Shown in pieces: positions 1 through 45,407 of a DNA stretch of 45,407 bases. The position numbers were made by a program, and so were the translations under genes. The first letter of the stretch is position 1; the number at the start of each line of letters is the position of its first letter. The stretch spans positions 1 through 45,407 of the forward strand of contig JAJDAN010000061.1 of the NCBI GenBank assembly GCA_029261855.1, in the 5' to 3' direction. Under the pieces are notes generated by a model. It did no database searches. It worked only from the letters and a program-made list of their open reading frames with translations, and was not told the DNA's origin. Source of the stretch: Deltaproteobacteria bacterium. GTDB lineage: Bacteria > Myxococcota_A > UBA9160 > UBA4427.

Positions 1-67
1 TAATCCCCTCGCGGAGACGAGCGCTCGCGTTCGCCAGCATGCACCGGAGTCACGAGGGGTGGGGTGC

Positions 68-151
68 GGGTAGGGCCTGTGACGACGTATGGCATGACGA
101 AGAGCCGGCAAGGGGAAAACATCACCGCCCAGGGAGGAGCAGGCCCTACCC
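68..151. repeat. 12-bp inverted repeat with 60-nt spacer
   Basis: GGGTAGGGCCTG at 68-79 is repeated as its exact reverse complement at 140-151, 28 bp downstream of the 3' end (180) of the leftmost gene. It could be the base of a long stem-loop acting as a terminator, or an element end. No other gene is visible in positions 1-179. Confidence 0.45.
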
Positions 152-179
152 ACACTCCGCCCCCTGGCAACGACGCCGT

Positions 180-629
180 CTAGCCCTTCAGCTTCTCGAG
201 CATGCGCCCCATCATGGCGTGCACGGTGTTGATGGCCTTGAGCGGCCGGATCATTACCTTGAAGTCGACGATCCGACCCGCGTCGTTCCACCGGATCATG
301 TCGACTCCGTTCACGACGATGCCATCCATCTCGGTGACGAACTCGAGCACGGCGTCGCGATCGCCGACTACCTCGCGCACGTAGTTGAACTTGCTGGCCT
401 CGCTAGCGGGCCGGGCGGGTCCGTCCGCTCCCCCCGCCGCCCCGCCATCCGACCCACCCGAAAAGACACCGAAGGCGGCGGACAGGTAGAGCTTCGTGAT
501 CGCCTTGCCTTCCTGGGGCGTGTGCACGACGGGTGAGTGGAACACGACGTCGTCGGCGAGCAGTTGGTCGAGGGCGCCGAAGTCCTTCTCGCGTACGATC
601 CGGTGCCACTCGTCGATGGGGGCGCTCAT
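180..629 (-). CDS. SnoaL/NTF2-like protein (149 aa)
   Basis: Small alpha+beta-barrel protein of the NTF2/SnoaL superfamily, whose members act as isomerases, hydrolases or dehydratases, or as binding folds. It opens with an amphipathic helix (EWHRIVREKDFGALDQLLAD) followed by the typical DDVVFHSPVV strand, and ends with the IVDFKVMIRPL strand and helix. I chose the ATG at 629 because AGAGGAG lies 7 nt upstream; a longer upstream reading has no such support. It is the last gene of a minus-strand cluster (SDR, SnoaL-like, ferritin-like hydrolase, SnoaL-like). The substrate cannot be predicted; a glycine-rich loop near residues 50-70 is unusual for the fold. Fold call firm, function unknown. Confidence 0.8.
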   Translation of the reverse strand: MSAPIDEWHRIVREKDFGALDQLLADDVVFHSPVVHTPQEGKAITKLYLSAAFGVFSGGSDGGAAGGADGPARPASEASKFNYVREVVGDRDAVLEFVTEMDGIVVNGVDMIRWNDAGRIVDFKVMIRPLKAINTVHAMMGRMLEKLKG

Positions 630-730
630 TCGAATCTCCTCTGTTGGCTGGGCTTCGCTTGGGAACGGCAGGGCTGGATGAGTCGCGCTGGCCGGTCGGA
701 ACCGCAGGCCCCGGCTTGCCGCGCACGCTC

Positions 731-1522
731 CTAGGGCGAAGCGGACAGCGCGTCGTAGCGCTGGAGTAGATCTTCTACTCCAGCCGGCAGTTCGATCTTG
801 CCGGGGTCGTACCACGGCAGGAAGGTGCGCAGGTAGCGGCGGCGGGCGTCACGCTCGAGGGCGGATGGCGGTCGCGCGGCCTCGCGCCCGAGCGTCTTCG
901 CCATCGAGACGGCGAAGCGCTTGATGTACCCGAGATAGTGCAGCTGGGCGCGCGTCCCGAACCAGATACGGTAGGCGTAGCTGCCGACCAGGTGGTCGTA
1001 GACGCCGAACGCGACGGTGCGATGCTCGATCTCTTCGACCATGTGCCAGGGCCAGATCTCACCACCGGGCATCATCTCGCCGTCGAAGGCGCCGGTCTCG
1101 GCCATGGCGAGCGCGGTCGCGCAGGTCATGGCCTCGAAGCCCTCGGCGTAGGCGAGATTCCAGCGCAGGGGCTTCTGCTTGGTGAATCGTTGGTAGTCGG
1201 CCTCGAGATCCGCCTCGATCTCGCGCAGGGCGTCGGCTCCGGTCTCGCCGATGCTGGCGCGGATCTGATTGTTGAAGTTGGCGTGGTTCCGGAAGTGATG
1301 GCCTTCCTGTTGGGAGAAGCGCTTGGCGTCTTCGACGAGCGCGGGCGACGAGATCTGCGGGATTGCCACCTTCATCGTGCGGATCAGGTAGGGCTCGAGG
1401 TATGGCATCGTCATCGAGAGCGCGAGGGTCGAGAGCACGGTTCCGAGTTCTTCGTCGGGCACGTCGAAGTCGACGGGCTCGTCGAAGCGGAAGCGAAGAT
1501 TGCGAACCGTGATGTCGGCCAT
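731..1522 (-). CDS. ferritin-like 'metal-dependent hydrolase' family protein (PF10118-like, 263 aa)
   Basis: Resembles the predicted metal-dependent hydrolase family (COG3687/PF10118), whose helical core carries two histidine/glutamate clusters. Visible ligand candidates are QEGHHFRNH (residues 72-80: E73, H75, H76, H80) and WHMVEEIEHR (159-168: E163, E164, H167), a spacing expected of a di-metal ferritin-like centre. AGGAGG 9 nt before the ATG supports the start. The SnoaL-like gene upstream ends 49 nt before it and another follows 101 nt later, so it is probably part of the SDR-led transcript. The name 'hydrolase' is historical; the real reaction is unknown, and an oxidoreductase role would fit equally well. 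Confidence 0.8.
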   Translation of the reverse strand: MADITVRNLRFRFDEPVDFDVPDEELGTVLSTLALSMTMPYLEPYLIRTMKVAIPQISSPALVEDAKRFSQQEGHHFRNHANFNNQIRASIGETGADALREIEADLEADYQRFTKQKPLRWNLAYAEGFEAMTCATALAMAETGAFDGEMMPGGEIWPWHMVEEIEHRTVAFGVYDHLVGSYAYRIWFGTRAQLHYLGYIKRFAVSMAKTLGREAARPPSALERDARRRYLRTFLPWYDPGKIELPAGVEDLLQRYDALSASP

Positions 1523-1571
1523 GGCGGCGACCTCCTGGCGACCTGGGCAGGAAGGGTAGCGGCTCCGGCAA

Positions 1572-2027
1572 TCACGGGTCGTCGCGCGGGAAGGTCTGCA
1601 CTCCGTCCACCTCGGTGCGGACCCGCCGCAGCACGAGCTCGAGGATGCGCCACTGGCCGTCCGGGTCGCGGCGGTACTTCTCGAAGTAGAATCCGGTGCC
1701 CCAGAGATGACGCCCGCCGGCTTCAGCGGGCCACCACAGGTGATCTTCCATCGACCAGGTGGCCTCGGCAGTGTCGACGCCGGTCATGCGGATGTCCGGC
1801 GTGTGTCCGTGGTGGACCGTCTTGACGCCTTCGAGAAGCGGCGGGAGGAAGGCCACGAAGGCGTCTCGACTCTCGAGCAGGGGAGATCCTTCCTGGGTGG
1901 TGTCGACCCGCACGTCCTCGCAGAAGACCTCGGCCCATTCGGTCCAGCGCTTCTGGTCCATCAGCTGGAAGTAGCGGGCCTTGAGCCGTCGGATCTCCTC
2001 GATGGCGATCAGCTCGTCGAGGGTCAA
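1572..2027 (-). CDS. SnoaL-like (NTF2-like) protein, TTG start (151 aa)
   Basis: SnoaL-like domain, probably of the subgroup found with dehydrogenases in ring or sterol catabolism. It begins LTLDELIAIEEIRRLKARYF, a standard first helix, then MDQKRWTEWAEVFCEDVRVD; H at VHHGHTPDI and the WSMEDHLWW strand line the expected pocket. The reading frame upstream of 2027 has no SnoaL sequence. The best start is a TTG that overlaps the SDR stop codon by 4 nt (TTGA), a coupling arrangement seen at several junctions in this window. Translation therefore likely depends on the upstream SDR gene. Fold certain, substrate unknown. Confidence 0.8.
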   Translation of the reverse strand: MTLDELIAIEEIRRLKARYFQLMDQKRWTEWAEVFCEDVRVDTTQEGSPLLESRDAFVAFLPPLLEGVKTVHHGHTPDIRMTGVDTAEATWSMEDHLWWPAEAGGRHLWGTGFYFEKYRRDPDGQWRILELVLRRVRTEVDGVQTFPRDDP

Positions 2028-2848
2028 CTCTCGCCTCGCCGCGGGTAGCCCGGCGGCCGCGTGCCGTGCTCGTCGAGCAGATCGAACTCCTCCGCGAGGT
2101 CTTCGACCCATTGGATGCTGCCGGAGCGGGCCATGAGATCGTCCGCGCCGAGCAGGGCGGCCGCGGCGCGGCCCACGAAGAGCGGCGTCTGGGCCTTCGA
2201 CAGATCCATCCCGGTCTGTGCAGCGGAATCGGTGATGAACTCCGTGGAAACCACGCCGGGATACAACACCACGGTGGCGACACCCTTGGGCTTCAGCTCG
2301 ACGGCCATGTCCTTCGTCAGGCGGTCGAGGCCCGCTTTGCCCGCACCGTAGGAACTCGAGAAGTGGTAGCTCTGACCGCCTGGCGACGAGACGTTCAGGA
2401 TCGCGGCGCGGTCGCCGCGACCGGCAGTCTCGAACAGCAGCGGCGCCGCGTGCCAGCTGGCGACGTAGTGTGCGCGCAGGCCGATCCCCACCTGGTCGTC
2501 CCAGATCTGGATCGGATGGTCCCAGAAGCCGCCGGCCCAGGCCGGAGGGTTCGGCACCTTGTAGACGTTGTTCACCAGGAGATCGATGTGTCCTGCCTCG
2601 TCGCGAACGCGTTCGAAGAGCGCGGCGATCTGATCGTCGTCTCCGTGATCCACTTGAACGGGTCGCCCTTCGCCCCCTGCCTCCTTCACGAGCCGCGCCG
2701 TCTCGTCCACGCTGCGGCCACCCGCGCCGGCGGTGCGGCCCGTCACGTAGACCGTGCAGCCCTGCTCCCCGAGTGCGATCGCCGTGCCCTTGCCGATGCC
2801 GCGGCTGGCGCCGGTGACGACAGCGACCTTGCCAGTGAGCGAGCCCAT
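2024..2848 (-). CDS. short-chain dehydrogenase/reductase, DHRS1-like (274 aa)
   Basis: NAD(P)-dependent oxidoreductase of the classical SDR family. The cofactor motif TGASRGIG lies at residues 12-19, LLVNNV replaces the usual NNAG, and the catalytic residues sit in NVSSPGG (Ser) and YGAGKAG (Tyr and Lys). The long insert after NNV (YKVPNPPAWAGGFWDHPIQI) and the C-terminal WVEDLAEEF region resemble DHRS1-type enzymes. The start has AGGAGA 6 nt upstream. It is the first gene of the cluster; a TAGACT box at 2894-2899 and a decamer repeat array lie immediately upstream. Substrate unknown. Confidence 0.9.
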   Translation of the reverse strand: MGSLTGKVAVVTGASRGIGKGTAIALGEQGCTVYVTGRTAGAGGRSVDETARLVKEAGGEGRPVQVDHGDDDQIAALFERVRDEAGHIDLLVNNVYKVPNPPAWAGGFWDHPIQIWDDQVGIGLRAHYVASWHAAPLLFETAGRGDRAAILNVSSPGGQSYHFSSSYGAGKAGLDRLTKDMAVELKPKGVATVVLYPGVVSTEFITDSAAQTGMDLSKAQTPLFVGRAAAALLGADDLMARSGSIQWVEDLAEEFDLLDEHGTRPPGYPRRGES

Positions 2849-2893
2849 CGCGACTCTCCTGATCGGCCGCGTGCGGTGCAGCCCAGGGCGTCG

Positions 2894-2899
2894 AGTCTA
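2894..2899 (-). promoter_or_regulatory. candidate -10 box (TAGACT) of the SDR cluster
   Basis: TAGACT on the minus strand, about 45 nt before the SDR start, matches the TANNNT pattern recurring in this window. Start of transcription near 2887 would leave a leader of about 39 nt that carries the AGGAGA ribosome site. Confidence 0.45.
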
Positions 2900-2910
2900 C
2901 GTGCGCTCGG

Positions 2911-2970
2911 CGACTTCCGCAGACTTCTGACGACTCTCGGCGACTCCCGGCGACCCTCGGCGACTCCGGC
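2911..2970. repeat. six 10-bp imperfect tandem repeats upstream of the SDR promoter
   Basis: Decamers start at 2911, 2921, 2931, 2941, 2951 and 2961 with plus-strand consensus CGACTCTCGG. The 10-bp period places each unit on the same face of the helix. The array begins 11 bp upstream (minus strand) of the TAGACT box, covering the -35 region, so a regulator-binding role is plausible. Slippage-generated simple repeat is the alternative. Confidence 0.7.
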
Positions 2971-3385
2971 CGAGGATGGGGGAAGCGACGGGCGAGGTAC
3001 CGGCGAAGTGGCTCGGCGCCGGCTGCCCCCGCCCGCCCGGTCCCGATGACGAACACCCCCGCCCCAAGTCGTCGACGTCGCACGCGAACTGCCGCGACTT
3101 CCGCGTCGTGCCGGGAGATGCGGTCCCCGGTTCGCGTCGCCACGGCCCCGCGCGCCGTTGATGCCGTCGCTCTGGAGGGGCGTCGTGGGATGGCGACCCC
3201 GCGACCGATCCTCCTGTCCTATTGAACCCGCTTCACGTTCCGAGACTGCAAGCGCAATGCCGTGGTGGCGCGACGCTCCAGGGCGTCTGGTGGCCCGAGC
3301 GCAGGGCGGCGACGGATGCGCCGGTGTCGTCGGGAACGCGCGTTCCCAGGGCGAGGAAGTCGCGTTCCCATCTGCGTGCGATCCG
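2971..3385. other. gene-free stretch between the SDR cluster and the DUF1214 gene
   Basis: I find no convincing gene on either strand. It holds a perfect 16-bp palindrome (GGGAACGCGCGTTCCC, 3332-3347), a second CGCGTTCCCA at about 3361-3370, and one stray CGACTTCCGC unit near 3095 identical to a unit of the decamer array. The part nearest 3385 is the 3' flank of the DUF1214 gene. Confidence 0.5.
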
Positions 3386-4498
3386 TCAGCTCGCTGACGA
3401 GCTCCGAAGAAGCGCCGCGAACTTTACGACGCGGGTCGTGATGGCGGGGTAGTCGCTTGCCCCCACGTAGCGAAACAGCATCGCACCTTGCTCGTGGTCG
3501 CAGGTCTCGAGCCAGTTCGGAAAGCCGGCGCCCGGGTCGCGGTGCGCGATCACGATGCGCACGGATCCGTCGGCCTCGTAGTGTGCGGTCGTCTTGTTGA
3601 GGTGGATGCGGTGATAGCGGTAGTCGAGGGACTCCATCCAGAAGTTTCCGATCTGCAGGTTCCAGGTGGCGCATTCGGGCGGCTTCACCTCGACCACCAG
3701 TGCTTCGTCGTCGGCCAGGGCCCAGCGGCTGTTGTGGTAGTGGATGTTCGCGTCGCCTCCCGCACGGATGCACATGGCCTGGTCGTTCGAGGGCAGGGCG
3801 TTCGTGTGGGCGGCGAACTGCCTCATCCAGTCGACGAAGAGGTTCGCCGTGCCCTCGACGAAGGCGGCCGCTCGCTGCAGGCCACGCTCGAGTGCTTCCG
3901 GTTGCAGGCTGTCCGACCGTTCGGGCTTCGTGCACGCGATGCGATAGCTCGCCGGCTCCTCCCGGCTGCGATCACCGAAGGTCTGGCGCACGATCATCGA
4001 CGTGGTGCCAGGCTGCATCGGAAGCCAGTTGCCCGGCTGCTGCTCAGCCGAGACGACGATCTCGAAGTGGCCGGTTTCGTCGCACGCGAGGTCCGCGAGG
4101 TCGAGCTGACCCGTGTGCGCCATCGTGCCGTCACTTTCGTAGCCGCCGCCTGTGGTCATGAAGGTGAGGTAGGGGACGCTGCCCCTCTCACCGCTGACGC
4201 GGTACTCGAGCGCTCCGCTGATGTTCGCGTTGTGATAGACGTTGTCCGGGTTGTCGTTGCCGATCTTGATGGTCTCGTTGGCGAGTTGAAAGAAGCGCGG
4301 ATGGTGGGGATCCGACGACTCCACGTGGCTCTCCAGCCCCGCGCGCAGCAGGCGCGTGAGGTAGCGGTAGCCCTCCGCCCGGTCGAAGGCGTTGTCGGGC
4401 GTTCCCTCCTGGACGACGGCCTCTCCGGCGCGTTCCAGAGCGCGGCAGAAGTCCCGCCACGCGCTGCCGTCGATGATTCGCTGTTCGTTTTCGGGCAT
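3386..4498 (-). CDS. DUF1214 domain-containing protein (370 aa)
   Basis: Matches the DUF1214 (PF06742/COG5361) type: the aromatic-rich C-terminal half contains WNLQIGNFWMESLDY and the end motif of LNKTTAHYEADGSVRIVIAH, followed by PNWLETCDHEQG, which is the conserved signature of the family. Families with DUF1214/DUF1254 are often secreted, but no signal peptide is visible here, so this copy is probably cytoplasmic. Biochemical role unknown. GGAGGA upstream of the ATG supports the start. It is monocistronic, divergent from the phosphate transporter, and its leader carries an 18-bp palindrome (4515-4532). No disabling changes seen. Confidence 0.85.
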   Translation of the reverse strand: MPENEQRIIDGSAWRDFCRALERAGEAVVQEGTPDNAFDRAEGYRYLTRLLRAGLESHVESSDPHHPRFFQLANETIKIGNDNPDNVYHNANISGALEYRVSGERGSVPYLTFMTTGGGYESDGTMAHTGQLDLADLACDETGHFEIVVSAEQQPGNWLPMQPGTTSMIVRQTFGDRSREEPASYRIACTKPERSDSLQPEALERGLQRAAAFVEGTANLFVDWMRQFAAHTNALPSNDQAMCIRAGGDANIHYHNSRWALADDEALVVEVKPPECATWNLQIGNFWMESLDYRYHRIHLNKTTAHYEADGSVRIVIAHRDPGAGFPNWLETCDHEQGAMLFRYVGASDYPAITTRVVKFAALLRSSSAS

Positions 4499-4514
4499 GA
4501 AGTCCTCCCAGGCC

Positions 4515-4532
4515 CCTGCCAGAATCGGCAGG
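4515..4532. promoter_or_regulatory. 18-bp palindrome in the DUF1214/pit divergent region
   Basis: CCTGCC-AGAATC-GGCAGG, a perfect 6-bp inverted repeat in the 69-bp gap between divergent genes. It lies in the DUF1214 leader and 22 bp upstream of the pit -10 box. It may be an operator for either gene or an mRNA hairpin near the DUF1214 ribosome site. Confidence 0.35.
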
Positions 4533-4553
4533 ACCTGCTTGCGTCGCCACGCG

Positions 4554-4559
4554 TCTAAT
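4554..4559 (+). promoter_or_regulatory. candidate -10 box (TCTAAT), leaderless start of pit
   Basis: TCTAAT differs from TATAAT at one base and sits 8 nt before the ATG at 4568, so transcription should begin at or next to the start codon. The reverse strand reads ATTAGA/TAGACG here, so the same bases might also serve the divergent DUF1214 gene. Confidence 0.45.
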
Positions 4560-4567
4560 CGTGGCGC

Positions 4568-5878
4568 ATGCGTTGGATTCTGGTGACGCCAGTGTTACAA
4601 GATGGTCTCCGCGACACGCGGGGGGTGAAGTTGCTCGGGATTCCCTTCGAGATCTGGTTGGCCGGCGTGCTGGCCTTGTACATGGCGTGGGCGATTGGCG
4701 CCAACGACGTCGCGAATGCGATGGGCACCAGCGTGGGCTCGGGAGCCCTGACCATCCGCTGGGCCATCATCGTGGCCGGGCTGCTCGAGTTCGCTGGCGC
4801 CTTCCTGGCGGGCGAGCACGTCACCGACACCGTGCGCAAGGGCATGCTCGACATGGACCTCGTGTCCGACGAGTCGATCCTGTACGGCATGCTCGCCGCC
4901 CTGGCGTCGGCGGCGACCCTGCTTCTCGGCGCCACGCGAATGGGACTCCCCGTCTCGACCACCCACGCCATCGTCGGTTCGATCGTCGGGTTCGGCGCAG
5001 TGGCGATCGGGCCGGAGGCCGTGAACTGGGGCAAGGTCGGTCAGATCGTCGCGAGCTGGCTGACGTCGCCGTTGATGTCCGGGGTGCTCGCCTACGGGAT
5101 CTTCCAATTCACGCGGTCCCTGGTGCTGGACCGCGACAATCCGCTGGCCCAGGTGCGCAAGCTGGGGCCGTTCTTCTTCTTCTACGTGTTCTTCATCATC
5201 GGCCTCGTCACGCTCTTCAAGGGCCTGAAGAACCTGAAGCTCCACCTCGATCTGCCCGAGGCCCTGATGGGCTCGGTCGCATTGGGACTGGTCGGAGCGC
5301 TGATCGGCTGGTTCTTCCTGCGACGCGTCGACGAGGGCAAGCAAGTCAAGGACCGCCGCTTCAGCCAGGTCGAGCGGGTCTTCGTCGTCCTGCAGATCTT
5401 GACTGCCTGCGCGATTGCGTTCGCCCATGGCTCGAACGATGTCGCGAATGCCATCGGCCCGCTGGCGGCCGTCGTCAGCGTCGTCAACGGGGGCAGCGAG
5501 GTGGCGGGCAAGGCGGCGGTGCAGCCGTGGATGCTGGCCGTCGGTGGCCTCGGCATCGTCTTCGGCCTGGCGACCTGGGGCTACCGGGTCATGGAGACCG
5601 TGGGCAAGAAGATCACCGAGCTGACGCCGAGCCGCGGCTTCGCGGCCGAGCTGGCTGCCGCGACCACCATCGTGCTGGCTTCGCGGCTGGGGATCCCGGT
5701 CTCCACCACCCACGTGCTGGTGGGTGCGGTCCTGGGCGTGGGTCTCGCGAGAGGCATCGGCGCCCTCGACCTGCGTGTGGTCGGCAGCATCGTCGTATCC
5801 TGGGTCGCTACCCTGCCCATCTCGGCAGGGCTCGCGATCTTCTTCTACTACTTCTTCAAGGGCCTGCTCAGCGACTAG
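4568..5878 (+). CDS. pit: inorganic phosphate transporter, Pit family (436 aa)
   Basis: Low-affinity, proton-coupled phosphate/metal-phosphate symporter of the PHO-4 family in the inner membrane. The inverted duplicated signature is present twice: WAIGANDVANAMGTSVGSG (about residues 39-57) and FAHGSNDVANAIGPLAAVV (about 286-304), each followed by a GxPVSTTH segment (LPVSTTHAIVGSIVG and IPVSTTHVLVGAVLG). About ten hydrophobic segments are visible. The ATG at 4568 fits a leaderless transcript from TCTAAT; a GTG at 4625 would trim 19 residues and is possible because most homologues begin near FEIWLAG. It is followed 17 nt later by its DUF47 partner, the usual pit operon. Confidence 0.93.
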   Translation: MRWILVTPVLQDGLRDTRGVKLLGIPFEIWLAGVLALYMAWAIGANDVANAMGTSVGSGALTIRWAIIVAGLLEFAGAFLAGEHVTDTVRKGMLDMDLVSDESILYGMLAALASAATLLLGATRMGLPVSTTHAIVGSIVGFGAVAIGPEAVNWGKVGQIVASWLTSPLMSGVLAYGIFQFTRSLVLDRDNPLAQVRKLGPFFFFYVFFIIGLVTLFKGLKNLKLHLDLPEALMGSVALGLVGALIGWFFLRRVDEGKQVKDRRFSQVERVFVVLQILTACAIAFAHGSNDVANAIGPLAAVVSVVNGGSEVAGKAAVQPWMLAVGGLGIVFGLATWGYRVMETVGKKITELTPSRGFAAELAAATTIVLASRLGIPVSTTHVLVGAVLGVGLARGIGALDLRVVGSIVVSWVATLPISAGLAIFFYYFFKGLLSD

Positions 5879-5895
5879 CCGGCCCGGAGGACGTC

Positions 5896-6564
5896 ATGGC
5901 GTGGATCGACAAATTGGTGGGCCGGTCGCCCATTGGCCCGATGCAGGAACACATGCGGGCGGCGGTCGCGTGCGCGCGGCGAATCGAACCCCTGGTCGAG
6001 GCCATGGCGTCTGGCAACCTGGCGGCGATCCAGAGCGAGCGCAACGAGATCGACGATCTCGAGCACAAGGCGGACGAGATCAAGCACCAGATCCGCAGCC
6101 ATCTGCCCCGGCGCTTGATGCTCGCGATGGAGCGCCGCGACATGCTCGAGATCCTCGACAACCAGGATTCGATCGCCGACGTCACCCAGGACATCGCCGA
6201 GCTGGCGGACCAGCGCGGCATGAAGCTGCCGCCCGGGCTGATCGACCCATTTCGCGACCTGGCGGCTCGGGTGGTCGTGGCGTGCGCCCACGCGGAACGC
6301 ATCATCGACGAGCTCGATGAGCTGGTCGAGACGGGTTTCGCGGGCCGAGAAGTCGCGCGCGTCGAGGAGATGATCTCGGAGCTCGCCCGCATCGAGAGCG
6401 AGACCGACGAGCTCCAGGACGCTGCCTGTCGAAAGCTCTTCGCGATGGAAGCCGAGCTGGGGGTCGCGACCGTCTACTGGCACCAGATGGTGCTGTGGAT
6501 CGCGGACATCGCCGACTATGCCGAGCGTGTCGGGAACCGGCTGCGGCTCCTGATCGCGAGCTGA
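5896..6564 (+). CDS. DUF47/PhoU-like Pit accessory protein (222 aa)
   Basis: PhoU-like helical protein of the DUF47 family (TIGR00153 type), normally encoded with Pit and thought to regulate phosphate uptake. Conserved segments seen are EIDDLEHKADEIKHQIR (about residues 51-67) and LEILDNQDSIADVTQDI, which in PhoU-type proteins carry acidic metal-binding clusters, and the C-terminal ADYAERVGNRLRLLIAS. GGAGG 6 nt before the ATG supports the start. The gene end is odd: the last 47 bp including the TGA plus 16 bp of spacer recur in tandem downstream (6518-6690), in frame, so a mis-terminated ribosome would translate the same tail again. Confidence 0.92.
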   Translation: MAWIDKLVGRSPIGPMQEHMRAAVACARRIEPLVEAMASGNLAAIQSERNEIDDLEHKADEIKHQIRSHLPRRLMLAMERRDMLEILDNQDSIADVTQDIAELADQRGMKLPPGLIDPFRDLAARVVVACAHAERIIDELDELVETGFAGREVARVEEMISELARIESETDELQDAACRKLFAMEAELGVATVYWHQMVLWIADIADYAERVGNRLRLLIAS

Positions 6565-6690
6565 GTCTCTTCGACGACCAATGCCGAGCGTGTCGGCAAC
6601 CGGCTGCGGCTCCTGATCGCGAGCTGAGTCTCTTCGACGACCAATGCCGAGCGTGTCGGCAACCGGCTCCGCCTCTTGATCGCGAGCTGA
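6518..6690 (+). repeat. 63-bp tandem repeat of the DUF47 gene end (2.75 copies)
   Basis: Copies start at ATG in 6518, 6581 and 6644 with an exact 63-bp (21-codon) period; the third stops after the TGA at 6690. Each encodes the tail NAERVGNRLRLLIAS-stop or YAERV... in the DUF47 frame. Copy 1 and 2 differ at one base (GGG/GGC), copy 2 and 3 at three (CTG/CTC, CGG/CGC, CTG/TTG); all four are synonymous in that frame. Only copy 1 lies in the gene. This fills the gap before the convergent phosphotransferase gene. Confidence 0.95.
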
Positions 6691-6700
6691 CGGAACTCGT

Positions 6701-7783
6701 CTAGCCCCGAAGTCCGAGTTCGCCGCGCAGCAGGTCCAGGGTGCCGAGTTCGACGATGGCGTCCGTCGCGCGCTTCATGCTGCGCATGCCGATCTCGATG
6801 GCCTGCATGCGACTGCCGACGGCGGCGGTCACCGTGGCGGCCACCCAGGACGTGACCGCGTAGCGCCGGTAGCGGTCGAAGGCGATGTCGAAGGAAGCCC
6901 CGAACGGCGCGGCCGGCGCGCCTGCCGCGTCGAGCGCCGCGAGGTAGCGCGCGACGAGCGCGCGTTCCTGATCCCGGCGCACGTCGCTCGGGACCGAGTT
7001 GCACAGGAAGTAGGCGACGTCGCGCATGCCCGGCGCGCGCGATGTACAGGCCCAGTCGAGCAGACCGATCCGCTGGTCCTCGACGAAGAGATTCCCGAGA
7101 TGGGAGTCTCCGTGGAGGAGGGTCTGTGGACCGCTGTCGAGCAGGTCCGAGAGAGGCTCGACGTGCTCGATGTACAGCTCGCCCAGGGCGCGGAAGTCGC
7201 TCGGCATCTCGTCCGCGAACTGCTCGAGCGCCGAGCGCACCAGCAGCGGCCCGATGTCTGCGCGCATGGGCGGGTCGATCCAGGCGAGATCGTCCTCGAA
7301 ACGCGGACTCTCCCAGAAGCCCGCATGGAGCAGGGCGAGGGTGTCCATCATCCAGGCCGCGTACTCGGGGACGGCGGCGTCCTTCCAGCCGGGGAAGCTG
7401 CAGCCCCGAGCGGCCAGGTCTTCGATCAGCATCAGATAGGCGGTGCCCTCGTCGTTCCAGGCGGTGTGGTACGGCGTCGCCACCCGCACCGGGACGCTGG
7501 GGGCGAGCTCGGCGTAGAAGCGCGCCTCGCGCTTGCCCATGCCCGTGCTGACGACCATCTCGCGTTGAAGTTCGTCCGTGGGCGCGAGTTTCGCGAAGAC
7601 GTGCTCGGGCGCGCCGACGTCCGTGCACCAGCGCACCCGCAGCCGCGCGCGGCCGGTGGTGCCGCTGTGGGCGTCGACGATCTCGACGGCTTCGGCCTCG
7701 GCACCGGGGTATGTGTCTGCAAAGACGCGCGAGAGCAGCTCGGGCGTGATCGCCTCGGGGCGGTCCGGAAGGCCGTCGCTCAC
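6701..7783 (-). CDS. phosphotransferase family protein (APH/EcKinase-like, 360 aa)
   Basis: Kinase-like fold of the aminoglycoside phosphotransferase / ecdysteroid-kinase-like group. The catalytic loop HGDSHLGNLF is at about residue 222 (Asp base) and the metal-binding LLDWACTSRAPG at about 240; the N-lobe Lys candidate is in HVFAKLAP. Such proteins in lipid-catabolism clusters phosphorylate small hydroxylated or acyl substrates, but the substrate here is unknown. The start is a GTG overlapping the oxidoreductase stop by 4 nt (GTGA), marking it as the last gene of a coupled four-gene operon. It ends 10 bp from the DUF47 repeat tract on the opposite strand. Confidence 0.85.
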   Translation of the reverse strand: MSDGLPDRPEAITPELLSRVFADTYPGAEAEAVEIVDAHSGTTGRARLRVRWCTDVGAPEHVFAKLAPTDELQREMVVSTGMGKREARFYAELAPSVPVRVATPYHTAWNDEGTAYLMLIEDLAARGCSFPGWKDAAVPEYAAWMMDTLALLHAGFWESPRFEDDLAWIDPPMRADIGPLLVRSALEQFADEMPSDFRALGELYIEHVEPLSDLLDSGPQTLLHGDSHLGNLFVEDQRIGLLDWACTSRAPGMRDVAYFLCNSVPSDVRRDQERALVARYLAALDAAGAPAAPFGASFDIAFDRYRRYAVTSWVAATVTAAVGSRMQAIEIGMRSMKRATDAIVELGTLDLLRGELGLRG

Positions 7784-8820
7784 GAGGTGGCCTTGCGCGT
7801 CGCCCAGGTCTTCACGATGGGTTCGAGCTCGGAAGGCGAAGCGCCGTGAAGGATCACGCCGTCGCAGCCCAGGTCGAGCTGCCCCTGGATGGCGTCGGCA
7901 CACTGGTCGGGAGAGCCCGTCGCCGAGGGAGCGAGCCAATCTTCGGGAATCAACGTGGCGATGTGCTCGAGCTGGTCCGGGGTGGCCTTGGTGTCGATGC
8001 CGCCCTGGAAGCCGCTGACCAGCGAGTCGCTTCGAAAGCGCTCGAGCACCGCCGGGTCCCAGCCGTTGGTCCGGACCAGCAGGTCGCCGTAGGCCTGCAG
8101 GTAGGTCGCCATGCGACCGACGGTCTTCATGAGGCGACGCGCCGGCGGCAGATGATCGCCGACGGTGGCGAAGCACGACCACACCTTCACGGAAGCGGGG
8201 TCGCGCCCGGCCTGCTCCGCGGCCTGCTTGACGCTGCGAACCGCGCGCGCCGTCGTCTCGTCCGTGAAGTAGGTGTGGAGCACGACCTCGTCGAAGCAGC
8301 GTCCAGCAAGGGCGAGGGAGTTGGGCCCGAAGGCGACGAGCAGCAGGGGCACGGGGGCCTTCACCTCGGCGCCGAAGTGCAGGAAGGGATACGACCCGAT
8401 CGGGCCGTCGTGGCCGATCACCGGCTCACCGCGCAGCAGGCGCCGGATGACCCCCGCGAAGTCCTCCATCTGCGCCGTCGAGATCGTGGGGATCCCGTAG
8501 GCGCGCTGCATGGGCACGATGCCCCGGCCGATCCCGAGCACGAAGCGTCCGCCGGTCAGGCCGTGCATGGTGAGCGCGTAGCCCGCGGTGACCATGGGGT
8601 GGCGCGTATTGTGGTTGGTCGCGGCCGTCGCGATCCGGATCTGGTCGGTGACGGCGCCCGCCGCCCCGGACAAGGTGCACGCCTCTTTCGAGTTGTACCG
8701 TTCGGAGATGAACGCGGTACCGAAGCCCATGGCTTCGCCGACGCGCAGCTCGTCCAGCATGTCGCGGGGGCTCTCGGGCTGTCCGGCCAGGGTGTAGAAG
8801 GCAAGCTCGGGGTGCTTCAT
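7780..8820 (-). CDS. LLM-class F420-dependent oxidoreductase (346 aa)
   Basis: Bacterial luciferase-like TIM-barrel flavin/F420 oxidoreductase, closest in my reading to the MSMEG_2249 (TIGR03857) group. Typical blocks are ELRVGEAMGFGTAFISERY near the N terminus, IRIATAATNHNTRHPMVTAG, the GGRFVLGIGRG cofactor-loop segment and a final VILHGASPSELEPIV. Deazaflavin F420 use is inferred from the subfamily. GGAGAA lies 7 nt before the ATG, and the ATG overlaps the thioesterase stop (ATGA). Its operon partners (SDR, acyl-CoA thioesterase, phosphotransferase) suggest a step in breakdown of a cyclic or branched lipid-like compound. Confidence 0.88.
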   Translation of the reverse strand: MKHPELAFYTLAGQPESPRDMLDELRVGEAMGFGTAFISERYNSKEACTLSGAAGAVTDQIRIATAATNHNTRHPMVTAGYALTMHGLTGGRFVLGIGRGIVPMQRAYGIPTISTAQMEDFAGVIRRLLRGEPVIGHDGPIGSYPFLHFGAEVKAPVPLLLVAFGPNSLALAGRCFDEVVLHTYFTDETTARAVRSVKQAAEQAGRDPASVKVWSCFATVGDHLPPARRLMKTVGRMATYLQAYGDLLVRTNGWDPAVLERFRSDSLVSGFQGGIDTKATPDQLEHIATLIPEDWLAPSATGSPDQCADAIQGQLDLGCDGVILHGASPSELEPIVKTWATRKATS

Positions 8821-9674
8821 CGGGGTTCTCCGTGTGGGCGAGGTCCGTCGCTGCGCGGCGTCGCGCCGGGGACCAGGGATTCCTGGGCCATGGACGCGAC
8901 GAGGCGTCCGTCGCGGGTGCGCAAGCTGCGGTGACCGAGGGAGCGTCCGGCGTGACCCTGGTCGGTCCAGCTCGAGAGCAGCCACCAGTCGTCCCAGGCG
9001 TCATCGCGGTGGATCCATACGACCTGATCGAGACTCGTGAACCCCTCGGTGTCGAAGGAGCCGCCGCGCTTGCGCGCGACCGGCCAGTGGGAGTGGTAGT
9101 CGCTCGTGAACGCGATCCCCGCCACGCGACCGGCGTCGCTAGCGGGCGGCGTGACGGGCCTCACCCAGGCATGGTAGAGCGATGACTCCGCGGGCGCCTC
9201 GAGTGCCCAGGGGCGACCGCACCAGCGAATCTCGATGATCGGCTCATCGCCGTCCTCCCAGGTCCAGCCTTCGGCCTCGGCGACTTCGTGCTCGCTGGGC
9301 AGGTCGTCGGGGGGCGGCAGCCGCCCGACGTCGAAGCGCGCCGCATCCGAGAATTCCGGACCGAGGCTGGGTACAGCGAAGCTCGCGATCAGGTCCAGCT
9401 GGAGCTTGCCTTCCTCGCGGATCTCCAGGCGGCGGCGCGCGAAGCGGCGGCCCTGGGAGATCGTCTCGATGCGCAGCGCCACCGCGCGGTCGGTGGGCAC
9501 GGGCCGCACGAAGCAGGTGTGCAGGGCGTGCAAGGACAGTCCTTCGACACCTCGAGCCACCGCGAGGGTCGCGCAGCCGAGGGTGTAGCCCCCGAAGCCG
9601 TCCAGCTGCGCGAACGGCTCGCCCCCGCGCTCTTCGATCTCGAAGGCCGCTTCGAAGGCGCGGGGCGCGGTCAC
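8817..9674 (-). CDS. acyl-CoA thioesterase, TesB-like double hotdog (285 aa)
   Basis: Thioesterase of the TesB/4HBT-3 type, two hotdog domains in one chain, hydrolysing acyl-CoA to acid and CoA. Seen: FGGYTLGCATLAVARGV (first hotdog helix), LHALHTCFVRPVPTDRAV (strand leading to the central sheet) and, in the second half, FTSLDQVVWIHRD and SSWTDQGHAGRSLGHRSL, which correspond to the conserved SLDH and DQ..G...G.L elements of TesB. The GTG start overlaps the SDR stop by 4 nt (GTGA); a downstream overlap (ATGA) couples it to the oxidoreductase gene. About 285 residues is the normal family length. Confidence 0.88.
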   Translation of the reverse strand: MTAPRAFEAAFEIEERGGEPFAQLDGFGGYTLGCATLAVARGVEGLSLHALHTCFVRPVPTDRAVALRIETISQGRRFARRRLEIREEGKLQLDLIASFAVPSLGPEFSDAARFDVGRLPPPDDLPSEHEVAEAEGWTWEDGDEPIIEIRWCGRPWALEAPAESSLYHAWVRPVTPPASDAGRVAGIAFTSDYHSHWPVARKRGGSFDTEGFTSLDQVVWIHRDDAWDDWWLLSSWTDQGHAGRSLGHRSLRTRDGRLVASMAQESLVPGATPRSDGPRPHGEPR

Positions 9675-10501
9675 AGGGACGAGGTCTCGGAGCTCGGGTC
9701 GATGCGCGACCAGAACCTCCGCACCAGCTGCTGGGTGCCGACGGGAAACAGCCGCTTGGCCCAGTCGAAGACGTGAGCCTCTGGGCAGATGACCAGGCGC
9801 AGCTGGTTGCGTTCGATGGCCCGGACGACGCGCTGTGCGACGGCTTCCGGCGACTTGCCTCGCCGTTCGAACATCGCCGCCGCCCGCGAGCGGCCGTCTT
9901 CGTCCTGGAAGCGCGCGTTGTGGACGATGTTCGTGGCGATCCCGCCCGGATGCACCGACGTGATGCCGATCTTCGAGTCGGCGAGCTCCCCGTGCAGGGT
10001 CTCGCTGAGCGACCGCACCGCCGCTTTGGTCGCGCAGTAGGGCCCCTGGCCCGGAAGCCCGCCGAAACCGAACATGCTCGAGAGGTTGACGATGTGGGCC
10101 TCGTCCTGGCGGCGCAGGTGGGGCAGGAAGAACTTGCAGCCGTGCACCACGCCCCAGAAGTTGATGCCGACGAGCCAGTCGAAGTCCTCCCAGGACAGCT
10201 CCTCGATCGAGTCGCCGAGAGCCACGCCGGCGTTGTTGACGACGATGTGGACGCCGTCGTGCTCGCGCACGACATCTTCGGCGAAGGCGGCCATCTGGCC
10301 CCGGTCCGCCACGTCGACCCGGTGCTGGGAGTAGGGCCTCCCGGCCTCCCGCAGCTCGTCGCCCAGCTCGTTCAGTCCCTGTTCGGCGACATCCGCGATC
10401 GCAACCCGGCATCCGCGCATGGACAGCAGCTTTGCCGTCGCGCGCCCGATCCCGCTCGCCGCCCCCGTCACCACCGCCACGCGTCCCTCGATCCTCTGCA
10501 T
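9671..10501 (-). CDS. short-chain dehydrogenase/reductase (276 aa)
   Basis: Classical SDR with all hallmarks: TGAASGIG at residues 12-19, NNAGV, Ser in NLSSMFGF, and YCATKAA (Tyr/Lys). The C-terminal tail with FDWAKRLFPVGTQQLVRRFW resembles membrane-associating ends of SDRs acting on lipophilic alcohols or ketones. I start at the ATG at 10501 (MQRIEGR); no Shine-Dalgarno precedes it, but a TATCCT box lies exactly 6 nt upstream, consistent with a leaderless mRNA. It heads the coupled operon with thioesterase, F420-type oxidoreductase and phosphotransferase. Confidence 0.9.
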   Translation of the reverse strand: MQRIEGRVAVVTGAASGIGRATAKLLSMRGCRVAIADVAEQGLNELGDELREAGRPYSQHRVDVADRGQMAAFAEDVVREHDGVHIVVNNAGVALGDSIEELSWEDFDWLVGINFWGVVHGCKFFLPHLRRQDEAHIVNLSSMFGFGGLPGQGPYCATKAAVRSLSETLHGELADSKIGITSVHPGGIATNIVHNARFQDEDGRSRAAAMFERRGKSPEAVAQRVVRAIERNQLRLVICPEAHVFDWAKRLFPVGTQQLVRRFWSRIDPSSETSSL

Positions 10502-10507
10502 CCGCGT

Positions 10508-10513
10508 AGGATA
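10508..10513 (-). promoter_or_regulatory. candidate -10 box (TATCCT), leaderless SDR operon
   Basis: TATCCT, 6 nt (ACGCGG) and then the ATG at 10501. Transcription would begin at the start codon, matching the absent Shine-Dalgarno. Confidence 0.5.
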
Positions 10514-10547
10514 GACAGCCGCGGGTGCCGAGCGCGAGCGGGCGCGG

Positions 10548-10553
10548 TAGCGT
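10548..10553 (+). promoter_or_regulatory. candidate -10 box (TAGCGT) of the selenoprotein gene
   Basis: GG-TAGCGT fits the local TANNNT pattern and would give a leader of about 24 nt that includes the AAGGAG ribosome site of the glutathione peroxidase gene. Confidence 0.4.
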
Positions 10554-10583
10554 TCTGGTCGTCGCAGAGACAAAGGAGACAGC

Positions 10584-11063
10584 GTGGCGAGCATGCATGA
10601 CTTCGAGATGGCGGCGATCACGGGTGAGGACGTGGCGTTGTCGAAGTTCAACGACCAAGTCTGTCTGGTGGTGAACGTCGCCAGTCAGTGAGGACTCACT
10701 CCCCAGTACGCAGGTCTGCGTACCCTTCACGAAGACAACGCAAAGCGCGGCTTCCAGGTCCTGGGCTTCCCCTGCAACCAGTTTGGTAAGCAGGAGCCGG
10801 GGACGGACGACGAGATCCTCGACTTCGCCCGGTCCAAGTTCGGCGTCGAGTTCCCGATGTTCTCGAAGATCGAGGTCAATGGGGACGGGGCCAGTGGCCT
10901 CTATCAGTTTCTCAAGGCCGGCAACCCGGACGAAGACGGCAAGGAAGACGTCGCCTGGAACTTCACCAAGTTCCTGGTGGGCCGCGACGGCAAGGTGCTC
11001 AAGCGCTATGCGCCGACGGTGACGCCGGAGCAGATCGCCGAAGAGCTGGACGGTTTCCTGTAG
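10584..11063 (+). CDS. selenocysteine-containing glutathione peroxidase (159 aa, Sec36 at TGA 10689-10691)
   Basis: Reduces hydroperoxides with thiols. The frame runs from GTG 10584 (AAGGAG 6 nt upstream) to TAG 11063, interrupted only by an in-frame TGA at codon 36. Read as selenocysteine (U) it gives NVASQUGLTPQY, exactly where all GPx enzymes carry the catalytic Sec or Cys (NVAS-x-C/U-G-x-T). The rest of the tetrad is intact: FPCNQFG (Gln66) and WNFTKFLV (Trp125, Asn126). Length with Sec is normal for GPx. The resolving Cys of thioredoxin-type GPx (KCDVNG) is absent; the site reads KIEVNG (95-100), so a glutathione-type or other monothiol cycle is more likely. A SECIS-like hairpin follows the TGA. 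Automated calling would leave only a fragment from 10857 or label it a pseudogene. Confidence 0.93.
10706..10723 (+). promoter_or_regulatory. bacterial SECIS element
   Basis: GTACGCA-GGTC-TGCGTAC forms a perfect 7-bp stem with a GGUC loop, beginning 15 nt and with its loop 22 nt after the TGA codon, within the range for SelB-dependent recoding. The apical GCAGGUCUGC is, as I remember it, the same as the apex of the E. coli fdhF SECIS, whose loop G and U contact SelB. It lies within the coding sequence, as bacterial SECIS elements do. Confidence 0.85.
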
Positions 11064-11108
11064 CGGGTCCCCCTGCCGGGTTCAGTGAGAGCCCGGTGAG
11101 AGCTTCGT

Positions 11109-12209
11109 TCAGAATACCCTGAGCCGGACCCGGCGGTCGATGTTTGCATCGTCCGCCGGGAGTCCGCGCTCGCTCTGGCGCAGCATGCGCAGGATCTCGG
11201 GGCCCATCAGATCCAGGGCGGTCGAGCGGAAGGACTCGCCGCCCATCTCGCGGATCCGCCGGGTCTGGTCCCGCAGGATCTCGACGTCCTGACCGAGAAT
11301 CGTGTCGAGCTGCTTCTCGATCACCGGCCGCATCTCGTCGCGCTTGTCGGCGGGGACCTTCCAGCACGACACCAGCCAGAATCGTGTGCGGAAGTCGCTC
11401 ACGGGGGTGTGGGGCAGCGTGCTCATGAGATGCTTGTCGGGCGGGGTGCGGTACTCGACCTGCGCGACGCTCGGCAGGAAGAAGCGGTCCCAGTGCTCGG
11501 ACACGACAGGATCGCCCGCCTCGTCCACGGCTTCACCCGAGAGAGGAGGTTCGCCCAGGTATTCGACCTCGATCCCACCCGGGATGCGCCGTCGCACCGC
11601 TTCGATGTCCCGGCTGCCCTTGCCGCGGAAATCGCCCCGGTGCACGAAGGCCGTGTGAGGGACGTCGAGCGCGTTCTCGAGAGCGGCGTGCAGGGTGCAC
11701 TCGACGTCGTACTCGCGCACGACCACCAGATAGTCGTCGTCGATGCACGGGATCCGCAGCGGCAGGCCCTCGGGCTCGGCGTCGGGTCGCGCCCAGACCC
11801 AGACGAAGTCGTCCTGTTCGAGCGTGGCAAAGGACGGGACGGCTCGTCCTGTGCCGTCGTTCTCGCCCGCTTCGTCTTCGATCAGTCCCGGCACCTCCCG
11901 GCAAGCGCCGGAACGGTCGAAGCGCCAACCGTGATACGGGCACGCCAGGTGGCCGGACTCGTCGACCCGACCTCCCGACAGGGGGGCGTTGCGATGCGCG
12001 CAGCGATCGAGGACTGCCGCGGCTTCGCCCGAGGCGTCCCGAAAGAGCGCGATCGGAAGGTCGAAGATCGTGCGGGTGATCGGACCGTCCGCCAGGTCGT
12101 CACTGCGGCAGGCCACGTACCAGGCGTCGGGAAGGTGGGCGACCGAGTACTTGCCCTTCGTCAGGGAGGGATTGCTCGTCCGCGCAGAGGACGGGGATTC
12201 GTTCGGCAT
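11109..12209 (-). CDS. Rieske [2Fe-2S] aromatic ring-hydroxylating oxygenase, alpha-type (366 aa)
   Basis: Rieske non-haem iron oxygenase. The cluster ligands are CAHRN (Cys70, His72) and CPYHGW (Cys90, His93); the mononuclear iron motif NALDVPHTAFVH supplies Asp182, His185 and His190. The fold begins WYVACRSDDL, as in vanillate demethylase/phenoxybenzoate or sterol-type (KSH-like) oxygenases. Ferredoxin/reductase partners are not in the window. The ATG at 12209 has no Shine-Dalgarno but TACTCT lies 6 nt upstream. It stands alone, convergent with the glutathione peroxidase (45-bp gap with a weak CCGGG/CCCGG hairpin at 11076-11096). Substrate unknown. Confidence 0.9.
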   Translation of the reverse strand: MPNESPSSARTSNPSLTKGKYSVAHLPDAWYVACRSDDLADGPITRTIFDLPIALFRDASGEAAAVLDRCAHRNAPLSGGRVDESGHLACPYHGWRFDRSGACREVPGLIEDEAGENDGTGRAVPSFATLEQDDFVWVWARPDAEPEGLPLRIPCIDDDYLVVVREYDVECTLHAALENALDVPHTAFVHRGDFRGKGSRDIEAVRRRIPGGIEVEYLGEPPLSGEAVDEAGDPVVSEHWDRFFLPSVAQVEYRTPPDKHLMSTLPHTPVSDFRTRFWLVSCWKVPADKRDEMRPVIEKQLDTILGQDVEILRDQTRRIREMGGESFRSTALDLMGPEILRMLRQSERGLPADDANIDRRVRLRVF

Positions 12210-12215
12210 CGGCAG

Positions 12216-12221
12216 AGAGTA
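12216..12221 (-). promoter_or_regulatory. candidate -10 box (TACTCT), leaderless Rieske gene
   Basis: GG-TACTCT followed by 6 nt (CTGCCG) and the ATG at 12209. Supports the chosen start in the absence of a ribosome site. Confidence 0.5.
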
Positions 12222-12404
12222 CCGCCCACCACACGCCCTGACGTCGTTCTGGGACGATTGCAGGCGCACTGGAACCCGCGGGGATTCAGGTCGATTTTCG
12301 CAACGAATCCGCTTCGCTGGCTACCTACACGAGGGCAGCGGCCCGCAGGCTTGCGGCGCTGCGGCCCGTGTTGTTTGATGCGGCCGCGAGCCGTCCTCGC
12401 GAAT

Positions 12405-12438
12405 CCCGGGAAGCAACCGATCCCCGGAATCAACCGAT
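12405..12438. repeat. 17-bp direct tandem repeat upstream of gap
   Basis: Two abutting 17-mers, 12405-12421 and 12422-12438, share 15 of 17 bases (consensus CCCSGGAAKCAACCGAT) and end 21 bp before the gap start. It may be an operator or a duplication. An imperfect hairpin (GCAGCG...CGCTGC, 12335-12362) lies further upstream. Confidence 0.55.
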
Positions 12439-12459
12439 AGAGCCACGAGAGAGACACTC

Positions 12460-13908
12460 ATGACCATCGACGCCAAGACGGACGAATACCTGAAGCGCTG
12501 GAAGCTGCGCGAAGAAGCCGCCGAGGCCATGGTGCCGATCATCGGCCGGCTCTACCGCGAGCGCGGCGTGATCGTGAAGGTCTTCGGCGACTCACTCGTC
12601 AACAAGGACCGCATCGAGATCATCCAGATCGTGCGGCGAGCGCGGCAGATCCTCGAGTCCGAGATCTCCGTCCTGACCTGCCTGCCGATGCTCGAGGCCG
12701 TCGCCAAGCTCGACCTCGGCGCCGTCCGGATCGATCTCGGCAACCTGGTCACCCAGTTCTACGAGCGCGAAGACCAGCACGACATGGACGAGTACGTGGC
12801 GGAGGCCCTGGCGGTCGCGACTACGGGCAACAAGCCGCTGCTCGACCGGCCCCAGGACATCGTGCTCTACGGTTTCGGGCGCGTCGGCCGACTGCTGGCC
12901 CGCATCATGATCGGCAAGGCCGGTGGCGGCGACAACTTCCGCCTGCGAGCCATCGTCGTGCGCCCGGGTGGCGAAGACGACCTCGACAAGCGCGCGAGCC
13001 TGCTCCGCTACGACTCGGTGCACGGAGATTTTCACGGCTCGGTGGTGCTCGACCGCGAGGAGAACGCCATCGTCGCCAACGGCAACATGATCCGGGTGCT
13101 GCACGCGAGCTCGCCGGACGAGATCGACTACACGAAGTACGGCATCCAGAACGCGATCCTGGTGGACAACACGGGCAAGTGGCGTGACGAAGAAGGACTG
13201 GGCCTGCACCTGAAGGCGCCCGGCATCTCGCAGGTCGTGCTGACGGCACCGGGCAAGGGCAGCCTTCCCAATATCGTGTACGGCGTGAACCACGAGCTGC
13301 TCCACAGCAGCGGTCCCATCGTGTCGGCAGCGAGCTGCACGACCAACGCCATCGTCCCGATCCTGAAGGTCGTCAACGACCGCTTCGGCGTGGTGCACGG
13401 CCACGTGGAAAGCATCCACTCGTTCACAAACGACCAGAACCTGATCGACAACTACCACGCCAAGAAACGGCGCGGCCGCAGCGCCGCGCTGAACATGGTG
13501 GTCACCTCCACCGGCGCAGCGAGCGCAGTGGCGAAGGTGCTGCCCGAGCTGTCGGGCAAGGTGACAGGCAACGCGGTTCGCGTACCCACACCGAACGTTT
13601 CCCTGGCGATCCTGCAGCTCGAGTTGTCCGAAGACACCACGATCGACGAGCTGAACCACTATCTCCGGGACAACTCCATCGGCGGCAAGCTGCAGAACCA
13701 GATCGACTACACGAACTCGGACGAGGTGGTCTCGAGCGACTTCGTGGGCAACCGCCACGCCTGCATCGTCGATTCGAAGGCGACCATCGTCGACGGCCGG
13801 CACGCGGTGCTCTACGTCTGGTATGACAACGAGTTCGGCTACGCGAGGCAGGTGGTGCGGATCGTCGATGAGCTCGCAGGGCTGCAAACGGACACGCTGC
13901 CCGTCTGA
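12460..13908 (+). CDS. gap: glyceraldehyde-3-phosphate dehydrogenase, long type (482 aa)
   Basis: Converts glyceraldehyde-3-phosphate, phosphate and NAD(P)+ to 1,3-bisphosphoglycerate. Catalytic Cys293 sits in SAASCTTNAIVP; the Rossmann motif YGFGRVGRLLAR begins near residue 135 and the C-terminal WYDNEFGYARQV is intact. The roughly 130-residue N-terminal helical extension (MTIDAKTDEYLKRWKLREEA...) defines the ~480-residue GAPDH group found in some marine bacteria and Bacteroidetes rather than the usual 330-residue enzyme. In that group a gluconeogenic or NADP-linked role has been proposed, which I cannot verify here. GAGAGAG upstream of the ATG serves as ribosome site. Monocistronic; ends 11 bp from the convergent oxidoreductase gene. 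Confidence 0.93.
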   Translation: MTIDAKTDEYLKRWKLREEAAEAMVPIIGRLYRERGVIVKVFGDSLVNKDRIEIIQIVRRARQILESEISVLTCLPMLEAVAKLDLGAVRIDLGNLVTQFYEREDQHDMDEYVAEALAVATTGNKPLLDRPQDIVLYGFGRVGRLLARIMIGKAGGGDNFRLRAIVVRPGGEDDLDKRASLLRYDSVHGDFHGSVVLDREENAIVANGNMIRVLHASSPDEIDYTKYGIQNAILVDNTGKWRDEEGLGLHLKAPGISQVVLTAPGKGSLPNIVYGVNHELLHSSGPIVSAASCTTNAIVPILKVVNDRFGVVHGHVESIHSFTNDQNLIDNYHAKKRRGRSAALNMVVTSTGAASAVAKVLPELSGKVTGNAVRVPTPNVSLAILQLELSEDTTIDELNHYLRDNSIGGKLQNQIDYTNSDEVVSSDFVGNRHACIVDSKATIVDGRHAVLYVWYDNEFGYARQVVRIVDELAGLQTDTLPV

Positions 13909-13919
13909 GCCCGCTCCGG

Positions 13920-14942
13920 TCAGGACTTGAGCGCGTCGATGGCGTGTCGACAGCGTTCGTCCTGGGCCGGGTCCGCGGGCATCGGGAAGGTGATCCAGTT
14001 CGAGAGGCTCGCGTAGCGGTCCTTCAGGACTTCGGCGATCTCGTCGTAGGTGGCGGCGGGGACGAAGACGTCGAGCATCTCGTCCGTGATCACCTGCTTC
14101 ATTTCCGCCCAGCGGCCCTGGCGGGTGAGTTCTCGCAGGTGCTCGCCGCGGTCCTTCCAGCCGAAGAGCTCGAGGCTGTTCCAGTAGGCGGGGGTCGAGT
14201 AGAGGAAGGCGAGCAGCTCGCGCTGGAGCTCGCGTTCGGCGGCAACCTCGTCCGCGGTGGCACCCACGGCGGCGAGGGCGCTCACCATGAGCGGGGTCTC
14301 CCGACGGCGACCGGCGCGACCGGCCCCCTCCTCGAGCATCGGGCGTGTGACTTCCTCCAGGTAGCGCGGCGGGGTGTTGCTCGGGTGGGTCATCAACCCG
14401 TCGGCGACTTCGCCCGCGAGAGCGGTCATCTTCGGGCCGACCGCGCCCAGATAGATGGGCGGCGGGCCGCCCTCGACGGGGCCCGGATCGAAGAAGGGCT
14501 GCATGCGGGTGAAGCGATACTCGTCGCCCACGAAGTCGAGTGGCGCCTGGTTCTGCCAGGTGTCGAAGATCGCGCGCAGGGCGCCCACGTACTCGCGCAT
14601 GCGTGGTACCGGAGCAGTCCACGGAGTGCTGAAGCGGCCGACGATGTTGCCGCGAACCTGGCTCCCCACGCCCAGCTCGAAGCGCCCCCCCGATAGGGAC
14701 TGCAGGTCCCAGGCCGCGACGGCCACCGCCATCGGGCTGCGCGGGAACACCACGAGAACACTCGTCGCGACCCGCAGCTGCGTCGTGGCCGCGAGAGCGA
14801 TCTGGCAGGTGAGCAGTCCGTCGTGGACCGCGTCCGGTACGTTGAGGCCGTCGTACCCCAGGGCTTCGGCGCGCCGGGCATGCGCGGCCACATCCCCGGG
14901 CTTCATGCGCTGATCCATTGCGGCGTAGACGCGGAAGCTCAC
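13920..14942 (-). CDS. LLM-class F420-dependent oxidoreductase (340 aa)
   Basis: Luciferase-like TIM barrel, resembling the MSMEG_2256 (TIGR03617) group. Blocks seen: ARRAEALGYDGLNVPDAVHD, LATSVLVVFPRSPMAVA-type strand (ATSVLVVFPRSPMAVAVAAW), LSGGRFELGVGSQVRGNIVGR and PIYLGAVGPKMTALAGEVADG. It shares little with the other oxidoreductase at 7780-8820 beyond the fold. The GTG start overlaps the crotonase stop by 4 nt (GTGA), so the two enzymes are coupled. The pairing of a crotonase with an F420-type oxidoreductase suggests acyl-CoA or polyketide-like substrate turnover. Confidence 0.88.
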   Translation of the reverse strand: MSFRVYAAMDQRMKPGDVAAHARRAEALGYDGLNVPDAVHDGLLTCQIALAATTQLRVATSVLVVFPRSPMAVAVAAWDLQSLSGGRFELGVGSQVRGNIVGRFSTPWTAPVPRMREYVGALRAIFDTWQNQAPLDFVGDEYRFTRMQPFFDPGPVEGGPPPIYLGAVGPKMTALAGEVADGLMTHPSNTPPRYLEEVTRPMLEEGAGRAGRRRETPLMVSALAAVGATADEVAAERELQRELLAFLYSTPAYWNSLELFGWKDRGEHLRELTRQGRWAEMKQVITDEMLDVFVPAATYDEIAEVLKDRYASLSNWITFPMPADPAQDERCRHAIDALKS

Positions 14943-15748
14943 GAAGCTTTGCCCTTTCCGTCGCGGCTCTCGCTGCGACCCCGGGCGACGACCTGTTCGC
15001 GGCGCTTCCCCAGCATGGCAGCGCTCATCTCCGCAGCGGACTCGATCGCGCGCGCCTCTTCCATGGCGAGCGCGTCGCGCAGGGGCATGCCCAGGCCCTC
15101 GTCCATGAGTCGCTTGTAGCCGCGCAGCACAGCCGGTACGCACGTGGCCATTTCCTGCGCGAGCTTCTGGCAGCAGGGAAGTAGCTCCTCTGGCGCGACG
15201 ACGCGACTGACGAGCCCCCAGCGCTCCGCCGTCGCGGCGTCGATGAAGTTGCCCGTGAAGGACATCTCCTTGGCGCGCACGCTGCCGATCAGGCGCGGCA
15301 GCTTCTGGCTGAGCCCCCAGCCGGGGAGGATGCCGACCCGGGCGTGGGTGTCTGCGAACTTTGCGTTCGGCGATGCGATGAGCACGTCGCAGGCCAGGGC
15401 CAGCTCGAAGCCGCCGGTGATGGCGTGGCCGTTGATCGCGCCGATGATCGGCCCCTCGTAGGCCGCGATGGCCGCCTGCATGTCGCTGGCGGCGGCTTCG
15501 GCGGTGTCGCTCCCGGCCTCGGGCGAAGACAGCTCCTTCAGGTCCCAGCCCGCGCAAAAGGCCCGCCCGGCGCCGGTGATCACGACGACGCGCGTCCTGC
15601 CCTCCGCCTGCAGGCGCCGGAACGCAGTGGCGATGGCCTCGCGCAAGGCGCGCGAGAACGCGTTCATCGCCTCCGGGCGATTCAAGGTGAGGGTCGCGAC
15701 GCCCTCGTGCTCCTCGACGAGGAGGACGGGCGCAGACGCGGTCGACAT
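14939..15748 (-). CDS. enoyl-CoA hydratase/isomerase family (crotonase, 269 aa)
   Basis: Crotonase superfamily enzyme for acyl-CoA hydration or isomerisation. NRPEAMNAFSRAL is the standard first block; the oxyanion-hole segments are GAGRAFCAGWDLKEL and AINGHAITGGFELALACD, with FADTHARVGILPGWGLSQKL after them. In the second active-site position H/R and G replace the Glu pair of classical hydratases (ADTHARVGI), so isomerase or hydrolase activity is possible. AGGAGG 6 nt upstream supports the ATG at 15748. It follows the MscS gene by 69 nt on the same strand and is coupled to the downstream oxidoreductase. Confidence 0.9.
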   Translation of the reverse strand: MSTASAPVLLVEEHEGVATLTLNRPEAMNAFSRALREAIATAFRRLQAEGRTRVVVITGAGRAFCAGWDLKELSSPEAGSDTAEAAASDMQAAIAAYEGPIIGAINGHAITGGFELALACDVLIASPNAKFADTHARVGILPGWGLSQKLPRLIGSVRAKEMSFTGNFIDAATAERWGLVSRVVAPEELLPCCQKLAQEMATCVPAVLRGYKRLMDEGLGMPLRDALAMEEARAIESAAEMSAAMLGKRREQVVARGRSESRDGKGKAS

Positions 15749-15817
15749 GAAAGCCTCCTGGAAGGTCCGCAAGCGTACAACGGTCCCGAGTGGTCCGCGT
15801 ACGGGACCGGAGCCCGC

Positions 15818-18058
15818 TCAGGCTCCTGGTTCGCGCTCCGGTCCGTCTTTCCCCGTCCACTCGATCTGGAGCGGACGCGTGGTGTCCAGGTGGACATCTC
15901 GTTGGGGGAAGGCGATGACCACGCTCGACTCGCGGAACAGCTCGTCGATGCGGTAGCGGATGATGCTCTCGATGCGGATCCGGTCGAGGACGTTGCGGGC
16001 CCGGACCCAGAAGTACAGACGGAAGGCGAGGGCGTTGTCGCCGAATTCCCGGAACAGGACCGACGGGGCCGGCTCGTCGAGCACGAGGTCCTGCTCGGTC
16101 GCCGCCTTGAGCAACAAGCGCTCGACCTCGCGGGTCTGAGAGCCGTAGGCCACGCCAACGTTCACCTGGCCGCGCACGATGTCGTCGCGCAGGTTCCAGT
16201 TGAGGACGTTCTTCTCGAGGAAGGCGCTGTTCGGCAGGATCATGTGGATGTTGTCGAAGGTGCGGATGCTCGTCGCACGTAGGCCGATGGTGTCCACCCG
16301 GCCGAGGGTGCCGTCGATCTCGACCATGTCGCCGACCTTGATCGGGCGCTCGATCAGCAGGATCAGGCCGCTGATGAAGTTCGAGATCACGCTCTGGCTG
16401 CCGAAGCCGATGCCGATGGCAAAGGCCCCGCCGAGGATCGTGAAGACGGTGAGTGGGATATTGGCCGAGCGCAGGGCGATCAGCAGGAAGATCACCGCCA
16501 ACGCGTAGTAGCTGAGGGATTGGAAGGCGGCGGCAGCTCCTTCCTCGAGGGACAAGCGACGGGTGGTGAAGCGTCCGATCCAGCGGCTGAGGACGCGGGC
16601 ACCGATCAGCCCGAGGACCAGCGCGAGCAGGGCGGTGACCACCTTGCCGAGGGTGATCGGACGGTCGTCGAGGTTCGCCAGCTCGGTGTCCCAGACTGCC
16701 GCCGCCTGTCGCGACACGATCTGGAAGCGATCATCGAAGGTCATGCGCGCCGTTCGGCGCCCGAGCTCGTCGACGAAGCGCAGGGCCAGGGCGCGGGTCG
16801 AGCGCAGGTCCGCGATCTCGCCCTCGTGGACGGCGATCCGATCGTCGAGGGCGCGCAGCTGCTCGTCGAGCCAGCGCTGCCGGACCTCGTCTTCGACCAC
16901 GTCTTCCGCGCGCAGCGCGACCTGCTTGCGGACCGTGCGGGCCTGGGAGACCCGCCCCTCCTCGACCCGCTGCCGGCGTTCGAGCTCTGCCGCCAGGCTG
17001 CGGAGCTCTGTCTCCCACTCGCGCATGTCCGGGCGGGGCGCTTCGCCCGCGAGGGTCAGATGGCGGCGCTCGCGCAGTGCGCGCACCCGGGCGAGGCGTT
17101 CTTCCTGCTGCCCCAGGGTCGCGACCAGCACCTGCAGCGTCTCCTGGCGTGCGGCCAGTGCCTCGTTCTCGGTCAGCACTGCGGGGGTCAGCAGCTCGAG
17201 GCTGTCGCGGCGCTTCTCTGCGGCCAGGCGTCGCTCCTGGGCGCGTTCGAGGTCGAGGGCCGCCTGCTCTCGAGCGGCGCGCAGCTCGCGTTCGCGCTGC
17301 TGGAGACCCAACACGAGCTCTTCTCGCAGCTCGGGGGTGAGGTCCAGGTGCTGCTCGACGAACTGCAGGACAGCGCGGGTGACCGTCAGATTGTGGCCGT
17401 GCAGCGTGCGGTCGCGGCGCGCGGCGTCGAGTTCGAGCGTCGCGATCTCGAAGCGGGAACGGGCGACCCGCAGTCTCAACTCCGCGAGTCTCAGCGCGTG
17501 CCGGGCGCGGGCGAGCTCGACGGCGCCGCTGCTGCGGTCGACCTCCTCGAGCCTACGCCTGCGTTCGCGCTCGGCCTCGCCGCGTTCGTCGCGTGCCTTT
17601 TCGAGGGCCGCTTCCGCCGCGCGGTCGGCATTCTCGAGCACTCCCCGTTGGGACTCGAGTGCGTCGACGGCGTCCCCGAGCAGGTCCAGCAGGGCGAGGG
17701 GATAGGGCGGTGTGTCGCTGACGTCGCTCTCGGGCCCGGCGGCGAGCTTCTGCTGCATGGCCGCCTCGGCGCGCGCGAGTCGCGCCTGGGTCAGGCTCAT
17801 CGATTGCTGGCGGACCAAGGCGTTGTCGAGGCGTTCGAGCAGGGCGAGCTCGGCGGCCGCGGATTCGGCGGCCAGATCGCCGGGACTCGCCGCGCGGGCC
17901 CGCGCCTGCAGCGCCTCGATCTCGTTCGCGATCTGCGCACGATCCTCGGCCACCGGCTCGCTCGCCGGTGTCGCGGGCTGCGCGGCGGACGGACCTGCGA
18001 CGAGGCACAGCAGGACGATCGGCAGCAGGAAGGTCGACAGGGGGACCGGGTTTCGCAT
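15818..18058 (-). CDS. MscS-family mechanosensitive channel with long periplasmic coiled coil (746 aa)
   Basis: Osmotic safety-valve channel in the inner membrane. A signal peptide (LSTFLLPIVLLCLVAG, cleavage near SAAQP) is followed by about 400 residues of Glu/Arg-rich helix predicted as periplasmic coiled coil, as in the MscK/MscM type. The C-terminal third has the channel: membrane helices, the pore helix region ILGGAFAIGIGFGSQSVISN, then LILLIERPIKVGDMVEIDG and the beta domain (TSIRTFDNIHMILPNSAFLE). Final residues are EREPGA. It starts 10 nt after the Hsp70 gene; a TAGACT overlapping the Hsp70 stop gives a possible separate promoter. Confidence 0.93.
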   Translation of the reverse strand: MRNPVPLSTFLLPIVLLCLVAGPSAAQPATPASEPVAEDRAQIANEIEALQARARAASPGDLAAESAAAELALLERLDNALVRQQSMSLTQARLARAEAAMQQKLAAGPESDVSDTPPYPLALLDLLGDAVDALESQRGVLENADRAAEAALEKARDERGEAERERRRRLEEVDRSSGAVELARARHALRLAELRLRVARSRFEIATLELDAARRDRTLHGHNLTVTRAVLQFVEQHLDLTPELREELVLGLQQRERELRAAREQAALDLERAQERRLAAEKRRDSLELLTPAVLTENEALAARQETLQVLVATLGQQEERLARVRALRERRHLTLAGEAPRPDMREWETELRSLAAELERRQRVEEGRVSQARTVRKQVALRAEDVVEDEVRQRWLDEQLRALDDRIAVHEGEIADLRSTRALALRFVDELGRRTARMTFDDRFQIVSRQAAAVWDTELANLDDRPITLGKVVTALLALVLGLIGARVLSRWIGRFTTRRLSLEEGAAAAFQSLSYYALAVIFLLIALRSANIPLTVFTILGGAFAIGIGFGSQSVISNFISGLILLIERPIKVGDMVEIDGTLGRVDTIGLRATSIRTFDNIHMILPNSAFLEKNVLNWNLRDDIVRGQVNVGVAYGSQTREVERLLLKAATEQDLVLDEPAPSVLFREFGDNALAFRLYFWVRARNVLDRIRIESIIRYRIDELFRESSVVIAFPQRDVHLDTTRPLQIEWTGKDGPEREPGA

Positions 18059-18065
18059 GAGGCCG

Positions 18066-18071
18066 AGTCTA
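18066..18071 (-). promoter_or_regulatory. possible -10 box (TAGACT) for the MscS gene
   Basis: TAGACT ends 7 nt before the MscS ATG, but its first three bases are also the Hsp70 stop codon, so chance is a real alternative. The ATG lacks a Shine-Dalgarno. Confidence 0.3.
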
Positions 18072-19370
18072 CCGAGAATCGAGAGCGCGCAGCGCGAGTC
18101 CGCTCGCCACGGAGATCAGCTCTCCGCCGCCGCGGATCTTGTCGGCGCCAAAGCGGTCCTCGAAGATCCCTCGCACCGCGGGTACGAACGAGGAGCCTCC
18201 CGTCATGAAGACGCGGTCCACCCGTTGGGCGTCGACTGCGCTGTCCTTCAGCAGCCGGTCCGCGCAGCCGGCGATCTCGTCGAGCTCTTCTCGGATCCAG
18301 CTCTCGAAGTCCGCCCGGGCGACTCGCACATCGATCCGGGTGGGCGGGTCGTCGAAGTACAGCCGGGATTCGGCCTGGGTCGAGAGCTCGGTCTTGGTGC
18401 GTTCGACGGCCCGGAAGAGCGCATAGCCGAGGTCGTTCTCCACGAGGTGGAGCAGAGCCTCGATGCGAGGCTTGTCGAGGGAATGCCGCAGGATGTCGTG
18501 CAAGATGCCCAGGGTCTTGGGAGAGCGCAGGAAGGACAGGTGGTGCCAGCGCTCGAGGTCGCGGTAGATCCAGGCGGGCACCGGCACCGGCTTGCCGAAG
18601 AGCTTCTGTTGCTGGCTGCCGCGACCGACCTGGGGTGCGACCGCGTGTCGCACGATCTTCGCGCCGAACGCGTCGCCGGCCACGGCCACGCCCGCGGTGC
18701 CGAGCATGTCCTCGGCTCGCCGCGGGCGTCCGCGCGTGCTCGGTCCGACGCGCAGCAAGCAGAAGTCGCTGGTGCCGCCGCCGAAGTCGGCGATCAGTAC
18801 GAGCTCGTCGTCGTCGAGGGACTGCTCGTAGTGATAGGCGGCAGCGACGGGCTCATACTCGAACGTGAACTGGCTCACTCCGGCGCGGGCCAGGGCCTGT
18901 CGCAGGCGATCGCGGGCGAAGTCGTCGTCCTCGGCCTGCTTCGAGCGGGCGAAGCGAACGGGTCGGCCCACCACCAGGGTCGCGTCGCTTGCGCCGGCGA
19001 TCGGGCCGTGCTCCGCCTCGGCCTCGTCGAGTAGGCCGCGGACGATGCGCCCGATCATGTCCTCGAGGGTCGTCGCCCGGCCGAGCAGGTTCGTCGACGT
19101 GAAGAGGCGACTGGCGAGGAACGCCTTCAGCGACTGCAGCAGACGCCGCTCGCCGTCTTCCATTGCCAGGTATCGCTCGATGGCGAGCGGGCCCGCAACG
19201 GACACCACCTCGGGGCTCCCCTCCGGACGGCCGCTGAAGAGAACGGACCGGAATGACTCCGTGGCTGCGTCCGGCGCCTGGAAGCGCGCGACGCGAGGGG
19301 GACTACCGGTCTCCGCCAGCGCAAGGGCGCTGTTGGTGGTGCCGAAGTCGAGGCCGATTCCGCGGGACAC
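18069..19370 (-). CDS. Hsp70-family protein, YegD-like (433 aa)
   Basis: Actin/Hsp70 ATPase without the C-terminal substrate-binding domain, as in E. coli YegD. Phosphate-1 motif GLDFGTTNSALAL starts at residue 5, VVGRPVRF and FEYEPVAAAYHYEQ follow, phosphate-2 is LIADFGGGTSDFCLL, and the adenosine motif is FMTGGSSFVPAV. The GTG at 19370 is chosen because AGGAGA lies 8 nt upstream and the fold begins immediately. A chaperone-like ATPase role is inferred from family; clients unknown. It precedes the MscS gene by 10 nt, so both probably share a transcript, perhaps linking envelope stress and osmotic response. Confidence 0.9.
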   Translation of the reverse strand: MSRGIGLDFGTTNSALALAETGSPPRVARFQAPDAATESFRSVLFSGRPEGSPEVVSVAGPLAIERYLAMEDGERRLLQSLKAFLASRLFTSTNLLGRATTLEDMIGRIVRGLLDEAEAEHGPIAGASDATLVVGRPVRFARSKQAEDDDFARDRLRQALARAGVSQFTFEYEPVAAAYHYEQSLDDDELVLIADFGGGTSDFCLLRVGPSTRGRPRRAEDMLGTAGVAVAGDAFGAKIVRHAVAPQVGRGSQQQKLFGKPVPVPAWIYRDLERWHHLSFLRSPKTLGILHDILRHSLDKPRIEALLHLVENDLGYALFRAVERTKTELSTQAESRLYFDDPPTRIDVRVARADFESWIREELDEIAGCADRLLKDSAVDAQRVDRVFMTGGSSFVPAVRGIFEDRFGADKIRGGGELISVASGLALRALDSR

Positions 19371-19429
19371 GCGACGGTCTCCTGCGCGCCGTTCCCGAGA
19401 GACGGAAGCCCGGGGAACGAGGGCGCGGC

Positions 19430-19435
19430 AGGCTA
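19430..19435 (-). promoter_or_regulatory. candidate -10 box (TAGCCT) of the Hsp70-MscS operon
   Basis: TAGCCT 59 nt before the GTG at 19370; the predicted leader of about 53 nt carries AGGAGA. Matches the TAGNCT variant recurring here. Confidence 0.4.
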
Positions 19436-19470
19436 TCGGACCCGCCGCGGCCGGGCAAGCCGGTCGGCGG

Positions 19471-19476
19471 TACGCT
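19471..19476 (+). promoter_or_regulatory. candidate -10 box (TACGCT), leaderless SGNH-like gene
   Basis: GG-TACGCT, then 6 nt (CCACCC), then the GTG at 19483. No Shine-Dalgarno is present, and this fixes the GTG start. Confidence 0.5.
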
Positions 19477-19482
19477 CCACCC

Positions 19483-20634
19483 GTGAGCACTTTGCGGACG
19501 GTCACGGTTCTCCTGGCCTTCGCTGTCGCATTCGTCGGCAGTCTGGAAGTCGTGCGCCGCGGTCTCGAAAGGCTCGACGGCCCCGATCGACCCGTCGGCC
19601 TGAACGTCGCCGGGATCTTCCTCGGCTCGCTCGAGGAGATTCGGACGTCGCGGGCGTCTCGGCCGGGGAGCGTCACGGTGGCATTTCTGGGGGACTCGAT
19701 CTCCCTTCGCACCCAGCGGGGTGCAGATCTCCCGACCGCATTGGGGCGAGCGCTCGCGGAGCCCCCGGGCACGCGGCCGGTCCGGCTCCACTCGCTGGCT
19801 GCACTCGGCATGGGCCCCTTCGATTGGTACTTCCTCGCGGACGAGCTCGCGGCGGCGCGTCCCGACGTCGTCGTCGTCGCGCTGAGTCTGCAGACGTTCG
19901 GTGAAGCGTCCCGCCCGATGAGCCGAACCCGGCTCTCGGGCTGGTTGGCCCCGGCGCGCGTTCCGGAGGCGCTGCTGGGCCCGATGCACTGGGTCGGCCT
20001 GCGGGCCGACGACCTGCTCATGAACGTCGCGATCGTGCGCGCGGGATACGCCGAAGCCTGGCGACGAGCGATCGTGGTGCAGACGCGCTTCGGTGTGGCC
20101 CGAGACGAGCTGGCCGAGTGGGTCGCGGGGCTCGCGGGCGTGGACCCGCGCGCCGTCGCCCTGCCGCGCCTCGCTTACGGTCTGCGTCGCGGGCGGTTGC
20201 CGGAAAGGGACCGCTACGACCGAGAGACCCAGAGCCAGCAGTTCGGTACGGTGTTGCGTGGCGTCGAGAAGGATCATCCCGTGCTGGAAGTGCTGGCGGA
20301 CACGCTGACCCTGCTACGCGCGCACGACGTCGCGACGCTCGTCTACGTGAACCCGATCAACGTCGCTCATATGACATCACTGGGTTTGCCCGAGGGGGAT
20401 CGTTTGGCGCGCAGCCTCGCGACCATCGAGTCGGTGGTGGTCGCGAGTGGCGGGGTGTTCATCGACCTGCATGCGCGGGTGCCCGACGACGACGCGTTCT
20501 GGGACGCGGCAGGTCACATGGGCACGGTGGACCAGCCCGACGCACTCGAGCGCGTGGCGTCCTCGGTGGTCGGTCCGCTACGAGAGCTCGTGGAGGCGAC
20601 GGGCCAGCGATCCGTCAGAACTGGAAGTAGATGA
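19483..20634 (+). CDS. membrane-anchored SGNH-hydrolase-like protein (383 aa)
   Basis: Starts with a single hydrophobic segment (VTVLLAFAVAFVGSLEVV) that should anchor it in the inner membrane facing the periplasm. VTVAFLGDSISLRTQ (about residues 63-77) carries the GDS block of SGNH/GDSL esterases; VVVVALSLQTFGE and a late D/H pair in FWDAAGHMG may supply further active-site elements, but the Asn block and the DxxH motif are not clearly canonical. Next to an MBOAT acyltransferase it may act like AlgJ/AlgX in O-acetylation of a surface polysaccharide. Its last 20 bp overlap the end of the MBOAT gene on the other strand. Confidence 0.65.
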   Translation: MSTLRTVTVLLAFAVAFVGSLEVVRRGLERLDGPDRPVGLNVAGIFLGSLEEIRTSRASRPGSVTVAFLGDSISLRTQRGADLPTALGRALAEPPGTRPVRLHSLAALGMGPFDWYFLADELAAARPDVVVVALSLQTFGEASRPMSRTRLSGWLAPARVPEALLGPMHWVGLRADDLLMNVAIVRAGYAEAWRRAIVVQTRFGVARDELAEWVAGLAGVDPRAVALPRLAYGLRRGRLPERDRYDRETQSQQFGTVLRGVEKDHPVLEVLADTLTLLRAHDVATLVYVNPINVAHMTSLGLPEGDRLARSLATIESVVVASGGVFIDLHARVPDDDAFWDAAGHMGTVDQPDALERVASSVVGPLRELVEATGQRSVRTGSR

Positions 20635-22081
20635 ACTCCTCGCCCGCCCCCGCGGCGAGGACGACAAGGGCTGCGATGATTCCCAGTACGAAGGCTTCGG
20701 CGTACGGCCCCCATGGACGCTCGGCCAGGTAGCGCGACAGGGCAGGGGCCTGCTGTCGAAAGCGGCGCTCCGCCAGGTGGAGCCCGGCGCAGAGGACCAA
20801 CGCCAGCGATCCGAAGGCGGGCCATCCGGGCGCGGCATTCTCGAACAGCAGTCGTTCGAAGAAGGCGAGCGCCTGATGGAGGTCCGGCGAGCGAAACAGC
20901 ACCAGGGTGAGACAGAACAGGTTGAAGAAGACGAGCAGCTCCGGGAGATCGCGGAGCGCGACGTGGTCGCTGCGCTTGTGGCGGAGGCGCGACGGCCAGG
21001 CGACCAGCAGCACGCCCTGTAGCAGGCCCCACAGCACGAAGGCCCAATCCGCGCCGTGCCACAGCCCACACAGGGTCATCGTCAGCAAGGTCGTGGCGGC
21101 GATGGCGGCCCTGCCGCCGCGTTCCGGCGTGCGGCGCAGCAGAGCCCGGCTGATGGGTACGAACAGGTACAGGCTCAGCCAACGCGAGAGCGTGATGTGC
21201 CAGCGCTGCCAGAACTCCAGCGGACTGCGGGACAGGTAGGGCTCGCGGAAGTTCTCCGGAAGCTCGATCCCGATCAATCGCGCCGTGCCCCGCGCCATGT
21301 CCGTGTAGCCCGAGAAATCGAAGTAGAGCTGGAACGCAAAGGCATAAAGAGCGACCCAGTGATGCCCCCGGCTGGTTGCGCCCGCGCTGTCGAATACGGG
21401 GTCGACCAGCCCGGAAAGCAGGAAGTCCGCCAGCAGGATCTTCTTCGCGATGCCTGACGCGAACAGCCAGAGCCCTTCCCGTGTGCGCGCGGCGGTCGGA
21501 TCCGCGCCCTGGCGCAGCTGGGGCAGCAGCTCGGCCCCGCGCAGGATCGGGCCGGCGATCAGCTGCGGGAAGAACGAGATGTAGAGCGCATAGCGAGCGA
21601 GGCTCTCGACCCGGATGTCCCCGCCGACGGCGGCGGCGTCCGGGTCGGAGTAGGTGTCCGCGGCCAGGCTGATGATCTGGAAGGTGTAGAACGAGATGCC
21701 GAGGGGCAGCAGCATTTCGGGCAACGCGAACTCCGCCTGGATCACCTGTCCGAGCAGCGTGTCGAGCACCGGGAGCGCGTTCCCGAGCAGGAAGGCCAGG
21801 TACTTGAAGTAGAGCAGCAGGCCCAGGGAGAACGCGATCGAGGCCACCAGCCAGCGCCGGCGCGCCCGGCTGCCGAAGGGTGCAGCACGGATCCGGCAGA
21901 GGAGCGCGTAGCTGACTCCGATATCGGCGAGCAGCAGGGGCAGGTAGGCGGGGACCCAGAGCATGTAGAAGAGCAGGCTGGCCGTGAGCAGTGCAGCGTT
22001 CCACTGGCGCCGGGGCAGCAGGCCCAGCATCAGCAGCAGGGCTGCCAGGAACAGGGCGAACTGGGCCGTGCCGAACAGCAT
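20615..22081 (-). CDS. MBOAT-family membrane O-acyltransferase, AlgI-like (488 aa)
   Basis: Polytopic O-acyltransferase transferring acyl groups across the membrane to a polysaccharide or similar acceptor. The MBOAT signature is clear: LLYFKYLAFLLG, LPLGISFYTFQIISLAAD, FFPQLIAGPI, YFDFSGYTDMARGTARLIGI, FWQRWHITLSRWLSLYLFVP and the catalytic His in CGLWHGADWAFVLWGLLQG; it ends FIYFQF, the usual AlgI tail. The ATG at 22081 (MLFGTAQFALF) matches AlgI N termini; no Shine-Dalgarno, but TAGACT lies 5 nt upstream. No polysaccharide synthase is adjacent, so the acceptor is unknown. Converges with the SGNH-like gene. Confidence 0.92.
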   Translation of the reverse strand: MLFGTAQFALFLAALLLMLGLLPRRQWNAALLTASLLFYMLWVPAYLPLLLADIGVSYALLCRIRAAPFGSRARRRWLVASIAFSLGLLLYFKYLAFLLGNALPVLDTLLGQVIQAEFALPEMLLPLGISFYTFQIISLAADTYSDPDAAAVGGDIRVESLARYALYISFFPQLIAGPILRGAELLPQLRQGADPTAARTREGLWLFASGIAKKILLADFLLSGLVDPVFDSAGATSRGHHWVALYAFAFQLYFDFSGYTDMARGTARLIGIELPENFREPYLSRSPLEFWQRWHITLSRWLSLYLFVPISRALLRRTPERGGRAAIAATTLLTMTLCGLWHGADWAFVLWGLLQGVLLVAWPSRLRHKRSDHVALRDLPELLVFFNLFCLTLVLFRSPDLHQALAFFERLLFENAAPGWPAFGSLALVLCAGLHLAERRFRQQAPALSRYLAERPWGPYAEAFVLGIIAALVVLAAGAGEEFIYFQF

Positions 22082-22086
22082 GGTGC

Positions 22087-22092
22087 AGTCTA
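22087..22092 (-). promoter_or_regulatory. candidate -10 box (TAGACT), leaderless MBOAT gene
   Basis: Extended form TGG-TAGACT, 5 nt (GCACC) before the ATG at 22081. Agrees with the missing ribosome site. Confidence 0.5.
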
Positions 22093-22137
22093 CCACCGGG
22101 AAACAGGCGCCTAGCTTCGATTCGCGAGCGGTTGGAC

Positions 22138-22143
22138 TACACT
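22138..22143 (+). promoter_or_regulatory. candidate promoter of the ferritin-like gene
   Basis: TTCGAT (22116-22121), 16 bp, TACACT (22138-22143). Transcription near 22150 gives a leader of about 27 nt with the GAGAGGA ribosome site. Confidence 0.35.
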
Positions 22144-22176
22144 GCCGTGTCACGGGGAAGCGCGAGAGGAATCGAG

Positions 22177-23253
22177 ATGTCGACTGCCGAGCTCGAAGAC
22201 AGGACCAGCTTCAGCGCCGTCGAGCTGCTTTCGAGCGGTGACTACGACGAACCCCTGATCGCCAACGGTGTCCGCTGTCACGGGGGTTTCGACGCCGATG
22301 GACGCTACCGCTCGCCGCGAACCCTGCACCGCGGTCCGGCCATCGCCGCCTGGCAGAGCCGCCTCGCCGACGAGGGAGGCGCGCTGATCGAGCTCTCTCC
22401 GGGGCTCATGCCGCCCCAGTACCCCAACGTCGCTCAGGCAAAGCTGCTGCTCCAGAACGGAGTGCGCGACCCGGTCGTGCGGGCGCTCACGATCATCTCC
22501 ATCGTCGAGGGCTTCGGGGCGATGATCCGGGACGTCCAGGTCCCGGACCTGGGCGAGATTTTCGTCGAACCCATCGAAGGCACTGCGCTCGCGCATCTCG
22601 AGAAGGGCCTGTTCGAGGCGCACGCCCGGGACGAGTCCGGCTACCGAGACGAGGGTGGCCACAAGCAGATGTGGGAAGCCGCGCGCGACGCGGCCCTCGA
22701 GAACCCGAAGATCCCGGGTGACGTGCTGATGCGGCTGATGGGCCGGCGCGGCCGCGGTGGACGACCCGAGCCCGCCTTCCCCGAGATCGGTCCCGAGCTG
22801 GAGCGGATGCTCGGCTTCATGGCCAACGTGCTGGTGGTCGAGGTGTTCGCCGAAGGCACCTTCCAGTGGGGCATCGACGTGCTGTCGGATCCGGCCGTAT
22901 CTGCGGCGCCCGACGTGGCCGGCGGCATGGTCCGCAACATCCAGGCGGACGAGAAGCCCCACGTCGAGTACCTGCGCGCGGCCCTGTCCGAAGCGCGTGC
23001 GCGCACGATCCGCACTGTCGACGGCAAGACCATCGCGGGCCAGCAGGTGGTCGACGGACTGCTTCACCGCATCCTGCGCCAGATGACGAAGACGCGGCCG
23101 AACGACCAGCGGGAAGACGTCCGAGAAGGGTTGGTCGAGGCCATGAAGGCCGCGTCGAATCCCGCCCGCCTACTCGAGGAGTTCGACGCGCTCGATCAGG
23201 ACTGGACGCCGCCCGGGAAGACCGGCTTCGAGCCGGCCCAGGACGCGGCCTAG
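22177..23253 (+). CDS. unrecognised protein with ferritin-like ExxH features (358 aa)
   Basis: I cannot assign a named family. It is soluble, mostly helical, without signal peptide. Helices carry carboxylate/histidine residues in a pattern reminiscent of di-iron ferritin-like proteins: Glu111 in SIVEGFGAM, Glu134 and His140 in IEGTALAHLEKG, Glu222 in VVEVFAEGTFQW and an ExxH (Glu259-His262) in ADEKPHVEYL. A Gly/Arg-rich loop (MGRRGRGGRPEP, about 188-199) divides the halves. The ATG has GAGAGGA upstream. It is followed 20 nt later by an ABC1/UbiB-family kinase, so a role in quinone or lipid metabolism is a reasonable guess, no more. An Fe-dependent oxygenase or a structural role are alternatives. 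Confidence 0.6.
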   Translation: MSTAELEDRTSFSAVELLSSGDYDEPLIANGVRCHGGFDADGRYRSPRTLHRGPAIAAWQSRLADEGGALIELSPGLMPPQYPNVAQAKLLLQNGVRDPVVRALTIISIVEGFGAMIRDVQVPDLGEIFVEPIEGTALAHLEKGLFEAHARDESGYRDEGGHKQMWEAARDAALENPKIPGDVLMRLMGRRGRGGRPEPAFPEIGPELERMLGFMANVLVVEVFAEGTFQWGIDVLSDPAVSAAPDVAGGMVRNIQADEKPHVEYLRAALSEARARTIRTVDGKTIAGQQVVDGLLHRILRQMTKTRPNDQREDVREGLVEAMKAASNPARLLEEFDALDQDWTPPGKTGFEPAQDAA

Positions 23254-23273
23254 CACCGCCCCCGGCAGCGACG

Positions 23274-24554
23274 ATGAACCTGGCGACCCGCGCGCGACGG
23301 ACCTTCAAGATCGGGTGGACCGCTGCCTGGGTCTGGTCCCTCTACAAGGTGCCGGCCTTCGGACGCCGCATCACGGGCCGTCCGCCGCGCCCCGAGTCCG
23401 AGCTTTCGCCCACCCACGCGCGCGCGGCGAATCACATCCTGGCGCTCGCCCTCGACCTGCGCGGCGTCATGATCAAGATGTGTCAGGCCGTGGCGACGCG
23501 TTCGGACATGTTCCCGAAGGAGTTCATCGAGCGGCTGAAGCAGTGCCACGACGCCGTTCCGCCGAAGCCCTTCGATGTCGTGCGGTCGGTCGTCGAGCAA
23601 GAACTCGGGAAGCCCCTGGATGCCGTCTTCGCCGACTTCGACGAGCAGCCCATCGCATCGGCCTCACTCGCCCAGGTCCACCGCGCCAAGCTCCACGACG
23701 GACGCGAGGTTGCCGTCAAGGTCCAGTACCCGGACATCGAGGACATCATGCACACAGACCTGGCGAACATGCGCCGGGTCTGTCGCATCTACGAGTACTT
23801 CGACCCGCAACCCCTGGCCCTGCTGCCGCTGCTGACGGAGCTGACGACGCATCTGTCTTACGAGCTCGACTTCGTTCGCGAAGCGGACTGCGCGGAACGC
23901 GTACGCGACCTGTTCGCCGACGACGAGCACGTGAAGATCCCGGAAATGATCCGGGAATGGAGTTCGACCCGGGTCCTGGTGATGGAACTCGTTTCCGGCA
24001 TGAAGATCACGGACAAGGACGCACTGGTCGCCGCGGGGCTCGACCCCGCGAACGTCCTGCAGGACCTGATGCACATCTATGTGCGCATGATCCTGGCCGC
24101 GGGCTTCTTCCAGGCCGACCCGCACCCGGGAAATCTGTTCGTGACGCCAGCGGGCGAGGTCGTCGTGCTCGATTTCGGCCTCTCGAAAGAGCTGCCCGAC
24201 GGCTTCGGGCTCGGGCTCTTCGAGCTGATGTTCTCGCTGATGACCTTCAACGAGCAGGCGATGCTGCGCGCCTTCGACGAGCTGGGCTTCCGTTCGAAGA
24301 GCGGAGACAACAGCACCTTCCTCGCCATCGCGCGCCGCATGATCGATCGCAGCGACACCGGGTCCTTCGAAGGCGAATTCACCGAGGACATGACCGACGA
24401 ACTCTTCGAGGCCATCCGCGAAGACCCGGTGGCGGAGGTGCCGACGGACTTCGTGCTGGTCGCCCGGGTGTTCTCGCTGCTCTCGGGCATCGGCCACACC
24501 CTCGGCAGCCGCGCAAACGTGCTCCAGGCGATGAGCGGCGCGCCGGCTTCCTGA
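23274..24554 (+). CDS. ABC1/UbiB (AarF-like) atypical kinase (426 aa)
   Basis: Protein-kinase-like ATPase of the UbiB/COQ8 family, needed in relatives for ubiquinone or lipid homeostasis. Present: IASASLAQVHRAKL (Ala-rich loop), VAVKVQYPDIE (ATP Lys), QADPHPGNLFV (catalytic loop) and VVLDFGLSKEL (metal site). The family-defining KxGQ is altered to KMCQ (VMIKMCQAVATRSD, about residues 66-79), Gly to Cys. No clear C-terminal membrane helices, unlike E. coli UbiB. Start ATG 23274 is 20 nt after the ferritin-like gene; the ribosome site is weak (GGCAGCG), so coupling is likely. Substrate unknown. Confidence 0.9.
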   Translation: MNLATRARRTFKIGWTAAWVWSLYKVPAFGRRITGRPPRPESELSPTHARAANHILALALDLRGVMIKMCQAVATRSDMFPKEFIERLKQCHDAVPPKPFDVVRSVVEQELGKPLDAVFADFDEQPIASASLAQVHRAKLHDGREVAVKVQYPDIEDIMHTDLANMRRVCRIYEYFDPQPLALLPLLTELTTHLSYELDFVREADCAERVRDLFADDEHVKIPEMIREWSSTRVLVMELVSGMKITDKDALVAAGLDPANVLQDLMHIYVRMILAAGFFQADPHPGNLFVTPAGEVVVLDFGLSKELPDGFGLGLFELMFSLMTFNEQAMLRAFDELGFRSKSGDNSTFLAIARRMIDRSDTGSFEGEFTEDMTDELFEAIREDPVAEVPTDFVLVARVFSLLSGIGHTLGSRANVLQAMSGAPAS

Positions 24555-24865
24555 GAGCGTTGCGCCGGGGTCTCGAGAGGGTCCGCGGGCCATGTCGCCA
24601 GGGGCGGGGTTGCAGGCGCAGGTCGGCAGGCGTCCGTCGTCGCGACGGGCGTCTGCGGCGGGGCGGGGTGGGCCTGGCGCGGAAGTCAAGCGCAGCGTCT
24701 GTGCAAAGGACGCACCGACGAGCAAGGGCGCCCGCGTCTTCACGAGGGGCCCGAGCAAGCAAGTGTAAAGCGAGCCATGGAGCGACGGGCCCACCCCGCT
24801 CCGCCGTGGAATCGGAGGAAGAAAGGCCCCCGCCCCACGTGGCTGGGTTGCGCGCGTCCTGGCCG
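24555..24865. other. gene-free stretch between convergent genes
   Basis: No coding capacity I trust on either strand. Its main content is the strong stem-loop at 24626-24656; the rest is G+C-rich sequence with short G and C runs. Both flanking genes point into it, so it is 3' sequence for both. Confidence 0.6.
24626..24656. terminator. 14-bp stem-loop between convergent genes
   Basis: GCAGGCGTCCGTCG, loop TCG, CGACGGGCGTCTGC: 14 consecutive pairs as plus-strand RNA (two G-U) with a 3-nt loop. There is no T-run after it on either strand, so it is either a non-canonical bidirectional terminator or an RNA-stabilising structure. Confidence 0.5.
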
Positions 24866-26941
24866 TCAGCCCTCGTTCGGCGCGGCCGGACTGACTCCCA
24901 TCAACGCTGCCTGGCCGTAGAAGCTCTGGTACACGTGCAGGCTGCGCAGAACGCGCTTCACGTAGGAGCGGGTCTGCTTGTAGGGGATGTCTTCGACCCA
25001 GACGTCGTCGTCCCGGTTGGCGCGATCCCCCACCAGCCAACTGCTGACCGCGCGCGGCCCGGCGTTGTAGCTGCCAATCGCCGCGGAGAGACGGTCCGGG
25101 AAGCGTCGGCTCAGCTCGTCGAGATAGGCGGCGCCCAGCTGGATGTTCACCTCGGGGGTGTACAGGTCGTTGGGGTCGAAGTCCGCGAGGCCGTTGCGTT
25201 TGGCCAGCTGCTCGCCGGTCTCGGGCATGATCTGCAACAGACCGCGGGCGCCGGCGGAGGACGTGATCCAGGGCCGGTAGCCGCTTTCTTCGCGCATGAT
25301 CGCCCAGACGAGCTCGGGCGCGATGACCGCGTTCCGGGGGAAGACGTCGCGAACGATTTCCTGGTAGGCCGCGGGCCACGACAGCTGCCACAGCACGCGG
25401 TTGTCGGCTTGCACTCCCTCGGAAAGCGACTCCTCGTAGGCGTCGACGACCAGGCGCTGCGCCCTGTGGAAGTCGCCTGCCAACCAGTAGAGACGGCCGA
25501 CGGACTTGCGGTCCTCGAGCCCCCGGGCCCGACTTCCGATGGGGACCAGCTCTTCCTGGGCGAAGTCGCGCAGGTTCGCGACCAGCAGCGCCTCGACCCG
25601 GTGCAGATCGTCGACGGACACCTGCGAGCTGCCCGCGGCGAGTCGTCCGCTACCGGCGATGCTGGGGCCTCGCCCGAGCCGCTCGGTCGCACGCCAGCCG
25701 TAGTACGAGAGCGGGTAGCCCGTCGCCAGCTCCTGGTATTCCGCGCGCGCCCGGGGCGTGGCGCCGGCGGCCTCCGCCGAACGTGCCGCCCAGTAGCGCG
25801 GTCGCAGGGCTTCGAGGGGTTCCGAACGCGCGGCCAGCTCGACGAACACTTTGCGGGCGCGGTCGTGATCGCCGTCGCGGTAGGCCAACCAGCCGACGCG
25901 CCACAAGGCGTCGAGGGCGCGGCGCGATCCGTCCTGTTTCGCCACCTGCTCGTAGAGGGAAATGGCGCGGGCCGTCTTGCCGCGGTCCTCGAGCAGGGTG
26001 CCGGCCAGGTACATCGCCCAGGCGCCGTACTCCGGGTCGCGTGCCTCGCCGATGGCTTCGAGTGCGCGAATCGCAGGCAGGATGCGACCGGATCGCGCCA
26101 GCGACCGCGCATGCCAGAAGCGGGCCTCGGGCTCGGGCAGCAGCGCGCCGAAGGCGACGGTCGATTCGCTGTAGCGGCGGATGCTGAACAGGGCGTGGCC
26201 GCGTTGCAGGCGGGCGCGACGCGCGTCGGCTGCGGGGAGCCCCGCCGCAAGCGCCGCATCGTACGCGTCGATGGCGTCTTCACTGCTCCCGCGGCCCAGC
26301 AGATCGTCGCCCCGGCGCAGCAACTCTTGGGCGGACGGATGGGTCTGCAGGTCCCGGAGGATCGACGGGGGCAGGGCGGTTCCGTCGGCGACGGTCGTCT
26401 CGTCGCCGGGCTCACGAAGCGCCTGGGCGAGGGTGCCGCTGCGTTCGTGGGACTCGAGGATGCGGCTCTCGAGCGTCGCGCGGCGGTCCCGGTTGCCGGT
26501 CGCCGCGAAGGCGACCTGCCAGGCGGCTCGGGCTCCCTTCTCGTCGCCCGCTGCAAGCAGGGACTCGCCCAACAGCTCCGAGAAGGCGGCCGCGACCGGT
26601 GTTCCCGCGTGGGTCTCGCGACCGCGTTCGGCCGCCGCCGCGGCGGCCAGACGCTGGCCCCGGGCGAGTAGCAGGCGCGCTTCGAAGAGCGCGACATACT
26701 TGGTCAGAAGCCGCGAGGAACTCGCCTGCGCGAGGGACCGCTCGGCCGCGACCAGGTCACCCTGGGCGAGCTGCTGCTGCAAGCGTGCCAGGGAACGGGC
26801 CGCGTCGAGGTCGACGGCGGCCAGGACACTGGACGTTTCGGGTACGACGCCGACCGGCTCGGCCCTTGTCGACGAACCCGACCCGAACGCAAGCGCGAGC
26901 GCGAGTACGACGAGAACTCGGATCGTTGCCGACAAGATCAC
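24866..26941 (-). CDS. soluble lytic murein transglycosylase, Slt70-like (691 aa)
   Basis: Periplasmic peptidoglycan-cleaving enzyme. A signal peptide (SATIRVLVVLALALAFGSGS, cleavage near TRAEP) is followed by about 450 residues of TPR-like helices forming the superhelical U/L domain. The catalytic domain at the C terminus shows AIMREESGYRPW (catalytic Glu), SSAGARGLLQIMPETG, VNIQLGAAYLDEL and AIGSYNAGPRAVSSW, the standard SLT motifs. I choose the GTG at 26941, which follows the PpiC stop by 4 nt and gives a clean signal peptide; an ATG at 26974 would overlap PpiC by 29 nt. Last gene of the crotonase-DUF3604-PpiC operon. Confidence 0.92.
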   Translation of the reverse strand: MILSATIRVLVVLALALAFGSGSSTRAEPVGVVPETSSVLAAVDLDAARSLARLQQQLAQGDLVAAERSLAQASSSRLLTKYVALFEARLLLARGQRLAAAAAAERGRETHAGTPVAAAFSELLGESLLAAGDEKGARAAWQVAFAATGNRDRRATLESRILESHERSGTLAQALREPGDETTVADGTALPPSILRDLQTHPSAQELLRRGDDLLGRGSSEDAIDAYDAALAAGLPAADARRARLQRGHALFSIRRYSESTVAFGALLPEPEARFWHARSLARSGRILPAIRALEAIGEARDPEYGAWAMYLAGTLLEDRGKTARAISLYEQVAKQDGSRRALDALWRVGWLAYRDGDHDRARKVFVELAARSEPLEALRPRYWAARSAEAAGATPRARAEYQELATGYPLSYYGWRATERLGRGPSIAGSGRLAAGSSQVSVDDLHRVEALLVANLRDFAQEELVPIGSRARGLEDRKSVGRLYWLAGDFHRAQRLVVDAYEESLSEGVQADNRVLWQLSWPAAYQEIVRDVFPRNAVIAPELVWAIMREESGYRPWITSSAGARGLLQIMPETGEQLAKRNGLADFDPNDLYTPEVNIQLGAAYLDELSRRFPDRLSAAIGSYNAGPRAVSSWLVGDRANRDDDVWVEDIPYKQTRSYVKRVLRSLHVYQSFYGQAALMGVSPAAPNEG

Positions 26942-26945
26942 TCTT

Positions 26946-27926
26946 TCAGGGGGGTGGGCGGTGGGGCCGATCATATCGGATGACATCGACGTCCTGCCGC
27001 AGGATCTGCAGTGCTCGTTGTAGAGACGCCTCATCCCGGGCAGCGGTTGCCGGCTGGCTGCCCGCCGTTTGCGCGTTGGCGTCCGGTTCCGGAGAGCGCT
27101 CGTGGACCCACACCAGGTGCAGCCCGTAGCTCGACTCGATGGGCTCGGACCAGGCTCCCACCGGCGCCGCGTGCAGGCCTTCTGCGAATTCCGGACCGAG
27201 ACGCCCGGCCAGGCGTTCCGGCGAACTCGGGGGCAGGCGCCCGGGGATCGGCAGCGGGTCGCCCCAGGTCTCGAAGCCGGTGTCGTCCGGTGTCGCCCGG
27301 GTCTCGCGCAGGCGGGCCAGGAGCGACGCGGCTCTCTCGCGCAGCGCAGGGCCGTTGCGGTCTCGGGACAGGAAGACGTGGCTCAGCCGCAGCCAGGCGG
27401 CGTCTGGAGCGGGGAGAGCCCGGGGCGGGGTCGTCGTCCCGGTTGCTGCGGCCCGGGACAGGATGATCTCCCGCATACGCTCGATGAGGCGCCGCCGGAC
27501 GACAGGGTCGCTGCGCTCGAGCTCCAGGGCGTACGCGCGTGCGAGTAGCTCGCCGTCGTCGAGGTCGTCCTGTTCGTCCGGTTCGGCATCCGCTCCTGTG
27601 AGAGCCGATGCGTCGAGGAAGCGCTGATTCTGGATGAGCCGGCGGCGGATCAGGGCGTCGTGGTGCTGGATGCCGAGCTCGAGCGCCGCTCGGGCCAGCA
27701 GCTCGCGGTCGACCCAGTCCTGGACGAGGGCGTCGACCTCTTCGCCGCTGGGTTGCCGGCCGGTCGTCCGGACCCAGTCGCCGCGCAGCGCCGCCAGGGT
27801 ATCGGCGTCGACGACGACGGGCGCCGGTGGCGGAGGTGCTTCGTTCCACAGGTTCGCATGCAGCACGGCAAGCACCGCGCCCGCCAGCAGGAACCGGACG
27901 AGGGGCCGGCGAAAGAGCGCGGCCAC
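26946..27926 (-). CDS. PpiC/SurA-type peptidyl-prolyl isomerase, membrane-anchored (326 aa)
   Basis: Periplasmic folding factor. An N-terminal hydrophobic segment (PLVRFLLAGAVLAVLHANLW) anchors it; a helical SurA-N-like region (VDALVQDWVDRELLARAALE, then DALIRRRLIQNQRFL) precedes the parvulin domain, where LRLSHVFLSRDRNG, GDPLPIPGRLPPSS, FAEGLHAAPVGAWSEPIESSYGLHLVWVHER-type sequence (quoted in parts: GAWSEPIESSYGLHLV) matches the family end. Start is a GTG 18 nt after the DUF3604 stop with no evident ribosome site. In several lineages DUF3604 genes sit next to such isomerases, suggesting the isomerase helps fold the secreted DUF3604 protein. Confidence 0.85.
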   Translation of the reverse strand: MAALFRRPLVRFLLAGAVLAVLHANLWNEAPPPPAPVVVDADTLAALRGDWVRTTGRQPSGEEVDALVQDWVDRELLARAALELGIQHHDALIRRRLIQNQRFLDASALTGADAEPDEQDDLDDGELLARAYALELERSDPVVRRRLIERMREIILSRAAATGTTTPPRALPAPDAAWLRLSHVFLSRDRNGPALRERAASLLARLRETRATPDDTGFETWGDPLPIPGRLPPSSPERLAGRLGPEFAEGLHAAPVGAWSEPIESSYGLHLVWVHERSPEPDANAQTAGSQPATAARDEASLQRALQILRQDVDVIRYDRPHRPPP

Positions 27927-27944
27927 GCTCAGGTGGCGGGCCCG

Positions 27945-29861
27945 TCACGAGCCCGGTCGGTGCCAGATGGGCGAGGTCCACGCGCGCTCCTGGATCGTCG
28001 GGACGTGCTCCTCGCTGCAGCAACCTTCGAGACCTTCGCCGACGGTGCTCGCGTCGTCGCAGCTTACGCTGCTGGCGTTGCAGATCTGCTGACTCCAGCG
28101 ACAGGTGGGGTTCTCGACGACCCGGGCGTAGTAGAAGGCGTGCTGGCCGGGGTCGAAGTTCGGGTCCCGCCACACGCCGCAGAGCTGGTCGAAGCCGGTT
28201 CCGTAGGGCTCGCAGGTGCGCGTGTCGACGCCTGCGCCGTTCTCGGGATCGCCCGCGATCTCGATCACCTGTTCCAGCAGGGCGTCGCCGTCGAGCCAAC
28301 CCTTGACGATCTGGACGCGTTGCAGCGGCGTGCCCGGCGAGTTCGCGGTGCCGGGGTCGCGCAGGGCCGAGACGACGAAGGCGGGTCCGCCGCCTTCAGC
28401 CTCGCCCCTGTCTTTGTGGGGGGCCGGCAGTATTCCGCCCATGGGTACACCGGCCGCGTAGCCCGTGCGGACGAGGGCGCTCGAAGCGCACAGGTCGTCG
28501 GGAAGGTCCCAGCCTCCGAAGAAGCGGACCAACAGACGGGGGCCGCTGGTCCCGTAGGTTTCGCGTCGCATCATCGCGTCGAACAGCGCGTCCCGGGTGT
28601 TCTCTTCGGCCCAGACCACGGCCAGACCGCCGGGGTTGAAGTCGAGCTCGTCGGGCAGGCCCCGGGGCAGCTCGTCGCCGACGGGCGTTCCGGCGCCCCC
28701 GTGCCCGGGGTAGTCGGCGTTCTCGGCGGTCAGTCCCGCAGCGCCCAGGTGGGTGTCCGTCGAGGCGATGAAGCCGTACTGGAAGGGGTTGGCGCCGACG
28801 GCGCGATCGATCTGCATGCCCTCGAGCAGCACGCGCCGCATGAACTGGCGCGCCACCGGGTCGTGGTCTCCGAAGGGCAGGGTGCGCGACCCGAAGTTGT
28901 TGGTGGCGAGCTTCTCGAAGCCACACAGCTCGTCTTCGCTGCTGAAGGCGGGGTGGCACTCGGAATCGCCCTTGTGCTGCATGATCTCGACCAACGGCTC
29001 GTAGGCGGCTCGGTCTGCCGCGTCGGCGCGACTCAGGGGCTCGCCGTCGGTGCGCGTGGGCGAGAACATCAGGCCCCCGCCGAGGTTCGAGTTGTGCGGG
29101 ATCACGAGCACGTCGCAGCCCGTTCCGGCATCGCGGCATTCCTTGGAGAGCCGTGCGCGGAAGTCCTCGAGTGCAGGCGCGTCGATGAACGAGATGGGCA
29201 GCGCCGGCACCTTCTCATTGCGGAAGATGACGTTGCGGTGGAAGTTGTTGCCCGTGGAGCCGACGCCGCCGGTCCACTCGTAGGCGGGAAAGGTCGTGAA
29301 GGAACAGGCCGCGCTGCGATCCTGGTGCGCCGCGGCCGCTTCCTGGGTCTCCTGCCACGGCGCGCGCGCGGCTTCCAGGCAGATGCGTCCGTCCTCCCCG
29401 CAGAAGTTGTGACGCCGCGCCTTCGAGGCCTGGTAGTTCATCCAGTAGTACGCGGCCCGGGGCCAGTTCCGGTACATGATGCAGACCCAGGAATCGTGCC
29501 CCGGCAGGTCTTCGCTGTTGCAGGTGTTCCACTCGCCGATCAGCTCGGCGTGATCGGTCACCGCTGCGAAGTCGAGGGGCCGGGACAGCTGTACGTGCCG
29601 CATGGGGCTGCCGTCGGGACGAAATGGCTGGATGCCGAGGCGCTCGCCCTTGGCGAAGCGGTAGGCCTGGTCGGGCCGCGTGCGCGTGTCCTGGGTGCTG
29701 GCGTCGAGGGAGAACGCGGTGTGGACGTGGAGATCGCCGAAGTACGCGTTGCGCTCGGGGTCGTGGTCCCGGCAGCGGGGCGCGTCGTCGCCGGACGCCG
29801 TTCCGGTCCAAACGACCCATCCAATCACCAGCGCGCCGAGCAGGGCGTGCGGGCGCATCAT
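27945..29861 (-). CDS. DUF3604 family protein, secreted, PHP-like metallohydrolase (638 aa)
   Basis: Large exported protein of the DUF3604 family, related to PHP-type phosphoesterases. A signal peptide (ALLGALVIGWVVWTGTASG) is followed by the family opening RNAYFGDLHVHTAFSLDA, whose HxH would bind metal; FAAVTDHAELIGEW, LVIPHNSNLGGG and GFIASTDTHLGAAG provide further His/Asp ligands. Many Cys pairs in the C-terminal 150 residues suggest disulfides. The substrate is not established. The ATG overlaps the crotonase stop (ATGA), and an adjacent second ATG (29858) is possible. Full length, no lesions. Confidence 0.92.
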   Translation of the reverse strand: MMRPHALLGALVIGWVVWTGTASGDDAPRCRDHDPERNAYFGDLHVHTAFSLDASTQDTRTRPDQAYRFAKGERLGIQPFRPDGSPMRHVQLSRPLDFAAVTDHAELIGEWNTCNSEDLPGHDSWVCIMYRNWPRAAYYWMNYQASKARRHNFCGEDGRICLEAARAPWQETQEAAAAHQDRSAACSFTTFPAYEWTGGVGSTGNNFHRNVIFRNEKVPALPISFIDAPALEDFRARLSKECRDAGTGCDVLVIPHNSNLGGGLMFSPTRTDGEPLSRADAADRAAYEPLVEIMQHKGDSECHPAFSSEDELCGFEKLATNNFGSRTLPFGDHDPVARQFMRRVLLEGMQIDRAVGANPFQYGFIASTDTHLGAAGLTAENADYPGHGGAGTPVGDELPRGLPDELDFNPGGLAVVWAEENTRDALFDAMMRRETYGTSGPRLLVRFFGGWDLPDDLCASSALVRTGYAAGVPMGGILPAPHKDRGEAEGGGPAFVVSALRDPGTANSPGTPLQRVQIVKGWLDGDALLEQVIEIAGDPENGAGVDTRTCEPYGTGFDQLCGVWRDPNFDPGQHAFYYARVVENPTCRWSQQICNASSVSCDDASTVGEGLEGCCSEEHVPTIQERAWTSPIWHRPGS

Positions 29862-30670
29862 CGCCGGGGCCATTCCGGCCAGTCGTCGCGAACGCTCGAG
29901 GTCCACTTCGGGGTGCGGCGTTCGAGCCAGGCCATCACGCCTTCGACGGCGTCGGGACGTCCCATCAGCACATGGTGGAGCGCGGTCTCCCGTTCCTCCA
30001 CCTCGGCACGGGTGAGATCCGGGCTCTCCCACAACAGTCGCTTCGTGATCGCCACGGACAGGGGTGCCGTGTTCACCGCCATGTCGCGCGCGATCTCGAG
30101 CGCCGTCTCGAGTACCTGGTCGCCCGGGACACAGCGACTCGCCAGGCCCATGGCCGCGGCCTCCTCGCCCGTCAGCTTGCGGCCGGTCAGCAGCAGGTCG
30201 GCCGCGCGTTCGAGACCGACGAGGCGCGGCAAGGTCCAGTGCGAATAAGCGTCGGGCATCACACCCCGGCGCACCTGCACGATGCCGTACTTGCCTTCGG
30301 CGGCGACGATCCGCAGGTCGCACTGCAGCGCCAGGGTGAGGCCCAGTCCGATGGCATGGCCGTTCATGGCAGCGATCACGGGCTTGCGCACTTCCCAGGC
30401 CGGAACCGCCACGGCCGCCGCGCTGAAGCTCGCGTCGTCCTGTTGCGCGAAGGTCTCCTCACCGGCGCTCATGTCCGCGCCTGCGCAGAAGGCGCTGCCC
30501 GCGCCCGTCAGCACGACGACGCGCACCGCGTCGTCGTCGTCGCAGCGGCGGTAGGCGTCCGCCAGCTCGACCCCCATGCGGCCGGAGAAGGCGTTCAGCT
30601 GTTCCGGGCGGTCGAGACGGACCACCGCGACTCCGTCCTCGAGGGTGAACGAGATGTCCTCGTAAGCCAT
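29858..30670 (-). CDS. enoyl-CoA hydratase/isomerase family (crotonase, 270 aa)
   Basis: Crotonase fold acyl-CoA enzyme. RLDRPEQLNAFSGRM, GAGSAFCAGADMSAG (first oxyanion Gly) and AAMNGHAIGLGLTLALQCD (second) are intact; the segment GKYGIVQVRRGVMPDAYSHWTLPRL occupies the catalytic Glu region but holds Q/R at those positions, so its reaction may not be hydration. The ATG at 30670 has no ribosome site; TACCCT lies 8 nt upstream. First gene of an operon leading into DUF3604, PpiC and Slt, an unusual partnership of a cytoplasmic CoA enzyme with three exported proteins. Its start is 25 bp from the divergent DUF2164 gene. Confidence 0.88.
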   Translation of the reverse strand: MAYEDISFTLEDGVAVVRLDRPEQLNAFSGRMGVELADAYRRCDDDDAVRVVVLTGAGSAFCAGADMSAGEETFAQQDDASFSAAAVAVPAWEVRKPVIAAMNGHAIGLGLTLALQCDLRIVAAEGKYGIVQVRRGVMPDAYSHWTLPRLVGLERAADLLLTGRKLTGEEAAAMGLASRCVPGDQVLETALEIARDMAVNTAPLSVAITKRLLWESPDLTRAEVEERETALHHVLMGRPDAVEGVMAWLERRTPKWTSSVRDDWPEWPRR

Positions 30671-30678
30671 GGCCCGCG

Positions 30679-30688
30679 AGGGTAGTCT
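30679..30688. promoter_or_regulatory. overlapping divergent -10 boxes (bidirectional promoter)
   Basis: On the minus strand TACCCT (30684-30679) lies 8 nt before the crotonase ATG; on the plus strand TAGTCT (30683-30688) lies 7 nt before the DUF2164 ATG. The two boxes share the central TA pair. Both genes lack a Shine-Dalgarno, so both mRNAs should be leaderless from one 25-bp region. Confidence 0.5.
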
Positions 30689-30695
30689 GCCTGGC

Positions 30696-30935
30696 ATGCG
30701 CATTCAGCTCAGCGACGATCGAAAGGCCCAGCTGGTGAGGGCGGTTCAGAGCTACTTCCGAGACAACCTCGACCAGGACCTGGGAGAGCTCGGCGCGGGC
30801 CTGCTCATCGACTTCTTCGTTCGCGAGCTGGGTGCGCCGGTCTACAATCAGGCGATCCGAGACGCGCACGACTTCCTCGAAGAGAAGCTCGTCGACCTCG
30901 CCGGTGAGTTCTACGAGCCCGAGCTGCAGCCGTAG
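30696..30935 (+). CDS. DUF2164 family protein (79 aa)
   Basis: Small cytoplasmic protein matching the DUF2164 family: LSDDRKAQLVRAVQSYFRDN, then LGELGAGLLIDFFVRELG, then VYNQAIRDAHDFLEEKL, the conserved order. Function of the family is unknown. No Shine-Dalgarno; TAGTCT 7 nt upstream suggests leaderless expression. It is followed 43 nt later by a SnoaL-like gene with its own AGGAG. Confidence 0.9.
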   Translation: MRIQLSDDRKAQLVRAVQSYFRDNLDQDLGELGAGLLIDFFVRELGAPVYNQAIRDAHDFLEEKLVDLAGEFYEPELQP

Positions 30936-30978
30936 CGGCCGGAATCGCGCTCGCCGGGGAAGAGCCAGGAGACACCAC

Positions 30979-31431
30979 ATGGGCCGCTTCAGCCGCGCCG
31001 AGATCGAAGACGCCTTCCAGACCTACCAGGCGACCGCACTTGCGGCGGGAACCTCCGGCGACTGGAACCCCTGGGCGGACCTCTTCACCGAAGACGCCAC
31101 CTACATCGAGCACCTGTTCGGCACCTTCGGCGGCCGGGAAGCCATCCGGAAGTGGATCTGCGCGACGATGGCGCAGAACCCCAATCGCCACATGAAGTAC
31201 TTCCCGATCGAGTGGTATCTGATCGACGAAGAGCGGGGCTGGGTGGTGTGCCAGGTGTGGAACCGGATGGAAGATCCCGGCGACGGGAGTCTCCACCAGG
31301 CCTACAACTTCACCCTGCTGAAGTACGCCGGGGCCGGACGCTGGTCCTTCGAGGAGGACGTCTACAACCCCGCCCACTTCCAGACCATGATCCATGGGTG
31401 GTTCGAAGCCGTGAAGAAGTCCGGGGGTTGA
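30979..31431 (+). CDS. SnoaL/NTF2-like protein (150 aa)
   Basis: SnoaL-like fold: FSRAEIEDAFQTYQATALAA helix, WNPWADLFTEDATYIEHLFG strand with the usual Asp/Tyr pocket residues, REAIRKWICATMAQ, then MKYFPIEWYLIDEERGWVVC and FEEDVYNPAHFQTMIHGW. It has the long form (about 150 residues) of nuclear-transport-factor-like proteins common beside steroid or xenobiotic genes. AGGAG 8 nt upstream sets the start. Possibly co-transcribed with DUF2164. Third such protein in the window; the three are not close copies. Confidence 0.85.
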   Translation: MGRFSRAEIEDAFQTYQATALAAGTSGDWNPWADLFTEDATYIEHLFGTFGGREAIRKWICATMAQNPNRHMKYFPIEWYLIDEERGWVVCQVWNRMEDPGDGSLHQAYNFTLLKYAGAGRWSFEEDVYNPAHFQTMIHGWFEAVKKSGG

Positions 31432-31526
31432 CGCGCTCGACCGGGAGTCAGGGCGTTGCGAAAATGCAACATTCAGGCCCGGTCAACCGGCAACAATTTT
31501 TCTCAACTTCCCGCAGTGAATAATGA

Positions 31527-31532
31527 TAGGGT
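31527..31532 (+). promoter_or_regulatory. candidate extended -10 (TGA-TAGGGT) of the OMP gene
   Basis: TG-A-TAGGGT lies in the most A+T-rich patch of the neighbourhood. Transcription near 31539 gives a leader of about 74 nt containing a GCCCC-TGTG-GGGGC hairpin (31556-31569) followed by TCTTT, which might attenuate. Upstream are short inverted repeats GTTGC/GCAAC (31455-31470) and CCGGT/ACCGG (31479-31490). Confidence 0.4.
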
Positions 31533-31612
31533 GCTCGAGGCCGCAGCGTCCGGTGGCCCCTGTGGGGGCTCTTTGCATCGGGTCGCGCGCATGTCCGGAG
31601 GATGCACCAGCT

Positions 31613-32245
31613 ATGCGCACCCGAGTGCACGCATTGAGCCCCGCGAACCTGCCCGCATCCGCCTCGTCAGTCCTGCTGGGTATGGTTGCGCTGATGGCCG
31701 TGGCGGCGGTTCCCGGCACCGCCCAGGCGCAGGCCGAGTACGGCATGGGCGAGCCCTTCGCATATGTCGGGGTGTCCGCGCTCGCCGCCTTCGACGACCG
31801 GGATGATCTCTGGCTCTGGAACTGGAACGACGCCAACGTCGACCCGGGCGTCACGGCCCGAGCCGGCATCCGGATCGCCGACGCCGCCGCCGTCGAGGTC
31901 CAGGGGGACTGGGTCAACCTGAAGTCGTGGCGGGACAACGACACCTGGACGATGACGTTCAACTTCCGGATCTACCCGACGCTCTACGAGCCGATCGGTC
32001 TGAAGGACTTCTTCCCCGACCGCCTGCAGCCCTACGTGGTCGCCGGAGCCGGGACGATGGGTGCCACCGGGGACAACGGAGACGACTACCAGCTGAAGGG
32101 TGCCTTCCGGGTCGGAGCCGGCACCGACTTCTACGTCACCGAGCAGGTCGCCGTGAGCTTCGGCTACGAGTGGATCACGGGCGTCTCGTCGCTGAGCAAC
32201 ATCGACACGCGGAACCTGACGCTGGGGCTCCAGTACAACTTCTAG
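31613..32245 (+). CDS. outer-membrane beta-barrel protein (210 aa)
   Basis: A signal peptide (SVLLGMVALMAVAAV, cleavage near AQAQAEYG) is followed by alternating amphipathic strands (FAYVGVSALAAF, VTARAGIRIADAAAVEVQGD, DRLQPYVVAGAGTMG, KGAFRVGAGTDFYVTEQVAV, VSFGYEWITG) ending LTLGLQYNF with terminal Phe, the assembly signal of outer-membrane barrels. About eight strands, OmpA/OmpW-like in size. Function unclear (small porin or structural). GGAGG is 11 nt upstream of the ATG, longer than ideal. Own promoter region; convergent with the VIT1 gene. Confidence 0.85.
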   Translation: MRTRVHALSPANLPASASSVLLGMVALMAVAAVPGTAQAQAEYGMGEPFAYVGVSALAAFDDRDDLWLWNWNDANVDPGVTARAGIRIADAAAVEVQGDWVNLKSWRDNDTWTMTFNFRIYPTLYEPIGLKDFFPDRLQPYVVAGAGTMGATGDNGDDYQLKGAFRVGAGTDFYVTEQVAVSFGYEWITGVSSLSNIDTRNLTLGLQYNF

Positions 32246-32310
32246 CGCGCCGTTCGCGGGACCGAGCCTGTCATCCCAGCAGCCCTCTTCAGTAGTCCTC
32301 TCCGGTAGCC

Positions 32311-33063
32311 TTACGCGCCAGCCACCAGCAGTCCGACGCCGTAGGTGACGGCCGCCGAGACCACGCCGACGAGTAGCTGGCGGGTTGCTCCGTAGGTCGC
32401 GCTGCGGTGGGTGAAGCGCGTTGCCACCGCGCCGACGACGAGGAGCGCCAGGGCCGAGAGCCCCATCGTGGGCAGCAGGGCGTCGCCGGTCACCAGCCAG
32501 GGCAGCAGCGGGACCGCCGCCCCCAGCGCGAACGCGACGAACGACGAGAACGCTGCGGCGCGGGGTGCACCCAGGGATGCCGGGTGGATCCCCAGCTCGA
32601 AGTGGGCGTGGAAGTCGAGAGCGGGCCCCGTTTCACGGTGCACCTGGGATGCGATCCGGCGCGCGTCGGCGGACTCCAACCCCTGGTGGGTCAACAACTC
32701 GGCCAGGTGTGCCTCTTCCTCTTCCGGGAACTGCTCGATGTGCTCCCGCTCGATGGACAGCTCGCGCTCGAGCATCTCGCGCTGGGTCTGCATCGAGATG
32801 TACTCGCCCGCCGCCATCGAGAACGCCCCTGCCAGCAGGCCGGCCGTTCCGGCCAGGACGACCATCCCGGGCTCGCCGGAGCCACCGGCCACGCCCATGA
32901 CCAGGGCGAGGTTCGAGACCAGGCCATCGGACACACCGAAGACACTGGCGCGCAGGATGCCGCTCTGGGGGTCTCCAGCGTGCTGGTTCTCGTGGTCGTG
33001 GCCCGAATCGGAAGCCTCGTCCGGGTGGTGTGAATGCCCGTGTGACCCCTGGGGATCCGTCAT
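32311..33063 (-). CDS. VIT1/CCC1 family metal transporter with His-rich N terminus (250 aa)
   Basis: Iron/manganese transporter of the vacuolar iron transporter family. LRASVFGVSDGLVSNLALVM is the conserved first membrane helix with its metal-site Asp; AGLLAGAFSMAAGEYISMQ follows, then a Glu-rich cytoplasmic metal-binding helix pair (ERELSIEREHIEQFPEEEEA) and three further helices (FSSFVAFALGAAVPLLPWL, LSALALLVVGAVATRF, LLVGVVSAAVTYGVGLLV). The N terminus is unusually His-rich (GSHGHSHHP and GHDHENQH within the first 30 residues), likely binding metal. AGGA about 11 nt upstream of the ATG. Confidence 0.92.
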   Translation of the reverse strand: MTDPQGSHGHSHHPDEASDSGHDHENQHAGDPQSGILRASVFGVSDGLVSNLALVMGVAGGSGEPGMVVLAGTAGLLAGAFSMAAGEYISMQTQREMLERELSIEREHIEQFPEEEEAHLAELLTHQGLESADARRIASQVHRETGPALDFHAHFELGIHPASLGAPRAAAFSSFVAFALGAAVPLLPWLVTGDALLPTMGLSALALLVVGAVATRFTHRSATYGATRQLLVGVVSAAVTYGVGLLVAGA

Positions 33064-33371
33064 CCGTCGGCCGTCCTCGCGTCGCCCTGGGTTTGTCGAA
33101 TGACCTCGTATCTAACCGATTTCGAAAAGGTTTCAAGCATCTCCCCGGGGCGCGCGGCGGTGTGGTAGGCTGCGGGGCCGTCGCCCGAGGGCGGCGCAGG
33201 TCCCCTGAACCTCGCAGCGAGCTCCCGCTCGCAACCCTCCTCGAGTTCGGGGTGTCGAAGACATCGCTGAGAATCTCGCGTGACGAGCACGCTGCGAGAT
33301 CGACTCACTGCCTGACGCACGGCCTGACCACTGCCAACACACCGGCAACTGCCCGCAACGAGGACGCTCCC
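33064..33371 (+). other. gene-free stretch; structured leader of the 69-aa gene
   Basis: Apart from the VIT1 upstream sequence (to about 33130) this holds a candidate -10 (TAGGCT, 33166-33171) and then about 190 nt before the small gene's ATG. That leader contains GCGAGC-TCCC-GCTCGC (33217-33232) and an ATCTCGC...GCGAGAT hairpin (33273-33300) whose loop has GCGTG/CACGC complementarity. It could be a regulatory 5' leader or a separate small RNA. Confidence 0.4.
33166..33171 (+). promoter_or_regulatory. candidate extended -10 (TGG-TAGGCT)
   Basis: TGTGG-TAGGCT fits the local consensus. Transcript start predicted near 33178, about 194 nt before the next ATG; no start codon lies at the predicted first base, so this one is not leaderless. 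Confidence 0.4.
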
Positions 33372-33581
33372 ATGGCGAGAAAAGGAAAGACCGGAGTTCT
33401 GAAGCGCCTGCGCGAAGTCAAGAAGGCCGAGAAGGCCGCGCTCAAGCGCGAACAGATGGCCATGCGGAAGGACGTCGTGCCCGAAGAAGAAGAGCCCACC
33501 GATCGTATCGCGACCGCCGACGACATGGCGGGCTACGGCTTCCCGGCGGGCGAGGACGAAGCGGACGAAGACCGCTCCTAG
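33372..33581 (+). CDS. small charge-segregated protein (69 aa)
   Basis: Not a family I recognise. The first half is Lys/Arg-rich and helical (TGVLKRLREVKKAEKAALKR), the second acidic (VVPEEEEPTDRIATADDMAG and EDEADEDRS). Such a basic helix plus acidic tail suggests a nucleic-acid or ribosome-associated protein, by inference only. ATG has GAGGA 7 nt upstream; longer upstream readings are low-complexity and are rejected. Long structured leader before it and a strong hairpin 4 nt after its stop make it a well-defined single-gene unit. Confidence 0.7.
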   Translation: MARKGKTGVLKRLREVKKAEKAALKREQMAMRKDVVPEEEEPTDRIATADDMAGYGFPAGEDEADEDRS

Positions 33582-33584
33582 GAG

Positions 33585-33616
33585 GCCGACCCAAGACTCC
33601 GTCTTGGGATCTCGGC
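33585..33616 (+). terminator. hairpin terminator after the 69-aa gene
   Basis: GCCGA + CCCAAGAC, loop TCC, GTCTTGGG, 3-nt bulge ATC, TCGGC: 13 pairs, starting 3 nt after the stop codon. No clear T-run. Confidence 0.65.
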
Positions 33617-33627
33617 TTCCGTCGCAA

Positions 33628-33645
33628 GCGAAGCCTACGCTTCGC
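33628..33645. repeat. 7-bp perfect hairpin
   Basis: GCGAAGC-CTAC-GCTTCGC, midway between the two CCCAAGAC hairpins. Part of a three-hairpin block filling the convergent gap 33582-33725. Confidence 0.5.
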
Positions 33646-33679
33646 CAGCTAGCTGCGGTCTGACGACCTTTGCGGTTTC

Positions 33680-33699
33680 CCCAAGACTGCGGTCTTGGG
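33680..33699 (-). terminator. second CCCAAGAC hairpin, terminator of the DUF255 gene
   Basis: CCCAAGAC-TGCG-GTCTTGGG, the same 8-bp arms as at 33590-33608 with a different loop. It lies 27 bp beyond the 3' end of the minus-strand DUF255 gene. Confidence 0.6.
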
Positions 33700-33725
33700 T
33701 CAAGCTGCTGCGCGCGCCCCTGGGT

Positions 33726-36056
33726 TCAGGGTGCCGTCAGGCGGACCGTCTCCGGCGGCAGGCAGCTCGTATCGTCGCAGGCCTGGAACGTCAGGTCGTA
33801 GCCGTCCCGGGGTTTCCCGGTTCCGCCAGTGCGCACGCGGATGTCTACACGCCCCTCGTACACCGACAGGGGCTCGAGGCTGAAGCGCGGGTGATAGTCG
33901 GCGCCGGGGGGATAGCTGACGTCCACCTCCGCGCTCGCATCCGCGGGTCCGACTTGCGTCGGGATCAAGAAGTCGAGGGACGCCGGGTTCGCATTGACAT
34001 GCCAGCCTTCTGCGATTTCGAGTCGGACCAGCCAGTCGCGCGCGTTCGACTCGGAAGGCAGCAGCTTGCCCTTCACGAAGTCGCGACCGGTCGGTAGCCG
34101 ATCGATCGACGGCTTGGGCTTGGCCACGCTCTCGTCACCTTCGGCGCGTGGCGGTGCCGGCAGCTGCGGGCCCACGGCCAGGGCGCGGACGGCAGTGCCC
34201 ACGGCGTCCGGTGCGCGTGCCAGCGTCGCGCCCAGCGCTTGCTGGGTGCGGGCGGCAGCGTCCCGGTAGCGCGCGTCCCCTGTCATCATCGCGAGATCTC
34301 GCAGGACCCGCAGTGCCACGGTGTTGCCGGCGGGCGTGACGTTGTCGGTGAGCACCCTGGGCCGGACGAAGAGGTCCCCGCCGCTTCGGGACAGGTAGAA
34401 GCCAGTCCCCGGTGGGCCCTCGAAGTCGGACAGCATGCGGTCCGCCAGCATTCGGACGCTCTTCAGCCAACGGCTCTCGCCCGTCGCCGCATAGAGGGCC
34501 ACCAGTCCGTCGGCCATGAACGCGTAGTCGTCGAGCACCGCGTACTCGCGCACGCTTCCGGCGACGAACCCACGCCGCAGGTTCCCGAAGTCGTCGACCA
34601 ATCGGGACAGCACGAAGTTTGCCGTGCGTGCGGCGCGCTCGATGTAGTCCGGCCGGGAAAGCTCGACGCCGGCATCCACGAGCCCGCGGATGGCGAGGCC
34701 GTTCCAGGCTGCCAGGACCTTGTCGTCGCGCAGGGGTTGGGGTCGGCGGTTGCGTGCCTCGAGCAGCTTTGCGCGGCTCGGCTCGAAGCGCTCCATCAGA
34801 CTGGCGACGTCGGGAGCCCCGGTGCGGGCAAGCGTGTCCGCGATCGGAAGCCGCAGCCGCAAGACACCGGGCTCCGGTGTCCCCGGGTGAAGCGGGGCGA
34901 GCGCGTAGGCCTTGAAGAAGTCCGTGGCGGCCTCGTCTCCGAGCAGGCCGCGGATCTCGGCTTGGGTCCACACGTAGGACCGGCCCTCTTCCGCGTCGAC
35001 TTCGGCGTCCTGCGCGGAATAGCTACCGCCCTGGGCACTCGTCATCTCGTTCTCGAGATAAGCGGCGATGTCCTCGGCCACGCGGCGATAGAGGGGGTCG
35101 CCGGTAGCGGTGTAAGCGCGCGCGTAGAGCCCGAGCAGCTGCGCGTTGTCGTAGAGCATCTTCTCGAAGTGCGGGACCGACCAGCTCGGCTCGGTGGCAT
35201 AGCGATGGAAGCCCCCGGCCAGGTGGTCCTGGATGCCGCCGTAAGCCATCTCGTCGAGGGTCTTGCGCAGCATGTCGAGCGCGTCGCCCGGCAGTCGCCG
35301 CTGGTGGGCGGCGAGCAGAAGCTCCAGCTGGGGAGGAGAGGGGAACTTCGTGCGCTGCCCGAAGCCGCCGTGCTCGGCGTCGAAGCGCCCTGCCAGGGTT
35401 GCGACGCCGCGTGCCAGCAGTTGCTTCGGGTCGAGGGAGACCGCGTTCGACTCATTGCGGTTGAAGTTCGTCTGGATGGCGCCGGCGACCCGGTCGGCGC
35501 GAACGAGCAGCTCGGCGCGCTCGTTCTTCCACCGCTCGGCGAGCCCGGTCACGATGCCGGGGAAACCCGGGCGACCGGGACTGTCTTTCGGCGGAAAATA
35601 GGTGCCCGCGAAGAAGGGTTTGCCGTCGGGCGTGAGGAAGACGGAGTTCGGCCAGCCCCCCGACCCCGTCAGCAGCTGGGTCGCCTGCATGTAGACGGCG
35701 TCGATATCGGGCCGTTCCTCGCGGTCCACCTTGATGTTGATGAACGACTCGTTCATGCGCTTGGCGATGTCGGGGTCCGAGAAGACCTCTCGCTCCATCA
35801 CGTGGCACCAGTAACAGGTGCTGTAGCCCACGGACAAGAAGATCGGTTTGTCTTCCGCCTTGGCTCGGGCGAGCGCTTCCTTGCCCCAGGGATACCAGTC
35901 CACGGGGTTGTAGACGTGCATCTGCAGGTACGGACTGGCTTCGCCCGCCAGATGATTGCGCTTCGCGTTCGGGCCGGGGTCCTTGCGCGCCGCCGCCGGG
36001 ACGCCATGCACGAGCGCGAGCGTCGCGGTCAGGGCGAGCCAGGCGAGGGTTCTCAT
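33726..36056 (-). CDS. DUF255 thioredoxin-like protein with C-terminal DsbD-like domain, exported (776 aa)
   Basis: YyaL/SSP411-like protein. A signal peptide ([18 protein letters not shown]) precedes [20 protein letters not shown] and the thioredoxin active site [11 protein letters not shown] (Cys81, Cys84). The middle is an (alpha/alpha)6-barrel (e.g. [60 protein letters not shown]). The last ~110 residues ([20 protein letters not shown] ... [17 protein letters not shown]) resemble the DsbD N-terminal domain with its Cys pair. Most YyaL proteins are cytoplasmic and lack this tail, so this is an exported fusion, perhaps in periplasmic disulfide handling. Starts 34 nt after dnaJ. Confidence 0.9.
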
Positions 36057-36065
36057 GGGCGAAGG

Positions 36066-36071
36066 AGGCTA
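36066..36071 (-). promoter_or_regulatory. possible -10 box (TAGCCT) for the DUF255 gene
   Basis: TAGCCT 9 nt before the ATG at 36056, which lacks a Shine-Dalgarno. Spacing is at the long end of the pattern. Confidence 0.3.
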
Positions 36072-36090
36072 GCCCTGATCGTCAGGCGGA

Positions 36091-37074
36091 TCAGGGCTGG
36101 CCAGCCTCGAAGTCGTCTCGGATGCCCTCGGGTCCCAGGCGTTCGAGGTCCTTGAGCGATCGACGCGCCTCGTCGTCCAGGTCCTTGGGGACGCGGATCC
36201 GGATGCTCACGTACAGATCGCCCGCCGGCTTGCCGCGTCCGTCTGCAGGGATGCCCTTGCCGCGCAGTCGCAGCTTGCTGCCGGAATCCGTCCCGGCGGG
36301 CACGCTCAACATGACCTTGCCGTCCAGCGTGGGAACCTCGAACTGGGTGCCGAGCGCGGCCTCGCTCACCGTGATCGGCGCCTCGATATGGATGTCCCTG
36401 CCTTCGCGTCGGAACAGGCGGTGCGGGCGCACGCGGATCCTCGCGATCAGGTCGCCAGCGGGGCCCCCGGCCATGCCGGGTCCCCCCTTGCCTGCGAGTC
36501 GGATCTTGCCGCCGTCGGCGACACCGGCCGGGATCTTCACCTTCAGGCTCTCGCTACGAGGCGGGCCTCCCTTCGCGTCCGGTCGTTGCAACTCGATCCG
36601 CTGCTCGCATCCGAGGGCGGCGTCGATGAAGTCGATGTCCAGGCGGGTTTCGAGGTCACTGCCGCGCCGCGCCCGGGGTGCGCGGGCGCCGCCCGCCGCG
36701 CCGCCGAAGAGGTTCTCGAACAGGCCGCCGATGTCGGCAAAGCCTTCGGGGTCGCCGGCATTGAAAGTGAAGCCGCCGCCGGGAAAGCCGCCGAAGCCCT
36801 GGGCGGACGCCGCGCGGGCGCGGTCGGCGTCGAAGTTGGGGTCGAGGGCGATGTCTCCGAACTCGTCGTAGGCGGTGCGGCGTTCGGCGTCGGACAGCAC
36901 CGCGTAGGCCTGGCTGATCTTCTTGAAGCGGTCTTCGGCGCTGGGGTCATCGGGATTGCTATCCGGATGGGACTCCCGCGCGAGCTTCCGGTACGCCTTC
37001 TTGATGGCGTCCGCGTCCGCGTCGCGCGGAACGCCGAGCAGGTCGTACAGTTTGGTGTTCCCGGTTCGGCTCAT
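36091..37074 (-). CDS. DnaJ-class co-chaperone, CbpA-like (327 aa)
   Basis: Hsp70 co-chaperone without zinc fingers (type II). J domain at residues 8-72 with the HPD motif (HPDSNPDDPSAED) at 36-38; a Gly/Phe-rich linker (AQGFGGFPGGGFTFNAGD) follows; then two substrate-binding beta domains (LKVKIPAGVADGGKIRLAGKG, IEAPITVSEAALGTQFEVPT, GKVMLSVPAGTDSGSKLRLR). No CxxCxGxG repeats. I start at the ATG at 37074 (MSRTGNTK), with GAGGAAG nearby, rather than 14 codons upstream. Followed by the DUF255 gene. Could serve the YegD-like Hsp70 encoded at 18 kb or a DnaK elsewhere. Confidence 0.93.
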   Translation of the reverse strand: MSRTGNTKLYDLLGVPRDADADAIKKAYRKLARESHPDSNPDDPSAEDRFKKISQAYAVLSDAERRTAYDEFGDIALDPNFDADRARAASAQGFGGFPGGGFTFNAGDPEGFADIGGLFENLFGGAAGGARAPRARRGSDLETRLDIDFIDAALGCEQRIELQRPDAKGGPPRSESLKVKIPAGVADGGKIRLAGKGGPGMAGGPAGDLIARIRVRPHRLFRREGRDIHIEAPITVSEAALGTQFEVPTLDGKVMLSVPAGTDSGSKLRLRGKGIPADGRGKPAGDLYVSIRIRVPKDLDDEARRSLKDLERLGPEGIRDDFEAGQP

Positions 37075-37161
37075 GCTTCCTCGTTCAAGCGGGTTCGGTT
37101 CGAAGGGCGCGCGCACGGAGGCCCGACGGGCGGGAGTGGCACGTGGGCAAGGGTGCCGCGA

Positions 37162-37167
37162 ATCCTA
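37162..37167 (-). promoter_or_regulatory. candidate -10 box (TAGGAT) upstream of dnaJ-like gene
   Basis: TAGGAT 88 nt before the ATG in the 178-bp gap after the pseudo-hydrolase gene. Fits TANNNT. Confidence 0.3.
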
Positions 37168-37252
37168 GGCACACGAGAGGCCCCAACAAGCCCAGATGGC
37201 GACTCGGTGGCCGCGCGGAGCGATTCAGCCCCCTGGGGCCGCTGGCTCGGCA

Positions 37253-37960
37253 TCAGAGCTCGGCGAGGGCTCGCAGCGCGCTCGCCGGGTCGTCGGGCGC
37301 GTCCGCAACCCCACCGCTGGCCATTGCCGCTGTGAGCCAGGCCGGGCGTTCCGCAGTCGAGCCGACGAGTAGCCGCCGGTTCGCGCCCGCGATGGCCTCA
37401 GCGAAGGCCTCGGCATAGTCGACGGGACGGATGTCGCCGTCGCAGCGCGCCACGAGCGGGTCTGGTCCGGGCTCTCCCGGCTTTCGTTCCGGCGTGTCGA
37501 TCCCCGCGAGCCATGCCTCTCGGGCGGCAACGTCGTCGTGTCGGGGCAGCGGCCCGCCACCGGCGAAGCCGCGTCCCGGCAGGAGCAGCGCCGCGTGGAT
37601 GCGGTCGGGTCGGGCGCCGGCCAGCAGCAGTCCGACGTAGGCACCCATGCCTGCTCCCGCCACGCGCACCGTGCCTTCGTCCGCGAGCGTGGCCAGCACG
37701 CAATCGGCGTCGGCGACGAACAGCTCGGGCGTGTAGCCGCGTCCCGGCAGCCAGTCCGACGCCCCGTGCCCGCAGAAGTCGAGGGCGAAGACCTCGCCCG
37801 GCCACAGCGGTTCGAGTGCGCCCCAGTCGTCGCTCGAGCCGAGCAGCTCGTGGAGCAGCAGCAGCTTCGGGGCGGACGCGCTCTCGGCGCCAGGCTCCGT
37901 TTCGGCATTGGCGCAGCGAACCGACAGCTGCACGCGTCCGTGCTGCACCTGCAGCCTCAT
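37253..37960 (-). CDS. alpha/beta-hydrolase-fold protein lacking the nucleophile (235 aa)
   Basis: The fold is plain: LLLLHELLGSSDDWGALEPL, FALDFCGHGASDWLPG and the elbow region VRVAGAGMGAYVGLLLAGA. But the nucleophile elbow that should read GxSxG is GAGMG, with Gly104 at the Ser position; the oxyanion HG is HE (His37-Glu38) and no catalytic His motif is visible near the C terminus, which is also short. It is therefore predicted to be non-hydrolytic, perhaps a binding or regulatory partner of the intact hydrolase immediately upstream. Its ATG overlaps that gene's stop (ATGA), so the two are made in step. Confidence 0.8.
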   Translation of the reverse strand: MRLQVQHGRVQLSVRCANAETEPGAESASAPKLLLLHELLGSSDDWGALEPLWPGEVFALDFCGHGASDWLPGRGYTPELFVADADCVLATLADEGTVRVAGAGMGAYVGLLLAGARPDRIHAALLLPGRGFAGGGPLPRHDDVAAREAWLAGIDTPERKPGEPGPDPLVARCDGDIRPVDYAEAFAEAIAGANRRLLVGSTAERPAWLTAAMASGGVADAPDDPASALRALAEL

Positions 37961-38874
37961 CGATGGCGCGCCACGAAGTCGCGCACCAGCGCGGCGGTTT
38001 CTCGGGGCTTCTCCATGTGGATGAAGTGGCCGGACCCTTCCACCGTCGCACGTTCGAGCTGCTGCACTCCCGCGAGGCGCTCGGCCAGGATGTCTTCGGG
38101 CAAAGGGCCCCAGGTATCCGCCACGGATCCGATCACGGCGAGCAACGGCACGCGCAGCTGGGCGTACGACTCGCCGATCCAGTCCGGCTTCCAAGGACCG
38201 AAGCCGCTGCCGCAGTGCGGGTCGACCTTCCAACGCCAACCATCCGCATCCTCTCGCGCGCCGTAGTAGAGGAAGTAGCGGAGCCAATCCCGCGACAGCA
38301 GCGGGTTCTGCTGGCTGCGGCGGTCCACCAGCGCGTCGAAGCCGTCGTACGGTCGCCAGCTGCGGTTTTCCCGGGCGCCGCGTCGGAAGTCGAGATACTG
38401 GGCAAAGCGCTCGGGGATGGACTTCTCGGGCTCGCTTCGACGCCGATGATCGAAGCCCTCGGGCGGCGGACCGAAGCCGTCGAGGTCGATCACCCCGAGC
38501 ACGTCGTCGGGCAGGGCGATGGCCGCGTCGAGCACCTGACCTCCGCCCTTGCTGTGACCGAGCAGGAAGCCGGTACCGCCCGCGGCGCGCAGGACCGCGA
38601 TGATGTCGGCGACATCGTTGTCCCAGGTGTAGTTCTCGACCCAGCCCGAATCGCCGTGCCCGCGCGCGTCGAAGGCGACTACCCGCAGCTCGTCCGCCAG
38701 CAGCGGCGCGAGGCAGTCGAAGCCGCGGCTGTGATCGAACATGCCGTGGGCGCACACGACGGGCAGGGCGTCCGGGTCGCCCCATTCGTGTACCTGCAGC
38801 TCCGCGCCCAGGGAGTGCACGCGATAGCTGCGCGCGGGCGCGACGGCGCCGGGGAAGGAAGGCTCTTCTCGCAT
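37957..38874 (-). CDS. alpha/beta hydrolase (305 aa)
   Basis: Complete serine hydrolase: CAHGMFDHSRGFDCLAPLLA (oxyanion HG), VVAFDARGHGDSGWVENYTW, nucleophile GHSKGGG (Ser108) and the catalytic His in VEGSGHFIHMEKP near residue 283. No signal peptide. The Lys after Ser (GHSKGG) recalls esterases and C-C bond hydrolases. The stop of the SNF2 gene overlaps its ATG by one base (TGATG), and it overlaps the inactive paralogue downstream. Substrate unknown. Confidence 0.9.
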   Translation of the reverse strand: MREEPSFPGAVAPARSYRVHSLGAELQVHEWGDPDALPVVCAHGMFDHSRGFDCLAPLLADELRVVAFDARGHGDSGWVENYTWDNDVADIIAVLRAAGGTGFLLGHSKGGGQVLDAAIALPDDVLGVIDLDGFGPPPEGFDHRRRSEPEKSIPERFAQYLDFRRGARENRSWRPYDGFDALVDRRSQQNPLLSRDWLRYFLYYGAREDADGWRWKVDPHCGSGFGPWKPDWIGESYAQLRVPLLAVIGSVADTWGPLPEDILAERLAGVQQLERATVEGSGHFIHMEKPRETAALVRDFVARHR

Positions 38875-41825
38875 CAGCCGAGCAGCGCGAGCAGGTCGTC
38901 GCGCGAGAGCCCGTCGGATTGCCCGCTGCCCGCCAGCACGACTTCACCCAGCGCACGCTTGCGGGCGTGAAGGTCGAGGATGCGCTCTTCGACGGTGTCG
39001 CTGGCGATCAGCCGGTGCACCACCACCGGGCGCGTCTGCCCGATGCGGTGCGCCCGGTCCGCGGCCTGGTCCTCGACGGCTGGGTTCCACCAGGGGTCCA
39101 TCAAGAAGATGTGATCTGCGGCGGTCAGGTTGAGGCCCGTACCGCCGGCCTTCAGCGACACGAGCATGACGGGCGCACCCTCCGCGCTCTGGAAGCGTTC
39201 GACGACGGCGCTGCGTGCGCGGGTCGCGCCGTCGAGACGCTCGAAGGGGATGCCCGCGGCTTCGAGGTGGGGCTCGACGAGATTCAGGAACGAAGTCCAT
39301 TGGGAGAAGACGAGCGCCTTGTGACCATCTTCGACGGCCTGGGCGGTCCGTTCGACCAGCAGGTCGACCTTCGACGAGGCGTCGGCGATCTGTCCGGGTA
39401 CGAGTGCGCTGTGGCAAGACGCCTGGCGCAGTCGCAACAGCGCTTCGAGCGCCGCGATCACACTGCCGCCCGACTGCAGCCGTTCGACCACCGGCCGTAC
39501 GGTGGCGGCCTCGACGGCGCGGTAGACCTGGCGTTCCTCGTCGGAAAGGTCGAAGCGCAGCACCACTTCGGTGCGCGGCGGCAGCTCGGGCGCCACGTCC
39601 CGCTTGAGTCGGCGCAAGACGAAGGGCCGGATTCGCTCGCGCAGGCGAACGCCCATTTCCGAGTCGCCCTCGGAGATCGGGCGGGCGTAGCGGTCGCGGA
39701 AGTCCCGCCGGCCACCGAGCAGACCGCGATTCAGGAAGTGCAGCTGGCTCCAGAGCTCGTCGAGACGGTTCTCGACCGGGGTGCCCGTCAACGCCATCCG
39801 GAAGCGGCTGCGCAGGCCGTAGGCCGCCTGGGCCACCTGGCTCTCGGGGTTCTTGATGTTCTGGGCCTCGTCGACGACGACCACGTCCCAGTCGACTGCG
39901 GTCAGCGCTTCGGTGTCGAGTCGCAGGATCGCGAAGCTCGTGATCGTGAGGTCCGCCTTTGCGTCCAGGACACGTCCCGGCCCGTGGTAGGTGCAGACCC
40001 GCAACCCCGGACGGAAGCGCCGGGCCTCGGCCTCCCAGTTGTGGATCAGGCTCGTGGGGGCCACGACGAGGCCGCGGCCCTCGAGTGCGCACAAGGCCTG
40101 GATCGTCTTGCCGAGACCCATGTCGTCGGCGAGCAGGGCGCCGAGGCCGAGGTCGCGCAGGAAGCAGAGCCAATCGACGCCCTTGTGCTGGTAGTCGCGG
40201 AGCTCGCCGTTCAGGTCCTTGGGCAGCTCGGCTTCGGGGATGCCTTCGAAGTCGCGCAACAGGGGCTCGAGCCGGTCGAGGCTGGGGGGCGTCGGGTAGT
40301 CGAGGTCCTCGCACAGGCGCGCGAGGTCGGGCAGGGAATGGGTGGGCACGCGGCCGTCGGCGTCGCGTGCGGCCAGCAGGTCGGCGATGCGGTGGCCGAA
40401 GCGCTCGAGCCAGTCTTCGGGGAGCGCGGCGACGCCGCCTCCGCGCAGACGGACGAGAGAGGTCCCTTCCTGCCAGGCGCGCAGCACGGCTTCCGGTGAC
40501 GCGCGACGATCTGCCTCGTTGCCTGCTCCGGCGGGCTCGCCGTCCGAAGCGCCGGCGTAGTCGCCCTCGCGTGGAGACACGAAGCGCACGTTGACGATGT
40601 CGTCCTCGATGTCGAGCCGCGGCTCGAGCGGTTGGGTCAGCGTGAAGGATTCGTGGGCGTCGCCCTGGACCTCGCCGCGCCAGGCGGCAAGACGCGCGGC
40701 GAACGGGATGGCCTGCTCGGGGTTGAGGTTGGTTCGCCGTCCAGGCACCAGGCTGAGTTCTTCGCGCAGCCGCCGCAGCTCGGACTTCTCGAGGTTCTCG
40801 TCCCGGATCGGGATGGCGCCGCGCAGATGCACGAGCCGATTTCCGTCGACCCGGGCGTTCGGCGGGTCGCCGTAGACCAGCGTTGCCAGGACCGAAAGCT
40901 GGTTGGCCTTCTCGCGGACATCGATGGCGATCCGCGGTCGCTCGCGCCCGGTCTTCGGCAGGCGCGTGGTCGCGATCTCGACGGGGATGCGCTCCTCGAG
41001 GGACGGCAGCACTTCGGTCACGAGATCGGCTACGCGCTCGTTGGGAAAGAAGCGTCCGGTCGGAAGATCGGCGAGCTCGCGCCCGGTCAGTCCCGAAGGC
41101 CCGACGAGGTGGAGCTGGTCCCCGCACAGCACCGTGTCGTTGTTGAAGCGTTCGGTGATGCTCGGGTCCTGACGCACGGACAAGGTGAAGCCGCCCTCCG
41201 CATCGACCAGGAGTCCGTGCAGCCCCGAAGGCTCGCCCGAGACCTGGATCGGCTCACCGTCGAGCTGGACGTCGTCGCAGCGCGACAAGGGCTCGATCAG
41301 TCGCTTCATGGCGGCGCGGTCCATGGGGCCTCGGCGGTTGGCGCCGAGGGCGCGTTCCACCGCGACGTCCGCCGAGCTCGCGGCGAAGCTCGGACCGTCG
41401 ACCCGGCCCGACGCGATCGCGGCAAGCGTCGAACGCAGGGGCTTGGCCTCGCCGTCCACGACCACGTAGCGCCGGAAGGAGAGCCCGCCCTCGTGGCGCG
41501 TCAACGCGTAGCGGATGCCACCGGTGGCGCGTTCCTGCTTCGGCAGCACGTCTCCCTGCTTGCGCGACTGCCGCAGGGCGATGATCGCCGCCGCGACGTG
41601 CTCGCAGACCGGCTCGGAGGTCGAGCACTCGCACTCCCAGTCCTCGTCTCCGGGGTACAGGGTGACTGTCGGCGAGATCATTCCGCCGCGAGTCGAGACC
41701 TGCAGGACGACCTCGTCGCGCTGGTCCCGCTTGCCGATCACGGCGTCCGCGCGCGCGAGCTCGACGCCCCGGGACCACACACGGGGCGAGCATTCCGATC
41801 GGATCGTGTCGAAGAGGGCCTGCAT
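38874..41825 (-). CDS. SWIM-domain SNF2-family helicase/ATPase (983 aa)
   Basis: DNA-translocating ATPase of the Swi2/Snf2 family, bacterial RapA/HepA-like. N-terminal SWIM zinc finger [12 protein letters not shown] (Cys65, Cys67, Cys74, His76), then about 450 residues of uncharacterised linker, then the motor: [20 protein letters not shown], Walker [11 protein letters not shown] near residue 568, Walker [15 protein letters not shown] near 651, [53 protein letters not shown] and [16 protein letters not shown] near 928. Starts 1 nt after the CCA-like gene. Likely acts on DNA- or RNA-bound protein complexes; the actual role is unknown. Confidence 0.93.
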
Positions 41826-41826
41826 G

Positions 41827-43023
41827 TCAGCGTCGGCTCCAGGCGAGGATTGCTTCGCGGAGCCGGTCCGGTTCGTTGCGCGCCGGGTCGGCGGCGACCC
41901 ATTCGGCGGCGAAGCGAAGCGCGGCGCCCACCTGGCGGCCGGGCGGGCAATCGAGCAGGGCCATGACGGCGGAGCCGTCGAGACAGAGAACCGTACGCGC
42001 TTCGCTGCGGGCCGTGTTCTGCCGCACGCGTTCGAGGCCGTTCCGCACGGCCTCCAGCCGCTTGCGCGCCTCGGGGTCGTCACCGGCCTGTGCGATCTCC
42101 CACTCGCGCATCCGGAAGAGCGCCGCGAGATCGGTTTCGGAAAGCTGGCGGTGTGCGCGCAGCACGGACCGGTCCCGGTTGGCGTTCAGCTTGGTATCGA
42201 GCGGGTGGTGTTCGAGCAGGCGCGCGACGTGCTGGGAACGGACGAGCCCGAAGCGCAGGCGCTTGAGCAGCGCGCGTGCTGCCGCGCCGCGCAGCCACGC
42301 GGCCAGGCGAAGCTCGAGCACCGCCGGCATGGCGCCCACGAGTGCCGCCGCGTCCGGCCGTACGTCCCGGACCAGCCGACGTTCGACACCCGTCTTACGC
42401 AGCAGGGAAAGGCCGCGTTCCGCGCCGTCCGCCAGCAGGATGCGACACAGCTCGGCGCGCAGCCTCGTCGACGAGACGGACACGAGAGACGGTGCCACCT
42501 GGGTCATGGCCTGTTCGACGCTCGGGTCGCACACGAGGTCCCATTCGGCGACCAGGCGCGCGGCGCGCAACACCCGCACCGGGTCTTCGTGCATGCGGGC
42601 GAGGGGGTCGCCGACGCCGCGCAGGACGCCTGCCTCGAGATCCGCGAGACCCGACGACGGATCGATCCACTCCTCGCGGACGGGCGCATAGGCCATGGCC
42701 AGCACCGTGAAGTCCCGGTGGGCCAGGTCGTCCTCGATCTTCGGGCCCCAGCGCAGCCCCGTGACGTCGATGGGCGCCGGTCCCGCCGGAACCGTGACCA
42801 CGCCTCGATCCGGATGCGTCGGGACGGCGTGCGGGAACAGGTCGAGGCAGTCGTCGACACTGGCGGGCGTGCACAGCTCGAAGGCCGCCGGCGCGTCGCC
42901 GCGCAGCAGGCGTGTGAGACCCTCTCCGACGAGCCAGGCGTCGTGACCCGCCCGGTCGAGACACGAGGCGGCTTCGCGCACCGCCGCGGGCAGGGTCGCG
43001 TGCTTTTGATCCAGGAATGACAA
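41827..43023 (-). CDS. CCA tRNA nucleotidyltransferase-like protein with degenerate active site (398 aa)
   Basis: Homologue of class II CCA-adding enzyme/poly(A) polymerase. Conserved downstream motifs are excellent: [56 protein letters not shown]. Yet motif A, normally GGxVRDxLLGxxxxDxD, reads [18 protein letters not shown]: the second Gly is Glu34, the Arg-Asp is Thr-Arg, and the metal-binding Asp pair is Ala47 and Glu49. The third carboxylate survives (IDVTGLR). Catalysis by the usual two-metal mechanism is doubtful. Start is a TTG (43023), TAGACT 9 nt upstream. First gene of the SNF2-hydrolase operon. Confidence 0.85.
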
Positions 43024-43032
43024 GGTCGGCAG

Positions 43033-43038
43033 AGTCTA
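43033..43038 (-). promoter_or_regulatory. candidate -10 box (TAGACT) of the CCA-like/SNF2 operon
   Basis: TAGACT 9 nt before the TTG at 43023. The divergent TAACAT box for the methyltransferase gene is 13 bp away. Confidence 0.4.
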
Positions 43039-43051
43039 GTGGATCGGCAGG

Positions 43052-43057
43052 TAACAT
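43052..43057 (+). promoter_or_regulatory. candidate -10 box (TAACAT), leaderless methyltransferase fusion
   Basis: GG-TAACAT, 7 nt (CGCGCGC) and the GTG at 43065; no Shine-Dalgarno for this start. Confidence 0.45.
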
Positions 43058-43064
43058 CGCGCGC

Positions 43065-44903
43065 GTGAGCCCTTCTGCATCTCCCGCTGCTTCCCGGATC
43101 GTCCGCGCGCCCGGCGTGAGCCTGGACCTCGATGCCCTGTTGCTGCGGATCTGGCCCGAATCGCAGCAGGCGGACCGGGAGGGCCTCGTTTCGCGGGGGT
43201 CGGTTCTCGCGGCCGGCGACAAGCTGCGCAGGCTGCAGACGCGGATCGCGCCGGGCGAGCGCCTCGAGCTGCGCGAGCCCTTCGGCGAGAGTCCCGTACT
43301 GCCCAGCCTCGCCGCCGGAGTGCGCGGCGGGCGGGTGCTGGTCCCGGGGCTGCCCTGGCGGTCCGGCACCCTGGCCCGGCGGCGGGGCATGACGAGCGCG
43401 GTCCGATTCGAACGCCTCGACGAGCGCGACGGCGTGCAGCTACTCGAGGTGACGCCCGCCGAGGGCGAGGCCGAAGCCTCGGCTTTCTTCGAAGACGTTC
43501 TCCGCAGCCTGGCGGAATCCGGTCGACCCGTTCTCGGAGACGTGCTTCGCGGCGGGATCCTGATCGCCGGCGGTCTGCGCCTCGTGGCTGGCGATGCATC
43601 GCTCGCGTGGCCCGGCGAGCCGGTCTTTGCCGGTGCGTCGGGCGAGGCACCGGTGTTGCACGTATCCCGTGCGACCGAGCGCATCGTCGGGCGGGGACAC
43701 CCCTGGATCCTGCACGACGACGAGAGTGACGATGCCAGTCGCTTCGCGCCCGGGACCCGGGTACAGGTCGAGGGCCCGGACGGCGCCTCTCTCGGCGTCG
43801 CCCACTGCGACGGGCCGGGGCAGCTGACGGCCCGCATGTGGGCAGGCCCCGCGCAGAGCGGCGGGTCCGACAGCGTCGAGGCCCGGGTGGCCGAAGCGCT
43901 CGGGCGACGGTCCGCGCTGCTCGAGCCCGGGTCCCGTCGCGCGCGGACCGACGTGTTCCGGTTGCTGCACGGAGAAGGCGATCGTCTGCCCGGACTCTTC
44001 GTGGACCGTCTCGGTCCGCTGCTGCGCGTGCTCGTGACGAGCGAAGGCGCTCTGGGGTACCGAGACCGGGCCCTCGATGCGTTGGTGCGTGGACTCGAGG
44101 GTTCTCTCGGCGGCGACCCCGGTGTGATCGAAGTGGTGCACCTGCGGGAGCGGCCGCCAGGCGATCTCGTCTGTACCCGGGTCTTGCGGGGCGCGCTTCC
44201 GGACGCGCCGGGAAGCACTGCTTCAGAAGCCGGAGCCAGCACGCGGCTCGTGGTCCAGGAGGCGGGGGTGCAATTCCTCGTCGACCCGGGTCTCTCCCGG
44301 CCGACGCGCGCGAGCCCCGGCTTCGGTCTCTATCCGGACCAGCGCGACAACCGCGCGCGCCTGCTGGCGGGCGTGCGAAAGGGAGGACGCCTGCTCAACC
44401 TCTTCGCCCACACCGGCGCCTTCAGCGTTTCGTGGCTGGCGGGGCAGGGCGCAACGGCGGTGAGCGTCGATCTTTCTGGCGCGTACCTGCGCTGGCTCGA
44501 GGAGAACCTGGCGCGGAACGGCATCGACCCGATCGTGCACCAGAGCGTGCGGTCGGACGGACGCCGCTACCTCGAGACCCTCGATCGGAGCGAACGCTTC
44601 GATGCGATCGTCATCGATCCGCCGACTGCCGCCGCCGCCGGTCGGCGTTTCTGGTCCGTCGCGCGAGATCTGCCGCCCCTGATCGCGTCGGCCCTGGCTC
44701 ATCTGCAGCCGGGAGGAAGATTGCTGGTCTCGCGCAACGACCGAAAGCGCGCGGCCCTGCGCGAGCTGGTCGCGGAGGCCGCCAAGCTGAAGGGAGTGCG
44801 GCTCGCGGCGCTCGAATCCGCACCGCCGGGGATCGACTTCCCGCGGCGCAAGGGCTTCCCGGAAGGCGATCCCTTCACGGGGGTCCTGGCGACCCGGGCT
44901 TGA
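43065..44903 (+). CDS. degenerate RluA-type pseudouridine synthase fused to RlmI-type rRNA methyltransferase (612 aa)
   Basis: The C-terminal ~400 residues are an RlmI/RlmL-like SAM methyltransferase: PUA-like start RGHPWILHDDESDD, LPGLFVDRLGPLLRVLV, LYPDQRDNRARLLAGV, SAM motif LLNLFAHTGAFSVSWLAGQG, and IDPPTAAAAGRRFWSV in place of the usual DPPxF, followed by LQPGGRLLVSRND. The N-terminal ~200 residues look like an S4 domain (VSLDLDALLLRIWPESQQAD ... GDKLRRLQTRIAPGERLEL) joined to the C-terminal half of RluA: VRFERLDERDGVQLLEVTP and ESGRPVLGDVLRGG, matching the RluA xxxGHPIVGDxLYGG. The catalytic HRLDxxTSG is absent. Start GTG 43065; an ATG at 43017 would overlap the divergent gene. Confidence 0.85.
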   Translation: MSPSASPAASRIVRAPGVSLDLDALLLRIWPESQQADREGLVSRGSVLAAGDKLRRLQTRIAPGERLELREPFGESPVLPSLAAGVRGGRVLVPGLPWRSGTLARRRGMTSAVRFERLDERDGVQLLEVTPAEGEAEASAFFEDVLRSLAESGRPVLGDVLRGGILIAGGLRLVAGDASLAWPGEPVFAGASGEAPVLHVSRATERIVGRGHPWILHDDESDDASRFAPGTRVQVEGPDGASLGVAHCDGPGQLTARMWAGPAQSGGSDSVEARVAEALGRRSALLEPGSRRARTDVFRLLHGEGDRLPGLFVDRLGPLLRVLVTSEGALGYRDRALDALVRGLEGSLGGDPGVIEVVHLRERPPGDLVCTRVLRGALPDAPGSTASEAGASTRLVVQEAGVQFLVDPGLSRPTRASPGFGLYPDQRDNRARLLAGVRKGGRLLNLFAHTGAFSVSWLAGQGATAVSVDLSGAYLRWLEENLARNGIDPIVHQSVRSDGRRYLETLDRSERFDAIVIDPPTAAAAGRRFWSVARDLPPLIASALAHLQPGGRLLVSRNDRKRAALRELVAEAAKLKGVRLAALESAPPGIDFPRRKGFPEGDPFTGVLATRA

Positions 44904-44909
44904 TATGCT
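44904..44909 (+). promoter_or_regulatory. candidate extended -10 (TGA-TATGCT) of the L,D-transpeptidase gene
   Basis: TG-A-TATGCT directly after the methyltransferase stop, 7 nt before a GTG at 44917; suggests a leaderless mRNA and favours that GTG over the ATG at 44905 inside the box. Confidence 0.45.
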
Positions 44910-44916
44910 GGCCCGG

Positions 44917-45407
44917 GTGATCGGTTCGCGGACCCTCGTCATCGCTGCGCTCACACTCGCGACGCTCGTGCTGGGGGTCGCACTCCCGCCGGTGACGTCG
45001 CAGGCCGCTACCGATCCAGGCCTGATCCTCGAGCTCGATCGGGACCGCTTCGAGGTGACGACCCGCGATGCGCGCAGCGGCGAACCTGGTCCTCGGATCC
45101 GCATCGTGCTCGGGTCACCGGCGAACGAAACCCCGGACGGAGATCACCCGGTGGGACGCGTCATCCTGAACCCGTCGTGGCACCCCAGCGACGACGCACT
45201 CGAGGCGGGGGCGGAGGTGATGCCGCCTTCGCTCGACAGCCCGATGGGTGTCGCCAAGATCCCCTTCGCCGAGACCGGTTCGATCGCGCTGCACGGCGGA
45301 GGCGAGCTGCTGCTACTGGGCAAGCCGGTCTCCGGCGGGTGCGTGCGCGCGCGGGACAGTGACCTGCTGCGGATCCTCGCCTGGATGCTCGAGCGCGGGG
45401 CGCTCGG
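44917..45407 (+). CDS. L,D-transpeptidase (YkuD family), truncated by window end
   Basis: Periplasmic peptidoglycan cross-linking or lipoprotein-attaching enzyme. A signal peptide (LVIAALTLATLVLGVALPPV) is followed by the catalytic core: LDSPMGVAKIPFAETGSIAL, His in ALHGGGELLLLGKPV and the Cys motif SGGCVRARDSDLL. The usual S-H-G-C-x-R is S-G-G-C-V-R, the His being Gly, a variation also tolerated in some members. At least 163 residues are encoded; the frame is open at 45407. Start GTG 44917 from promoter position; ATG 44905 adds four residues. Follows the methyltransferase by 13 nt. Confidence 0.85.
   Translation, partial: MIGSRTLVIAALTLATLVLGVALPPVTSQAATDPGLILELDRDRFEVTTRDARSGEPGPRIRIVLGSPANETPDGDHPVGRVILNPSWHPSDDALEAGAEVMPPSLDSPMGVAKIPFAETGSIALHGGGELLLLGKPVSGGCVRARDSDLLRILAWMLERGAL

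Follow-up and report, generated by a model that had tools for sequence, protein, structure and literature searches.

A predicted selenocysteine-containing glutathione peroxidase with an in-frame bacterial SECIS hairpin, and its relatives

The window analysed here, a stretch of 45,407 nucleotides that makes up contig JAJDAN010000061.1 of a deltaproteobacterial genome, carries a gene that we identify as encoding a glutathione peroxidase (GPx) with selenocysteine (Sec) as its catalytic residue, with a probability of roughly 0.96. The gene is interrupted by a TGA codon at residue 36, and the corresponding UGA is almost certainly read as Sec, as judged from the sequence and its relatives. The features are the following, with the evidence for each in brackets.

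10573-10578, plus strand: Shine-Dalgarno-like AAGGAG, 5 nt upstream of GTG 10584 (sequence and orthologue sites)
10584-11063, plus strand: predicted Sec-GPx gene, 159 amino acids, GTG start, TAG stop (frame, Pfam match, orthologues)
10689-10691, plus strand: in-frame TGA, predicted catalytic Sec36 (TGA in 33 main-clade genes and in the distant homologue L171; Cys codon in 73 homologues)
10706-10723, plus strand: predicted bacterial SECIS upper stem-loop, GTACGCA-GGTC-TGCGTAC (fold, pairing in 26 orthologues, codon freezing, fdhF apex)
10779-10781, plus strand: Gln66 codon, catalytic tetrad (invariant in 34 Sec forms)
10827-10829, plus strand: Ala82 codon, at the resolving-Cys position of Cys homologues (Ala or Val in 34/34 Sec forms, Cys in 70/73 Cys forms)
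10956-10961, plus strand: Trp125-Asn126 codons, catalytic tetrad (invariant in 34 Sec forms)

The gene, its product and the SECIS hairpin

The frame that opens at GTG 10584 closes with the TAG at 11061-11063, and its sole interruption upstream of that stop is the TGA of residue 36. Inspection of the sequence showed AAAGGAG followed by 5 nt and the GTG; the start is supported because most orthologues have ATG at the equivalent codon, preceded at the same place by a GGAGG- or AGGAG-like site. The product obtained by reading through the TGA matches the complete Pfam profile GSHPx (PF00255, positions 1-108 of 108; E 1.5e-40, 137.6 bits against a cut-off of 27 bits) as well as solved GPx structures (top match 5e-45). 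According to the alignment, the tetrad U36, Q66, W125 and N126 is complete in the window and invariant across the 34 Sec forms. Sequence, frame and alignment thus agree with the original prediction, which had proposed a GPx frame from GTG to TAG with TGA at the catalytic position and Gln66, Trp125 and Asn126 intact. The product is collinear with GPX4 chains (154 versus 155 residues) and has no oligomerisation loop; in comparison with GPx1, 137 of its residues match 161, which makes it about 24 residues shorter over the matched stretch. By the loop criterion the predicted protein is a monomer-type (GPX4-like) GPx.

On one side the gene is flanked by a divergent short-chain dehydrogenase gene (PF00106; 9671-10501, minus strand), closely conserved (82%) only in the genome of the same genus among the loci compared, and on the other by a convergent gene for a Rieske oxygenase of the vanillate O-demethylase type (PF00355, PF19112; 11109-12269, minus strand). 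No conserved operon around the GPx gene was present among the loci compared, and a search for sigma-70 and terminator patterns found none.

Fourteen nucleotides after the TGA a hairpin of 7 bp with the loop GGUC begins (10706-10723). It lies inside the coding frame just after the UGA and has a G in the apical loop, as in a bacterial SECIS. The stability of the hairpin by itself is ordinary (z -0.87 in a single-sequence fold, with 37 of 200 shuffles equally stable); a stability within the range of the shuffles makes the single-sequence hairpin weak evidence. The comparative evidence for the predicted element is strong. Pairing is maintained in all 182 cells (100%) across 26 orthologues, including three sequences in which a compensatory change from C-G to U-A replaces Arg46 by His with the pairing kept; such a two-sided change is limited to one of the seven pairs in these 26 sequences. 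Fold and orthologue pairing (26/26) hence both bear out the 7-bp hairpin that had been proposed. Codon usage is frozen as well: the codons CAG (Gln41), GCA (Ala43) and CTG (Leu45) are invariant in the 33 main-clade genes, and that of Gly44 is GGT wherever the residue is Gly, versus four codons in use at Gly44 and six at Leu45 among the Cys homologues. The mean synonymous entropy is 0.25 for the hairpin codons versus 1.09 for other conserved codons, with a permutation p of ~2e-5 that treats columns as independent; the contrast is fair since relatedness is common to both sets of columns.

The apex of the Escherichia coli fdhF SECIS, GCAGGTCTGC, was confirmed in NC_000913 after UGA codon 140. The window apex, GCAGGUCUGC, is the same, as had been claimed, and the reading frame is also equal (GCA GGU CUG, Ala-Gly-Leu). 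This shared apex and frame suggests that the loop presented to SelB is identical in both. The window hairpin differs from the fdhF SECIS in lying three nucleotides further from the UGA, with unrelated flanks, and in having a perfect 7-bp stem that offers no counterpart to the bulged U of fdhF. Recognition of the SECIS in E. coli makes use of the bulged U as well, and its absence here counts against the Sec reading. A search with Rfam at gathering thresholds gave no match in the window. The ten-letter GCAGGTCTGC is not enriched in the genome, with 52 sites versus 58 for the reversed control; of these 52 sites, 30 were inspected for a TGA lying 8-24 nt upstream, and none of the few that had one resembled a convincing selenoprotein.

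Sec decoding and conservation of the TGA

The genome to which the window belongs (6.96 Mb, 98.6% complete, a draft of 91 contigs) contains the complete Sec-decoding set, with selA (517 bits), selB (273 bits, above cut-off, 651 amino acids), selD (338 bits) and a tRNA-Sec (66 bits, above the gathering score; anticodon UCA by ARAGORN). The original prediction had named the absence of selB and tRNA-Sec as the observation that would count against it; both are present along with selA and selD, and the claim that the organism decodes Sec gains support from this set and from the conservation of TGA and hairpin in orthologues. The selD gene (L048, G000:C24:63971-64897, minus strand) has one in-frame TGA of its own near the N-terminus (LTSLVPAGG-TGA-ARKLSAEG), at what we take to be the usual Sec position of selenoprotein SelD, and a hairpin with a GUC apex follows. 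Because of this TGA and the hairpin after it, SelD is probably a selenoprotein here as well.

The sample comprised 61 genomes, the window's own and 60 relatives that share its genus, family or order. An orthologue interrupted by a single in-frame stop, which is always TGA, is present in 26 of them, and all 26 also have selA. More TGA forms come from five other genomes belonging to the order and class and from two MAGs, one of Gammaproteobacteria (L053) and one deltaproteobacterial (L054). The other TGA genes of the main clade, which has 33 in total, are 58-80% identical to that of the window. Alignment of homologues at position 36, which had been suggested as a check, gave 73 with a Cys codon at the position of the window TGA and 34 with TGA. 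The description of bacterial Sec-GPx proteins as rare is right for bacteria as a whole but not within this order, in which 26 of 61 sampled genomes have the gene. Gene finders will cut such genes at the TGA. In one further genome the contig stops exactly where the SECIS hairpin of the Sec-GPx orthologue starts (L172, G253:C133, contig end 110544), and the catalytic codon is invisible because the gene is cut there.

A TGA differs from TGC or TGT by a single base, and in a draft assembly it could represent a miscall or a nonsense mutation in an ordinary Cys-GPx gene. Such a pseudogene or sequencing error is extremely improbable: 33 separate genes of the main clade share the TGA at this codon, the hairpin after it is conserved, and the region 3' of it is under purifying selection. 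The median dN/dS of this region is 0.20 over 348 pairs, which indicates that the part downstream of the TGA is translated and selected; together with the TGA orthologues it rules this explanation out. Reading of the UGA as an ordinary amino acid, whether because the code is reassigned or because a tRNA inserts Cys or another residue, is also highly improbable, if slightly less so. Any residue would restore the frame, and Cys works in 73 homologues. However, several orthologues of this gene (L011, L012, L016 and others) themselves terminate at a TGA in the ordinary way, which makes a reassigned code unlikely, and both the full selA, selB, selD and tRNA-Sec set and the SECIS with the fdhF apex after the TGA speak against such a reading.

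The resolving cysteine and the probable reductant

Sequence alignment showed that position 82 is Cys in 70 of the 73 Cys forms and Ala or Val in all 34 Sec forms. The same column is Cys in yeast HYR1 (3cmi), and we take this residue to be the resolving cysteine of HYR1. With Ala82, the window protein does not have the resolving cysteine that marks atypical 2-Cys, thioredoxin-type GPx proteins. None of the 34 Sec forms has a Cys at the poplar GPX5 position, one residue past 82. The original prediction was right that the resolving Cys is missing but had located it in a KCDVNG motif, while the Cys homologues and HYR1 place it at the position of Ala82. Two sister Cys-GPx paralogues without Cys82 (L191 and L196, in G011:C145 and G023:C139) occur in genomes that also hold a Sec-GPx.

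Glutathione is probably the main reductant of the predicted enzyme. A 1-Sec cycle with glutathione is the best reading because Cys82 and the oligomerisation loop are absent and the glutathione biosynthesis genes, a gshA-type GCS2 and gshB, are present in the genome above cut-off. A genuine selenoprotein with a GPx fold could instead be reduced by thioredoxin or glutaredoxin, a sub-variant of the Sec reading that we consider possible but rather unlikely. It would fit the monomer type of the protein, as the residues with which tetrameric GPx binds glutathione are lacking in GPX4-type enzymes (PMC8614756), and the result of a search of the genome for a strict glutathione reductase, in which the candidate reached 452 bits versus an NCBIfam cut-off of 556. 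Against it stand the lack of a Cys at either of the two positions in any Sec form and the genes for glutathione biosynthesis.

For the Sec-GPx with glutathione as reductant we propose that SelB-GTP-Sec-tRNA on the SECIS hairpin would cause UGA 10689 to be decoded as Sec, giving a cytosolic, monomer-type GPX4-like enzyme. Its Sec36, held by Gln66, Trp125 and Asn126, would reduce H2O2 or lipid hydroperoxides, and the resulting selenenic acid would most likely be cleared by two glutathione molecules, since Ala takes the place of the Cys82 found in ordinary bacterial GPx. We infer substrate, rate, reductant and peroxidase activity, like Sec insertion, from the sequence; the earlier descriptions 'high-rate' and 'not thioredoxin-recycled' likewise derive from the family.

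Evolution of the Sec forms and comparison with known systems

Of the 107 rows in the tree, 33 TGA forms and one Cys form (L052) make up one clade with support 100/99. Within it, L052 (2262-2729 in JAPOOX010000086.1) and the TGA form L053 are sisters, again with support 100/99. The catalytic codon of L052 is TGT, position 82 is Ala, the hairpin is partly decayed (AATACGCAGGTCTTTGTAC) and selA is still present in the genome. L052 is best read as a reversion from Sec to Cys with a remnant of the SECIS. Another TGA form, L171 (G245:C94, 1001-1471, minus strand), shares 50% identity, has no Cys at position 82 and carries a different hairpin after the TGA (GCAGCU-AGGUG-AGCUGC); G245 is the one TGA-form genome beyond the class among the phylum-sample genomes listed. 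The tree places L171 among Cys forms. An AU test rejected neither a union of L171 with the main clade (p 0.19) nor a union of that clade with the GPx of Schistosoma (p 0.20), which the tree places outside. A second, independent origin of Sec from Cys in L171 is likely, and the p value of 0.19 keeps it short of proven. An origin separate from that of the Schistosoma GPx is likewise likely, with the same reservation (p 0.20).

We lean towards the view that bacteria have repeated on their own the transition known for animal GPX4, in which gain of Sec is coupled with loss of the resolving cysteine and a thioredoxin-type 2-Cys enzyme becomes a 1-Sec glutathione peroxidase. This would have happened at least once in the main clade and probably again in L171, and would have been partly undone in L052, where the resolving Cys was not regained. 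In this bacterial clade Sec and the resolving cysteine are almost perfectly mutually exclusive, as they are in animals, and one lineage (L052) has been caught after loss of Sec with its SECIS still recognisable. The clade may serve as a natural and independent test of the idea that Sec renders a resolving cysteine superfluous.

Bacterial Sec-GPx proteins have been known as a kind since 2005, when five sequences with UxxT and a bacterial SECIS were reported from the Sargasso Sea (PMC1088965), and the window gene adds a member. A Sec-containing GPX-like protein is also known from Treponema denticola (PMC1794560), and a 2026 review lists a 'GPX-like protein' among high-confidence predictions (PMC13188914). 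A literature search for Myxococcota and selenoproteins found no paper. According to a paper of 2021, bacterial GPx proteins have both cysteines, and Sec entered with animals, after which the resolving cysteine became dispensable (PMC8614756). The main clade, as predicted from its sequences, shows the animal-like pairing of Sec with no resolving cysteine in bacteria. What is added here is the exclusion of Sec and Cys82 across the clade and the probable fossil of a reversion in L052, in a group that is large and little described.

Similar to the GPX-like proteins of T. denticola and the Sargasso Sea, the window protein belongs to PF00255 and has UxxT (here U-G-L-T) with a bacterial SECIS right after the UGA. 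Going by their descriptions, the former is known from one genome sequence and the latter from five environmental ones, whereas the clade found here has at least 33 genes, with one order at its centre; set beside the same descriptions, the window's clade has a nearly fixed SECIS sequence and consistently lacks Cys82. With the Cys-GPx proteins BtuE, HYR1 and plant GPX5 it shares the fold and the tetrad, and the Cys forms found in relatives have about 45-58% identity; unlike proteins of this type, which have a catalytic Cys and, in 70/73 Cys forms, Cys82, it has Sec36 and Ala82. Animal GPX4 (PHGPx) resembles the window protein in the predicted catalytic Sec, the same tetrad and the absence of both oligomerisation loop and resolving cysteine, but its SECIS is located in the 3' UTR, whereas that of the window is of the bacterial type and lies within the coding frame.

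Follow-up and report, generated by a model that had tools for sequence, protein, structure and literature searches.

A gene for a homologue of class II tRNA nucleotidyltransferases that has lost the residues required for catalysis lies in the window, a 45,407-nucleotide stretch of a deltaproteobacterial genome. Enzymes of this kind occur universally and are, as a rule, essential or under strong selection. Taken as a whole, the explanation that we favor, with slightly more confidence than doubt, is that the product of this gene is a tRNA-binding pseudoenzyme that arose from a CC-adding enzyme after another paralogue had taken over its work. Hereafter, the window gene and its orthologues are referred to as C type, the A-adding-like paralogues as A type, and the HD-domain paralogues as B type, while copies of the C type that retain or have lost the DxD of motif A are called intact and dead, respectively.

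The window protein belongs to the class II tRNA nucleotidyltransferase/poly(A) polymerase superfamily, with matches to PF01743 and PF12627 above the cut-offs and the corresponding fold. Its best match in both sequence (E 5.5e-19) and structure is the CCA-adding enzyme of Bacillus stearothermophilus (1MIV). An AlphaFold model built with 45 sequences of its own family (pLDDT 95.3) could be superposed on 1MIV over 371 residues (Z 28.9), and head, neck, body, and tail, including the conserved tail motif, were all covered. A far more degenerate family member, from genome G024, also gave a confident model (pLDDT 93.2) with the elements in the same order, which we take as supporting evidence because such models lean on the alignment. 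The top profile matches of the window protein are NF009814 and TIGR02692 of NCBIfam, both named CCA tRNA nucleotidyltransferase, with scores far under the curated cut-offs (103 vs 290 and 108 vs 439 bits, respectively). The features of the gene and its neighborhood are listed in Table 1.

Table 1. Location of the window gene, its motifs, and the adjacent genes within the window.
Feature	Position	Strand	Details
Window gene, a dead homologue of class II tRNA nucleotidyltransferases	41827..43023	-	398 aa, TTG start; pLDDT 95.3; Z 28.9 to 1MIV
Degenerate motif A, residues 30-52	42868..42936	-	Gly34->Glu, Arg37->Thr, Asp38->Arg, Asp47->Ala, Asp49->Glu; aligned to 1MIV and 25 intact orthologues
Retained Asp86 at the site of the third catalytic carboxylate	42766..42768	-	All 23 dead copies of the window's family have Asp here
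Site of the missing flexible loop, residues 91-96	42736..42753	-	Third carboxylate to motif B: 19 residues vs 34 (1MIV) and 32 (A-type paralogues)
Motif B, residues 102-108 (HRDFTVL)	42700..42720	-	Arg-Asp kept; Asn108 -> Leu
Motif D, nucleobase template EDxxR, residues 146-150	42574..42588	-	Kept in the window gene (EDPVR), lost in many relatives
Tail motif LxGxxVMxxLxxxPGxxVGxAL...N....L......W, residues 346-395	41839..41988	-	Nearly invariant in dead and intact orthologues; aligns to the 1MIV tail
SWIM/SNF2 ATPase gene	38874..41825	-	Start one base past the stop of the window gene; Pfam SNF2-rel_dom and Helicase_C
SWIM-like CxC-x6-CxH, N-terminal in the SNF2 protein	41633..41598	-	Sequence motif
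Divergent RlmI-like PUA/methyltransferase gene, upstream neighbor	43017..44903	+	Pfam; likely real start near 43116

In active enzymes, motif A reads GG..RD..D-x-D; in the window gene, it reads GE..TR..A-F-E. The alignment to 1MIV runs without gaps through this motif at a constant offset of 7, and pairs Asp40 and Asp42 of 1MIV with Ala47 and Glu49, the second residue of its GG pair with Glu34, and its Arg-Asp with Thr37-Arg38; these are exactly the substitutions listed in a preliminary description of this DNA. That description also called motifs B to D well kept, which is true of motif D and of the Arg-Asp in motif B and not of Asn108, a motif B residue that is invariant among intact orthologues. 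The third carboxylate described for class II enzymes (PMC3925840) is still present; with two of the three carboxylates lost, metal binding would be removed, and the replacement of Gly34 should make triphosphate binding harder as well. For the E. coli enzyme, a mutant with Ala at both carboxylates (AxA) serves as an inactive control (PMC11784652). The window protein thus differs from 1MIV and other active CCA-adding enzymes in lacking the DxD, the GG pair, the RD, and the flexible loop. Judged by these residues, it should not work as a CCA-adding enzyme, and the label of CCA tRNA nucleotidyltransferase would be functionally wrong for it, in agreement with the earlier warning that automatic annotation misleads here. 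Whether the AFE triplet itself is fixed among orthologues had been suggested as a check, and it is not: other lineages have GxA, QxS, HxR, RxS, SxS, and so on, and the idea of a new fixed motif was rejected because the replacements differ between lineages. A sequencing or frame error was also rejected, since the frames are open and the motif loss is shared within the family, as was a chance event in a single genome, since the loss is common to many orthologues.

At the site of the flexible loop, whose absence the preliminary description had overlooked, the window gene is about 15 residues shorter than 1MIV. Intact C copies have 16-19 residues between the third carboxylate and motif B (with one exception, 33), every A type has 32, and the loop is deleted in the window gene and nearly all of its orthologues, intact or dead. 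Among the C-type genes, L036 from genome G055 (family f6) alone is long at this site, with 33 residues. Deletion of the loop is a hallmark of bacterial CC-adding enzymes (PMC7014341). Because it is also found in orthologues with an intact DxD, the ancestor was most likely, as far as sequences can tell, a CC-adding rather than a CCA-adding enzyme. The preliminary term of CCA-adding-enzyme homologue is thus right about a dead homologue and is better replaced by former CC-adding enzyme. The window protein resembles the bacterial CC-adding enzymes of class II (such as AaS of Aquifex aeolicus) in its head-neck-body-tail fold, its deleted loop, and the presence of an A-adding-like paralogue in the genome, and it has orthologues in the same order with intact GG, RD, DxD, and EDxxR. 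Moreover, genomes with an intact C type usually carry just A and C. Unlike those enzymes, the window protein lacks both aspartates of motif A and the second Gly and should not catalyze; as the DxD, present in 26 orthologues of the order, is lost here, the gene is a descendant and not a member of the CC-adding enzymes.

A PF01743 search of the window's genome revealed three proteins, one each of the A type, the B type, and the C type (the window gene). Both other paralogues have canonical motifs with an intact DxD and are thus candidates for the second canonical cca gene that the preliminary description had proposed to look for. The best profile match of the A-type protein is the A-adding enzyme NF041569, and that of the B-type protein is the multifunctional CCA protein PRK10885; the HD domain match of the latter is weak and under the Pfam cut-off. 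Because all of these profile matches are under the NCBIfam equivalog cut-offs, we infer the activities of A and B from them with caution. In addition, CCA is encoded in all 36 distinct tRNA genes sampled from this genome, and a tRNA nucleotidyltransferase would therefore be needed for repair only, unless the unread tRNAs differ. A genome with no other CCA enzyme and with tRNA genes lacking CCA, which had been named as the case against a dead enzyme, is not what we observed.

To place the window gene among its orthologues, 79 genomes of the order were searched, and C genes readable at motif A were obtained from 64 of them. Of these, 26 have an intact DxD and 38 have lost it. All 38 dead orthologues have lost at least one Asp of motif A, and 37 have a residue other than Asp at the second position. 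Gly34 is replaced in 36 of the 37 aligned dead copies and in none of the intact ones, by Glu in 18 of the 23 dead copies of the window's family and by Pro or Arg elsewhere. A gene of the B type accompanies a dead C in 34 of 38 genomes and an intact C in one of 26 (Fisher p = 1.4e-12, raw counts); most of these genomes are incomplete assemblies, in which the absence of B can be an assembly gap. After this pattern had been seen in the first 49 genes, 15 more were read with B scored beforehand, and 13 of them agreed. One exception (G033) has B together with an intact C, and four others (G006, G043, G069, and G074) have a dead C with B not detected, some of which may be explained by incomplete assemblies. 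On the A-type tree, the state of C changes at least five times, and independent phylogenetic pairs gave two concordant, no discordant, and one tied case with uncertain genomes set aside, too few contrasts to reach significance. The raw counts thus show a strong association of B with dead C, and the tree agrees with it, but it is not proven after correction. The loop of B is shortened (19-23 residues) in several genera of the window's family and in G041, as expected if B serves A as its CC-adding partner.

Several other genes of these genomes deserve mention. Those designated L025 and L113 (G043, family f11) represent a C type with ExD and GN..RS, in which catalysis may be at an early stage of loss or partly lost; the genome, 74% complete, yielded no gene of the A or B type. 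At L072 (G056, family f7), a dead C gene is followed, some 3 kb downstream and in the same orientation, by a B-type gene, a linkage seen nowhere else. The B-type genes L082 and L088 of G009 and G015 are near-identical (dS 0.15), and the dS of 1.15 between the C genes L038 and L039 is far larger, which suggests a recent exchange of B between these two species. An extra PF01743 protein of 342 aa (L102, G029:C4:24300-26120) at a contig edge could not be clearly assigned to A, B, or C by score.

The neighborhood of the window gene raises the question of a functional partner. The junction with the SNF2 gene reads TGA-C-ATG, and SNF2 is the next gene downstream, in the same orientation, in all 22 loci examined from the window's family (f1) as well as in the window itself. 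Within the family, this is a genuine operon of long standing, so the preliminary statement that the gene heads an operon with a SWIM/SNF2 ATPase stands for the adjacency and has to be restricted to the window's family: outside it, SNF2 was never seen following the gene, although SNF2 orthologues are present elsewhere in most genomes. It might be proposed that the window protein is a subunit or regulator that recruits the adjacent ATPase to tRNA or other RNA, and the one-base gap, the adjacency at every f1 locus with the gene, and its limitation to the very family whose copies are all dead speak for such a partnership. However, the order of the RlmI-like gene (which adjoins orthologues in families f1, f4, and f8), SNF2, and DnaJ is conserved generally, and the adjacency may be no more than a passive result of it. 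Across the order, SNF2 orthologues share mostly 53-65% identity and in most of it are unlinked to the gene, and dead copies in f4 and f7 have no SNF2 neighbor. In two sister species (G017 and G020), the gene is cleanly lost from between the RlmI-like gene and SNF2 and is thus dispensable there, and SNF2 remains intact, for which reason a dependence of SNF2 on the gene was rejected. Given that SNF2 does not need the gene and that the general gene order is also conserved, we consider a shared function possible and an SNF2-directed role unlikely as the main explanation. The absence of the gene from G001, G007, G013, G025, and G026 was rejected as true loss, since the adjacent genes are absent as well or are found at the edge of a contig.

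The clean loss in two species also fits a slowly decaying relic, functionless after its replacement and persisting either for want of time to disappear or owing to its place at the head of the SNF2 unit. It is in keeping with such a relic that drift has left motif A with a wide variety of residues and that dN/dS in some dead pairs (0.47-0.52) exceeds that of A or B in the same genomes. Nevertheless, the frame is open in every dead copy across the whole family, whereas in a neutral simulation with substitutions only, less than 1% of frames were still open at 0.35 changes per site, so that neutrality would break the frame at the observed divergence. The dN/dS values (Nei-Gojobori) of the measurable dead pairs are 0.17, 0.19, 0.25, 0.26, 0.37, 0.47, and 0.52, and those of two near-saturated pairs are 0.24 and 0.26, where an under-counted dS would only inflate the ratio. 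They are well under 1 in the head and C-terminal parts alike and were taken from relatives outside the genus of the window, whose sole congener has an assembly without the whole region. Among positions invariant in intact copies, the mean retention in the dead copies of the family is 25% for catalytic positions, as picked by the analyst from knowledge of the motifs, and 67% for the others (p = 1.2e-4); for C-terminal invariant positions, it is 77%. All 23 dead copies of the family keep Gly33, Pro84, Asp86, His273, Pro274, Gly362, Gly366, Ala368, Asn383, and Leu388. Residues of the tail and scaffold have thus been selectively retained, and the window gene is not a decaying pseudogene; a relic of the slow kind appears improbable to us. 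With catalytic residues lost in 38 orthologues, by replacements that differ between lineages, and with purifying selection in related dead pairs, the gene has the marks of a pseudoenzyme.

That the protein still transfers nucleotides through a changed active site, relying on Asp86 and other residues, would agree with the invariance of Asp86 in the family and with the motif D EDxxR and motif B Arg-Asp kept in the window gene, but it is very hard to believe with both metal-binding aspartates and the Gly of the GG pair gone, motifs B and D also lost in many family members, and replacements that vary by lineage, unlike a conserved new site.

It seems that the putative tRNA-binding pseudoenzyme arose as follows. 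In the ancestral state, enzymes of the A and C types would have repaired tRNA ends jointly, the former as an A-adding-like and the latter as a CC-adding enzyme. Where the HD-domain B type is present, it would perform the CC-adding step and would have replaced C. The C type would then have lost both metal-binding aspartates along with the triphosphate-contacting Gly, after which polymerization should no longer be possible, while selection presumably kept the folded body and tail of the dead protein. The body and tail of class II enzymes recognize the acceptor and T arms of tRNA (PMC3925840). Because of this recognition, and because the C-terminal parts are the best kept, a tRNA-binding role is favored: RNA binding by the window protein is plausible, and the protein now most likely binds tRNA, or an RNA resembling it, and leaves the RNA unmodified, for example by protecting or presenting tRNA ends or by modulating A or B. 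A bolder version, in which independent catalytic losses after the takeover were followed by re-use and, in the window's family heading the SWIM/SNF2 operon, by a role in directing the ATPase to tRNA or to RNA whose ends resemble those of tRNA, would define a new class of regulatory tRNA-binding pseudoenzyme; we offer it as a tentative and rather unlikely extension. In the open-access literature, we found neither a described pseudoenzyme of the CCA/CC-adding family nor anything relevant on bacterial SWIM/SNF2 operons.

As in pseudoenzymes in general, the fold has remained under selection after the loss of catalytic residues. A dead tRNA nucleotidyltransferase that is kept by selection implies that its scaffold is useful beyond adding nucleotides. 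The order constitutes a natural experiment, with genomes that have A and an intact C, A and B with an intact C, A and B with a dead C, or A and B with C deleted, and the automatic annotation of CCA tRNA nucleotidyltransferase would be wrong for a whole bacterial family.
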